From contig NC_088711.1 in assembly GCF_963576615.1 (NCBI RefSeq), positions 17,330,182 through 17,394,181 of the forward strand: a DNA stretch of 64,000 nucleotides. Direction: 5' to 3'. Below the pieces are notes generated by a model. The model was not told the DNA's origin and ran no database searches. It saw only the letters and a program-made list of their open reading frames with translations. The stretch comes from Watersipora subatra. Its lineage: Eukaryota > Bryozoa > Gymnolaemata > Cheilostomatida > Watersiporidae. Both the position numbers and the translations under genes were made by a program. Shown one piece after another: positions 1 through 64,000 of the stretch (position 1 is the first letter of the stretch; each line of letters begins with the position of its first letter).

Positions 1-1571
1 TGCACGTCAATTCTTTTAGAATGTATATCCTATAAACTAAGTTAGTTTATTAGTAGCTCTGGCCTCAGCCTGCTAGTTCCTACTGTTCCGGATACTGACT
101 ATTCAACTAGGACCTGCTTGACTTCAGCTCCCATGGTTTAATACACTTCGGATTATAAAACGGTTGAACGTTGAATCAAAGCTGGCGAAGCTCATTAAGA
201 AATTTTTTGTAGTTATTAATGTCCGATTAGTATTTTAATCATCATCAAGGCTGTTTTCCCATCAAAGTCAACAACACATGTTCAAGCTTAGAGAACTTTA
301 CGGCAAAGATCGATGACACAAATATCCTAGTCTCCAGTATACCTGATGCCATTCAAGATGAGCCGTTGAATTACATTGTGATATAAAGTTTGCTTAAATT
401 ACGGAGCTTTTTGAACAAAACATTATGGTAAAAGCAATGAAGACGAGTATATGAAAAAGCCTTGGCAGATGTGTCAGCCATTGCAGACGTCATAATAGTC
501 ATTACCAGGTCAATATTGATTCGACTAATGATAAAAGATGATTAATAAGGGAAATTTGGCAGTTTCCCTTCAGCCAATTCATGAGAAACCTTACATAAGC
601 TTATGTACTCCATGAAATGCAGGCTTAATATTAGATTTGTGATTGTATTTAGACAATGATATCCAGCAGGGCTGTATATCATTGGTGTAGGCATACATAG
701 TTGCAGATCGTCCATTAAAGAGTTTCAATAATAAAATGATGAGAGTCTCAATTGTCAAAGTAATGACACTTAAAGGGCGTGTAATGTCCTTAATTTCTTA
801 AATAAGGCTCAAGATCTGCGTAAATAAAGGGAAGACTAAGAAGCAGTTATAGGCCTAAGCAACTGAAGCACGGGTACTACCGTAGACCCGTGATCAGAAG
901 TAGGTTATGAACTTAAACTAGGCTTCTATTAGAAGCCAGCAAACCTTATATTAGACGAGCACAAAACTTCAGAATTTCCAAAGCAAGGTCGGCTTTTGCA
1001 ACGATTCAACGAGTGATCAATAAGTTTCACTGGGCTTGTTATTCACGGCGCTGGTGCCACTTCCCGTTGTAAGAATTTCTCTGAGTAATAATATAACGCT
1101 TGTACTAGTAGGCGTGGCAAAGATTTAGCACGTGATCAGTGGAAACTGCGTTTGGAAAACCCACAACTTTTCAGACTTGATAACAACGACTCGCTACAAC
1201 GGTGATAACAACGGCTCCGCTAATAAGACCCGGCCTACGGTTAACGCCAACTTGTCCGAGCTACGCATTATTCAGGCTAATTAGTAATTAATAAAGTACT
1301 TTCCTGCTTCTACCGGGAACATCGTTTCAAAACTTGTGTACATGTAAGTAAAAGATATGTGACGGGTAATAACACTTGGCATTAAAAGTTAATCATTGTA
1401 GCCAGTTAGTAACACTTTTCATGCAACTTTGGATGGATTTTACAGTATGTAATAGTCATAAACGACTGTCATTGTACAATGCCAATCAGGCTATTCATCA
1501 TGGCTGGCTTTAAAGTAAATAATTTTTTAGACGAATACATAATCACCTACATTTTCGTAGACAGTGATGTA
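1..1571. other. intergenic, no gene seen
   Basis: I see no convincing exon, RNA gene or tandem array here. The stretch is AT-rich with frequent stops on both strands. The right end abuts the TA dinucleotide that flanks the inverted-repeat element starting at 1572. Confidence 0.5.
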
Positions 1572-2962
1572 GGGAAGAGTGAGGTAAGTTGAAACTCGCG
1601 GCAAGTTGAGCATTACCATTTCCTACCTACCATGTGTTTTGTTGTTTACATTTGCAACATAATTTTATGATCATGAACATTACGTACAGACATTTACAAT
1701 CTCAAGGTGAAAGATAGAGAGGTAAGTCATTCATTCATAATTTCGTCATTTTTTCTGTTTTTTTTGTAATTTTCAATTACACCATACATGTGCATAAGAC
1801 CAAATTGAACCAGTCTGTGACCACTATATTGTTACTTCTTATTTAATAGAATGTTTCAAAAGTGGTAGTATAAGTTTTTTGGGATTCCAAGTGTAGGTTT
1901 CCCAGCTTCGATCGCAACACCTGAAAAATTGCATGTGGGACAAGTTGATCATTGTTGATTTGGGGTAAGTTGAGCATGCTCAACTTACCCCAGTATGTCC
2001 ATGAATCCCATACGTCTGATCTTGGACAATCCTAGTTCACACATCAGCATAGATAGTATAGAGACTGTCAAACAAAAAGGTTTGGTGATGTTGACCGTAC
2101 CTCATACTTCTGAAATAAACTCTACTAGGCAAGGATAGACGGCTCTCAACTCAAGAGCGAGCCTACACCGACTCGATGATGAGTCGATAGACAGACTCGA
2201 GGACAAGCCAATAAACAGACTTGTAGGTTCCTTCTCCCAACTTTTATACCATAATAAGCCAATCGCAATAATTCTTAGTGTTCAGCCAATCGCGCTTATA
2301 GTGAATGCAGCTATGATACACTGGCTGATATCACAATGCTAAAGTCAGAAACAGTGACAAAAATTTTGCACGCTACTTGCCTTAGAAAATCAAGCAGAGC
2401 TATAGTTAAAGAACGCAGTATCTTTATCGGTTTTATATCTCACACCACAAAGCAATAACCCACTAGCAATGACAAAACTGAAAGGTTATATAGCAAACCA
2501 TTAGAAGAATCCACAGTTGATTGGCTGCACAATAATTAGGTCAATTGTTGTCGCAAAAAATATTTCGAATACAAAAACAATAATGTTTGGCACCAACTAA
2601 TCACGCAATACAAGTATCAATAATTTTCTGAGTATTTATATAGTAACATGCATATCTTAGAACAATATGGTAATAAATGGTTAACATAAAATTTGCTAGC
2701 ATAAATCATACACTACATCGGACAGGTGTTAAGTGTGTGCCTTGTAAATGGCGCACCCAGACTATGCTCAACATGCTCAATTATTTTTTTCTGGGTTTGT
2801 TAATTTTTATGCAAACTTCATAATTGGACTGGAAAAATAATACTGCCCATTGAAACACGGTGGTAAGTGGCACCTATGCTATGATAGTCAATTTAATTGT
2901 ACTATAAACAAATGAGTGATAGCCATTCAATTTTTGCCTGCTCAACTTGCCTCGGTCTCTCC
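1572..2962. mobile_element. TA-flanked terminal-inverted-repeat element (non-autonomous)
   Basis: The left end reads GGGAAGAGTGAGGTAAGTTG. The reverse complement of the right end reads GGAGAGACCGAGGCAAGTTG. Both sit next to a TA, as expected for Tc1/mariner/pogo-type insertion. No transposase reading frame is visible, so the copy is a MITE or an eroded element. The motif GGTAAGTTGAGCA recurs inside, including a perfect 30-bp palindrome at 1962-1991 whose half-site is GGGGTAAGTTGAGCA. It lies just upstream of the TRIM-like gene. The superfamily is inferred only from the TA target and termini. Confidence 0.6.
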
Positions 2963-3135
2963 TAACGTGGGCATGTAACGAGAGGTTGTACCATGACAAT
3001 AGCAGATCAAGGTAGTGAAACTACATATGCAAACGTCTGTTTTTATTACGCGTGACCACATTACCGCGATATACTTTTGTCCTTATTATGCCAGTTGCGA
3101 GTTGCTAATAGTTTTATATTTATACGCAGTAAGTC

Positions 3136-6100
3136 ATGATGGAGGTTAGAGATAAGCTTGAGATGTGTTTGAGATGTGAGAGTTGCCATAAAACAGAGGA
3201 GCTAAGAGTACTTCAGTGTTATCACAAGATGTGTCTTCCCTGTTTGTGTAAGTTACTTCTACAATCATCCAACTTTAAAGTGGAAAAAAAAAATAAATTT
3301 TTTTCTCAAACTTTTATATCGTATAGCAATATAATATGATGGGATATAACGTAGTAGTCTGCAAGAACTAAATTTTTTTTCTCACCGAACTCCAGTGAGG
3401 CAATCGCCTGTCAGAGTGTAGGTAGATCTGCAGTGTTAATTTGGTAGAAAGAGTAATTTATAGCCGAATTCTCTGCCTATTACCAATAGTGACCTTTCTG
3501 TAAATTAAGTCTCATTCCTTTGTTCAGGTGTTTATATAACACTATGTAATATAATTTGGCACTGTGTGATGTAATATGATATAGTATAAAAATATGGTAT
3601 TTTCTCAGCAATAATACTATTGTTAATATAATAATGGTTTTAGTTTACTGCTGAATTGTAAAAAGTTTGTTGATCAGGTAAGTAATAATATAACAAGCAA
3701 CGTATTTGTAAATACAGTGAAACACGGATAACTCAAACTTCAAGGGACCGAGCAAAAGTGTTCGAGTTATTAGAGCGTTCAAGCTATCAGGACAGTCATA
3801 AGTGCACGTATTTATCAGTAGATACATGTACATATACAAACTACAGTCAAACATGGATAACTCGCCCACGGATAGCTCGAACACATGGTTAATTCGAACG
3901 GTTTCTTTGGTCCATTCTCACGTAATGATAAATTGCTATAGATAACTCGAACTCAACACTGTTAACTCGAACTGTTTTTTGCCCAACGGCTACCGAAACG
4001 GTTGTTATCGCTTTAAAAAATCACTTTATTCCAAGCCATAGAGGTAAACCTCAACTTTTCGTAATTCATAAGCATCGTTATTACCACCATCAGCAAAATA
4101 TTTTTGTCAACGACTTTTCTAAAGGTTTGGTGAAATTTGATTTATAACAAAAATCCGCTTAGCGATCGCCCTTCGGAAGCAAGGAAAGTGGTATTCGTTA
4201 AGAGCAACACTCCGAGGCAGTTCAATTAGAAGTTTTACGAGGTTTTAAGGTACATTGTATATCACTCTATCACTCACGCTTTTTGAATGGATACTTATTG
4301 AACGTACATGTATTCTCTGTGTTTAGGTCAAACGATGAATAGTTTTCCGGCATTGATTCCGTGTTGAATCAACGTCGGAATGTTGAATGTTTCAAACATC
4401 TTAAAAATTGTTGTAATTAAGCGCATACGTTGTCTTAGCTAAAAAAACTATTCATCGTTTGACCTAAACACAGAATACGTGTGTACATTCAATAAGTATC
4501 CATTCAAAAAGCGTGAGTGATATACAATGTACCGTAAAACCTCGTAAAACTTCTAATTGAACTGCCTCGGAGTGTTGTTCCCAGGTAAAGTGAAGTAATA
4601 TTTGCATAAACTTCAAGAAAAATCGGCAAAATTGACCGTGGGTAAAACGCTCAAAAGAAAAAGATGTCTTTTCTTTTGAGCATTTCAACAACGATCAAGT
4701 TTTGCCAATGTCAATCTAAAAAACGTCCTGGCAACAAACCAATCTCAAGTGATAGAAAAATATTTATACTTTTTGATACAAACGTTTTAAACTTTACATT
4801 AGAAGTATTTAATTTGAAACAAGCCATTTGTGCTTTTGATTTATATTATAGTTTGTATATGTACATGTATCTACTAATAAATAAGTAAATACATGGACTT
4901 GTGACAGTGCTCTGATAACTTGAACGCTCTGACAATTCGAACACTTTCGCTCTGTCCCGAGAAGTTCGAGTTATCCATGTTTGACTGTATATATCAATCA
5001 AAAGCATAGATTGCTTGTTGCAAGTTAAAAGGTCTCTCGTGTGAAGTTTTAAATATTTTTAATCAGAAAGTATAGATATTTTTTTATCATTTGAGTTTTG
5101 TTTGTTGCTTTAAGTGATGTGACTGCCAGGACGTTCTCAGATTAAAATTGGCAAAACTTGATCGCGGTTAAAACGCTCAGAAAAAATACATACGTATTTT
5201 TCTACCGAGCGTTTTAACCAAGTTCAATTTTGCAGTAAGTCAGTTATTACAAAACTGCTTTACTATTAAAAACCCATTATCAATTTTGCCGATATTGCTT
5301 TAAAGTTATCCAAATTTTACCTTGCTTTTCTTGCATTCGGAGGGCTTATCGCTAAGCGGATGTTTGGTAAAATTTGATTTTTGTAAACCTTTAGAAAAGT
5401 CGTTAATGAAAATATTTGCCGATGTTGGTAATAACGAGGCCTAAAAACTAGTAAAAGTCGATGTTTATCTCTATGGCTTGGAATAAAGTGATATTCTAAA
5501 GCGATAGTAACAATCGTCTCGGTAGCCGTTTGGCAAAAAACTGTTCGAGTTAACGGAGTTTCGGTCGAGTGATCTAAAGCCATTTATCATTGCGTGGGAG
5601 CGGACCAAGCAAATCCATTCGAGTTAACCATGTGTTCGATATATCCGAGGGCGATTTATCCGAGTTTCACTGTATATTATAATATGCGTAGTTCTGTTTA
5701 TTTTAATGTTTTGTGATAACCGAAAAACTGTGGTCAATTATTGTTTACTTCAGGAGAAAAATTCATGTTGGTACAGACTCGGAGATGCAACTTATTATGT
5801 TGACAAGAATATTTCTAGTTGATAAACTTATCATAGAATTCTTTTCTATCACCATTGCAGACTTACATATTTTCGATTTTCGATTCGCATTTAGATGGCC
5901 AAATGAAAGAAGAAGGCGGCAGAACATGTCCGGTGTGTGGTAGACTGCTGACAAGACAGCCAGTCCAAAATCCCATCTGTAAAGTTACACAGCACTTTGA
6001 TCAACATAAAGAATCCTTCCTTGAATCTGCTGCAAAAGGTATGCTTTAGAATAACTAGTTTCTAGTTATCTACATCGAGTTGGAACAACTCTCGATTTTC

Positions 6101-9100
6101 TTATGAATATCCTCCTGCTAACTAACTACTCTCTACCTCTACTCCAGTAGACTCATATGATGGTCAACTCTCACTAACTACTTCTATCTCTACTCCAGTA
6201 GACTCATATGCTGGTCAACTCTCGCTGGCTACTCTCTATCTATACTCCAGTAGACTCATATGCTGGTCAACTCTCGCTGGCTACTCTCTACCTTTACTCC
6301 AGTAGACTCATATGATGATCAACTCTCACTGATTACTCTCTATCTCTACTCCAGTAGACTCATATGATGGTCAACTCTCACTGATTACTCTCTACCTCTA
6401 CTCCAGTAGACTCATATGATGGTCAACTCTCACTAACTACTTCTACATCTACTCCAGTAGACTCATATGATGGTCAACTCTCACTGACTACTCTCTATCT
6501 CTAATCCAGTAGACTCATATGATGGTCAACCCTCACTGACTACTCTCTACCTCTACTCCAGTAGACTCATATGATGGTTAACTCTCACTGACTACTCTCT
6601 ACCTCTACTCCAGTAAGCTCATATGATGGTCAACTCTCACTAACTACTCTCCACCTCTACTTCAGTAGACTCATATGATGGTCAACTCTCACTAACTACT
6701 CTCTACCTCTACTTCAGTAAACTCATATGATGGTCACCTCTCACTGATTATTTTCTACTTCAGTAGACTCCTTCAGTACTATTCCTGCTATTTGCAATAT
6801 ATTTTTACTTTTTTTCATCCTCTAACTTTTTTTCAACTAACAATGCCGCTTCAGTATTACTTCCATATATGGTGCTGTCAAAAGAAACTTTACAACAGTG
6901 GTTTGTTTAACTTATGCTATATCAGAGTTTCTGACTTGAGTGCAGGTATTGTTTGACACAAACTTGTGATAATGACCTAATCGATTTCCTATTCTGCTAA
7001 CTAACAAGCTTGAAAGAAGTACTATAATGATCTACTGATGTGCTATTGTACAGTGGGAACAAAGATGTGCCAGTCAACAGACTGTCAAGAGGTGGCTATA
7101 CACTCCTGCAAAAGGTGTAAGATACTTCTCTGTGAAAGGTACAGGACTCGCAAGTTTATTCTATATCAGCATATTTTATAGGCGTACAGAATCATCTAGT
7201 GTAGTAGATATGGCTTAATAAATGTTTTTTTGTTTTTGTTATGAAGATTTTATTAAAACGATACAAACTTTTTTATAGAATAATATTTTACTTGACCTAA
7301 CAGAAAAGATATATTCTGATCGGCTAGATTGAGTTAGGGATAACATATATCATTCAATCAGTGAGTTGTATCTCAAATTATCTTTGATGTTTGAGGAAAG
7401 ATAAACAGATTTTACTAGTTTACAAAATGTACAGCCAATAGGCGTTTACATCTATGTACTGACATCTAGGCATTGATGTCTAGGGATTGATGTTTAGGGT
7501 TTGATGTCTAGGGATTGCAGTTTTGCGTTTGTTGAGATAAATGTACATGTATGCTGTAAACGTCAAGCTCTTGGCAGATGTATGGCAACGTCTCTCATTA
7601 TATGAATCTTACACTGGCCAATGTTACATTTTGAGCAGTTCGAATGACTGAAGTTACTTTTCTTATTAAGTTTTGTCAATGTGGATCAATGCGACTAGTT
7701 TGCTTTTTATTACAATAACATGGCATGACTAGTTTTAATGTTTCTATTGGTTCCCACAAATCGGTCTGTTTTATCATGATTACAAACGAAAATTGACTGC
7801 ATTCATTAACAACACTGTTTTACAAATTAAAAAGCGATGTCTTTACTGACACAAAATTGCCCTCTATTGATAAAGATAATCTAGCATGGGCGAGATGACC
7901 AGAGAGCTTCTAGTCTGTTTCAAATGAACAAGTTCTTCTCAGATCCTTTGTGGCACTCACCGACCTAGTGCACGCCAAACAGACGATGTAATGAGGCCGC
8001 ACTTTATAACTTGTTTGTTAGCAAAGTACATCGGCAGTAAAACATACAAAATGCTTTATGTATAGTAATAGAGTATCTACATTTGTATATGTTGCAATTA
8101 GCAATACATAAACCATTTCTGCATTGCAAAATCTGTGTGACATTACTCATGCTACTGCTACTACTAACACTAGTACTGTTGCTACTATTACTAGTACTGT
8201 TACTACTACCACTGCTACTTCTACTACCACTATTACTGCTGCCATTACTACTGCTACTACCACTGCTGCTACTACTACTACCACCACTATTACTACTGCT
8301 ACCCACTACTGCTACTACTACAATTACTACTACACCAGGTGCTCCATTGTACCCTGTCTCAGAGCTCGTAAGGAACACCAGCTAATGAATCTGGCATATT
8401 TGATGCAAGCAGGAGAGAGAGAAATAGATGAATGGATCAAAAAAAAAAAAACTTGCCTCTCTGACCAAAATGCAAAGGTATATCATCAAACTTAGCTCTG
8501 AACTGAAACCTTATCTAGTCATGCAGCAAAATAGTTTGCATGGACTGGAAGAGTCTCACTTGTGGTTTATTGCAACAAAAGACTACTAATTCATTAAAGC
8601 ATTGCTGTATGGGTTCATAAATGGACGAGACGATGGTTTTAAAACTAGTGTGCGCTTGGGTGTTAACCACACTTTTATGTACTTTAACCATATTCCACCA
8701 AAGAAGCCCGATATACTTCAACAAACTTGATTCAAAACTGACTCAACAAGTTATTCTTATTCTTAGTATCAAGTGCCGTCTAATGACTCTACACTGTGAT
8801 CTATTCTGAACAGCGGGCAAATCTGGTGAACAGCATCCGTGAGTCTGGGCAGAAGTTAATAGAGGTTCCTAGTGACCAGATGGATGTCGTATCTAAGGAG
8901 ATGATGAAGACTCTCCGCAAACTCTCATCTGACTTATTCCAGGTTGACATTGCACTGGCCGAGTGGACAACTGCACTCAACTTTGTAGAGTCATTCGTGG
9001 CTGAAATTGAAAAAAGTTTGCTTATCGAAGTTGTAAAACAACTTCACCTTTATGGTAAGGAAAGTATTTAGCTTCAGAACTGCTGCAATTCTAGAATATG

Positions 9101-12100
9101 CTAAAGTAAATGTACCGTCTTAAGTCTGTTTTTAAACATCCAAAAATTCTTTTAACAATCTTTAGTTGTTTATAAAAAATATTTTTTTAGTTAATCATTT
9201 GTAGTGCTGCCAGGAGTTGTCTTCTCTTTTGTCAGACCTAACAAAAATTACTCAATACATTTATTTAATTATTAATTCTATTTTGTTTCTTTGTATCACA
9301 GACATACTGCAAAATTAGAAGTAATTGTTTCTAATTTGTGATATTTGTTGCATTCCATCCGACATAGAAAAGTAATTACTCTTATTGACAGTTTTTCAGA
9401 ACTCAAGGAATATTAGGAAGCATGAATCTTTTAATAGCTGGAAGTATTTTATTTCTGGTTTAATAATATATAGTTTCAATTCATTAAATTGAAGGAACAT
9501 AAGCAAACTGAGATTTATTTAGATCTCAGTCGTGTTCTTGACCAACCAGCTGGGAAGAGTTTTATATCTGATATGGTTGAAGCAGTTACTTGCAATGTAC
9601 ATGTATGTAAATGTATCGCGTATGCCGACTTGTTGTTGATCACGCAGTAACATTCAGACAAAACAATAGATATTGGCTGTTTTTTAACCCAATTTTCAAA
9701 TTAACTTTTAACTACAATGACACAAGCTTGCTAAAACAAAACTTTAACAGAACTTTAATATTAAGCTAAAATTAATAGGAAAGTTTAGCTCCCCATTGAG
9801 GCTGGAACCATGCTGAATATTTTGAGCCTTCCAGACACTGAAAAAAGTATCATAATCTATAAAAACTTTAACAAATTTGAAACTTTACTGCAAATATCAT
9901 GCAGCAAATCTTAAAAGTCTAATAATAGAAATAAACTTGATTACGTGAGAGAAGACAACTCCTAAAGTCTGATTAGAGGTTGGTCTTTGTATGACTTAAC
10001 AGCATTTCGTTAGTAGTTTTTTTAACTCAATTCATACAAACCCATCAAGGTAAATGCCAACTCATGACAGCGATTCCTTTTCACTGTCCAAATGGTTTTA
10101 GAGAGTTATTCCACCTCAAATCATGCTAACAAATGAACTACAGCATGCCTTGATGATAAGCTATGCCTGAAATGCTCTACGAGTTGCCCATGTTGCCTGT
10201 AAAATTTCTCATACTTGTTACTACATAATAGAGTTATCTACTAGCCTGATAGTATGCAAACTAGTGAACACATTAAACTCAACTCTTTAAATCAATCTCT
10301 CACTCATCAGTCATTCATTCACACACTCACTTAACCAACACTCACTTACCCATTACTCACTTACCCATCACTCACTTACCCATCACTCACTTACCCATCA
10401 CTCACTTAACCATCACTCACTTAATCATCACTCACTTACCTATCACTCACTTACCCATCACTCACTTACCCATTACTCACTTACCCATCACTCAACCATC
10501 ACTCACTTACCCATCACTCACTTACCCATCACTCACTTATCCATCACTCACTTAACCATCACTCACTTACCCATCACTCACTTACCCATTACTCACTTAC
10601 CCATCACTCAACCATCACTCACTTACCCATCACTCACTTACCCATCACTCACTTAACCATCACTCACTTACCTATCACTCACTTACCCATCACTCACTTA
10701 CCCATTACTCACTTACCCATCACTCAACCATCACTCACTTACCCATCACTCACTTACCCATCACTCACTTATCCATCACTCACTTAACCATCACTCACTT
10801 ACCCATCACTCACTTACCCATTACTCACTTACCCATCACTCAACCATCACTCACTTACCCATCACTCACTTAACCATCACTCACTTAACCATCACTCACT
10901 TAACCATCACTCACTTACCTATCACTCACTTACCCATCACTCACTTAACCATCACTCACTTACCTATCACTCACTTACCCATCACTCACTTACCCATTAC
11001 TCACTTACCCATCACTCAACCATCACTCACTTACCCATCACTCACTTACCCATCACTCACTTATCCATCACTCACTTAACCATCACTCACTTACCCATCA
11101 CTCACTTACCCATTACTCACTTACCCATCACTCAACCATCACTCACTTACCCATCACTCACTTAACCATCACTCACTTAACCATCACTCACTTAACCATC
11201 ACTCACTTACCCATTACTCACTTACCCATCACTCACTTACCCATCACTCACTTACCCATCACTCACTTAACCATCACTCACTTAATCATCACTCACTTAA
11301 CCATCACTCACTTAACCATCACTCATTTAACCATCACTCACTTAACCATCACTCACCCATCACTCACCCATCTCTCATTCATTCACTTACTCACTCCATC
11401 ATTCGCACACTTACCACTTTCTCATTTACTTACTACATGCACTCCTGACTTATTCATTCACTTAACTGCTCACTCAATCATTCACTAGAATAGACACTTG
11501 AAGTTGCCAAAGTTCTCTCTGGATATCTCTGATTTTTTTTAATCGTCATCTTTAATAGTTTTTCTCATGAGATCTGATGGATTCGAGAATTACTCACCAT
11601 GAAAATAGCTCAGAAACAATGCTGAAAAATAACAACTATAACAAGGTGCTCTCTACTTCTCAGTGAATGTCAAAACTAGAAACAAGAATACAAGAAAACT
11701 ATTCTAACTACAGCTGTGGTTGGTCTAAATTATTGTAACTAGAGATGTGATTGGTCTAAGTAATTCTAACTAGAGATGTGGTTGGTCTAAATTATTATAA
11801 CTAAAGGTGTGATTGGTCTAAATTATTCTAAAGATGAGAGTAAAACAGTTTGTTCATAAATTTATAGGTGGAGAAAACAAGGATAACTGTTTCATATGGT
11901 TTTTTTACCATATTTTTTAATAAAAGCAGGGTTAACGCGCGATAGACCTTGACCTGTAAAGGTAAATTTTTACAATTCAGTAGCATTTAGTCAGAAATAA
12001 CTATATATTGCAGAGCATCAGTACAAGGTTCTTATCAGCAATTATCAGCTTATACACTCTACAGATGTAACCTGCTTGGATATGGCTTGGAGTCACAAAG

Positions 12101-14660
12101 GGCACTTGGTTGTTGGCCGAGAGTGTGGTATTGATGTGCTGGATGATAAGGATGAATTTAAAGTTATTAAATCTGTTGACATCACTGGCAGGGCGTTTTC
12201 AGTTGTGCCATATAAAACTGACTTGATCATCGCTATCCATCCTCAAATAAAAAGGTCGACCACGACATTTGTAACCTGGAATAGGGAGTATGAGGAGACA
12301 AGACGATGGGTTGCTAATGTCGATGCGAGTGACATTACTATCGCCAATCATCAGATAATCGTATCAAGTCAAGCGTCGACCAATCTGAAAAGGTTCACAC
12401 TAGCGGGCAATATTTTACCTGATATCGAATGGGATGGAGAGTCAGCAGGTATTGTGGGTTTGCCATCAGCGACTATCGCTTTTGCTGACCCGAAACGTTG
12501 CACTGTTCATCGAAAGCTCATTGGAGAAAGGCTCAGCGATGTGTTATGGACCGTTGATGTAATCAAACCATTCGCTATGTGCGTCGACGATGATGGCTGC
12601 CTCTGGGTGCGTTCAAACAAATACGACTGCCTGACACTCATTTCTCCTCAAGGTACTGTTTACATCATTCCAATTGTCTGGATGTCCTTAAGGCACAAAC
12701 AAACTTAGGCTTCTCCTGTATTTCACTTTCACTTGTTTTGGAAGAGAATGGAGATTTGGAAGTACAACATCTGTTTTATTAACCTCTACTTGCAAATTTT
12801 GTATTTTTCAGTCCTTTGAGTTAAATTTTAGAATTTTAACATGACTGTAAACTGTAACCTTTTCATCTTTAAAGCCTTTCAAATCTAAATGTTTAAAACT
12901 TTTTAAATAAAATGCGCAACTCACTGTTTGTGGCAAGCAGCTAGTATATGCACAAATCAAAATTTTTTTAGTAATCTCTGGTCTAGCTGTTTAAATGGTT
13001 GGCTAAATAAAAATGATTAATAAAAATTTAGTTGGGCATTAATCTTCCACTGATAATAGCTTCACACATAGAAAACTTGTTCTCAAGTACTCACAAATTA
13101 TGACAAAAGCCAAATATTTTAAGTATAGCAAATGTTGTGTGTAGGTGTTTATGTGTACCTATGTGTGTGTATGCTCATGTGTGTGTGTTCATGTGCATGC
13201 GCCTAATATGGTTGTGTGTGCACATGTGTTCGTGTGCGTGTGTTCATGTGCATTTGTTCCTGTATGTGTGTGTTCATGTGCGTGTGTTCGTGTGTATGTG
13301 TTTGTGTGTTCCTGTGTGTGCGTTCATGCGCATGTGCTCGTATGTGTGTTTTTGTGTATGCAAACGTGTGTGTTCATGTGTGTTCATGTGCGTGTGTGTG
13401 TTCATGTGTGTGTTCATGTGTGTGTTCATGTGTGTGTTCATATGTGTGTTCATGTGTGTATGTGTGTTCATGTGTGTGTGGGTGCGTGTGTGCAAATGTG
13501 TGTGAGTGCGTGTGTTTGAGTGCATGTGTTCGTGTGATTGTATGTGTATGTTCGTGTGTATGCGTGTGTGTTTCCACATTTTTTTGTCAATTTCATCTAA
13601 ACTTCTCATGCATGTGTTCCCAACCTTACACCAGATCACACACAAAATATTTGGTGTCAAAACTTCATCCGTTTTCTGAAAGCAGCCTCTTACACACCCA
13701 CTGCCGGTTCTCTAATTGCAAACGAAAAAAATCTTGGTGATTGCCAGGCTTACTCCTAGTTTTAGATAAAATTTGAAATTACTGGCTAAAATTAAAATCA
13801 ATTTTGCCGTCAGAGTGTATAGCTAATATTCAGCAATGCTGTTAGATCGTTCAGAAATTACGTATGTGACCGATCTAGCACAATGACCTCTTCTATTGAA
13901 TAATTGAGTTGAGAAACTAGAGTGAAAGACTGCAGAAATATTCTAACCTTCTGACTTTTTTAAGAATCTTGGGTGGGTTGACAAGCCTAAAAGCAAGGTC
14001 ATACCATTTATAGTAGTAATAACACTTAATTGAAAATCATCATAAGTAAAATCGTAATCTATCTGCCAAGGAAGGTCCTTTAATTCCTTCTTCAACAGTC
14101 TCAATTTAACACTAAACCTCCTTCCACACCAGCATTAATTATAGTATGGTCTCATGCGCAACTGTCAGATATCCCTAATTATTGCAGCTTTTTTAGTTCA
14201 ACCTGGTATTACCCCCTCTAAGCTCCGCCCACATGAACTACATACATATTTGCACAAACACAACTTCTCATAAGATTTATTATCTAAAGTGAACCATCTT
14301 ATTGACACATTTTTTAAAAAATATGTTTACAAAATTCTTATGAGTAACTGTTTAGGCTGTGATTCTTGCACATATTAAATATATGTTATCATACAATTTG
14401 GGTACATATATGTTGTTATTATGCAATTGTAATTATTTTAACTGTACCAGTACGTAGGATAATTTTCACCTTCTCACTGCGTTATCCAAATGCTAATTAC
14501 AGGAATAAAGATCCAGGATATTATGGGAGAGCAGATGATGACAGCAGACGAGAGACGAAATCCTAATAATTGGTTTGGCATGAGAGTTCACAATGGCTAC
14601 TTATACATTGGTCATGACGATGGAGTCGGCAGATATGAACTCTCTTATGATTCGGTCTAG
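3136..14660 (+). CDS. TRIM-like RING/B-box/coiled-coil protein with C-terminal beta-propeller-like region
   Basis: Seven coding exons join in frame: 3136-3247, 5895-6038, 7054-7138, 8339-8477, 8814-9054, 12014-12652, 14503-14660, giving 505 residues. All introns are GT-AG. The RING finger is C14-x2-C17-x10-C28-x-H30-x2-C33-x2-C36-x12-C49-x2-C52, split between exons 1 and 2. A B-box1-like cluster follows (C91, C96, C104, C107, C112, C115, C120, H127) and is split between exons 3 and 4. Exons 4-5 encode a charged helical stretch suited to a coiled coil. Exon 6 encodes about 210 residues of short beta-strand-like repeats typical of the NHL or similar propeller in TRIM2/3/56/71-type proteins. The family role is E3 ubiquitin ligase with the propeller binding substrate or RNA; for this protein that is inference. 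The start is the first of two adjacent ATGs (3136, 3139). Exon 4 carries a run of 13 A bases (about 8439-8451) encoding four lysines. I cannot assign an orthologue. Confidence 0.83.
3713..5674. mobile_element. compound palindromic (foldback) TIR elements, TA-flanked, in TRIM-like intron 1
   Basis: Two pairs of inverted termini interleave. Pair A starts at 3715 (CAGTGAAACACGGATAAC) and ends at 4987 (GTTATCCATGTTTGACTG). Pair B starts at 3844 (CAGTCAAACATGGATAAC) and ends at 5672 (ATCCGAGTTTCACTG). Each end is next to TA. The arms of B extend for hundreds of bases: sequence after 3844 reappears inverted before 5672, and 4700-4848 inverts onto about 4990-5150. The right unit of A sits in the centre of the B palindrome. 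A further inverted repeat lies inside the left half (arms about 4205-4345 and 4445-4577). The termini resemble pogo/Tigger-type MITEs. No transposase frame is seen. Confidence 0.7.
6090..6775. repeat. minisatellite, about 52-bp unit, TRIM-like intron 2
   Basis: About 13 tandem copies of a 51-52 bp unit contain the core CCAGTAGACTCATATGATGG followed by TCAACTCTCACT. Copies differ by a few substitutions. The array fills most of the first half of intron 2 of the TRIM-like gene. Confidence 0.92.
8146..8338. repeat. trinucleotide microsatellite ending in a 3' splice site
   Basis: An imperfect run of TAC, TGC and related triplets extends to the acceptor of exon 4 of the TRIM-like gene (ACTACACCAG then exon at 8339). 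It reads as long homopolymer-like leucine, threonine or serine frames on both strands; these are repeat artefacts, not genes. Confidence 0.9.
10310..11395. repeat. 15-bp minisatellite with a 116-bp higher-order period, TRIM-like intron 5
   Basis: About 1.1 kb of tandem CACTCACTTACCCAT with variants (TTAACC, TTATCC, CATTACT). A shortened 11-bp unit (CACTCAACCAT) recurs near 10491, 10607, 10723 and 10839, exactly 116 bp apart (seven 15-mers plus one 11-mer), and again at 11015 and 11131. The array therefore grew by copying blocks as well as single units. Confidence 0.93.
11700..11835. repeat. short tandem repeat, about 32-bp unit, four copies
   Basis: Four copies of a unit with the core TGTGGTTGGTCTAAATTATT and the variants TGTGATTGG and AAGTAATT. 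It lies in intron 5 of the TRIM-like gene, upstream of the propeller exon. Confidence 0.8.
13130..13575. repeat. TG-rich microsatellite, TRIM-like intron 6
   Basis: About 440 bp of imperfect TGTGTG tracts with interspersed TTCATG. The region is open in several frames on both strands and yields Cys/Val-rich or His/Thr-rich conceptual peptides, which I treat as artefacts. Confidence 0.92.
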
Positions 14661-14961
14661 CCAGCCGGTATCACATCGAGGACCCTCGATTCGATTGTTT
14701 GTTTTTTATTGCATTAGCCGAGATAACCGGCAAACTGCGCCATTAAAACTGCATATTAGAGATGAAGTTTAGTCAGTGATTTTACACGAATGATGATTGG
14801 TACAGACAGGCAGCTCCCCGTAGTTCACCTCAAAATAGGGCAGCAACTACAGATTTCACTTTATGAAGAATTAATGTAAAACAGGACATTTTAATATTAA
14901 ATCTGTCAAATCGAAAATAGAGATCACTTCAGAGGTACATTTTATTATCTTATTTTAAGTT

Positions 14962-14967
14962 AATAAA
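14962..14967 (+). terminator. poly(A) signal AATAAA of the TRIM-like gene
   Basis: This AATAAA lies about 300 bases after the stop codon at 14660 with no other exon between. Placement is by motif only. Confidence 0.5.
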
Positions 14968-16150
14968 TATTTCAGGACGTAAAATAAGTAAACGTAAGCA
15001 AATAATGATAAAAAATGTGTATAGAATGAAAAAATAAGTTAATGTTTATTTAATTTAATGGTTTATTAGCTCCAATTATTTTAGACTCTAAACAGAGTCT
15101 AAAAATACGTTATTATTTTGGCCAAATGTAAAATTCTCAGTTTTAATATCTTCTATTGACAAACATTCTATGACCGGAGTTGTTTTCTGATTGTCCACCA
15201 ACAAACCTTACTCATCTTGATGAGTAAGGCTGAAGATGAACGTAACTTATAGATGCTCTGTAGTAAGTCGATGCTCTGTAATAAGTCGTTGAAGATAAAG
15301 AATTCTATGAGTATTGCTCACAAAATACAGCTCATGAATCTTTCATGATATTTTGTTATTTATATTTTCATTATTCTATTTTACCTGCTGCGGCGTGCTT
15401 TTAAACATTGCATCGCAAGCCAGTCATTAATGCAGTAGGCTTGTATCTTACAACAAGCAACTATATTGCCATATTGCAATAAACACTCTGTTTCATTGTT
15501 CATTTAGACTAGAGTATAATATGATTATTATCTTTTGCCTTCTTGAGGTTGGAGTTTAACTCTTTGTTGATCATTGGGGTTAAAATCTGTCAAATAAATA
15601 GAATCGATGTTAACATGACTATGCATTTGCTACGACTTAAAAATTATATTTAAAACCTGAATACATACTGACTCTCATAACAGCATCATACAAATGTGTT
15701 TGTATGCGTGAAGTCAATTTCTTCCAGCTGCCAGACAATTAAAAAAACATTGAGAGTGAGTGTATGCTAATCGTCTTTGATGTTAAGAGAAAATTATAAA
15801 CCTTCAAGCAAGACTATATAATATTCACCGTTATGCAATGATGTGATGCATTAAATCATGCATTACACAGATTTAATGTGTTAATTGCATTACATCTTGA
15901 CCTATCACTGGCTGATCATGACCTTGACCTTGATTCATTGCTATTACATTTTGATGGTAATTGTTCAGGTTTGTCATCATCTGTCAATCAGTTTTATCAA
16001 GGTTTTCTTTTCAAAGGCAGCTGTTGAAAACCTGAGGTAATCTCTGGTCTAGTACCACAGCTTGCACTGGTGTCAGCAGCGAGACTTCCTGTTGGACTAC
16101 TGCAGTTGATGACGCTTCCAATCACCCAAGAAATTATGAAGTGCATTATT
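14968..16150. other. intergenic, no gene seen
   Basis: AT-rich sequence without a convincing coding stretch, tandem array or transposon terminus on either strand. Confidence 0.45.
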
Positions 16151-16151
16151 T

Positions 16152-16815
16152 CTACAGACTCGACGAAACCATCCCAACTGCTAGAAATATTGTAATATTT
16201 TTACATGAAACAAATTTATTTTTATGAAAAAGCTTTTCCTTACATATGCTAGCCTATGTTATTAGAATTCTACCGTTTGTGACAGAGGTTCGAGTATACA
16301 TGTGAAGGTCATTCTAAAATTCTTCCGAATTTCAAACTAGTAAATGACAAAACTGGATGTGGACAAATCAAACCCTCATCTGAAGGCAAGATATTTCTGA
16401 AGTACATGTTATGAATGTACGTTGTTTTTCTTATTTATAATTTGTCAAAACTTTTCTTTTTATGTTCCTATAATTAATTCGCAAGCTTGATTCAAAACAT
16501 CCACGGCTAGTAAACTAGTTATTGATGATGTGCAATAATAGACAATCAACTCACCTCCTCTGAACATATTCAGATCTCTTGACATCTTCACATCGATTCT
16601 GTGCCTTCTGAAATCATAAACAATCCTCAAGTAACCAAAGAATACCGCTTGGCCTGTGACAGGCATAAGTTTTAGAATGTAACTTCTATGTTTTCCGGCA
16701 TCCAAGAAAACATGGACATTCCCTTGGGTGTCAGGAAACACCTCAGTAAAAAGCCCCCGGAACAACTTGGAGAAAAAGCCATTTTCATGCTGACCAGTCT
16801 GATTTACGCAACAGT
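16152..16815 (-). pseudogene. doubtful two-exon gene remnant of unknown family
   Basis: A minus-strand open frame of about 85 residues covers 16555-16815. It has non-repetitive composition (GNVHVFLDAGKHRSYILKL, then GYLRIVYDFRRH) and ends at a good donor (AGAGGAG/gtgagt). A plausible acceptor (atttctag) at 16181 opens an exon 16152-16180 that continues the phase and reaches a stop after nine codons. I see no start codon or clear upstream acceptor. A diverged copy of part of the frame lies at about 19413-19500. I do not recognise the family. It may be the 3' end of a small gene or a decayed copy. Confidence 0.28.
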
Positions 16816-17685
16816 TCTGCTGCTATTACAGCCTCTTGCGGATAGAGTGTGTCACGTGATGGTATGATTGTTAGATAGCATTTATAGTAAAAGGGAAGTT
16901 AGTTTTTTTGTATAAGGCGGTCTGGTGTATTCGGTGCAACCATATTTTAAAAGGGCAAATGTCGTAAAATTTTTAATAACTTATTTTATAAGGATTAACA
17001 GTAAAATAACGAACTCTTGTAAATACTTTTAAACTTATTATATAACCTATCACCTGTGTTTTTAGCAATAGACGTGCCTTAGCTCCCACATTTTCTACGT
17101 CATCTTAAATATGATGATCCTGCACCTTTGTCATTGCAAAAAGATTACCGACTAAAAACTGACATTTCTGCTTCGTTTGAAATCAAAAATGAGTGACCAA
17201 TTGAAACACAATCAAGAAAAAACAACTTCCTCTGTGTAAGAAACAATTGAGGGCTAATATAAAAAAGCTTATTTGTTTGTTCACAAAATGTTAGAATGTG
17301 CTTTTAAGGGATTAATCTTGAATGAATATTTATATTTGGAAAATCTTAAGCTACTTAATCTTGAAGATGCATAGTCAAGATTTAAACCCTATTCAGGAGG
17401 TGATGATAACATTGATACATCCTGATTTAGCAGCGCTAATATAAGTTGTAGTACTAGTTATCCTGAAGATAATAATATACAGAGATAATTAGGTTAACAC
17501 CTTCCGACGTAAAAGCCATTTCACGCATACCTATTTTTAACACACCATGCCATGCATGTACATGATTGACGTGGGTGGGAGAAGTAAACTTTCCTGCATA
17601 GTTCAGATGTAAGTAGCATCAGAATATTTACCTCAGATTCATTATTCTAAAAACAGCTATCTGTAGCCTATCAGGAAGTTCTTAC
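16816..17685. other. intergenic, no gene seen
   Basis: No supported exon, array or transposon end found in this AT-rich stretch. Confidence 0.4.
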
Positions 17686-17687
17686 TG

Positions 17688-18135
17688 AAGTGAGTGAAGG
17701 ACATTTTTAAGTCAGCATCTTCTTATGAAAGACATAGCTAGGTCAACATCTTATGAAGGACATAGCTAGGTCAGCATCTCCTTGTGAAGGACATTGTTAG
17801 GTCAACATCTCCTTATGAAGAACATAGATAGGTCAGCGTCTCCTTATGAAGGACATAGCTAGGTCAGCATCTCCTTATGAAGGACATAGCTAGGTCAGCA
17901 TCTCGTTATGAAGGACATAGATAGGTCAGCATCTCCTTATGAAGGACATAGCTAGGTCAGCATCTCCTTATGAAGGACATAGCTAGGTCTGCATCTTATG
18001 AAGGACATAGCTAGGTCAGCATCTCCTTATGAAGGACATAGCTAGCTCAGCATCTCCTTATGAAGGACATAGCTAGGTCTGTATCTCCTTATGAAGGACA
18101 TAGCTAGGTCAGCATCTCCTTATGAAGGACATAGC
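17688..18135. repeat. minisatellite, 31-bp unit
   Basis: About 14 copies of a unit containing GAAGGACATAGCTAGGTCAG followed by CATCTCCTTAT. Some copies lack the CTCCTTA segment. The array is intergenic. Confidence 0.92.
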
Positions 18136-21100
18136 ACTGATATGCATGTTGTAATTCTGAGTTGTTGTTGAGCCACCTATAAAACTATTTCTAGCGTTAA
18201 ATAAAATAAAATTATCTATTCATGCGATTATGTCATTATATCAGAAAAGGCCACTTGTCAAAGCACTACGTTACCTGCCCACTTTACCATGTAGAAAAGG
18301 AACTGGAGTTTTGTTACAAAAGATTTGGAGCTAAATCAGGTTAAGAAGCCTCTTGCACAGCACTTCGTGAACGCATAGGCTTATGAATAAGTTCATTTAT
18401 CAAGTTAATAAAATGTCGGCTTAAATTGCTGGTGCCTAAATGTTACGAATAATTATAAAAACAGTGATAAATAGTTTATGAATTGGTGCCAATGACGCGA
18501 GTGCCTGCTATGCTATTACATAAATAAGTAAATATTATTAAAAAATAACAAGACTTAATAGAATTAACAACACAACCTCATTTTATTGTTGCCTTGCAGC
18601 CTCACTGCTACTAATTAGATTAATTAAAATCAGATTGAGCGATTGTCCTAAGAAGAAAGAAGCCCTAATGCTGGCCAGGATGAGTATTATTGTATGTAAA
18701 AAATAACTTGGTCATACTTCTGTGAGCAACTAATGAACATTGCAGTTTTATCCAACTTCAAGTGATCTTATACCGTAAAACATATGTTGTTATTAATAGC
18801 CATTGCTTGATTGCATTGATGTTGTTTGCTATCATCAGGTGTGATGTTATCAGACAGTGGTCGGCGGTTTACTCCGACAGATATAGTAAAACAGAAAAAT
18901 TGAGTTATTACTCAACAGTCAAACAGTGAACAGTCAAAGTGTATGTTTAACCTTATTTCAGCATACCATAACCATAGTGTTAGAGCATAGGAGTAACATC
19001 TTATTTTAACCAGTGAAAATTATGCAACGGTGAAACAACAACGGCAAGCTTAAAAGGACAAATATCATTCATTTAAATCTTGCTGTCATCTTTCAAAAAC
19101 TCTGACAAGGTTGATAAGTAATCTCTTTGGTCTGCTAGTTGGTTCATGTATTCTTGCCCATATGTGTATAAGCAATGGCAGCTCTCTGTGTAACTATGAT
19201 ATGTTATCACTGTTCTGAGAATGGGATGAATGTTAATGCTGCCACGTTCAGCTTGGCTGTCAAGAAATCTGACAAGCTAAAACCAAACATACTGTATAGA
19301 TGTGCCAATTAATATTAACATAGACAAGCATTTAGGTTTTTGCCATATTTTAGTTGTTCAGCAAATTAAACAGCAGATTTGACTGAATTTATCATTTATA
19401 AATTTCAATCTTTAGATCTCTTGACATCAATTCTGTGCCTCTAGAGATCATAAAAAACTCTCAAGTAATTTGTTTAAAAATAGAATATTGTGGTCTGTCA
19501 CCGATGGAAGTATTAGAAGCTTGTGATTGGGCTTGCCCAGTTTTTAAAAATTGTAAACAGTGCTATCAGTGTAAACAGTAAAACCTTTAGGACTCTATAG
19601 AAATGTCTATCAAGAAAACTTAACATTACCTTGATATTTACCCTACATACAGGTAAGTATTGATAAATACTTTCTAGCGTATATATTTGTAATTTTGCAA
19701 ATATATACACTTTGAGCACAAGTAGGAGATATTATTGTGCCTTGGAGTCGAAGATTAGATATACAGTGCAACCATAACAGCATTTAACAAGGCCATCAAC
19801 AAGGTTGAGAGGGACTGCTTATCAAGAACCTTTAGCAGTGAGTGCTATACCCTATTGGCAAGCCCTATTGTTACGCCTATTGCGATAAGCAACTCCAATG
19901 AGCACAAGGACAACCTTGAGCATTATTGTTGGAGTTTTAACTGGGCCGACGAAACACTTTTTGCAAGAATTGAACGTTCTTTGAGCATTAGGTTAATAGT
20001 ATTGTGTATTGGAGTTGTCTACTTTGTATTATGAGTATTTGCGTCATTGTTTCGTCAACTATGTTTAAGATTATATAAACATCATTCGTTTATTTTATTT
20101 GGTTTATGTAACTCCTTTAAGGTGGTCTTGATAAAATAACGCTAAACTTCTAGCAAAAATCTTGCGATTGTTTTGAAGCGCCGTAAGACGAGAACGACCG
20201 CAAGCGTATTAAGCACGCTGGGAGCAAGTTACAGTAACTATTTGAGGTATGACTAGTTTTTAACCCTTCAAATACCTATGAGACGATGGCTACGATACGC
20301 AATCATTATAGCATGGAAAGTCGTAGACCGCTTTGCACACATCTCAGGCGTGCTATCGAAGCTGTATCCTTCCGATGAAACGTAGCTTGGTGATAACAAC
20401 GCTCCAAATTTTATTGCCAAATGTTTTCGTATGCTTGCACCGATTGGTAGTAAGCATTAGCGCTAACCAATAGTTACGCGCTATATTAAACCTCCCATCT
20501 CTATGCAAGTGGGTGCTGGACAGGTGATCGCTGTTTGTTTAAAGCGTATTGTAAAAATTGTCTTCATGGTGTCAACAGTAGCATAGACCCTGACTCATAA
20601 GTAAGCTGGTATGTTATTTAAATAAGTTAAATTGTTTTAGAATGGTAAAACAATTGTTTTTAAGTGTATTTTCACAGCAATATCGAAAAGCCGGTTCCTA
20701 CATCGGCGTCTATCATTATTATTTATGCGGCTAATATGTGCATTTAAGCAACCGAGTAGCGCCCAAGAATTATTTTTTGTTTATGAAGTGATATTTAGCT
20801 ATATTTCTAGTGCTGTTTTCCGTTTAAGTGTTTTTTTTGTAACATTCCCCGAATATTTTCTTTAGCATATCCTTATGTTATATAAGTTGTTGCAGCGCCT
20901 AAAATGTTGCGGATAGTTTTTAATGCCTCTTCGATCAGCCAAAACGCAGTGGTTAGGGTTAATAGCCAACATGTTATTTGGTTGAGTGGCAAATATTTTG
21001 GATACAGGCTACTGCAATGCCTTATGTCGTCGATCGTTAATACTGTGTCGACCAAGTGGTGGCGTATTTAAAAGTGAAATTGTTTTACTCGATACTCCAC

Positions 21101-22213
21101 CGAAGCTTCAACATTCTTTGCTCTATTAACATTTCTACTTGTGAACTTTGTGCTTATATTTTTCATATTCTGTCCAGTTACCTGGCTTTGGTATAGATTA
21201 ACTTGTAATCTGCAAGCTGTCTGTATGACAATGCCAGTATATGCTGAAAGAGGCTGAGCGTATTCGTGTGACAGTTGTTAAGTTTCTGTTCGTATGTTGA
21301 TCAGTACCACTTTTTATTTAAAAGTAGCATTAATATTCCAGTATTAATATTTAACAGCCCATTCTTAGATATTTGGGTTTGAGAATGACAAAATTTTAAC
21401 ATGGAGTTTTATAGCCGATTTTAGTACTTGAGGGTAGGCATGACCTTCATTGGCACTGTTAATTTAGCAACAGTGTAAAACACTATCGTGTCATTGGTTT
21501 GCAGGTGTTTTATAGATAAGCATAAGCTTTGGATAGTTATTTGCTAGTGAGCTTAGCTTGATGTTGGTGGAGCTATCTAAACCTAGAAGCTATGCATATC
21601 TTAGTGGCAGATTAGCTACTGATTATTGTATAGATACGAGGATTTATTATTTGTTCAATAGAAATTTTAGACAAATGTTGGATATTTGAAAATGCAAGCT
21701 CTTTAATATGCGTAATGACTTTGTTAAATTATTGGAAATTTTCATGACATCCAGGTTTAAGTTCTCGTGATACTAGTGTAGCATCACAAGTTCCATCACT
21801 CATTAGTTGATAGAAAAGGTGGTTTTATTCCAAAATAACTTACGTGTGGCAGAATTTATGAGATTATGATTTTGCATTTGTGCGTAGCGATATGGAAAAT
21901 TCACTATGTTTATTAACCGCTGACTGAAATAATACATTTTGCTATATGCAGTGTGTGCATAAATGACAGGCTTGCCAGGGCTTCACTGACACCTGCAAAT
22001 TATCTATCACTTGTCACCTTTATGTATTGCGCAAAGTCATAAAGCTCCCCAAATGTACACACCGTACACCGTATTACTTAGCTTGACTATGACTAACTGG
22101 ACTCAAGACTTAACACCTATTGAAAGTAGTTGAATCGTGATTTTTAGACACACCAGGCTGCGTTCCCACGAAAACTTGTGTAGCATCAAGCCATCCCCAT
22201 CGTTTCATAGATA
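18136..22213. other. long intergenic region upstream of the zinc-finger gene
   Basis: No exon can be supported. The only structured item is a segment at about 19413-19500 resembling the doubtful exon at 16555-16815 (shared AGATCTCTTGACATC and ATTCTGTGCCT blocks). 5' untranslated exons of the zinc-finger gene could lie here but are not identifiable by reading. Confidence 0.4.
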
Positions 22214-25200
22214 ATGTCAAAGAATTGTTACATCTGTGGAAAGATACGCCGACCAGTTCTCATTGGCAACTCAGTAGAGTACTACACTCCATGTGGATGT
22301 GAGGAGATCCCTTCTTTAGATGGTATGTCACGGAATTGGCAGTCTGGTGAATACATTAAGCCACAGCTTGCTTAGCGGGTAGACTTCTGTTGTTGATTAA
22401 ATAAAGCGAAAGGAAGAGACAGGTTGGTTAAACGAGGTGGTCTTAATGATGAAAAGCAGCGAGTGAAGTTAATATATTTAGCAAAGCGTACTCGGAGTAA
22501 TCCTTGGTGCAGCTAACTGCACTGTGGTCTCTACTGGAGCTCAGCCATTGTTTTGTGGTTTTCTGGTCACGACTGGCCCATCTGATGCATTCTGCACACT
22601 TGCCCTTACGTCAGTTCGGTTTCAGTTTATCTCATTTACCTCGCTTTTTTCATTCCAGATATTTTTGAAACAAAATCTGTCAGTATGATGACAATAAACA
22701 ACAATTTAGACGACGATCTCTCCTACACCTCTGCAGCACCATCTTCTCTTTTTGGCGATGATGATGATGACCAACTACACCACAACAGATATCTCGGTAA
22801 TTAATTGATTGAATCAGCATTTGCATACTGTACTAGTTTTTGGAAAGCATCCTCAGGTGTTAAAAAGCTTTTTGACTTAATTAGAATAATTAGCAGTCAT
22901 AGTCATTAGTTGTTGTTGACGTCTCCCTATGTTCAGCAAAGACTTCGTATGATTTACTCATTTCATAGGACCTCTGAGTGGAAATAATCTCCTCGGCAAT
23001 GAAATGTCTGATGTCTGGTTGTCAATGGAGCAGGCTTTTGAGAATGATATTGGCAATATGCTGCCGGACACAGATGACAACTTCAATGCAGAATGTGGAC
23101 TGACTGTCACTGACCTCATCGACTCGGCAGCATCGCTTCACGAACTCTCACAGACCATTAAGACAGAGCCTTTCGATTTTGATGATTCCTCTAATGGTAA
23201 TTTTTTAAAGATTCGTTCATTTATATCACAGAATTGCGGGTCTTTGATGTAACATTCTTATAGAGTTTCAGTAGTATTGGGGTTGGCTGGGCTGGGCATT
23301 TACTTGGCGGTGTCAGAGGAAGGCCAGAGATATTGTTAATTGTTTAACAGCAATGAATGGCAAGTAGTAATGCACAACCACAAGCAATGCGGTGGTCACG
23401 GTACTGACAGTGGGTGATGGATTGTTCTTCACATTTCTACAATAATGTCTAACTGCAATTAATCTGTCTCGCCTGATAACAAATAGCCGAGTACCCTTTA
23501 CTCTTTTCGAGCTGAGCAAGTACTATTGTGTAGGCGCCACCCTGGTGGAGTCACCATCCCTTCACCAACTTTGCTCTATTTACTCGCTTTTCTTTAGATC
23601 TAGAGGTCAAGGTTGAAGTTGATGACAAGATAGAGTATGGCCAGGCCTTTGAGAGAACACTAAACTTTCCACTTAATCCCGGCAACTGCAATTCAAATGC
23701 TGCGCCAAACCGAAACCTGCTCGGTGTTAAAGAGGAACCAGACAGAAAACACTTCTCCTGCCAACAGTGCGGTGCTAAATATTCCTCGCTGCCTGACTTG
23801 AAGTGTCACAAAATGCTTTGCTACGGTTCCAATGCTAGCGATAGCTCGAGACCTTACAAGTGTGAAAAATGTGGCTGTTCGTACACTCGAAAATACCACC
23901 TCGATACGCACAAGGACCGATACCATAGCAACACATCATACAGCTGTGGCAAGTGCCTCAAGATCTACCGAGCTCGGGAGGACTACTTGAGGCATCTGCG
24001 CAAGAACAGCTGCACAGCCTCGCGCAACAAGGCCTCAAAAACCAGTCAAGAGCTTATCATGAATAGCCAACGACTGCACAATGTGCATCGCTTCCCTTGT
24101 CGCCACTGTCCCAAGCGCTTCTTCAGACGCCACTATCTCGAGAGGCATATCGAGGAAAAACACCACAAGGACTGGTCAGAACAGGAAAACTGCGAAATTT
24201 GTTCCCCTTCATCAAGCAGTAATGTTTCCAGTGCCTCATCGCCGAGCACGGGTAAGCGAGTACCTGTTTTGAGTGTGATATTTGCTCAGTTAAATTGCTT
24301 AACTCGCGCAGTTCATTAAAAGCACTGCAATTTAGTGAGCGGTAAGCAGCCTAGTTGCCGTGTCATGGCCAGTTTGGCTAAACACATCCTAATTCCAGTC
24401 GTTTCTGTGAAGTAAACAGCTGCATGCATGCGCAACCGTTGCAATAACTACATGAAATGCCACTTGGCAAGGCTCATATGTGGAAAATATGTTGAGGGTT
24501 GTGCAATCACTCGTAAATTTTGTACGCAGCGCTTGCAAATCAAACACATTCATTGTGTTTATTGGCTGCGCTGTGGTGCCCAATATAGCAAAAATAAATC
24601 GCACAATCAATGGTCACCTTTTCAACTTCATTTCTCAAGCAATAGCCTTTTGAGATTGTAGTAAGATTCCTTTTGGCTCATAGAGCGCTGCATAATAGAG
24701 TGCTTATGTTGCTAAACTGGACAATAGAAAGCGGAGAGCCGTTGCTAACTGTACTAAGTTTTGAAGTCTGGAATAAGCGTTATGTATTTGATTTATCTGA
24801 TTTGTGTATCAGGGATTATGGTCCTTGCATGCACCTAGTTGTCACGCCGCTTTTCTTGCCAAAATTTTCGCTGAGACTAATTATGAGCGTTTGTGGACCA
24901 TTAACAATTGCCTAGGGTTGGCTTCAAATAACTTTGGTATATTTAGCATGAATGCTCACGCAACATGTTAGAATCCTTGGAGCATAGTACCGGCTTGGCT
25001 TTAAAGGTTGCTAGTGATTTCAGATGTGACAGTCACACCAGCGGAATCCGATGTCTCATCCGATGATTCCGGACTCGTAGTCGATGATCCTGGTTTAGGT
25101 GCTGTCAAAAGTTCCAGGGCTCCTATGATAGTTCGGAAGGCCGAGGTAACCCCCAACATGTTAATCAATGTAATCGGGCGCAGCAGCGAGCTAAGAGGGA

Positions 25201-25364
25201 ACAGCTTGCGCAGCAAGCCGGACAGCTCCATTTATCAGTGTGTCATGTGCAACTATACTACAAAGTACATACCACAGCTGACCCAACACCTCGAGAGTCA
25301 CCAGACAGTCACCTCTCCATCGGCTAGTTCTACAGGCAAGACTAGCTACATCGTGACTGTCTGA
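22214..25364 (+). CDS. C2H2/C2HC zinc-finger transcription-factor-like protein
   Basis: Five coding exons, 22214-22322, 22659-22796, 22969-23196, 23598-24251 and 25024-25364, join in frame to give 489 residues. Every intron is phase 1. The N-terminus has a small Cys cluster (C5-x2-C8 and a CGC near residue 28). An acidic, Ser-rich region follows, with three psi-K-x-E sumoylation-type motifs (IKTE 146-149, VKVE 162-165, VKEE 202-205). Five zinc fingers: C213/C216/H229/C233, C247/C250/H263/H268, C275/C278/H291/C297, C326/C329/H342/H347, C449/C452/H465/H469. The first and third end in Cys rather than His. A nuclear DNA-binding regulator is the family expectation; the target is unknown. The start ATG is the first in the exon and gives the open frame. 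I do not recognise an orthologue. Confidence 0.86.
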
Positions 25365-26506
25365 CCTCACCGCACTTTAGCCATACACCTAAAAGTAGTA
25401 ATTCTATTCATATAATGATCCTCTACTAACTATGATATCGAGCTATATTATCTTATGACATGACATAATCCTAGATCATAATATATTAGGTTTCCCTAAT
25501 TATTCACCGCCAAAAGTGTTAGTGATTGACTAAACCTCACACCTCAGTGTGTAGCTGTTGTTCCTCACTATTTTACCAGTGCTAGCTAGTTGAGTGCAGT
25601 TACATTTTTAGCCTGCGCGTGCTTTTTCAGCAGCTTACAATTGTGACGTGAGGTACTTATTTTAACGGGACACTTTTTTTATTGTCCACATCCTAGTTCA
25701 TTCACTACACTCCCCAATTATGCCAAATTAGTGTAAATTAGATATAAAGACGTTCTACATTGTTTAATCATTTAATACTTGCATTTTTATTACATGCAGA
25801 TTTAGCTTCCAAAACTCTATGATGTGCAGATTTAAGACTTGTGCAACAGAATTATTTCATGTAATTTCACCGCGTTGTCCATACTTTGTCACTGTTCATA
25901 TGCATCGTACTTGTATCCATTTCCAGATTTTCTATTCACTTTATTTTGTTTGTGTATCGTGACAAATGTTGGTTTTGCCTTGGTTTCCGTGGAAACCACC
26001 TTCATTCACCGAATTGCTGCCTCATTATTCAGTCTTTTTCTGGATAGTATTTGCTGACATTACTGTAGGAGAATTGTGTGCTGTTGTGTGCCACTTTTAG
26101 GCAATATCCGGGCGTAGTTGACTCGCGTTTTTAACACATTCAAAGTGTTTCGTGCATCACTCTTTTTGCTCTGCTGTGTAGTTTGCCATGATTTATCATA
26201 CTGATTTTAGTAGCCGCTCAACAGAACCCTATATTGCTACTTTAGGGTGCTAATCATATTATCTCTTTGCCAACCCTTTCCGGGATTGATTATTAATCGA
26301 TGTACATGAAGAGTCCTGACTGTAGTACAAATGATTGTGATTATATGTTAGAGTATGCTCTTGACAAATCGACAATCTTGTATTACAGCTGGTCGTCTCA
26401 TTACTAGTAGCCTTTACTCATTGTTTAGGGATTAGCAAATGGTGTGGGTTTCAGTAAAAGGTATGATCTGTTTGCTTGTTAATTATTTCCGTAAAGACAA
26501 TGAATT

Positions 26507-26512
26507 AATAAA
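26507..26512 (+). terminator. poly(A) signal AATAAA, candidate for the zinc-finger gene
   Basis: AATAAA about 1.14 kb after the stop codon at 25364. No closer perfect hexamer stands out, which suggests a long 3' untranslated region (25365 to about 26530). Confidence 0.4.
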
Positions 26513-26529
26513 ATTCACTTGTATCTCCA

Positions 26530-28631
26530 CATTCAGACTTCTTCTTTGAGACGTTGGAAAGCTAGTTCTGGATAATTAGTGCCTGTCTGGTAACTGCGCT
26601 CACATGAAATGACTTTCCAGACAGTCAGTGAGTGTTTATCTAGCACAAGAAATTTGATACAATCGCTATCATATACACTGTGGCTGATATCAGCTTGCCG
26701 TATGTGTACCAAGCTTTTAGGGTGTTGACTGCTTCCAATAGCCAGTGGTGCCCTTGATGCAGTTATGTAAATTAATGATACTGTGCAAAAGCATGCTTTA
26801 AGATAATGTTTTACTCGTCACTCATGCCTGGTTGCACAACCCTTTTGCGCAATGTAAACATGGCCATGTCTCAGTTGCACTACTGTAGCGAAAATCAGTT
26901 TCCAGGTTGCAAGTTTATATCATCAGAGATGTCCTGCAATAAACAACGTTTCTTTTATTGTCAATGCCAAGTGGAAATTTTTTGTTTGTATAAACTTTAC
27001 AGGCAAGATTACGGAATAGATCAGAAAAACTTATTTTTTGTGTGGAGTTGTCTGCAGTTGTCCTACTTAGTGTTTGTAGGAAGACAACTCTTGCACCGTA
27101 ACCACTAAGATGTAAAAGTGTGTGTAATGTAGTAAGAGCGATGTACGGTAATCCAAATTTAGTTGCTCCTGTGTGATATATTACAGCTTTCTCAGTTCTG
27201 TTATCGAAGAGAAAGCCGTTGTTTAAATAAAGAAACCTCGGTACTCAATGGAATTTATACATCTGTACATCATTAGTGCCCGTCAGTGTAAGTGGCTCAG
27301 CATATTTGCTTAATGCATTGAATTAGGATAACATTCTGAATATATTACAAATCATGTAGTTTTGTTCAGCCTGATAAAGATGCTCCGCTTGTTGCTAAAA
27401 TCATGCCTCTCTCAACTCGCAATCCAAAGTAGCAGAACGGAATATATGAGCACAACACTGGAGAAATTCATGTCCAATGAATGCTTAACATGTTCGCTTG
27501 TGTCTCATAAATTTCAAGCCATTATGTATACAGTAAGGAGATTCGAAAGATAATGAAATTATTGATGCTAATGCGAAATCGATATTGTAAGCCAAGCAGA
27601 CCTAGGCTGTATTGTAAATAACACAGCCATTCATATCTAAAGGTTTATATATGTTCTAAAGCACCATTTTTATTATATTGTGTGCTCAGTTTATTGATTA
27701 GCATTTATATCAGCTAATACCATTGTGCAGCAAACAAAGGAGACGTGGAGATCTAGTGCTCTGGTCTTTGTATAGCTTCATGTCAACTAATACCTACTGA
27801 TTAAAATGGCGTCTAAATGCACACAGATGAACATGAATACACGCGCCAAGCATTTTAATGTTATTAAAACAAAGTAGATGTGGAGTTATTTTCCATTAGT
27901 TTTGATCAAACCGAGCCTTCAGTAAGCCATTAGCAGTAGCCAAAGTGAATAGCTTCGAATGATTGCCAAGGTTCAACAATAATGCATCAAATTTGACAGT
28001 GCAACTGCATAGAGGACTGATGGAATATTGTTTGATGGAGTGAACAGTGGGATTTAGATTGTTTATTGAGATGCATTGATTACGAGACAAAACATGACTT
28101 GCAACAGAATTCCATTACAGTCATTGGTCCTTCTACCTTTGTCTATAACATATGATGACGAAATTGGGAAAAAAAGAAACAGTAAAATGTCTATCGTCAA
28201 TCATATGATACGAGCTCACATCACTGCCGAAGTGTTCACAAGAAAACCAATACAAGTTTAACATTTCTAAGTGGATTGTCAAACATGACCAACAATGATT
28301 GTGCAAAAATAAGATAAATTTGTCAAAATAATTTAAAAATAAACATCCAATAATAATCCGACTTGGTGATATATACAGCGTAGTCGTCAACTGGAAGCAC
28401 AAACAGTTAATTATCAACAAAAACATAATTATCAATGTCAATGGTAAACTAAAAAATGGACGGCTTTTGTTTTAAACCAAAACAATAAATAGACAAGCAT
28501 AAATATTACGTATAAAGTAAAACTTAGAGATTTGTATCAAGAAAAAGATACTCTAACACAATTGGTCCACTTATTTAAAATCTAGATTTTAGCGTCTTAA
28601 AAATAGACATAGCGATATGTAACTAAAGTGC
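26530..28631. other. intergenic region / DYRK2 3' untranslated sequence
   Basis: No supported coding exon. The right part is likely DYRK2 3' untranslated sequence on the minus strand; a minus-strand AATAAA lies at 28062-28067, about 565 bases beyond the DYRK2 stop. The short open frames here look random. Confidence 0.4.
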
Positions 28632-30659
28632 CTACATAGTTGAGCCTATTTGGGGCAGCTTGGTTCTTGTATTTAAGCCCATATCCTCAGCTATCGGTCC
28701 AATCGCTTTTGCTTTAGTGCTGCTTCCTGTCTGCAGCTTGCTTAAAGCTGCTCGAGTAGCAGATGCCTTTTTGGCGGCGAGTTGAGCGCCGTCATCACTG
28801 TGAGGATTTTTTGGCAAACGACGGCGAAGCCAAGCATGGCGTAATGCTTGAGCAGGAGTCATTCGAGATGCTGGATCCCATTCCATGCAGCGCCTCATGA
28901 AGTCAAGAAACAATGGATCATCGCATCCTTTGAGAGCCGTAACTAAATCCTTTGATCCAGGTGAACCCCTCATCTTACCTCTCCGTGATCTTCCGCCTAA
29001 CAAACCAAAGTAAATAGAAAGTGATTGGGCTCGCATCAACAGCAGGCATATGCTAGTGCAAATAAGCTTGTCTATCAATAAGGTGTCAGTTATTTGATTA
29101 AAGTCTATCCTAACAACACAGTTTCGCTAACCACCTGCAGCAAGTTATATCGACTAATCAATCTATTAACTCCAAGCATTCTGAACTATCCAATGCAATG
29201 TCTGATTTGGGCATCACGCATGTACCTCCCGCAATTACATAATGTAAGAGACATTGGATGAATGTCAATTTAGAGACGCCACACATAAACCCATTGCCAC
29301 ACTTCACGCTCTATATCTGACTGAGGAGGTGTGTCATCGTTACAGATGGCTCTGTGACCGCTCACCTTGAAGAATGGTTGATCCATCAGGCATGGTTGAA
29401 ACTGTACAGTATCTTGGATAGCCTTTTGAGCTAACAAAGTTTCTAGCTCTCTTTGATTGGTCTAACAGCTTTTGAGGAGGCATCCCATTGAGCTCTATGA
29501 TGGTGGCGAGCTGATCACCCTCATCCTCTCCGGGATACAACGGATAGCCAGTTAGCAGCTCAGCAAGAATGCAACCAAGGCTCCACATGTCTATAGGCAT
29601 GCCATATTTGGCACCCAAAATCACCTCTGGTGCCCTGTAGAACCTCGACTGGATGTAGGTGTAGATCCGCTGGTGCTCGTAGCAGCTAGAGCCAAAATCT
29701 ATGACCTTGATACCACTGCGGCCTTGCTGCTTGAGCAGTATATTTTCAGGTTTCAAATCGCAGTGAATGATTTTGTTTTTGAACAAGGCATCTAGGCATT
29801 GCAGCATGGAGTGGGCGAACTTACGAACTAGCTGTAAACTGAACCCTTGGAATTTGTTCTTCTTAATCAATTCATACAAATTCATTGATAGCAACTCGAA
29901 TGTTATGCATATGTGATTTCTAAAAGTGAAGTTCTCAAACATATGAATAAGGTTCATTGTGTTGTCACGATCTTGCTTTTTGAGATGTTCTAGTATACGA
30001 ATTTCCTCCTGCGCTTGTCGATGAAAACGTTTTTCATTCCTCACCATTTTGAGCGCAACATGAGCATGAAGCTTGTGATCATACGCTTTGACGACTTGAC
30101 CAAAGCTTCCTTTTCCTATGACTTTTAGCACCTCATATCGGTATGATATGTGGTCATGAGGTGTATGGAGATACGAGCCATTATCATCATCATATCCATT
30201 GTTTTGTGCGCCACCCAACACACCTTGACGCTTTTTTGCATTTTGTCCAACGAAGTATATTTGCGGAAAGTTAAATATCTCGTGATGTTCAAACGAAGAA
30301 AGCTTCTGCATGTACTGCTTCATAGCTGATTCTGGTGACATGGCTGATCTTTTACTGCTGCCACCTCTGATCAAGCCAGCGCTGCCCATTCCAGATTCGA
30401 TCCTGTTCAATGATGTTGCGGACTTGCTTTGAGCAGGTGCTGGTTGAACTGTTGCTATGGTCATGGCGGCGTGTTGAGACTTTTCATCGAATAGTTGTTG
30501 AACTTTAAGCCCTCCTGATGTTGGCTTAGCTAGTGGAGGCAGATGATTGCTGTCCTCCATGTTGTTATTGTGATTGTTCATATTGTATGTCTGTTGGTCT
30601 CCTCCAAGAATTAGCTTACTACCAGGAAATGGTATTTTGACTTTGGAAACGGTTGTCAT
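28632..30659 (-). CDS. DYRK2: dual-specificity tyrosine-regulated kinase 2 (DYRK2)
   Basis: Two coding exons on the minus strand, 30659-29366 and 28996-28632, join in phase 1 (CTTCAAG/gtgagc to gttag/GCGGAAG) and give 552 residues, close to human DYRK2. The protein has a DYRK-homology box (SYRYEVLKV, about 172-180), a glycine loop GKGSFG (182-187), catalytic Lys in ALK (204), HCDLKPEN (299-306), DFG (321-323) and the YTY activation loop (333-335) that class-2 DYRKs autophosphorylate. The conserved tail after the intron ([19 protein letters not shown]) ends the kinase domain. Residues 1-170 match the class-2 layout, and [15 protein letters not shown] is a typical N-terminal block. In other animals DYRK2 phosphorylates Ser/Thr substrates in cell-cycle, proteostasis and Hedgehog/ciliary control. 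A 5' untranslated exon probably ends with the acceptor near 30727. Confidence 0.95.
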
Positions 30660-30727
30660 CGTAGAAAAGGCTGAAGTCTAACTTTTATAGAGCTCAAAAG
30701 TTCTGAGAGCAGATTTGAATACCTGAA

Positions 30728-33700
30728 AGTAAAACCCCACAAAAACATGATGAGGATATGTAATTCTCAATGCTTCTGAAGACGTGTCCAAAAACAAAGA
30801 TTCGAAAATAAAATATGAATTAAAAGTGTGAGTATTATTCAATATCCTAAGTATGGCAAAAATCAATAATATCACCATTAAACAAAAGTGTGAACTAGCT
30901 AATTACAAAGCCATCACTAAGATCTAACAATTAGTCATTGGCGAAATAACTTCAAGGTTCTATAGCTCATCAGTCAAAGGTTAATTCCAGAAACATAACA
31001 CTTAAACCCTGATTATGCAGCAAATGAGATTGCTTACGATATTATGTAAAATGCTTTTACCCGGATCAAATCGGCCGTAGCCGAAATTAGTGGCTATAGT
31101 AACTGAATCTAGAGAAATGACTCACATACGTATAGATTCACCAACCCTCTTATACTGCAATACTCTTTGATTGCACAATCTAACCAACAATGTACTTACC
31201 GTTCTGACAAGCCAACAATGTGACGGCGTGTTAGTGCAGCGTTTTCCATAAAACCTTTTTCGATATAGAACGTTTTTTTCTGATTGTTAACAAACAAGAT
31301 ATTTAAGTGTTCGGCTGTGAGAAAAAGTATGTTTGGTTGCAACACTTATAGCTCGTGTACAAATAGGCTAAATTATGAATTTAACAATACAATTAAAGAA
31401 CAAAATAAAAACTGTGAGTCTGAAGCTATATTATTCTTTAGTAAAATCCAATCTTAAAAAAAATCCCATTATTATTAGTAGCAGTGTTAATGGGTGTTGG
31501 CATGGCTCTCTTTGCGACAGTAGGCCACGTGACTATCGTGTCCAATCATAGTTTTTATTAGCAAGCGTCGCTTAGCTACGCCAACAGCCAATAGACGTAA
31601 TTGTAAACAAAGACTCGTTTCACAATTTGTAAACTAAGTTCAACAGTTAAGAAAAAATAGACAGAATAATAGAACCATTTATCACTGAGGTCAAAGCGTT
31701 CGTTTACCATTGACAACTACGAATAGTAATTATGGCATGCATTTAGTGTTTATGTTTAATTTTACTTTATGGAAAATGTTCTAGTCGTAAGCAATTATAT
31801 GCCTTTGTACCACGCTTGTGTAAATTAATCCCTTGAAAATTTCTTTTCATTCCCTCAAACCATTATACATTTTATTAGGAACTAGGGGTTCACCTTAACC
31901 CAATGTTGTGGTTTTCTTATCTCGTTGCGACTTGTGGGCTTTGACAATATGTGTGTGAAATATTTTTAGAGCGTGGCTAAAAGTTTTCGAAGCCGATTGC
32001 ACTCCGAGTCTAAACGATTTTAGAATTTATACTAAAAACAAGTGATCTGTGTTGATACATCAGCAAGTGAGTGTTGCTAATGCGCAACGATTTAGTTATG
32101 ACTCACAGACAGAGGCCGTGAGTCGTCATCATCATTAGAGGCCGTGCTAAATGACAGCTCTCATACGACGTCTTTTGCTAGTCTATTTTATTGCCTCTAT
32201 TAAGAATGCTCTCTCGAAGCATGTGGTCTGGTATATTAGACTTGCACTTGTTGTATGTTTTTGGTGATTGCTTATTTTAGATTTGCATGATGAGTGTCAC
32301 TAATGCCTCTTTGAAAACAAGTCCTTCATTAACAAAAAAACGTAACAAGCTGGATCATCTCAAATTAACTTACCGAGTAAAAAGCAAATTGTTTTTAATT
32401 AGCAGTTTATCAAGTTTTGAACTTGCATAATAATCTTTAAACTTGCGGCTTAAATTCATTTACGTTGTCCTGTTTGATAAAAAAACTGAAAACTATTAGA
32501 TAATCAGTCGAGATGTCTAAAGGAAAGATCTTTTAAAGAAAAGGAGGTATGCCAACAAAATATTTTATGGTGAATCAAACTCGTAACACGATGAAATATT
32601 TCTATTGTCAATAAAGTTTACTTTATGTCAAGATCTTTATTCTGTATCTTTTTATTTTCCATATCGCTAATTTTATAGCTTTACCAGTTAATTCAAATGC
32701 AATACAGTGTGATAGTTTGAACAGAAAAATTAGAAAATAACACTAAATCATTTGAATCTAGTTTTCAATTTAGGCCAAAAATGGGTTAAAACTAGAAGAA
32801 TATAAATTAAGAAACAATAAATTGCGAAACAATACATATTGCTAAGCAATACAGTGTGGCTATAAGTTGTAGGTGGGTATTGTTGTCGATTCTACCACAT
32901 GTGAAATGACTTTAAGTGAGATACAAACATATTTGCCAACTTTCTTTTTTTCATTCTCATCAAATACAAAAACTTCTAAGAAGCAAAGTAGGTGTTTCAA
33001 CAAAATAGGCAAAATCTGCATCAGTTTCTGCCTTTTTTCATTAATAGATTGAAGAGTACATTTTAATAATTCATGGGCCATAATTACATGATGATTATAT
33101 ATATGCTTTGCTGACCCTATTATTGCTAGTATGTTATGTAATTGTAACTTTAAATCAACACAAAGCCATTATCATAGAAAAACATATATTTCAAAATTAG
33201 TGAAAGTCAAGGACAATGTGGGGCTAAATTCAAAGGTATAACTTTCCAATTGCAGCTATCTGCCATTTTGTAATTGCAGGTTTTTTTCAGCTTTGTGTTG
33301 ACAGCTTAGGAATATCACTGACGGAACGCGATATTTAACGTTATACCAAACCTTGTTATTTTAAAAAGCATATTACCCAACTGTTCTTCAGTGGTCCAGT
33401 CACCATAATAGGTCTAAAGAGCAAGGCTATATTTCACTATTGATTTATAACAGATGAATTTTCTATTAACACGAGAATGAGGGAACATGTCCTTAGATAA
33501 TTTAAGTTTATTTTCTAGTCCAAATCTTAAATTGCCTCTTTACTTGTTCAAATTAATGGAAAATGAATTTGAATCTCTAAAAATGGGAGTTATTTTAAGT
33601 AATCGAGTGTTGGAATTTTTAAATCATTACTGATTGGGCACTGCTTTTAGAATTACAATATGTACAACAATTGGGCTGTACCCAAGTAATAAAATCAAGT

Positions 33701-34449
33701 AACACTTTTGGGAGTGCTGCTCTTCCTCCACTCTTTCCAGACTTTTAGACAATATTTATGTCTAGCTTCCAACAAAGTTCTTCTCAGCAGTTTGTTAAAC
33801 GCTGTTTAAAGATGAGCACTTCTAAAAAGTTGATAGTAATAATAGTAATAATAGTAATGATAGTAATAATAACTGTCTAGTGGTAATAAAGTGGCAAGCA
33901 GAGCTTTGAAATTTTTGCAACTATGATCTTTTTTCCATGTTATTTGTGTTTAAGTATACCATGCTGTTAATCATAAAATGAGGTAGTGTAGTCATCAAAT
34001 TGACACAAATGTTGCGTTTGAACTTACTTATTCATTTTCTTAGGCGATTAGTTAGTAGAGACATCTTGGAAAACCTTTCTCTAATAAATTTTATACTAAA
34101 CTATTGCTTATTGGGGATATATTCTAGTTTTGAGTTACTAAAAAATTCAAACTTTGCAAATTGGGAAGAGTAGCAAGACGTTGTGTAGTAACTTGATCTA
34201 ATAATATTATGGAGTAGTAACAATGGTTTACATTCAGATGAGGAATATGTGCAGCTTGATGAGTGTAACTTGGAGATATTAATAACACTCAGTGTGCCAT
34301 AGCAAGTTTGAGTGCACCTTTCAGTTAGTTTAATATCTACTAGGGCTTTGTATAAATCTTGTTACTTACTAGTTAGTTTATCTCTATTTATTTCAAGTTT
34401 GGCTAATTGCAATACTCAGCTTGTGAGATCTTTACATATTTTATTTGAA
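30728..34449. other. intergenic region upstream of DYRK2, no coding exon seen
   Basis: The left part must hold the DYRK2 promoter and any non-coding first exon, but I cannot place them. A short AATAGT/AATGAT microsatellite lies at about 33833-33872. A 73-codon minus-strand frame at 32860-33081 is AT-rich and unsupported. Confidence 0.4.
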
Positions 34450-34851
34450 CTACCGTACTTTTTAGATTATTAGCCGCTACTTTTTTCTGATGATTTGAGC
34501 CATGAGGCTTATATAAGGGTGCGGCTATTCTGTGGCTTTTTCTTTCATCGCTAGGGCGCATTAACCAGAATCTCCGGTTAGTGCGCCTCTAGCGGTGAAA
34601 AAAACGAAACAGCGCCTAACGGTACTGTTCTGTTAGGCACTAGGTTAAAAAGCGTCGGTTAATATGAAACAGTGTCGTTAGGCACTATTCCGTTTTAAAC
34701 AGGAAAGTTGCCGCCGTGTTAAAAAGCACCATTCTGAGTTCTGCGGCCTATACAAAGGTGTGGCCTATGTATTGTTTTATTATCGTTTTTGGAAAATAAA
34801 GCAGATGCGGCTTATATAGGGGTGCGGTTTATAGTCTGAGAAGTACGGTAG
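34450..34851. mobile_element. 402-bp terminal-inverted-repeat MITE
   Basis: The left terminus CTACCGTACTTTTTAGATTA is matched inverted at the right by CTACCGTACTTCTCAGACTA. The repeats extend inwards (TTAGCCGCT against AAACCGCACC; GGCTTATATAAGGGTGCGG against GGCTTATATAGGGGTGCGG). The centre holds a direct/inverted set built on TTAGGCACTA and CGGTTA. There is no coding capacity. Elements with an ACCGTACTTTT-ACTATAAGCCGC end are widespread in animals; I do not assign a superfamily. Confidence 0.75.
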
Positions 34852-35673
34852 TTATTGTGTTATTAAGCAATATTGCAGAATAGTTAATCTGTATCCATGA
34901 ATTATTACATAATACTGTTGTAGCAGTATACAGTTCATAACTGAACAACATAAATATAGACAAAAATTTGTGGTATTTATTATTTCAGTTAGCAAGAGTC
35001 ACTGTTGGTCAAATTTTATTGGGTATTAACTTGAACTTTTACTTTTTTTTAATAGAGATGTCCATTCAAATTTCTTTATGACACATGTGTTTCTACAAGA
35101 ATTGTGCCATGTAATGACTAATAAAAGCCATCCTTTGGATGTTAGAAGCAATTGAATGTTTAGAAATCTGAAGTACACAAAATGTTGTAAATAGCCACAT
35201 AAATAACAAAGTTTTTACATGTAAGTAAATATTTTCATTTACACCGTTTTAAGTTAGCTGACAAGCCTAAGTTATGAATAATTTTTATGGGTAATTTAAA
35301 AGATTGTCAAGATCAAAAAATTGCCTTCTACATTTAATATCGGATTGTTTACAAGTCTAAACAGATATTTCTTTCGAAAGAATTTGAGTTAATTAGCATT
35401 CTATTTGATTGACATCTATAGATTTTGATTATTTTTCATTTGTAAATACCTTAAAAATATCCATCCTCAAACATTTGATTAAAGTGTTGGAATGTGACTC
35501 TTTTTAACCAAACAGGTATGGAGAAGAGCATATCGGCCTACAATTTCAACTCTAACAAAGACTTGTGTTCTAAATATTTCTAGTATTGTTAAAAGGTTGT
35601 CATATGAAAAGCTCTCTAAGCTTGCAGTAATCTACTATTTATTAGGGTGTGAGGTTGCTATCTGCTGCTCACA

Positions 35674-38600
35674 ATGGCACAAACTCATGCAAAGGTGAAA
35701 GTTTCTTCCCGATCTTCGGGCAATGCACGCACCAGCAGTGAATATACAAATGGTCGTCTTCCATTGCCTCCTGTTCAAACCAGCAAAGCAGATCACATTG
35801 CAGAAGGCATGATAGTGAGTTCAATGGCAGTTCCACCTCAAAAAGCTTTTGCAACCTCTGCACGGAGACTTTCTAATGTCAGTGAAAACAAACTGAAATC
35901 AGGGGCATCTCCGGAAACATTGAATGGTAGAACAGCAGACGAGTGGGAACGACTATTGAGGGAGAAAGATAAAGCCATTAAGGACAAAGACCGGGAAATT
36001 CGGGAGAAAAATGCAGCCATGAAAAGTAAAGCACAGGAGATGGCGAAAGCGACTGTAGGTTCATCGATATGTACCATGTGCTTTGGGAATACATTAGGTT
36101 CATCAATATGTACCATGGACCTTGGGAATAGGTTGAATGATAAGTTCCATGTGCCTTGGGAATAGGTTCATTAATATGTACCTTGGGAATAGGTTCATCT
36201 ATCTTTCTTTTTTTGTGACGTCATTTTACCGTTGTCGACCATCTTTATAGACAATTTTATCATTAAAAACACGAAGCCTTAGCAATGAATTTTTGAAAGC
36301 GATGCTTTTGTTTGCAATTTTTTACTATAGTGTCAATACAACACCAAAAAGTACTATTAAATAAAAGAATAACGATTGTTTTCTACAAAGTATGGCGGCT
36401 TTTTCGTAAACGAGCACATGTGCAAATGGCTTGATGACGTAAAAAAAATGATGGATATGTACCTTGTGCCTTGGGAATAGGTTCATCAATATGTACCATG
36501 TACCTTGGGAATAGGTTCAACGATAAGTACCATGTGCCTTGGGAATAGGCTCATCAATATGTACCATGTACCTTGGGAATAGGTTCATCAATATGTACCA
36601 TGTACCTTGGGAATAGGCTCATCAATAAGTACCTTGGGAATAGGTTCATCAATATGTACCTTGGGAATAGGTTCATCAATAAGTACCTTGGGAATAGGTT
36701 CATCAATAAGTACCTTGGGAATAGGTTCATCAATATGTACCTTGGGAATAGGTTCATCTAGACTTGCACCATGTTTCGGTTTAGTCCGGTGGTTGCGGTT
36801 AGTTTCTGTTAAATCCAGCTGAATCTTTTCTGACATCAGACAAAACTGGAAACTCCGGTTAATCGGTGCGAGTTTGAGATGCAACTTTTTGGTATGGTTT
36901 CTGTTTCCATATCATAAAAACTGCGCCTGCGTGCTTGAACCGGATACACAGAATCTTTCATGGAAATTGACACTATTTTCTCTTGTAAGGTTTTTTAATC
37001 TTTGCTTTACATATATGTAGATATCACATCCATTCTCGAAAGCTATTTATATTTCATTACAATAATCTGAAGTTAAGGTTCATGAAATGAGGATGTTCAG
37101 GTGGCCTCGGTGTCAGGTTAACCGTAAGCAATTGTGACATCGTTTGACACCGTGGTGAGTCATCATGTGTGTTGGTTATAAACGGTGTTCGATTGAAGTT
37201 GAGGTCTATAACCGAATTGGCATGGGAGACAAATCGTGCAGGTTTAGGTTCATCTATATGAACCTTGGGAATAGGTTCAACGATATGTACCTTGAGAATA
37301 GGTTCATAAGGAATACCTTTAGGAAGGCATGTTAATTACTGCAAGCTTAACGCTGTATATTCAAGCATACACTACACAATTATCAAACATACCGTACTTT
37401 CATGACTTACAGACTCTTTCTCCATAGCGAGTTCCGTTACCCGACTTTTTAATCTACAAACGTATAGTATGCTTCTTTTGTGCCAACAATTCCTTGTTTT
37501 ATATATTTTAGACGGACATACAAGCTCTTGAGGCTAGAGTTGTTGCTATAGACAAAGAGTGTGCCTCTCTGAAAATAGACATCTCTAAGAGGGAGAAAGA
37601 TGCGCAGCAGCTGCAATCAATTATTGACGCTAAGGTTGGTCGGCCTCTGTTGTGACACTAGATTTGTTTGAAATTTCTGTGTCTCAATGTTTTCTGACAG
37701 TTTTCATTGGTGTTCTACTGTTAAAAAAGGCCTCAAGAGTGTTGCATGCTGGAGCACAAGCCTGCTCTTTTGGACTGGCTGATGAGGGTTAGAAGAAAAT
37801 GTTTTTAAGGTGGCAGGGAAGATTAGAACATAATGCGTTAACAGAAGGTCATGGCCTGCCATCCACCACAGTTATTTATCAACATTGTATTTGCATAAAG
37901 ACTAGTTGAAGTCAGCATTTGTTTAGGTATGATCGGGAAGGATTCAAGCGCTTAGTGTCACAGTAGTAAAATTAGGAGATACAATTCAGGGTTAGTGTCT
38001 TTGTTTCTGCTTGAGCGATTGCCGCCACAATGAGTAAGTACCTAGCCAGTAGATACTGTAATAGTAGCAGTTCATATGTGTGTATGTCATTTTTTTCACT
38101 CAAAAGTTCCTAATAATTCGGAACTTTTTATCAACATTATCAGATTGAACACGTAGTTGCATTTAATAAAGCAGCCAATCGGCAGCAGTATGAGCTACAG
38201 TGAATACTGTATTAGCATCGCTGATAGGGGCAGCAGTTTGCTAGATTTAGATGTTCACTATTGACATAAATGCTCATTCACAAGGATGCCTGTTCTTTAT
38301 CACTGGATCTCTATGGTAACAGCAAACATCCTTTTCAAACATACAACTGGTTATCTGAACTGACAGCAAATAGTGTCACAGCTGCCACTGTTAATCTCCT
38401 AAAGATGGTTCCAAATGAGCAGTTAGGTTAGAGGCATTGTAGAACTGAGGGGCAGTTGAAATGTAGATACGGTTAGTGGAGGTGCATCCGAGAAGCTTTC
38501 AAAGCCCTGAATGGCGAATTGCACTGCGCACACAAAATCTCCTATTACAAATAATATTTATACATTCAGCTCAATTAGATTCTCACAATAGCTAATAGTC

Positions 38601-41600
38601 TCACAAAGCTAAATGGCATGTTTTGTCTTGTTGATAATAGTTACTTAGCCTCTCCTACTGCAGTGCCTTGTATGTTCAATGCGAGAAATGATTTGTTATT
38701 AATGATTTGGCATTGAAAACGCCGAATTAAAATTACTTTTCACCGTTTTTTGAGGATCATGGTATATCGATGTGTTCTTGCTTGGCCTAATTAGTCATGT
38801 TTCATTCTTTCCTTTGATATTCATTCACTTTTTTGCCTGTTTCGTAGCCACTAGTTTACTGATCAGGTCTACTCACTCTGTTTAATCACTCAGTCTACTC
38901 ACTCTGTTCAATCACTCAGTCTACTCACTCTGTTCAATCACTCAGTCTACTCACTCTGTTCAATCACTCAGTCTACCCACTCTGTTTAATCACTCAGTCT
39001 ACTCACTCTGTTCAATCACTCAGTCTACTCACTCTGTTCAATTACTCAGTCTACTTACTCTGTTCAATCACTCAGTCTACTTACTCTGTTCAATCACTCA
39101 GTCTACTCACTCTGTTCAATCACTCAGTCTACTTACTCTGTTTAATCACTCAGTCTACTCACTCTGTTCAATCACTCAGTCTACTCACTCTGTTCAATCA
39201 CTCAGTCTACTTACTATGTTCAATCACTCAGTCTACTTTCTCTGTTCAATCACTCAGTCTACTTACTCTGTTTAATCACTCAGTCTACTCACTCTGTTTA
39301 ATCACTCAGTCTACTCACTCTGTTCAATCACTCAGTCTACTCACTCTGTTCAATCACTCAGTCTACTTACTCTGTTCAATCACTCAGTCTACTTACTCTG
39401 TTCAATCACTCAGTCTACTCACTCTGTTCAATCACTCAGTCTACTCACTCTGTTCAATCACTCAGTCTACTCACTCTGTTCAATCACTCAGTCTACTCAC
39501 TCTGTTCAATCACTCAGTCTACTCACTCTGTTCAATCACTCAGTCTACTTACTCTGTTTAATCACTCAGTCTACTTACTCTGTTCAATCACTCAGTCTAC
39601 TCACTCTGTTCAATCACTCAGTCTACTTACTCTGTTTAATCACTCAGTCTACTCACTCTGTTTAATCACTCAGTCTACTTACTCTGTTTAATCACTCAGT
39701 CTACTTACTCTGTTTAATCACTCAGTCTACTCACTCTGTTTAATCACTCAGTCTACTTACTCTGTTTAATCACTCAGTCTACTTACTCTGTTCAATCACT
39801 CAGTCTACTCACTCTGTTCAATCACTCAGTCTACTTACTCTGTTTAATCACTCAGTCTACTTACTCTGTTCAATCACTCAGTCTACTCACTCTGTTCAAT
39901 CACTCAGTCTACTCACTCTGTTCAATCACTCAGTCTACTTACTCTGTTCAATCACTCAGTCTACTTACTCTGTTTAATCACTCAGTCTACTCACTCTGTT
40001 CAATCACTCAGTCTACTCACTCTGTTTAATCACTCAGTCTACTCACTCTGTTCAATCACTCAGTCTACTCACTCTGTTTAATCACTCAGTCTACTCACTC
40101 TGTTCAATCACTCAGTCTACTCACTCTGTTCAATCACTCAGTCTACTCACTCTGTTCAATCACTCAGTCTACTCACTCTGTTCAATCACTCAGTCTACTC
40201 ACTCTGTTTAATCACTCAGTCTACTCACTCTGTTCAATCACTCAGTCTACTCACTCTGTTCAATCACTCAGTCTACTCACTCTGTTCAATCACTCAGTCT
40301 ACTCACTCTGTTCAATCACTCAGTCTACTTACTCTGTTTAATCACTCAGTCTACTTACTCTGTTCAATCACTCAGTCTACTCACTCTGTTCAATCATTCA
40401 GTCTACTCACTCTGTTCAATCACTCAGTCTACTTACTCTGTTTAATCACTCAGTCTACTTACTCTGTTCAATCACTCAGTCTACTTACTCTGTTCAATCA
40501 CTCAGTCTAATTACTCTGTTAAATTACTCGGTCTACTTATTTACACTGCCCCGACTATTCTCAAAAAGAATTACCATAAGCTACAGTAAAGTCTTGAGCT
40601 GTTTTGCCAAATAATTGTTTGAGTTATTATTATAATTTTGGCCTCCTATCATTTTTGCAACATTGGTTCTACACCGTTGTTTAGCACACTCACGTTGATG
40701 ATGGTCTTATCATTGTTGTTCATGAGATGCTGTATTCATTATTTTAGAAAAATGAAAAAGATTACAAGGCACTTTATGAAGCTGAGGTTGCTGCCCACCA
40801 ACGCACTACAGACCTGCTGACACTAGTCAATGAGAAACTTGATGAGAAAGTGAAACAGCTGTTGGATGCAGAAAAAAGGCATGCCGAGCAGGTGCTAGCT
40901 CTTCAAGCCCAGGTTAGCATTGTCTCTGCGATTAAATGTGGCAGGAATTGTTTGAATTGCTGGATATTCTATAGATCCTACATTTATTTGTTTAACAAAC
41001 TTTCAGCTATGCGCCTATTGCCTAGCATCTATTTGTAAACATTGTGGCCATAGTTTTATTATACATGATGTTTGTTACATACTTTACTAAAAACTTGAGA
41101 GCTTGAACAAAAGGCATATGGGTGTTTCCAACCAGATGGAAGAAAAGATGAAAGTTGCTTTGCAAGAAAAAGATGATCAGATTAAAGAGAAGAATGAGGT
41201 TATTCAAAAAATGAAGAAGCAAATGGCTGAGGCATTTGCTGGCAGCTCAGTGTAAGTAGCAGAAGGTTATGATGGCAGCATCAGCAGCCATTTTCAACTA
41301 GACATCAATACCCAAGTTATGGGCACTTTATTCTGCACTTGTGTAGAACTTTGCATTTTGCTGACAGTCTGCTCTGAGAAACGTAACGTCATATGAAGTT
41401 TTAACCTTTTCGCTTTGCTTTCTATATTACGCAGGGAGAGACAGCAGCAAATTGATGAACTTAGCAAAGAGCTGTCAAAAGTTCAAACGGAATGCGAGAA
41501 TCTGAGAATGAAAATCCGGCAAGGCGGGCACAAGGTACTGATTAGCTTTTAACTAGATAGTCTTACAAATATAATGTATACTTCCTGATGAGTTTATAGT

Positions 41601-44600
41601 CGCTACTGGCTGGACAGTCTAAACATTGGGAACTGCTATGGCTTTTTTCAGTCGCTCTTGCAGCCGTACACAGTGGTCAATCATGGTTTATATTAGTAAC
41701 GTGATATCTGCGGCAAGCTATGCTGCAGCATCCTGTCTCTGCTTTCTCTGTGATCACAACAAAACAGGACTTGAGAATACCTACTGATCAGCTACTCCAG
41801 CAAGTTTCCATGATTGAATTATCATTGTTGATAGCTTTAAGACACCCCAAAAGCATGTGATTTGTTGTTTTTTATATTATATGCTGTTTTAGTCATTTAG
41901 AACGCTTGTCCGACAACAACGGATTGGGGTTTAATTCCCAAAAAGCCACCATTGGTGACAGGGGATAGCGTCTCATCTTAAACCATGACTGTCACGAACA
42001 ACTTTTATCGTACTTACTGGGTAAATCAGACACGCTGATTCCGATTTTGTATTCAAAATAAAGATTAGGCCACTAACCTTCAAAGTCATTTTGGCTTTTT
42101 TAAAGCGTTTCAATATCCGTTTCGAAAACAACACAATCGGCATTACAAACTCCACCCATAAATATGTGACGAAACCTAGCTTTTTCAGGAACGGAAGTTA
42201 GGAACGTTTAGTCCGATTTAGAATAATAGAGATGGGTGTCTTAAAACCCATTATTATCTAAATCCAGCCTGTAAAATAATTTCAGTTTTTTATGAAAGGT
42301 ATATAAACTATTTAAAATTGCTCGTAGCTTGTTACATGACGTTTAAATGGGCTGAACGTCGAGAAAAATTAGCTCAAAAAGCGCGGTTTTATCACAAGCT
42401 AGCGTTGTTATCACGTTTTTTAAAATGCAATGCTAAATAGCTTATCTACCTTTCAGAACAGACTGATACTATTTTTAAGGCTGAATTTAGATATTAATGG
42501 ATGTTAAAACACCCATCTCTATTATTCTAAATCAGTCTAAACATCCCTACGTAACTTCTGCTCCTAAAAAGCTAGGTTACGTCACGTATTTATGGGCGGA
42601 GCTTGTTATGGCGATCGTGTTGTTTTCGAGACCGATATTAAAACGCTGTAAAAAAGCCTTCATTACTCTGAAAGTTAGTGGACTAATCTTTATTTTGAGT
42701 ACAAAATCAGAATCAGCGTGTTTGATTTACCTAGTAAATACGATAAAATTTGTTCGTGACAGTTATGGTTTAAATTTCTCTTTGCAACTGGGTCTTCAGC
42801 ATTCATGTCTTTCAGTTGTCAAGGCTTTTTTGCAACTAGACTCAAACATGTCCAGTCAAGACCACAGAGCCATTGTTTGTGTAACAATACTCTTAAAAAC
42901 ACGTAAAACCTCTGCTTCAATAAGCTAAGCAGACAGCACACTCTATCTTCATTGCTCTGTAAATTACTTCTTTATAATTTATCAGAGATCCTCTAATGCC
43001 ATCCAAGCTTTTAGCCTATGCATAGTTGGAATGGAAAAGCAACGTAGCAGTTTTTTAACTCATGATGTACCAAAAGAATCACTTTTTATACCCAAATTGA
43101 TATTTTGGAGTTCTTGTCAACATGTAGGCCTACATTCATGTCATCACATAGCATCAATATCATGTATGTGCGAGATTACTATAATCTAAACATAAGTCTT
43201 CACAGGGACAGTCTCTACCATCACATAGCATCAATATCATGTATGTGTGAGATTACTATAATCTAAACATGAATCTTCACAGGGACAGTCTCTACCATCA
43301 CATAGCATCAATATCATGTATGTGTGAGATTACTATAATCTGAACATAAATCTTCACAGGGACAGTCTCTACCATCACATAGCATCAATATCATATATGT
43401 GTGGGATTACTATAATCTAAACATAAATCTTCACAGGGACAGTCTCTACCATCACATAGCATCAATATCATGTATGTGTGAGATTACTATAATCTGAACA
43501 TAAATCTTCACAGGGACAGTCTCTACCATCACATAGCATCAATATCATATATGTGTGGGATTACTATAATCTAAACATGAATCTTCACAGGGACAGTCTC
43601 TACCATCACTTAGCATTAATATCATGTATGTGTGAGATTACTATAATCTGAACATAAATCTTCACAGGGACAGTCTCTACCATCACATAGCATCAATATC
43701 ATGTATGTGTGAGATTACTATAATCTGAACATAAATCTTCACAGGGACAGTCTCTACCATCACATAGCATCAATATCATATATGTGTGGGATTACTATAA
43801 TCTAAACATGAATCTTCACAGGGACAGTCTCTACCATCACATAGCATCAATATCATGTATGTGTGAGATTACTATAATCTGAACATAAATCTTCACGGGG
43901 ACAGTCTCTACCATCACATAGCATCAATATCATATATGTGTGGGATTACTATAATCTAAACATAAATCTTCACAGGGACAGTCTCTTCCATCACATAACA
44001 TCAATATCATGTATGTGTGAGATTACTATAATCTAAACATAAATCTTCACAGGGGCCGTCTCTACCATCACATAGCATCAATATCATGTATGTGTGAGAT
44101 TACTATAATCTGAACATAAATCTTCACAGGGACAGTCTCTACCATCACATAGCATCAATATCATGTATGTGTGAGATTACTATAATCTAAACATGAATCT
44201 TCACAGGGACAGTCTCTACCATCACATAGCATCAATATCATGTATGTGTGAGATTACTATAATCTGAACATAAATCTTCACAGGGACAGTCTCTACCATC
44301 ACATAGCATCAATATCATGTATGTGTGAGATTACTATAATCTAAACATAAATCTTCACAGGGACAGTCTCTACCATCACATAGCATCAATATCATGTATG
44401 TGTGAGATTACTATAATCTAAACATAAATCTTCACAGGGACAGTCTCTACCATCACATAGCATCAATATCATGTATGTGTGAGATTACTATAATCTAAAC
44501 ATGAATCTTCACAGGGACAGTCTCTACCATCACATAGCATCAATATCATGTATGTGTGAGATTACTATAATCTAAACATAAATCTTCACAGGGACAGTCT

Positions 44601-45254
44601 CTACCATCACATAGCATCAATATCATGTATGTGTGAGATTACTATAATCTAAACATAAATCTTCACAGGGACAGTCTCTACCATCACATAGCATCAATAT
44701 CATGTATGTGTGAGATTACTATAATCTGAACATAAATCTTCACAGGGACAGTCTCTACCATCACATAGCATCAATATCATGTATGTGTGAGATTACTATA
44801 ATCTAAACATAAATCTTCACAGGGACAGTCTCTACCATCACATAGCATCAATATCATGTATGTGTGAGATTACTATAATCTAAACATGAATCTTCACAGG
44901 GACAGTCTCTACCATCACATAGCATCAATATCATGTATGTGTGAGATTACTATAATCTAAACATGAATCTTCACAGGGACAGTCTCTACCATCACATAGC
45001 ATCAATATCATGTATGTGCGAGATTACTATAATCTAAACATGAATCTTCACAGGGACAGTCTCTACCATGTGAAAACTGTAAAAACTTGAAGGCTCATCT
45101 TGAGAAGAAGGAGCAGACAATCAAGGAGAGAAATAGAACCGTTGATGAGCTAACACTCATATGTGATCGTTATGAGGTGCAGCTAAAACAACAGGAGGAG
45201 CTCCTAAAGCAGTGGCAGGATGCCAAAGGTCGAATGTTAATATTTGACAAATAA
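35674..45254 (+). CDS. coiled-coil protein of unknown family, six exons
   Basis: Exons 35674-36054, 37512-37634, 40748-40912, 41100-41251, 41435-41534 and 45054-45254 join in frame to give 373 residues. The N-terminal 85 residues are Ser/Thr-rich and probably disordered. From about residue 90 to the end the protein is a nearly continuous charged coiled coil (REKDKAIKDKDREIREKNAA; EEKMKVALQEKDDQIKEKNE). The last exon has a CENC motif and ends in a QQEELLKQWQDAKG helix. No catalytic or membrane motif is seen. It lies directly upstream of the ciliary gene CFAP210 on the same strand, and such proteins are often cytoskeletal or centrosomal; that role is inference. Introns 1, 2 and 5 are dominated by minisatellites. 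The exon 4 acceptor (aacttgag/AGC) is weak and is the least certain junction. Confidence 0.8.
36055..36770. repeat. 27-bp minisatellite starting at the exon 1 donor; fragment resumes at 37230-37310
   Basis: The unit is TAGGTTCATCAATATGTACC followed by TTGGGAA (27 bp), with a 34-bp form that doubles ATGTACC. The first unit begins inside the splice donor of exon 1 of the coiled-coil gene (ACT/GTAGGTTCATCG). The array is split by insertions at about 36200-36462 and 36758-37240, after which repeat units resume. Confidence 0.9.
36198..36462. mobile_element. small MITE-like insertion in the 27-bp array
   Basis: About 265 bp of unique sequence interrupts the array. Its ends are roughly inverted (CTTTTTTTGTGACGTCAT at the left; ATGATGACGTAAAAAAAATG at the right). 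There is no coding capacity. The boundaries are approximate because the flanking repeats obscure a target duplication. Confidence 0.5.
36758..37240. mobile_element. second insertion in the 27-bp array, unclassified
   Basis: About 480 bp of non-repeat sequence lies between two copies of AGGTTCATCTA. The ends show weak inverted similarity (ACTTGCACCATGTTTC at the left; the reverse complement of the right end contains ACCTGCACGATTTGTC). It could be a degraded DNA transposon or original intron sequence bracketed by repeats. Confidence 0.35.
38865..40545. repeat. 26-bp minisatellite, about 64 copies, coiled-coil gene intron 2
   Basis: The unit is CACTCAGTCTACTCACTCTG followed by TTCAAT (26 bp). 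The CTCTG at 38876 and that at 40514 are exactly 63 periods apart, so net length change across 1.6 kb is zero. Variation is almost entirely two C/T sites (CTCACT or CTTACT; TTCAAT or TTTAAT). Confidence 0.95.
41978..42773. mobile_element. TTAA-flanked palindromic element, 796 bp, coiled-coil gene intron 5
   Basis: The left end TTAAACCATGACTGTCACGA is matched inverted at the right (TTAAACCATAACTGTCACGA as reverse complement). The arms remain similar for about 270 bases each side, then enclose a centre of about 250 bases. TTAA at both ends fits piggyBac or Kolobok-type insertion. No transposase is visible; the long open frames in the arms are repeat artefacts. Confidence 0.78.
43140..45069. repeat. 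77-bp minisatellite that includes the 3' splice site of the last exon
   Basis: About 24 tandem copies of a 77-bp unit run up to and over the acceptor of exon 6 of the coiled-coil gene. Each unit contains ATCTTCACAGGGACAGTCTC then TACCAT, which is the branch/acceptor region plus the first 16 bases of exon 6. CACAGGG occurs at 43201, 43278, 43355, 44048 and finally 45049; the first and last are exactly 24 periods apart. Variation is limited to a few sites (CTAAACATG/CTGAACATA, TGTGAG/TGTGGG/TGCGAG). Confidence 0.96.
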
Positions 45255-45540
45255 TTTAAATTTTTAGAATTAGTTTTTAATAGAGATTCTTTTTTAATGT
45301 TTGTATCATGGTACATGCACCTAATTTGTTGCTCATTGCTATAGAAACAATTTGATTTGTACATAATATTTATTGTTAGCGTGACATTGCTCATTGTCTG
45401 TTCATTGCAGCAGTTAGACTAGGTGTTTTTTTATACAATTATTATTATATTTAAAACGCTCAATTACATTGCGGTTTGGTTTATCGCCTTTAGGCTGAGC
45501 CACCGGTTTTTATTTTAAAATATTTGTATGTTTGCCTTGT

Positions 45541-45546
45541 AATAAA
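45541..45546 (+). terminator. poly(A) signal AATAAA of the coiled-coil gene
   Basis: AATAAA 287 bases after the stop at 45254, before the start of CFAP210 at 46124. Confidence 0.6.
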
Positions 45547-46036
45547 ATAGCTTTTTGATGTTCTTTTTGTAATTTATTTTACAAACTGTGAACTGTTGGC
45601 TGCATATTGTGGATGCAACATCAAAGGCTTTTTCCTATACCGTACTGTTTTTTCCATTATGCCGTCCATCAGTATTCTGATACAAAGTTCTGTATTAAAG
45701 GCTGTTTTGTATAATTTTATTTTACACATGCTCAAAATACAATATATGCGTTATAAATTTGCGAATGTGTATTCAGTATATACAATGTACATACAAACTC
45801 CAAAACATCAAAACCACTGTTTTGGCATTGGGAGATATTTCAACATCTAAAAGGCAGCAAGTGAAGAGAGCACTAAGGTGAAAACCTGCATTTGTACCCT
45901 TAATGTGATTAATTTTTTTTTAAATGATTGCCATTAGTAGTTACGTAGTTTATAGAGAATTTACGTATTATAAAACATGAGGAATTGTCGTTTCTTGACT
46001 ATATCCGGTTATCAAAGGCGACCTTGACCTACTCGT

Positions 46037-46050
46037 GTGCCCATGGTTAC
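46037..46050. promoter_or_regulatory. candidate RFX X-box upstream of CFAP210
   Basis: GTGCCCATGGTTAC matches the X-box layout GTnRCC-nn-RGYAAC at most positions (two mismatches) and has the imperfect palindrome typical of RFX sites. It lies 74 bases before the CFAP210 start codon, where RFX sites of ciliary genes usually occur. The call is by motif and context only. Confidence 0.5.
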
Positions 46051-46123
46051 TGCTAGTTTCTAACTTAATAAGTTCAGCACTCGCTCACGGAGGAACTCAT
46101 TTAAGCACACCTTTCTTGCAGCC

Positions 46124-49100
46124 ATGGCGCTTGCATCGAGAAAGGTTGAACATGGAAGAAGAAAAGGGGTTACTAAGCGTATGTTAAATTGTTAAAAGTT
46201 TTAATATAAAACAGCAGTGACCTACAACATGCAATGTATTGTGTTCAGCGAGTTTACATTTCCTTCATAAATACGAGCTACGACGGTGTCGTTATATGTA
46301 AGACTGTCCTAAAATAGTGTGCAACCGAGGTGAAATGCATGAAGTAATAAAAATAACGTTATCTTTTGTATAGCTGTTAGTGCACCCACATTAAACCTTC
46401 AAATGCCGGATGAAACCTCTCTCAAAGACATGATTGTTCTAAGCGGCAAGGAGTGGGACAGAATCAATCAGCAGTTATACAGAAGGGAGCTACAACAAGA
46501 AAAATTAAAAAACATGAGAGAAGAAAAAGACAGTAGGAAAGCTCTCTCAAAAGATATGGTGAAAGACTGGCCAAACACGTTAGAGGTAGGTGCTAGCACT
46601 AACAGTTTGATTATTTCGTGTGCTTACTTAAAAATACTAGGAAAACATTTAATGAACATTAGTAGCTTCTTTACCAAAATAATTTGCAGGGTAATCGGCG
46701 TCGAAAATTAGAAGCAAGAGCCATCCGGGAGGCAAAAAAGGAGGAAGAGCGGAGGCAATTAGATTTGGAGGAAGCAAAATTTCAGGCTCAAAAGCGAAAG
46801 GAGGCCATAGAAAAGGCTAAGACTCAACAGTATTATCAAACTGATCGAGTCAAGAACTTCCATGTAAGTACTATTATATGTCATACATTGCAATAATTGT
46901 TTTGTAACTCATGCATTTACTAGCAATTCTAACAAAAATTATTTCTGTGCAGAGCGCCCTTCGGTTGACTGAAGTGTTGAAAGAGAGAGATGCCCAAGTA
47001 GAATTCAGCCATCTGAAAAAAGCAGCCAATCAGGGAATGGATAGAGCATATTTAGAACGTGAGCAAAGGGATCTTGAAGAAGCAATTGCTAAAGATCAGA
47101 TGGAAGCTCAAAAGCGAATCTTATCAGCAAAGAAGAATAGAGACTTTATCAAAGCTCAGTGAGTTTTTCAATGTAGAGTTTATGACGTTCAACCATACTT
47201 ATATAAAACAATGTTGTACTAATAATATGATGACAGAGTTTAACGCATACGAAGTATTGTCAGCTTAAACTCTAAACACGGGACTGTAAACTTTGTCACA
47301 TTCCTGGCACAACTGGAATAGCTTATCAGACATAAACAACAAAACATATCAGTTCTGTTTGTTCCTTGTTAGGTTTTTAAATGACTATGATTAAAATTTG
47401 ATTGACACATAAAAATGAAGCAGTTTTTTTATTGATGAAAACCCATGGAAAAAGTCCAAATTCAATAAGCAAATGTCCCCTAGTTATTTGAGGGTACCAA
47501 ACTTGTTGACTTTGTATAGCATTCACCTATTTCTACATTACGCCAATCCAAACGTTGGTAAACTTGTTACTTGAAAATGGCCAAAAAGGGAAATCCTACA
47601 AAAAATTTTTCATTTGGAATGGCTTTCTTGTTTCTACTTTACATTATAAAATAGTTATGAATTTTTTGCGTAATAATTAATAAAATTATGCAGGGTTTCT
47701 ATTTGCCAACAGCATAATTTCTCACCCAAAAACTTGTAGAGACTACTTTTCAAAACCATTTTTTATAGAGTGATGGACCATCTGAAAGGCAAAGTCAAAG
47801 AACATGAACTTGACAAGCAGGAAGGAGATGAGCTCAAAAAACTCGCCATACAGTATGAGATCGAGAAGAAAAAACTTGATCAAATAAGAATGGAAGAGAA
47901 GCTACAACTAGGTGAAAAAACTTGAGCCATTACATTCACACGTTCCGGCATGTTGAACATCAGGGTGTTTTAGACATAGGAATATATCATCACCATCATA
48001 TATCTAGATAGATATATACATAGATAAATCTACTCACTATCTTGCAGGTTTGGATAACAAAAAGCAAATTGCTGACAGAGAAAAGTTACTAGAAATTGAA
48101 AGACAACAGGAAGAAGAAGAAAATGAAGAATGTAGAATTTTCGCAGCTGCGAAGAGAAAAATGGCCAAATTAAGAATGGAGAAAGAAAGGCAGCTCCATA
48201 AGTATGTTTTTATCAACTTATTGTTGCAATGGTTTACTGAGTGGAGGCTTGGCGGCATATCACTGTGTATACATTATTTCAGTGACAAACAAACCACGCT
48301 AGAGAAAATCCGAGAGAAACTAGCAGCCCAAATGAAGACAAGAGTGGATGATGAGGATGACAGGATACGAAGGGCTGTGGAGGAGGCAGAAGAGAAGCAG
48401 GCCAAGGATGATGCTGAGCGGGAGAGAAAGGCGAGGGCAATGATAAGGGAAGCTGAAACGCACAGACTAGCCATGGTAAGACAAATTCAGAAAAATTATT
48501 AATACTAAATTTGCTAAATTTTATACATTAGCATGCTATTAATTTATGACTATCTATTTATGTTAATAGTATTACTGGTAGTAAATATGATAGTAGTAAA
48601 TTATTAATTTACCATTTCTGTGATCGGTGAAATAGGCCTACTAATATTCTGCTGCATTTATAAAATGATTATAAAGCATGATTTTGTATCTTATAAAATC
48701 TGTAGTGGCCATAATTGTATGCGGTTATTAGATGAAGGATGCAGAGAAAAAGGCAGCTGAAGAGCGGCTGGCTGAGCTGGAAAGAATTGCGATAGCAAGA
48801 GAAGCTGATGAAATATTTAAGAAGAATGAAGTGGAGAAGGCTAGTCGACGAAAGCAGGAAGCTGTAAATGTAGCAGGGTTCCGCATCACTCAAGCCGTAA
48901 GTCATTTAATGGCAAGAAAAATACTTTGAATGTAAAGGATATGCAGGAACATTAAGTGGTAAATTTCAAATCCCATTTTCTGTCATTTGCGAGTGTCAAG
49001 TTAAAATGAATGTAGTGAAAAATATACATTGGCAACATTGCAGGAAGAGAGACTAACAAAGGAGCAGGCTGCCAGGCAAAAGGCCCTGGCACAAGATGCT

Positions 49101-49553
49101 AAAAATGTGGAGCTACTGGCACTGGAAGAACAGCAGTTCCAGGAATATGCCACTAAGGTTATAGATCACTGTGAGAAAGGAGGTAGAAATACATTCCCCC
49201 TGAGAAAGGCAGCTCAAATCGGAATAGGAGGTGGACAGGGACCGGTGTATGACGGTGGGTGTGACTATGTAAAAGCTATTTTTGAGACAATTTTTATCAA
49301 ATTAAAGGGTTCCTTATTTTAGAAACAAAGTTTCTCAATGATATACCTGAATGACAGTTAACCCATCATAACTTAGTTACCACGTTCCGATATTTCATCT
49401 TATCTAGGCAAAGGAGGTATCCGCCCAAGCTACATGGCCAAGGATGTAGGAGGAACACAGCTACCGACATGGAAAAATGGGCAAACAGAGCAAACAAAAG
49501 TGGACATATATGGAGAAGTACCGACAAACAAGAGACTTGGATTTATTTGGTGA
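46124..49553 (+). CDS. CFAP210: cilia- and flagella-associated protein 210 (CCDC173)
   Basis: Ten exons (46124-46178, 46374-46585, 46690-46863, 46953-47158, 47769-47911, 48048-48201, 48283-48475, 48732-48896, 49044-49254, 49408-49553) join in frame to give 552 residues, the length I recall for human CFAP210. Diagnostic blocks are VLSGKEWDRI, AKFQAQKRKEAIEKAKTQQY, YQTDRVKNFHSALRLTEVLK and the C-terminal RPSYMAKDVGG and TNKRLGFIW. The protein is almost all charged helix with the trichohyalin/plectin-homology character of this family. Family knowledge: CFAP210 is a microtubule inner protein inside the B-tubule of axonemal doublets, stabilising motile cilia and flagella. A candidate X-box lies just upstream. 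The gene converges on SUPT4H1. An acceptor-like cttgcag just before the ATG hints at a non-coding upstream exon. Confidence 0.95.
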
Positions 49554-49726
49554 TATATCTGTTGCTATGACGACATTAACTGGAGAGTTGACACAATGAA
49601 AATTATCCTTGTCAGTTCTGTTTATTACAGACAAACATTTTACTTACGATTAACATATAGTATTGCCACAGTACAAAATCTATTCTTATTATTACCATGT
49701 ATATTATATGATACAGAATTTTGTGA

Positions 49727-49739
49727 AATAAAATTTATT
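49727..49739. terminator. bidirectional poly(A) signal between CFAP210 and SUPT4H1
   Basis: The 13 bases AATAAAATTTATT carry AATAAA on the plus strand (49727-49732) and AATAAA on the minus strand (49734-49739). The plus copy is 174 bases after the CFAP210 stop; the minus copy is 111 bases after the SUPT4H1 stop. The two convergent transcripts would therefore overlap at their 3' ends. Confidence 0.75.
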
Positions 49740-49849
49740 TAGACAATATCCACGACGCAAAATGTTGGTAACTTCAAGCTCACATGCCTCTACAAGCACC
49801 TTCCACTTATAGTTTAGACTGAAGCTATACATAAAATGCAGAACATAGG

Positions 49850-54030
<4,181 letters not shown>

Positions 54031-55651
54031 CTGACCAAACCTATCTTCCCATTTGGTAGTAATCGTATTTCGCTGGCAAACAGGTATTGCGTTGAGATCT
54101 GCGATCTGAATTGTTGGCTTTGTCAGCTACAGGTGTGGTTGCTTTGGTTGATGGGATGTTGCTGTGATGGGAGGCACTTGATGTTGCAGCTTCTTTTGCT
54201 GTTTCAGGAACTACTACTGGAACTAAGATTTTGTGCATTCCGCCTGGGGAATTCATATCATGTTGTTCAATGTTCAGAGGCTCATCGACTTGTATGGGGG
54301 CTTCTCTGAGGTCTACTTGTTTGCGTCGGAAATTGTTGCCACTGTCCTCGTTAAGCACTGCATATGATCTGTCAAACATGGCTTCCAACACCTTCCCTTT
54401 AGTCCACTTAGCTTTAATACTCTCCAAACTCTGTATCCGTACAGGCGACTCGATCTTCAATCGAAGTAGGTCAGTTGCCGTTTTGTCATTGTGTCACTAA
54501 CTTTTTGTGTGCTTTTTCTTGGAGTACCATCTCTTTGTTCTGGCTGTGCGTCGAGGCGCTGGTAGGAAGTGTTGATCTGGTGGATCTCCCATCATTTTTT
54601 GGATAGATGTGGACATTCCAGCGGTGGGTGTGTTCTTGTATTCAAGTATTGCCAGAAATGGGTCTTCTGCTCGTCTCAAAAACCTTTTGAATATTTTTAC
54701 TGCAGGTCTACTTTCCTGTTTGATTGGGCACTTCCTAGAGAGCTCGTTGTACAATTAAATTTCTAGCTGTTGCTGAAGTTAGCAAGTTTCAAGGCTGTGA
54801 ACTAAGGTCCGTTATTTGATTATATAATCAAGTGAATACCGTAACCGGCAAATATTTATTACTGTTTTTGTCTTGGTATCTTCGAGGGAATCATACTCGA
54901 AAAATCACTCAAGTAATCGACCACTATGATGTAGTCTTTCCCTTATTGAATGAGCAGGTCCATGCCTACTTCGACCCATGGAGCTGCCGGTATGTCATGG
55001 TTTTGCAAGGTTTCCTTGCCCTAAGCTGAAGCATCCATTGCACAATGTACAAAATAATGTACCTGCGACCTGATGTTTATTGCCATATTTGGTCAGTATC
55101 GCATGACCTGGCTCTCCTTAGAGTTGCAGCTGTACCTTGATGGCTAGCGTGCAGCTTCTGTAAAATCTTTAGCCTGTATGATTTTGGAATAACTAATTGG
55201 GGCGCTTTGTAGATTATCCCACCCGAGACCGCTAACTGGTTCCTGAGATGGAAGTATTGTTTAACGGCTGTAGAAATTTGATCTTGCTTGTGCCATCCAC
55301 CAATTATTGGTTCCGTGAGTTCCTTGAGCTCAGCATTTGTTTGTGTTGCTTATAAGTCTCTATGCCGACTGGTATAGCCTGTTGAAACTTAGTTGTATTT
55401 AGATCAGAGAGGAGAGTTTATATTTGACAGATCTGTTTGACTGACGCATTGTTAGCCGTCAGGATGTCTGTGGGACATCTGGAGAGCATATCAGCAGTGA
55501 TTTGCTGGCTAACGCGGCAGAATATCAACTTTGCAGAGTATCTTTGAATTGCTAATAACATGGATTGTAATCTCTTGGGAGCTTCGAGCAGAGATTTGTT
55601 TCAGATAGGTATAAGCGGTTTATGATCAGTATGTATGTGAACATTTGGGTT

Positions 55652-57736
55652 TGTTTGTTTGTTTTATTTCACATTAAATCATGACGTAATAAGATTATAG
55701 AAAGATTAAGGTGCAATGTGGGCCCATATGCGCAGTAGCATGGCTATTCAAGGCGCAGAGCCGAGTTAACAGATGAGATTGTCAATGAAAAAAACAAGGT
55801 TGTGTAAGCAATAGAAATCGGCACAAATCTATTCCAGAGAGTTCAGCAAGTACTGCTTTGAAGCAGCTCTAAAACCATCATGACTGCCAATTTTTCATAG
55901 CCAAATTGGCAAGGAATTCCATGCTGATGACACACGATAGGCAACCCGTCTATGGCCACCAGTAGAGGAGGAGGGTGGAAAAGATAATGAAAATAAGAAA
56001 TGACAAGTGTTATAATGTGTTGACAAGTTGGTTTGAGATTTAAATTGTGAGAAGGCTGAAATACATTTTCTTAGTTGGTATAGTTGCTGTATAGGCAAAA
56101 CACGAGATCTTTTAAACAAAGGAGCTGACGGAAAATAGGTGTTTTTATGATATATTATTTTAAGCAATTGCTTCTGGATGACTAAAATACTGTTCAAGCA
56201 GCTCATTGAAGCGTTACGCCATGCTTCCAAGCAATAAACTTTTACTGTTAATTAGAGTATTACATAAAAGCAAAAGAGGCATTTCTGATAAGATCAACGA
56301 GGCTTGGTAAAAATGTCCCAAGCTTTGTTGCAGTTGTTTTCTCAGTAGTTCTATGTGTCTTGACCAGTTTAGTGTACTATCTATTGTAACGCCTAAAAAT
56401 TTTATGCTATCCGTCATTAGTATGTTTTGTCCTTTCATGGAAATGTTTTCTGTTAATTGAAATTTATTTTGTGGATTTTGAATAACTATGAAATTAGTCT
56501 TGTCAACATTCAATGTTACTTTGTTTTTGTCACACCAATTTTTTATCGCATCTAATTCTTTGCTAATTATAGTTGTCTTTATTCAAGTTTTAGCAGTATA
56601 AAATAAGTTAGTATCATCAGCGAACAAAATCGTTTTAAATTTGACAGTACTCTTTACAAGATCATTTATATATAACAAAAATAGTGTTGGTCTAAGGATC
56701 CTTGGGGTACTCCACATTTAATTACTAGAGGTTGGGATATTTTCTGAGATATTATAACACTTTGAAGATGATTTGATAGATCATTTTGAATTAATTTTAA
56801 ACTCGAGTGAGAAAAATTTATTTGCTTAAAGGTTGACTTGCAACAAAATTCACATTACAGTTATTTGGTATCAAAAGATTCACCATGTCTTACTCTCTTG
56901 TGTTGTAGGTGCCAAATACGTGGAAATGTGATTACAAGCTCTTGAAAGCTCAAAAACGAAACGCCGCCGTAGATTAGAATCTTTATTTCTCTGACGTAGT
57001 CATTACAGTTTGGTTATCGTTTTGTCACGCGATGTTCTCACGTGAATTAAAAGGCCAATAAAAAGCTAAATGTAAAACTTATCGTAGCACTAGTTTATGA
57101 CAAACACTTCGGGTTTTACCGAAGACCCCGTATAAATATAGATGCTCGCTACTTTACAGTTTTGTTTCGGCATTATTCAATCGTCAAGTCGTAATCTGAT
57201 CACGTGACCCAATACTTCGCAAATAATTTTTGCAGCACTTTTCGATTATCACAGGTGACCAACAGGTTCGTCATGATTATCAGACAATGATATGTACTCT
57301 TTCGAGCTAAGGTTAAAAAGTTTAACGATTTTTTGCGGTAAGTTATAAGATATCACTGCTAAAAGTGACAGCATTGCAATGACAATAAAACAGACGCGTA
57401 AGAACAATAGACATGGTTTTATTGAATGCATGAGGTATATTTGTGAAAATATTTCGACGAATGAGGTTGCATGAAAATGTAAACAGAAACCATCCTGTAC
57501 CAACTACGTCCCATTTGAGCCGTTTTGGAAAGCGAATCAAAGTACCTGCGATTTTCTGTTCGTTTTTTAGCTTTTAAGAGCTTGTAATCACATTCTCGCA
57601 TATTTTGCACCTACAACACAACAGAGTAAGACATGGTGAATCTTATGATACCAAATCACCGTAATGTGAATTTTGTTGCAAGTCAACCTTTAAGCTTATT
57701 TATCAAAATAGAGTGATCTATTGTATCAAAAGCATA
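55652..57736 (-). mobile_element. 5'-truncated non-LTR retrotransposon (LINE, Jockey/CR1-like) inserted in the LTR element
   Basis: On the minus strand the RT blocks AFDTIDHSIL (near 57700-57736), GVPQG and LFLLYINDL (about 56650-56720), FADDTNLF (about 56605-56630) and FLGVTIDSTLNWSRHIE (about 56345-56400) identify the palm and downstream parts of a non-LTR reverse transcriptase. The element begins inside the RT domain and ends in a short CAAA-type tail (TTTATTTTGTTTGTTTGTTT region near 55652-55670 on the plus strand). TGGGTT at 55646-55651 and 57737-57742 looks like the target duplication. A stop interrupts the frame between FADD and the next block, so the copy is dead. It is split by the TTAA element at 56826-57693. 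Confidence 0.82.
56826..57693. mobile_element. TTAA-flanked inverted-repeat element (copy 2), inside the LINE
   Basis: An 868-bp relative of the element at 50221. The ends TTAAAGGTTGACTTGCAACA are inverted copies of each other. Internal blocks (CACATTACAGTTATTTGGTA, GTTGTAGGTGCCAAATACG, AGCTCTTGAAAGCTC) are shared with copy 1. It interrupts the LINE reading frame shortly after the AFDTIDHSIL block, so it inserted after the LINE. No transposase is seen. Confidence 0.85.
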
Positions 57737-59700
57737 TGGGTTACCAAAGACATATTGATTAAAGCGCTGCATTGTGAACACCATTACCAGCATTTCTAGC
57801 TCAATTCGAGCATAGTTTTTCTCAAATGATGCAAATGCCACAGGTTTGTTGTACTGAATTAGAGCAGCTCTCAGTCTTTAAGTACTAAGCACCACATTGC
57901 ACCGTAACTAGATGATTTACTCTGAAGTATTGGAGTGTAGTATCTGCAATAGCTAGTTGTTTGAAGGTATAGAATGCTCTCTGGTGATCTTCTTGCCAAC
58001 GAAACTTTTTTTTAGTAGTTCCAAGTAGCCCTCTTAGAGGTTCAGTCTCAGCTGAGCAGTTGGGTATAAACTTTGAGAGATAGTTTGTGTCCTAAAAATC
58101 GCTGAACGGCATCGCCATCTTGCGAAGTCTTTATATTTTGGATTGCCCTTGCCTTGTTTGGATCTTTCTTGACACCGTCTTTTAAGATTATGTGACCAAT
58201 TTGTGACTAAATTTTGATTGTGCTGTAGTGGCATCTTCAGTACTGTTTTCTTTCCCATATATTACAAGGTCATCAACTACAATCATAACCCCTTTGGGAT
58301 CAGTGAAGGCATCCGTGGGCCTGCGTTGGAACTCTTCTGGACTGGATGACAGTCCAAACGGCATTCTGAGCCATTTTTATTTCTCGAAAGGTATCTATTA
58401 AGTTGTTAGGTCACTTGACTTATTGTCAAGTTTAATTTGAAAAAGCCCATCTTTGGCATCGCCGAGGGAGAAAATCTTGGCACCATCCAGTTCTGGTATA
58501 ACATCTACTAACGTAGGCATAGGAAAATAGTTCGAATAGCCTTGTTTAGATTTGCTGGGTCGATGCAAAGCCTTAGCTTACTGTTTGGTTTTCTTCTTGC
58601 TAGGGCATTGCTGATCCATTGATTAGTCTTTTGCACCTTTGCGATCATATTTGCCTCAGTGAGCGACTGGAGCTTGTCTTTCAGATCGCTTCTCATTGAT
58701 AGGGCTATTTTTCTGTTTTGACATTGTGTTGGGGTGACCTTTGGGTCTATTTCTGTGGTATTCGCTGGGGTAGGCAACCTATTCCAATGAACACTGTTTT
58801 AGGTTTCTGGAGAAGGTAGGTACTGTCTGTGAATTCGTCATGACTAACGGCGTTAACCCATTCTTTGTTTACCGATAATGGTTCCAGATCTAGGCAGGCA
58901 TCCAATGATATCAGGCTCACGTTGGATGACCTCACTAGAAAGAATTTGAAAAATTGACCCCGGATCATTACATGGCATCTTCCAACTGGCTTGGTTTTGG
59001 TGCCATCATACAGCTGTAGACTGGACAGCTTCTTATTAGTCATGGGCAGTCTCCCCAGTAAATCATACTCTTTGTTGCTTAGCACATTACAGGAAGCTCC
59101 TGTGTCTAACTGATATTCTATTGCTTTGACTCCCTTAGCGGTGTCAGTTTGGATGATAGAAGTAAGCTTTTTGCTTTTGCGTATTACTTGTATGCACAGA
59201 AACGACTTGGCCAAGTCACTGTCGTGCTCATCTAGCTATTCAGCAGTCATCTGGTGTATCTTTTGTTTGCTCTTGGACCTACAAACAGCTCTGAAATGGT
59301 TAAACTTGTTACACTTTTCACACTGTTTTCCATAGACTGGGCATCTGCGGGGTGGATGTGATGTACCACAGCTGCCACAATTTGACCGATTCTCAGTCTG
59401 GTTTTACCCTCTTGTGTCTTTGGAGGTTGAGTAATTATTAGGCTTGTGAACTCCAAAGAGTTTCATACTAAGTGAATTGTCTGCTATTTTAAGCAGAAGC
59501 GCTTGCATCATAAATTCTTCACACATGTCTCCTAGACTTCACTCTCTGGCTATCTTGTGTAGTGTAATTACATATTCATCTACAAATTGAAACCCTTATT
59601 TTGTAGATAGCAGCTAGTGACGCTCGATTATCTTGTTTGACATTTTGTCGCAAGTCTGATCAAAGTTTTCTACTACATCATCGTAATTGTGTGATGACAT

Positions 59701-61102
59701 AATCATAATAAAAAAATGAATGAAGGGGGATAGCTCAAGTCCTGAAAATTTTTGATCACATCTTAAACTCTAGGAGTTCATATACAGGAGCGCATAATCT
59801 ACAACATCATGGTATTACATGACAACTGAATTTAATCCACTATAACTAATTATTTCATTAACTCACAAACAAATGTTTTACTAAACGCTATAAATGTTTC
59901 TTTTGCATATGTTGCAATGATTATGGGACTCTTTTACAAGCATAAGTAGTTTACTCAAAGCAACATCTGTTTACTTTTCAAAACGCCTGGACGAGCATTA
60001 AAATTTAAAAAATCAGTGTTCACTCTTATTCAAGTAAAATATCATATTGATAATACCTTTACAGTCACTACCTACACATTGCACTACGCAGCTACAGGAG
60101 TACCCGATTGCCAAGAGATTGTCTTTCAATAGCTGCACTTAGTTTTCAATAGCTGCTACTGCATTCTTTATTTCACAAGAGGCATTCAGCACAAGAAGGT
60201 TGCTCAATTTGTTTTTCAATTCACCTGATACGACTCAATTATCTTTGACTCAAGGTTTTAGTTACAATACTCACACAAACAGCTTAGTACTGTTATACAA
60301 TTAGACTATATTAAAGAAGTTGTGTACTAGTGTAGGGAATTGTTGCCACCAAGTTTCACAAATAACTTACATCAAGATCAACTCTATGCTTGCCAAATAT
60401 TCTAGTTGATGAAGAGAAACGTACTACTCACTATATTCTCTAGTTCTAAAAAGATAGAGTGAATGTTAGGGAATAACATACAATACTCTATATAGAGCCT
60501 ACAGCAATGGTTGTTTGTTTATAAGTCTATGACTAGAGGTTGCCTTCTCTCTATATGATAGGGTAATCTGACAAATGTTATTGTGTGTATCAGACAATTT
60601 ATTTTGTCAAATGTAGCCAGCAGCAATATATGTTTTAATTATTTATGATAATTTATGAACAATATATTAACAGCTTTAGTAATGCCTCTAGGGTTCCTGT
60701 ATTACCTAATTCTTTGTCAACTCATTTTTTTAATCGTTAGGAAGTCTAGGATAGTTTTATTTTGAGTGACAAGATTTTAGGTCCTCAAGTTTATCTGTGA
60801 GTGTTTGACAAAAAATCAACTATTGTATTGATAATGGAGGCATTGAGAAGACATGCTTGAATGACTTGGTATTAAAATTATAGTGATATCAAGTGAAGTC
60901 ATAAGCAATAATTTCTCAGCGACGTTTACCACTAGTTATTGGATAAACCACAACTATATGAGAAATCTCATGAATTTGAACTTTTAGCAAGCTCATGCTC
61001 TATGCTTAACCAAAATTTAATAGCGTTAAAAACTCTTGCCCATTTTGCTAGTGAATAATTCACTTTTTTAACTGGATGTGATAAACTTTGGAATTCTTTC
61101 AG
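59701..61102. other. intergenic region upstream of SMARCB1, no coding exon seen
   Basis: AT-rich sequence with no supported exon or repeat. The acceptor directly before the SMARCB1 start codon implies that a non-coding first exon and the promoter lie here, but I cannot place them. Confidence 0.4.
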
Positions 61103-63963
61103 GAATGGCAGCTGAGGCGGGTGAGGATTCACTGAAACTACGTTCATCAACTCCGATATCTACATATGGGGACAAGCCTAAAATTGTAAAGCTTGCTGCT
61201 GATGGTGATGAATATTATATAGGTTCAGAGGTAACCTGCTGCCAATTTTAATCTGAATATTTAACTCCTTTAGATACTTTAATTTCCTGAAGTACTAAAA
61301 GTGCTGCAGTGCTGGATATAGAGAATATATATGTTTCTGTGTGAGAAAAATAAATGAATGCAAAAGCTATTCCTTCTTTGTGCCTTTTATGTCTGTGAAT
61401 ACCATTGTTCACTCATTGCCCAAGCTTTCCATTTATATATATCTGTCCAACACTATCCACACGAAACTAAGTCGCTCTGAGCTCTGCTTTGTGTCTTGTA
61501 ACTACTGAATGCTGGAGCAAATATTCTTATTAGAATAGGTAGCTTGTTAATGTACAATCATTTGGGGGCTTCTAAAGTTTAACTGTATGTTAACCTTTTT
61601 ATATTTTATTGTATTGGTAATAAAGCTTAGTTTATCATATGGTTGCAGGCAGGTGCTTACTTGAGACTCTTTAAAGGCGCCTTGTATAAAAAATATCCTT
61701 TGATATGGCGGAGGATGATTTCATCAGAGGAGCGAAAGCAGATGGCTGAACTAGGTACTAGTTTTATATATTTTGTGACTCAGTATCTGCCTTCAGTCAA
61801 GATAAGACCATACTTGTTGTATTGGTTAGTCATCTCACCTTTTCGTTCACGCTATTACGTGGCTCATCACTTTGTATGGATTCTTTATCACAGGCTACGG
61901 TCTGCACACCCTTGCTACTCACATATCGATTGTTAAAAAGAGTGACATAGATGACATACTCGAAGGAAATTCTGCACGTTTGAAAGGAAACGGAGCGAGT
62001 TCTGAGTCACCCGCAGCTTCTCACAAGTAGGTGACTAAACATGTCTCCTTTCTAGTCTTCTCTAGTTCTCTCTTTTAGTCTCATTACATCTCAATATTAC
62101 ATGTGTTAATAATTAGTTTCGTGCTAACAGTGTGATAAGCTATCTGTTACAATGCCTTTGTTAATCTTGACATATGAAGTGTAATCTGTTCTCATGTAGG
62201 CTCTAAAACTTAAAACACAATGATACATACTTCAAGTACTTTTATATAATATTAAAACCAATTGATTTTACAAAACTATCTAAAAACTAAATGTGAAAAC
62301 CTAAATTATATTTAACAAATGAATTGATACTGTGCTAACCAGTGAGAAGGTCTTTCTTACACTACCTTGGAGACACGTTAACTTAACTAAAGTCTCTGCA
62401 CTGGGTAGGTTTAATGATAGTGTATGATAGAAATATGCCGTGTAATTTACTCTAACATTTGATATAGTTTAAACTAACTTAATTTATATATCTTTTATTA
62501 TATTTGCTTTGTGTAATGTATTTATGTAAGGTGTATGTAAGGTATTTTGGACACCATTTGTTAGAAAATACATGTACTTCATATGTTGAGACAAATATTT
62601 CCTTAATATTTGTCATCTGCTAAGGACTTTGATGTAGAGGTGATTGTAAGCCGAGGTTTAACAGTACAGTAGAAGCTCCTATAATGTATACCTCCTATAA
62701 CGTGAATTCCGGATAACGTAAAAAAATTATGTGAAGTTTTTGCTTCCTACTATGTAAAAAATTCCACATAATGTAAAGTGTCAAGTCGGGCGAGCTCTCC
62801 GAATCGATTTTAATGTTAGTTATTTTGCTGCACTTTCAAAAGAAAGAACGCCGCGCGATTAGTGTACTATTTATTATATATAAATTTTGCGACATCCTAG
62901 TTCGTCGTAATAGGTCGTTCAATGTGTCAACAAAAAGGCGAATAGGATAGCTGCGCAATTGTTCATAAATACAAAGGCGATCGGTTAGTGTAGGTATTAC
63001 AGCGTTGGTCTAGTAGTCTTATTGTCACGAGTTGGAGTACCATCAATAATTATCTTTATCCTAACCTTGACCCCTGTATAGTAATAGACGACGAACAGGT
63101 AGAACTGCCTTTTATAGTAAAAATATTTTGTTGTTTTGCCTTATTGTAGGCGTACAAAATATTTGTTATTAGCTTTACTTCAAAGAATAAACTTTGCCGT
63201 TTAGAGAAATAAGCAAATTGTCGAGATTGAGAAGTTCCTTTCAACTTGTTGTAAATTTACCGCAATCATGATCTATAAAACTAGTAAGATTGATAATTAA
63301 AATGAGAAAGTTGTCGATGCAAACAAATAATTCTGCAGTTACGGTACAGCACACGAATTTGAAAGAGTTAAGTAAAGTTTTCCTTTTTTTGCATGACCAA
63401 AGGGGTGAGTTTGGAAAGATCTTTGAACGGATTAGGCAATTTACATGTATTTTACTGTTCTCATAACGTAAATTCCCTACAACGTAAACGTTCCTGGAAT
63501 GGATTATTTACGTTATAGGAGCGTCTACTGTATATTGCTCCTATTGGAGTATAAGTGTTCAAATTAGTTGAGTAGTTGTGATAATTGGTAGTCATGATGT
63601 CACTGTGAAGTGTAGTGATGATTAGTAATAGTAGAGAGTCAGAAGAACTCTTCTTCTACTCATGCTATTATGTGCCAGCGGCCCTCTGCTTTGGAGACCT
63701 GGTGCTTTTCTGGCCCTATAAACATGCCTTTTATGGAATGCTTAACATACTATCAAAATATTAAACGATTGCATCTGCTGTACAATATTGTTCCGTCATG
63801 TTTTGTACCATAGAGAGGTTAAGACAAGACAGCGTGGGGCTGCTCAGCCATGGGCGAGTACAACCATGCCAAGTACATCGCAGCACCTCGATGCTGTGCC
63901 GTGCTCTACCCTGATCAATAAAAACAGAATGGGCAGGAGTAGAATAAAGACCTGGCCTCTATG
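61103..63963 (+). CDS. SMARCB1: SWI/SNF core subunit SNF5 / SMARCB1 (INI1), 5' part, cut by window end
   Basis: Four coding exons (61103-61230 with ATG at 61105, 61649-61754, 61894-62026, 63814-63963) join in phase and give the first 171 residues. Conserved blocks are YYIGSEAGAYLRLFKGALYK, YPLIWRRM and YGLHTLATHI of the N-terminal winged-helix domain, then HLDAVPCSTLINKNRMGRSR, which precedes the SNF5 repeats. The SNF5 domain must lie beyond the right edge. SMARCB1 is a core subunit of BAF/PBAF chromatin remodellers and contacts the nucleosome acidic patch through its C-terminus. The ATG is preceded by an acceptor (tttcag/gaATG), so an upstream exon exists; the start is chosen because it gives an N-terminus about ten residues longer than the human one and no in-frame upstream ATG is seen. 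Intron 3 holds a MITE. Confidence 0.95.
62667..63530. mobile_element. TA-flanked terminal-inverted-repeat element, 864 bp, SMARCB1 intron 3
   Basis: The left end is CAGTAGAAGCTCCTATAATG and the inverted right end is CAGTAGACGCTCCTATAACG, each bordered by TA (62665-62666, 63531-63532). The motif CTATAACGTAAATTCC recurs inwards at both ends. This is the usual look of Tc1/mariner/pogo-derived MITEs. There is no transposase frame. Confidence 0.82.
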
Positions 63964-64000
63964 GTAGGTTACCAACCAATAACATGCATGCTTAATCTTT

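Follow-up and report, generated by a model that had tools for sequence, protein, structure and literature searches.

Mirage minisatellites, as described in amphioxus, are tandem repeats that run across an intron/exon boundary and carry splice signals in many of their units. The original description, from amphioxus Adh, is reportedly that of Canestro in 2002, and to our knowledge all mirage cases described come from cephalochordate hosts; should the host of the array reported here belong outside the lancelets, the range of mirages would widen past this group. Two papers place them in Adh3, in the globins BflGb6 and BflGb9, in PGBD5 and in TnC, and state that Adh3 data and globin RT-PCR suggest that regular splicing is undisturbed by them (PMC3087553, PMC3902484). 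Arrays of this type have also been proposed as a source of new introns.

We describe here what appears, from its sequence, to be a long example of this known but rare structure. Like BflGb6, in which the repeated segment joins the last part of an intron to the first part of exon 2 (PMC3087553), it duplicates an acceptor with the beginning of the following exon. It has 25 units, against 6 and 3 in two BflGb6 haplotypes (same source), and its unit of 77 bp compares with 150-160 bp reported in BflGb6, 157 in BflGb9, 10-72 in Adh3, and 60 and 108 in PGBD5 (PMC3087553, PMC3902484). Length polymorphism or somatic instability and undisturbed splicing would also be expected of a mirage; the present array is read from one DNA sequence.

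Splice signals in tandem repeats are known from other systems as well. Turri et al. in 1995 reportedly found a minisatellite with multiple splice donors in an interferon-induced transcript; that array has a short unit and multiplies donors, in contrast to the acceptors multiplied here. Introns can also be gained when exon/intron sequence is duplicated in tandem, the extra splice signals serving as raw material, as they might here; the array shows no new intron. The VNTR in intron 18 of human ABCA7 is, like the present array, an intronic tandem repeat with one splice site per unit that adjoins an exon boundary; it differs in its 25-bp unit, which begins with a splice donor rather than containing an acceptor, and in having measured splicing effects, namely retention of one unit at about 2%, irrespective of length, and skipping of exon 19 that rises with length (PMC5954066). 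ABCA7 shows that length effects on splicing exist, but by another route, exon skipping; the closest precedents, the mirages, speak against a copy-number function, and this more distant one leaves room for it. Variable tandem repeats can, moreover, activate cryptic splice sites (PMC2812944). Among the matches listed in the open-licence literature, which mostly excludes subscription papers, there was no acceptor array as long as this one, and the available parts of PMC2206037, PMC4039745, PMC12783039, PMC2812944 and PMC12480690 hold no closer case.

Anatomy of the array and of its host gene

In the window, by which we mean the whole stretch of 64,000 nucleotides analyzed, positions 43142-45066 of the plus strand are occupied by exactly 25 full units arranged head to tail and in register, with no indels. 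TRF delimits the array at 43142-45069 (period 77, 25.0 copies, 96% matches, 0% indels, score 3618), the last three nucleotides (CAT, 45067-45069) being common to the unit start and to the sequence after the array. A sequence-only reading had placed a minisatellite at 43140-45069; its existence is borne out, while the in-register units move its start to 43142 and its last three nucleotides are the shared CAT. That reading did not place the array in the mirage class. Every unit differs from the consensus at 0-3 positions, mean pairwise identity is 97.1%, and 13 of the 77 columns are variable. With few variants among units, the core reads ACTATAATCT(A/G)AACAT(A/G)A(A/G)TCTTCACAG/GGACAGTCTCTAC, the slash marking the splice position, and unit 25 continues as CATGTGAAAACTG, the coding sequence of exon 6.

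The array spans the boundary between the last intron and the last coding exon, reaching 13-16 nt into exon 6, of which the first 13 bases lie inside unit 25 and the next three are the CAT shared with the unit start. The units repeat the acceptor together with the opening 16 nt of exon 6, as the same reading had proposed in speaking of an amplified acceptor and exon start. It had further expected the same acceptor sequence in each of about 24 units. We find CTTCACAG/GG with its AG intact in 24 of the 25, the real acceptor included, which leaves 23 usable upstream copies; the expectation fails for unit 10, whose acceptor reads CACGG (GG at the AG position, 43897-43898). Among the 28 annotated exon/intron boundaries, only the exon 6 acceptor has spanning copies of at least 80% (24 copies), and the best ungapped match to the unit elsewhere in the window, on both strands, is only 40 of 77 bases.

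We read the host gene as six exons in one frame coding for a coiled-coil-like protein of 373 residues (Table 1). Exon 6 opens GGA CAG TCT in phase with exon 5, and the array fills the last 1.9 kb of the 3519 bp of intron 5. The codon score is highest in the true frame for all six exons (27.7 for exon 6, against -34.2 and -21.2 in its other frames), and in all 82 non-coding windows the best frame scores -25 or less; this score was trained on CFAP210, which is rich in lysine and glutamate, and the control windows overlap its non-coding training set. Against Pfam, the protein gave nine families at E up to 1, all under their own cut-offs (lowest E for Filament, 16.8 bits versus a cut-off of 40). 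Against PDB, it gave eight weak matches, none with E better than 0.02; five of these carry the name of sc-apCC3 variants, which we take from the name to be designed coiled coils. Pattern searches of genome_contigs and viral_contigs, which do not include animal genomes, confirmed no relatives.

Table 1. Coordinates of the host gene, acceptor positions and downstream neighbour in the window
Feature	Position	Strand	Basis
Exon 1, from ATG	35674-36054	+	reading frame, codon score
Exon 2	37512-37634	+	reading frame, codon score
Exon 3	40748-40912	+	reading frame, codon score
Exon 4, acceptor weak, start least certain	41100-41251	+	reading frame, acceptor and codon scores
Exon 5, AAG end in phase 0, then GTACTG	41435-41534	+	reading frame
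Unit 10 exon-start position, acceptor without AG	43899	+	unit alignment
Real acceptor CTTCACAG in unit 25	45046-45053	+	alignment, reading frame, acceptor score
Exon 6, last coding exon, GQSLPCENC...MLIFDK stop	45054-45254	+	reading frame, codon score
Purine-rich stretch in exon 6, possible splicing enhancer	45100-45137	+	purine-hexamer matches
Likely poly(A) signal, AATAAA	45541-45546	+	sequence motif
CFAP210 orthologue, ten exons	46124-49553

Variation among the units and origin of the array

A 77-bp segment across the intron 5/exon 6 boundary would have duplicated in tandem, perhaps by slippage or by microhomology-mediated repair at CAT, and the array would then have grown to 25 copies as a minisatellite of the mirage kind. 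CAT is in fact present at both breakpoints. A C at unit position 30 is found in units 1 and 25 only, a pattern noticed after the fact, with a chance of 1 in 300 if two carriers were randomly placed. This suggests that the first unit had C and that the T form spread inside, and it is what would be expected where array edges escape homogenisation, as the edge units of BflGb6 are reported to do (PMC3087553). Units next to each other are no more similar than a random arrangement would make them (P 0.83 at lag 1, about 0.05 at lag 2), so that homogenisation of the interior is only partly visible, and the same values give a weak signal for higher-order dimers.

We count eleven distinct unit types, several of them common to distant units. 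Simple stutter would not give these together with the edge-specific variant, which bears on the reading that the array is an assembly artefact and the true locus holds a single copy or a few. Assembling arrays of this sort is difficult, and the BflGb6 mirage was misassembled in the amphioxus draft (PMC3087553); given the diversity of the units, we regard an artefact as extremely unlikely, although the exact copy number may be off.

Variable columns are not depleted at the splice signals: of the 13, two fall in the acceptor core (2.0 expected) and four between the branch region and the AG (3.7 expected). Their placement thus shows no constraint on splice signals among units, nor does the variation among the 25 units show selection on the copies. 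This fits a drifting minisatellite, and the array is probably close to neutral.

Strength of the acceptor copies and choice among them

Over 56 bases around the site, the upstream units differ from unit 25 at 1-4 positions, and none is identical to it. We scored each copy with a matrix built from 13 other acceptors of the host gene and CFAP210, a weak instrument given its small size and the score of -12.7 that it assigns to one real acceptor (exB8). On this matrix the real acceptor (45054) scores 8.23; of the 23 upstream AG copies, 15 score higher (up to 9.25), seven have the same score and unit 1 scores 6.3. Outside the array, 41 of 3631 plus-strand AGs score at least as high as the last copy. 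The row of about 25 near-identical 3' splice sites that had been read from the letters is therefore there, as 24 AG sites. On this measure local strength gives the last copy no advantage, and its main difference from the others lies beyond position +16.

These scores also bear on whether the gene model is wrong at its 3' end, with exon 6 not joined to exon 5 or with another acceptor in use. The end of the protein has no confirming named homologue, and the exon 5 donor, GTACTG, is weak (score -1.8); but the phases of exons 5 and 6 match, exon 6 scores as coding only in the matching frame, and of the 108 AGs that intron 5 and exon 6 contain outside the array, the best has 7.69, short of 8.23. 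We hold an error of this kind to be very unlikely.

Splicing to an upstream copy would truncate the protein, as had been suggested: from all 24 upstream positions, unit 10 included, foreign residues are followed by a stop, and the exon 6 frame is never reached, because 77 is not divisible by 3 and the units contain stops. The tail has 14 residues at 19 positions, in agreement with the short tail foreseen for most units (16 are identical to the peptide then given, three have one change), 45 at four, one of which is unit 10 without its AG, and 37 at one (unit 24). Nonsense-mediated decay may spare mRNAs whose stop lies in the last exon; as the stops of upstream-spliced mRNAs lie there, these might escape decay.

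We infer that the spliceosome most likely uses the last copy, since amphioxus mirages are reported not to disturb splicing, and because no other copy is followed by a real exon, with its purine-rich sequence and a poly(A) signal. Every upstream copy is followed by 16 nt of exon and then by intron-like sequence, and the exon context behind the last copy would steer the spliceosome to 45054. Exon 6 holds ten overlapping purine-hexamer matches, eight of them at 45102-45125, and the 1912 nt of array upstream of it hold none; such matches are present in 13 of 16 exons and absent from 13 of 14 introns (intron 2 has four), with a hexamer list picked after exon 6 had been inspected. That exons 1-3 of the host gene are without matches counts against the exon-context reading. 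In published work, beta-globin acceptors duplicated in vitro were spliced exclusively, though very inefficiently, at the distal copy, whether 14, 55 or 205 nt of exon stood behind the upstream one, which supports distal use rather than exon context specifically. The 15 upstream copies that outscore the real acceptor are a point against use of the last copy. On balance, we consider it likely that the array is a near-neutral mirage of which the last acceptor copy is used.

The same upstream copies, 23 usable sites with similar or higher matrix scores, are what would make leaky or regulated use conceivable, in which some transcripts join an upstream copy, yielding a truncated protein with a short foreign tail, in a share that may vary with copy number. 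The authors of the amphioxus globin study name repeated AG/GT signals as possible cryptic sites (PMC3087553), and the donor-bearing ABCA7 VNTR goes with one-unit retention and with exon skipping that increases with length, although retention itself does not respond to length (PMC5954066). Amphioxus mirages are reported without aberrant mRNAs (PMC3087553, PMC3902484), and the copies here show no constraint on their splice signals; we therefore find leaky use unlikely. Neither a mixture of C-termini nor tuning of splicing by copy number, both raised in the sequence-only reading, finds support in the present results.

A related proposal, that the array is a copy-number-dependent switch of the C-terminus, is in our opinion highly improbable. 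In it, two dozen near-equal acceptors would compete with the last one, and base pairing between adjacent copies, made possible by the near self-complementarity of AGGGACAGUCUCU, would hide them; array length and pairing would then govern the use of exon 6. The acceptor motif AGGGACAGTCTCT does come close to self-complementarity, and when the interval 43000-45300 is folded with a maximum pairing distance of 200 nt, adjacent acceptors pair, but the last acceptor is hidden to the same extent as those inside the array. We considered RNA structure as the selector and rejected it: only unit 1 has a freer AG, all the others (units 2-25) having it mostly paired, so structure does not pick out the last copy. 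Compared with shuffles, no excess folding was seen for a single unit (the identical units 2 and 24; z -0.26, 72 of 200 as good), for unit 4 (z -0.61) or for the last unit plus exon (z -0.39), while a stretch of five units gave a modest excess (z -1.96, 3 of 100).

The units could also be regarded as possible exons of 35 nt, each bounded by an acceptor and by a GTATGT donor, that might be recruited as micro-exons or mark an intron in formation. CAT/GTATGT occurs in 21 of 25 units, 35 nt downstream of the previous unit's acceptor; the unit donor scores 6.73, where the 14 real donors range from -1.8 to 9.0, GTATGT is also the sequence of two real CFAP210 donors, and an intron-gain model has been proposed for the amphioxus globin (PMC3087553). 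But only 42 nt separate this donor from the next acceptor, half of the 81 nt of the shortest of 14 annotated introns, so that at least one unit would need to be skipped, and one, two or three such exons each hit a stop (frames worked by hand), which makes recruitment most improbable.

The array represents a long natural test of 3' splice-site choice, in which 23 near-identical upstream acceptors differ from the real one mainly beyond +16. If the last copy is always used, this would be in vivo evidence for exon context or position as the decider.

Other repeats and neighbouring genes

Further repeats are present in the introns of the host gene. A minisatellite, TAGGTTCATC...TTGGGAA, begins right at the exon 1 donor, from the second base of intron 1 onward (36056-36200), and recurs at 36455-36758 and 37245-37306. 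It resembles the PGBD5 repeats that adjoin a 5' splice site (PMC3902484) and stays outside the exon, the 40 nt spanning the donor having no copy at 80% and the first 30 intron bases having five. Intron 2 contains a 26-bp minisatellite of about 64 copies with a 13-bp half period (38867-40537), and intron 5 a nested inverted repeat (41978-42773), whose arms measure 208 nt (88%) and 123 nt (84%) and which may be a MITE-like or fold-back element.

Elsewhere in the window, a 52-bp minisatellite at 6121-6758 carries a pyrimidine-rich CAG in most units and apparently lies in an intron of another gene. Eleven pattern-matched CAG sites in and just after this array (6.1-6.8 kb) score -6.0 to 6.2, below the 77-bp copies. 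Our impression is that the surrounding gene is TRIM-like, an identity that a Pfam search did not confirm.

The CFAP210 orthologue starts about 0.9 kb downstream of the stop of the array gene, and its reading matches PDB chain 8snb_3N best (449 bits); six other sequences score 71-232 bits, and other CFAP210 chains at most 232. The genes of the window contain introns, and this neighbour points to an animal. Searches for tRNAs and Rfam families across the window gave no matches. On the minus strand, a protein kinase gene, which we presume to be DYRK-like, lies at 28632-30677 (Pkinase in Pfam, 173 bits), and in the interval 55077-56582 an integrase zinc-binding domain and a reverse transcriptase are matched weakly, below threshold, which probably marks decayed retroelements.
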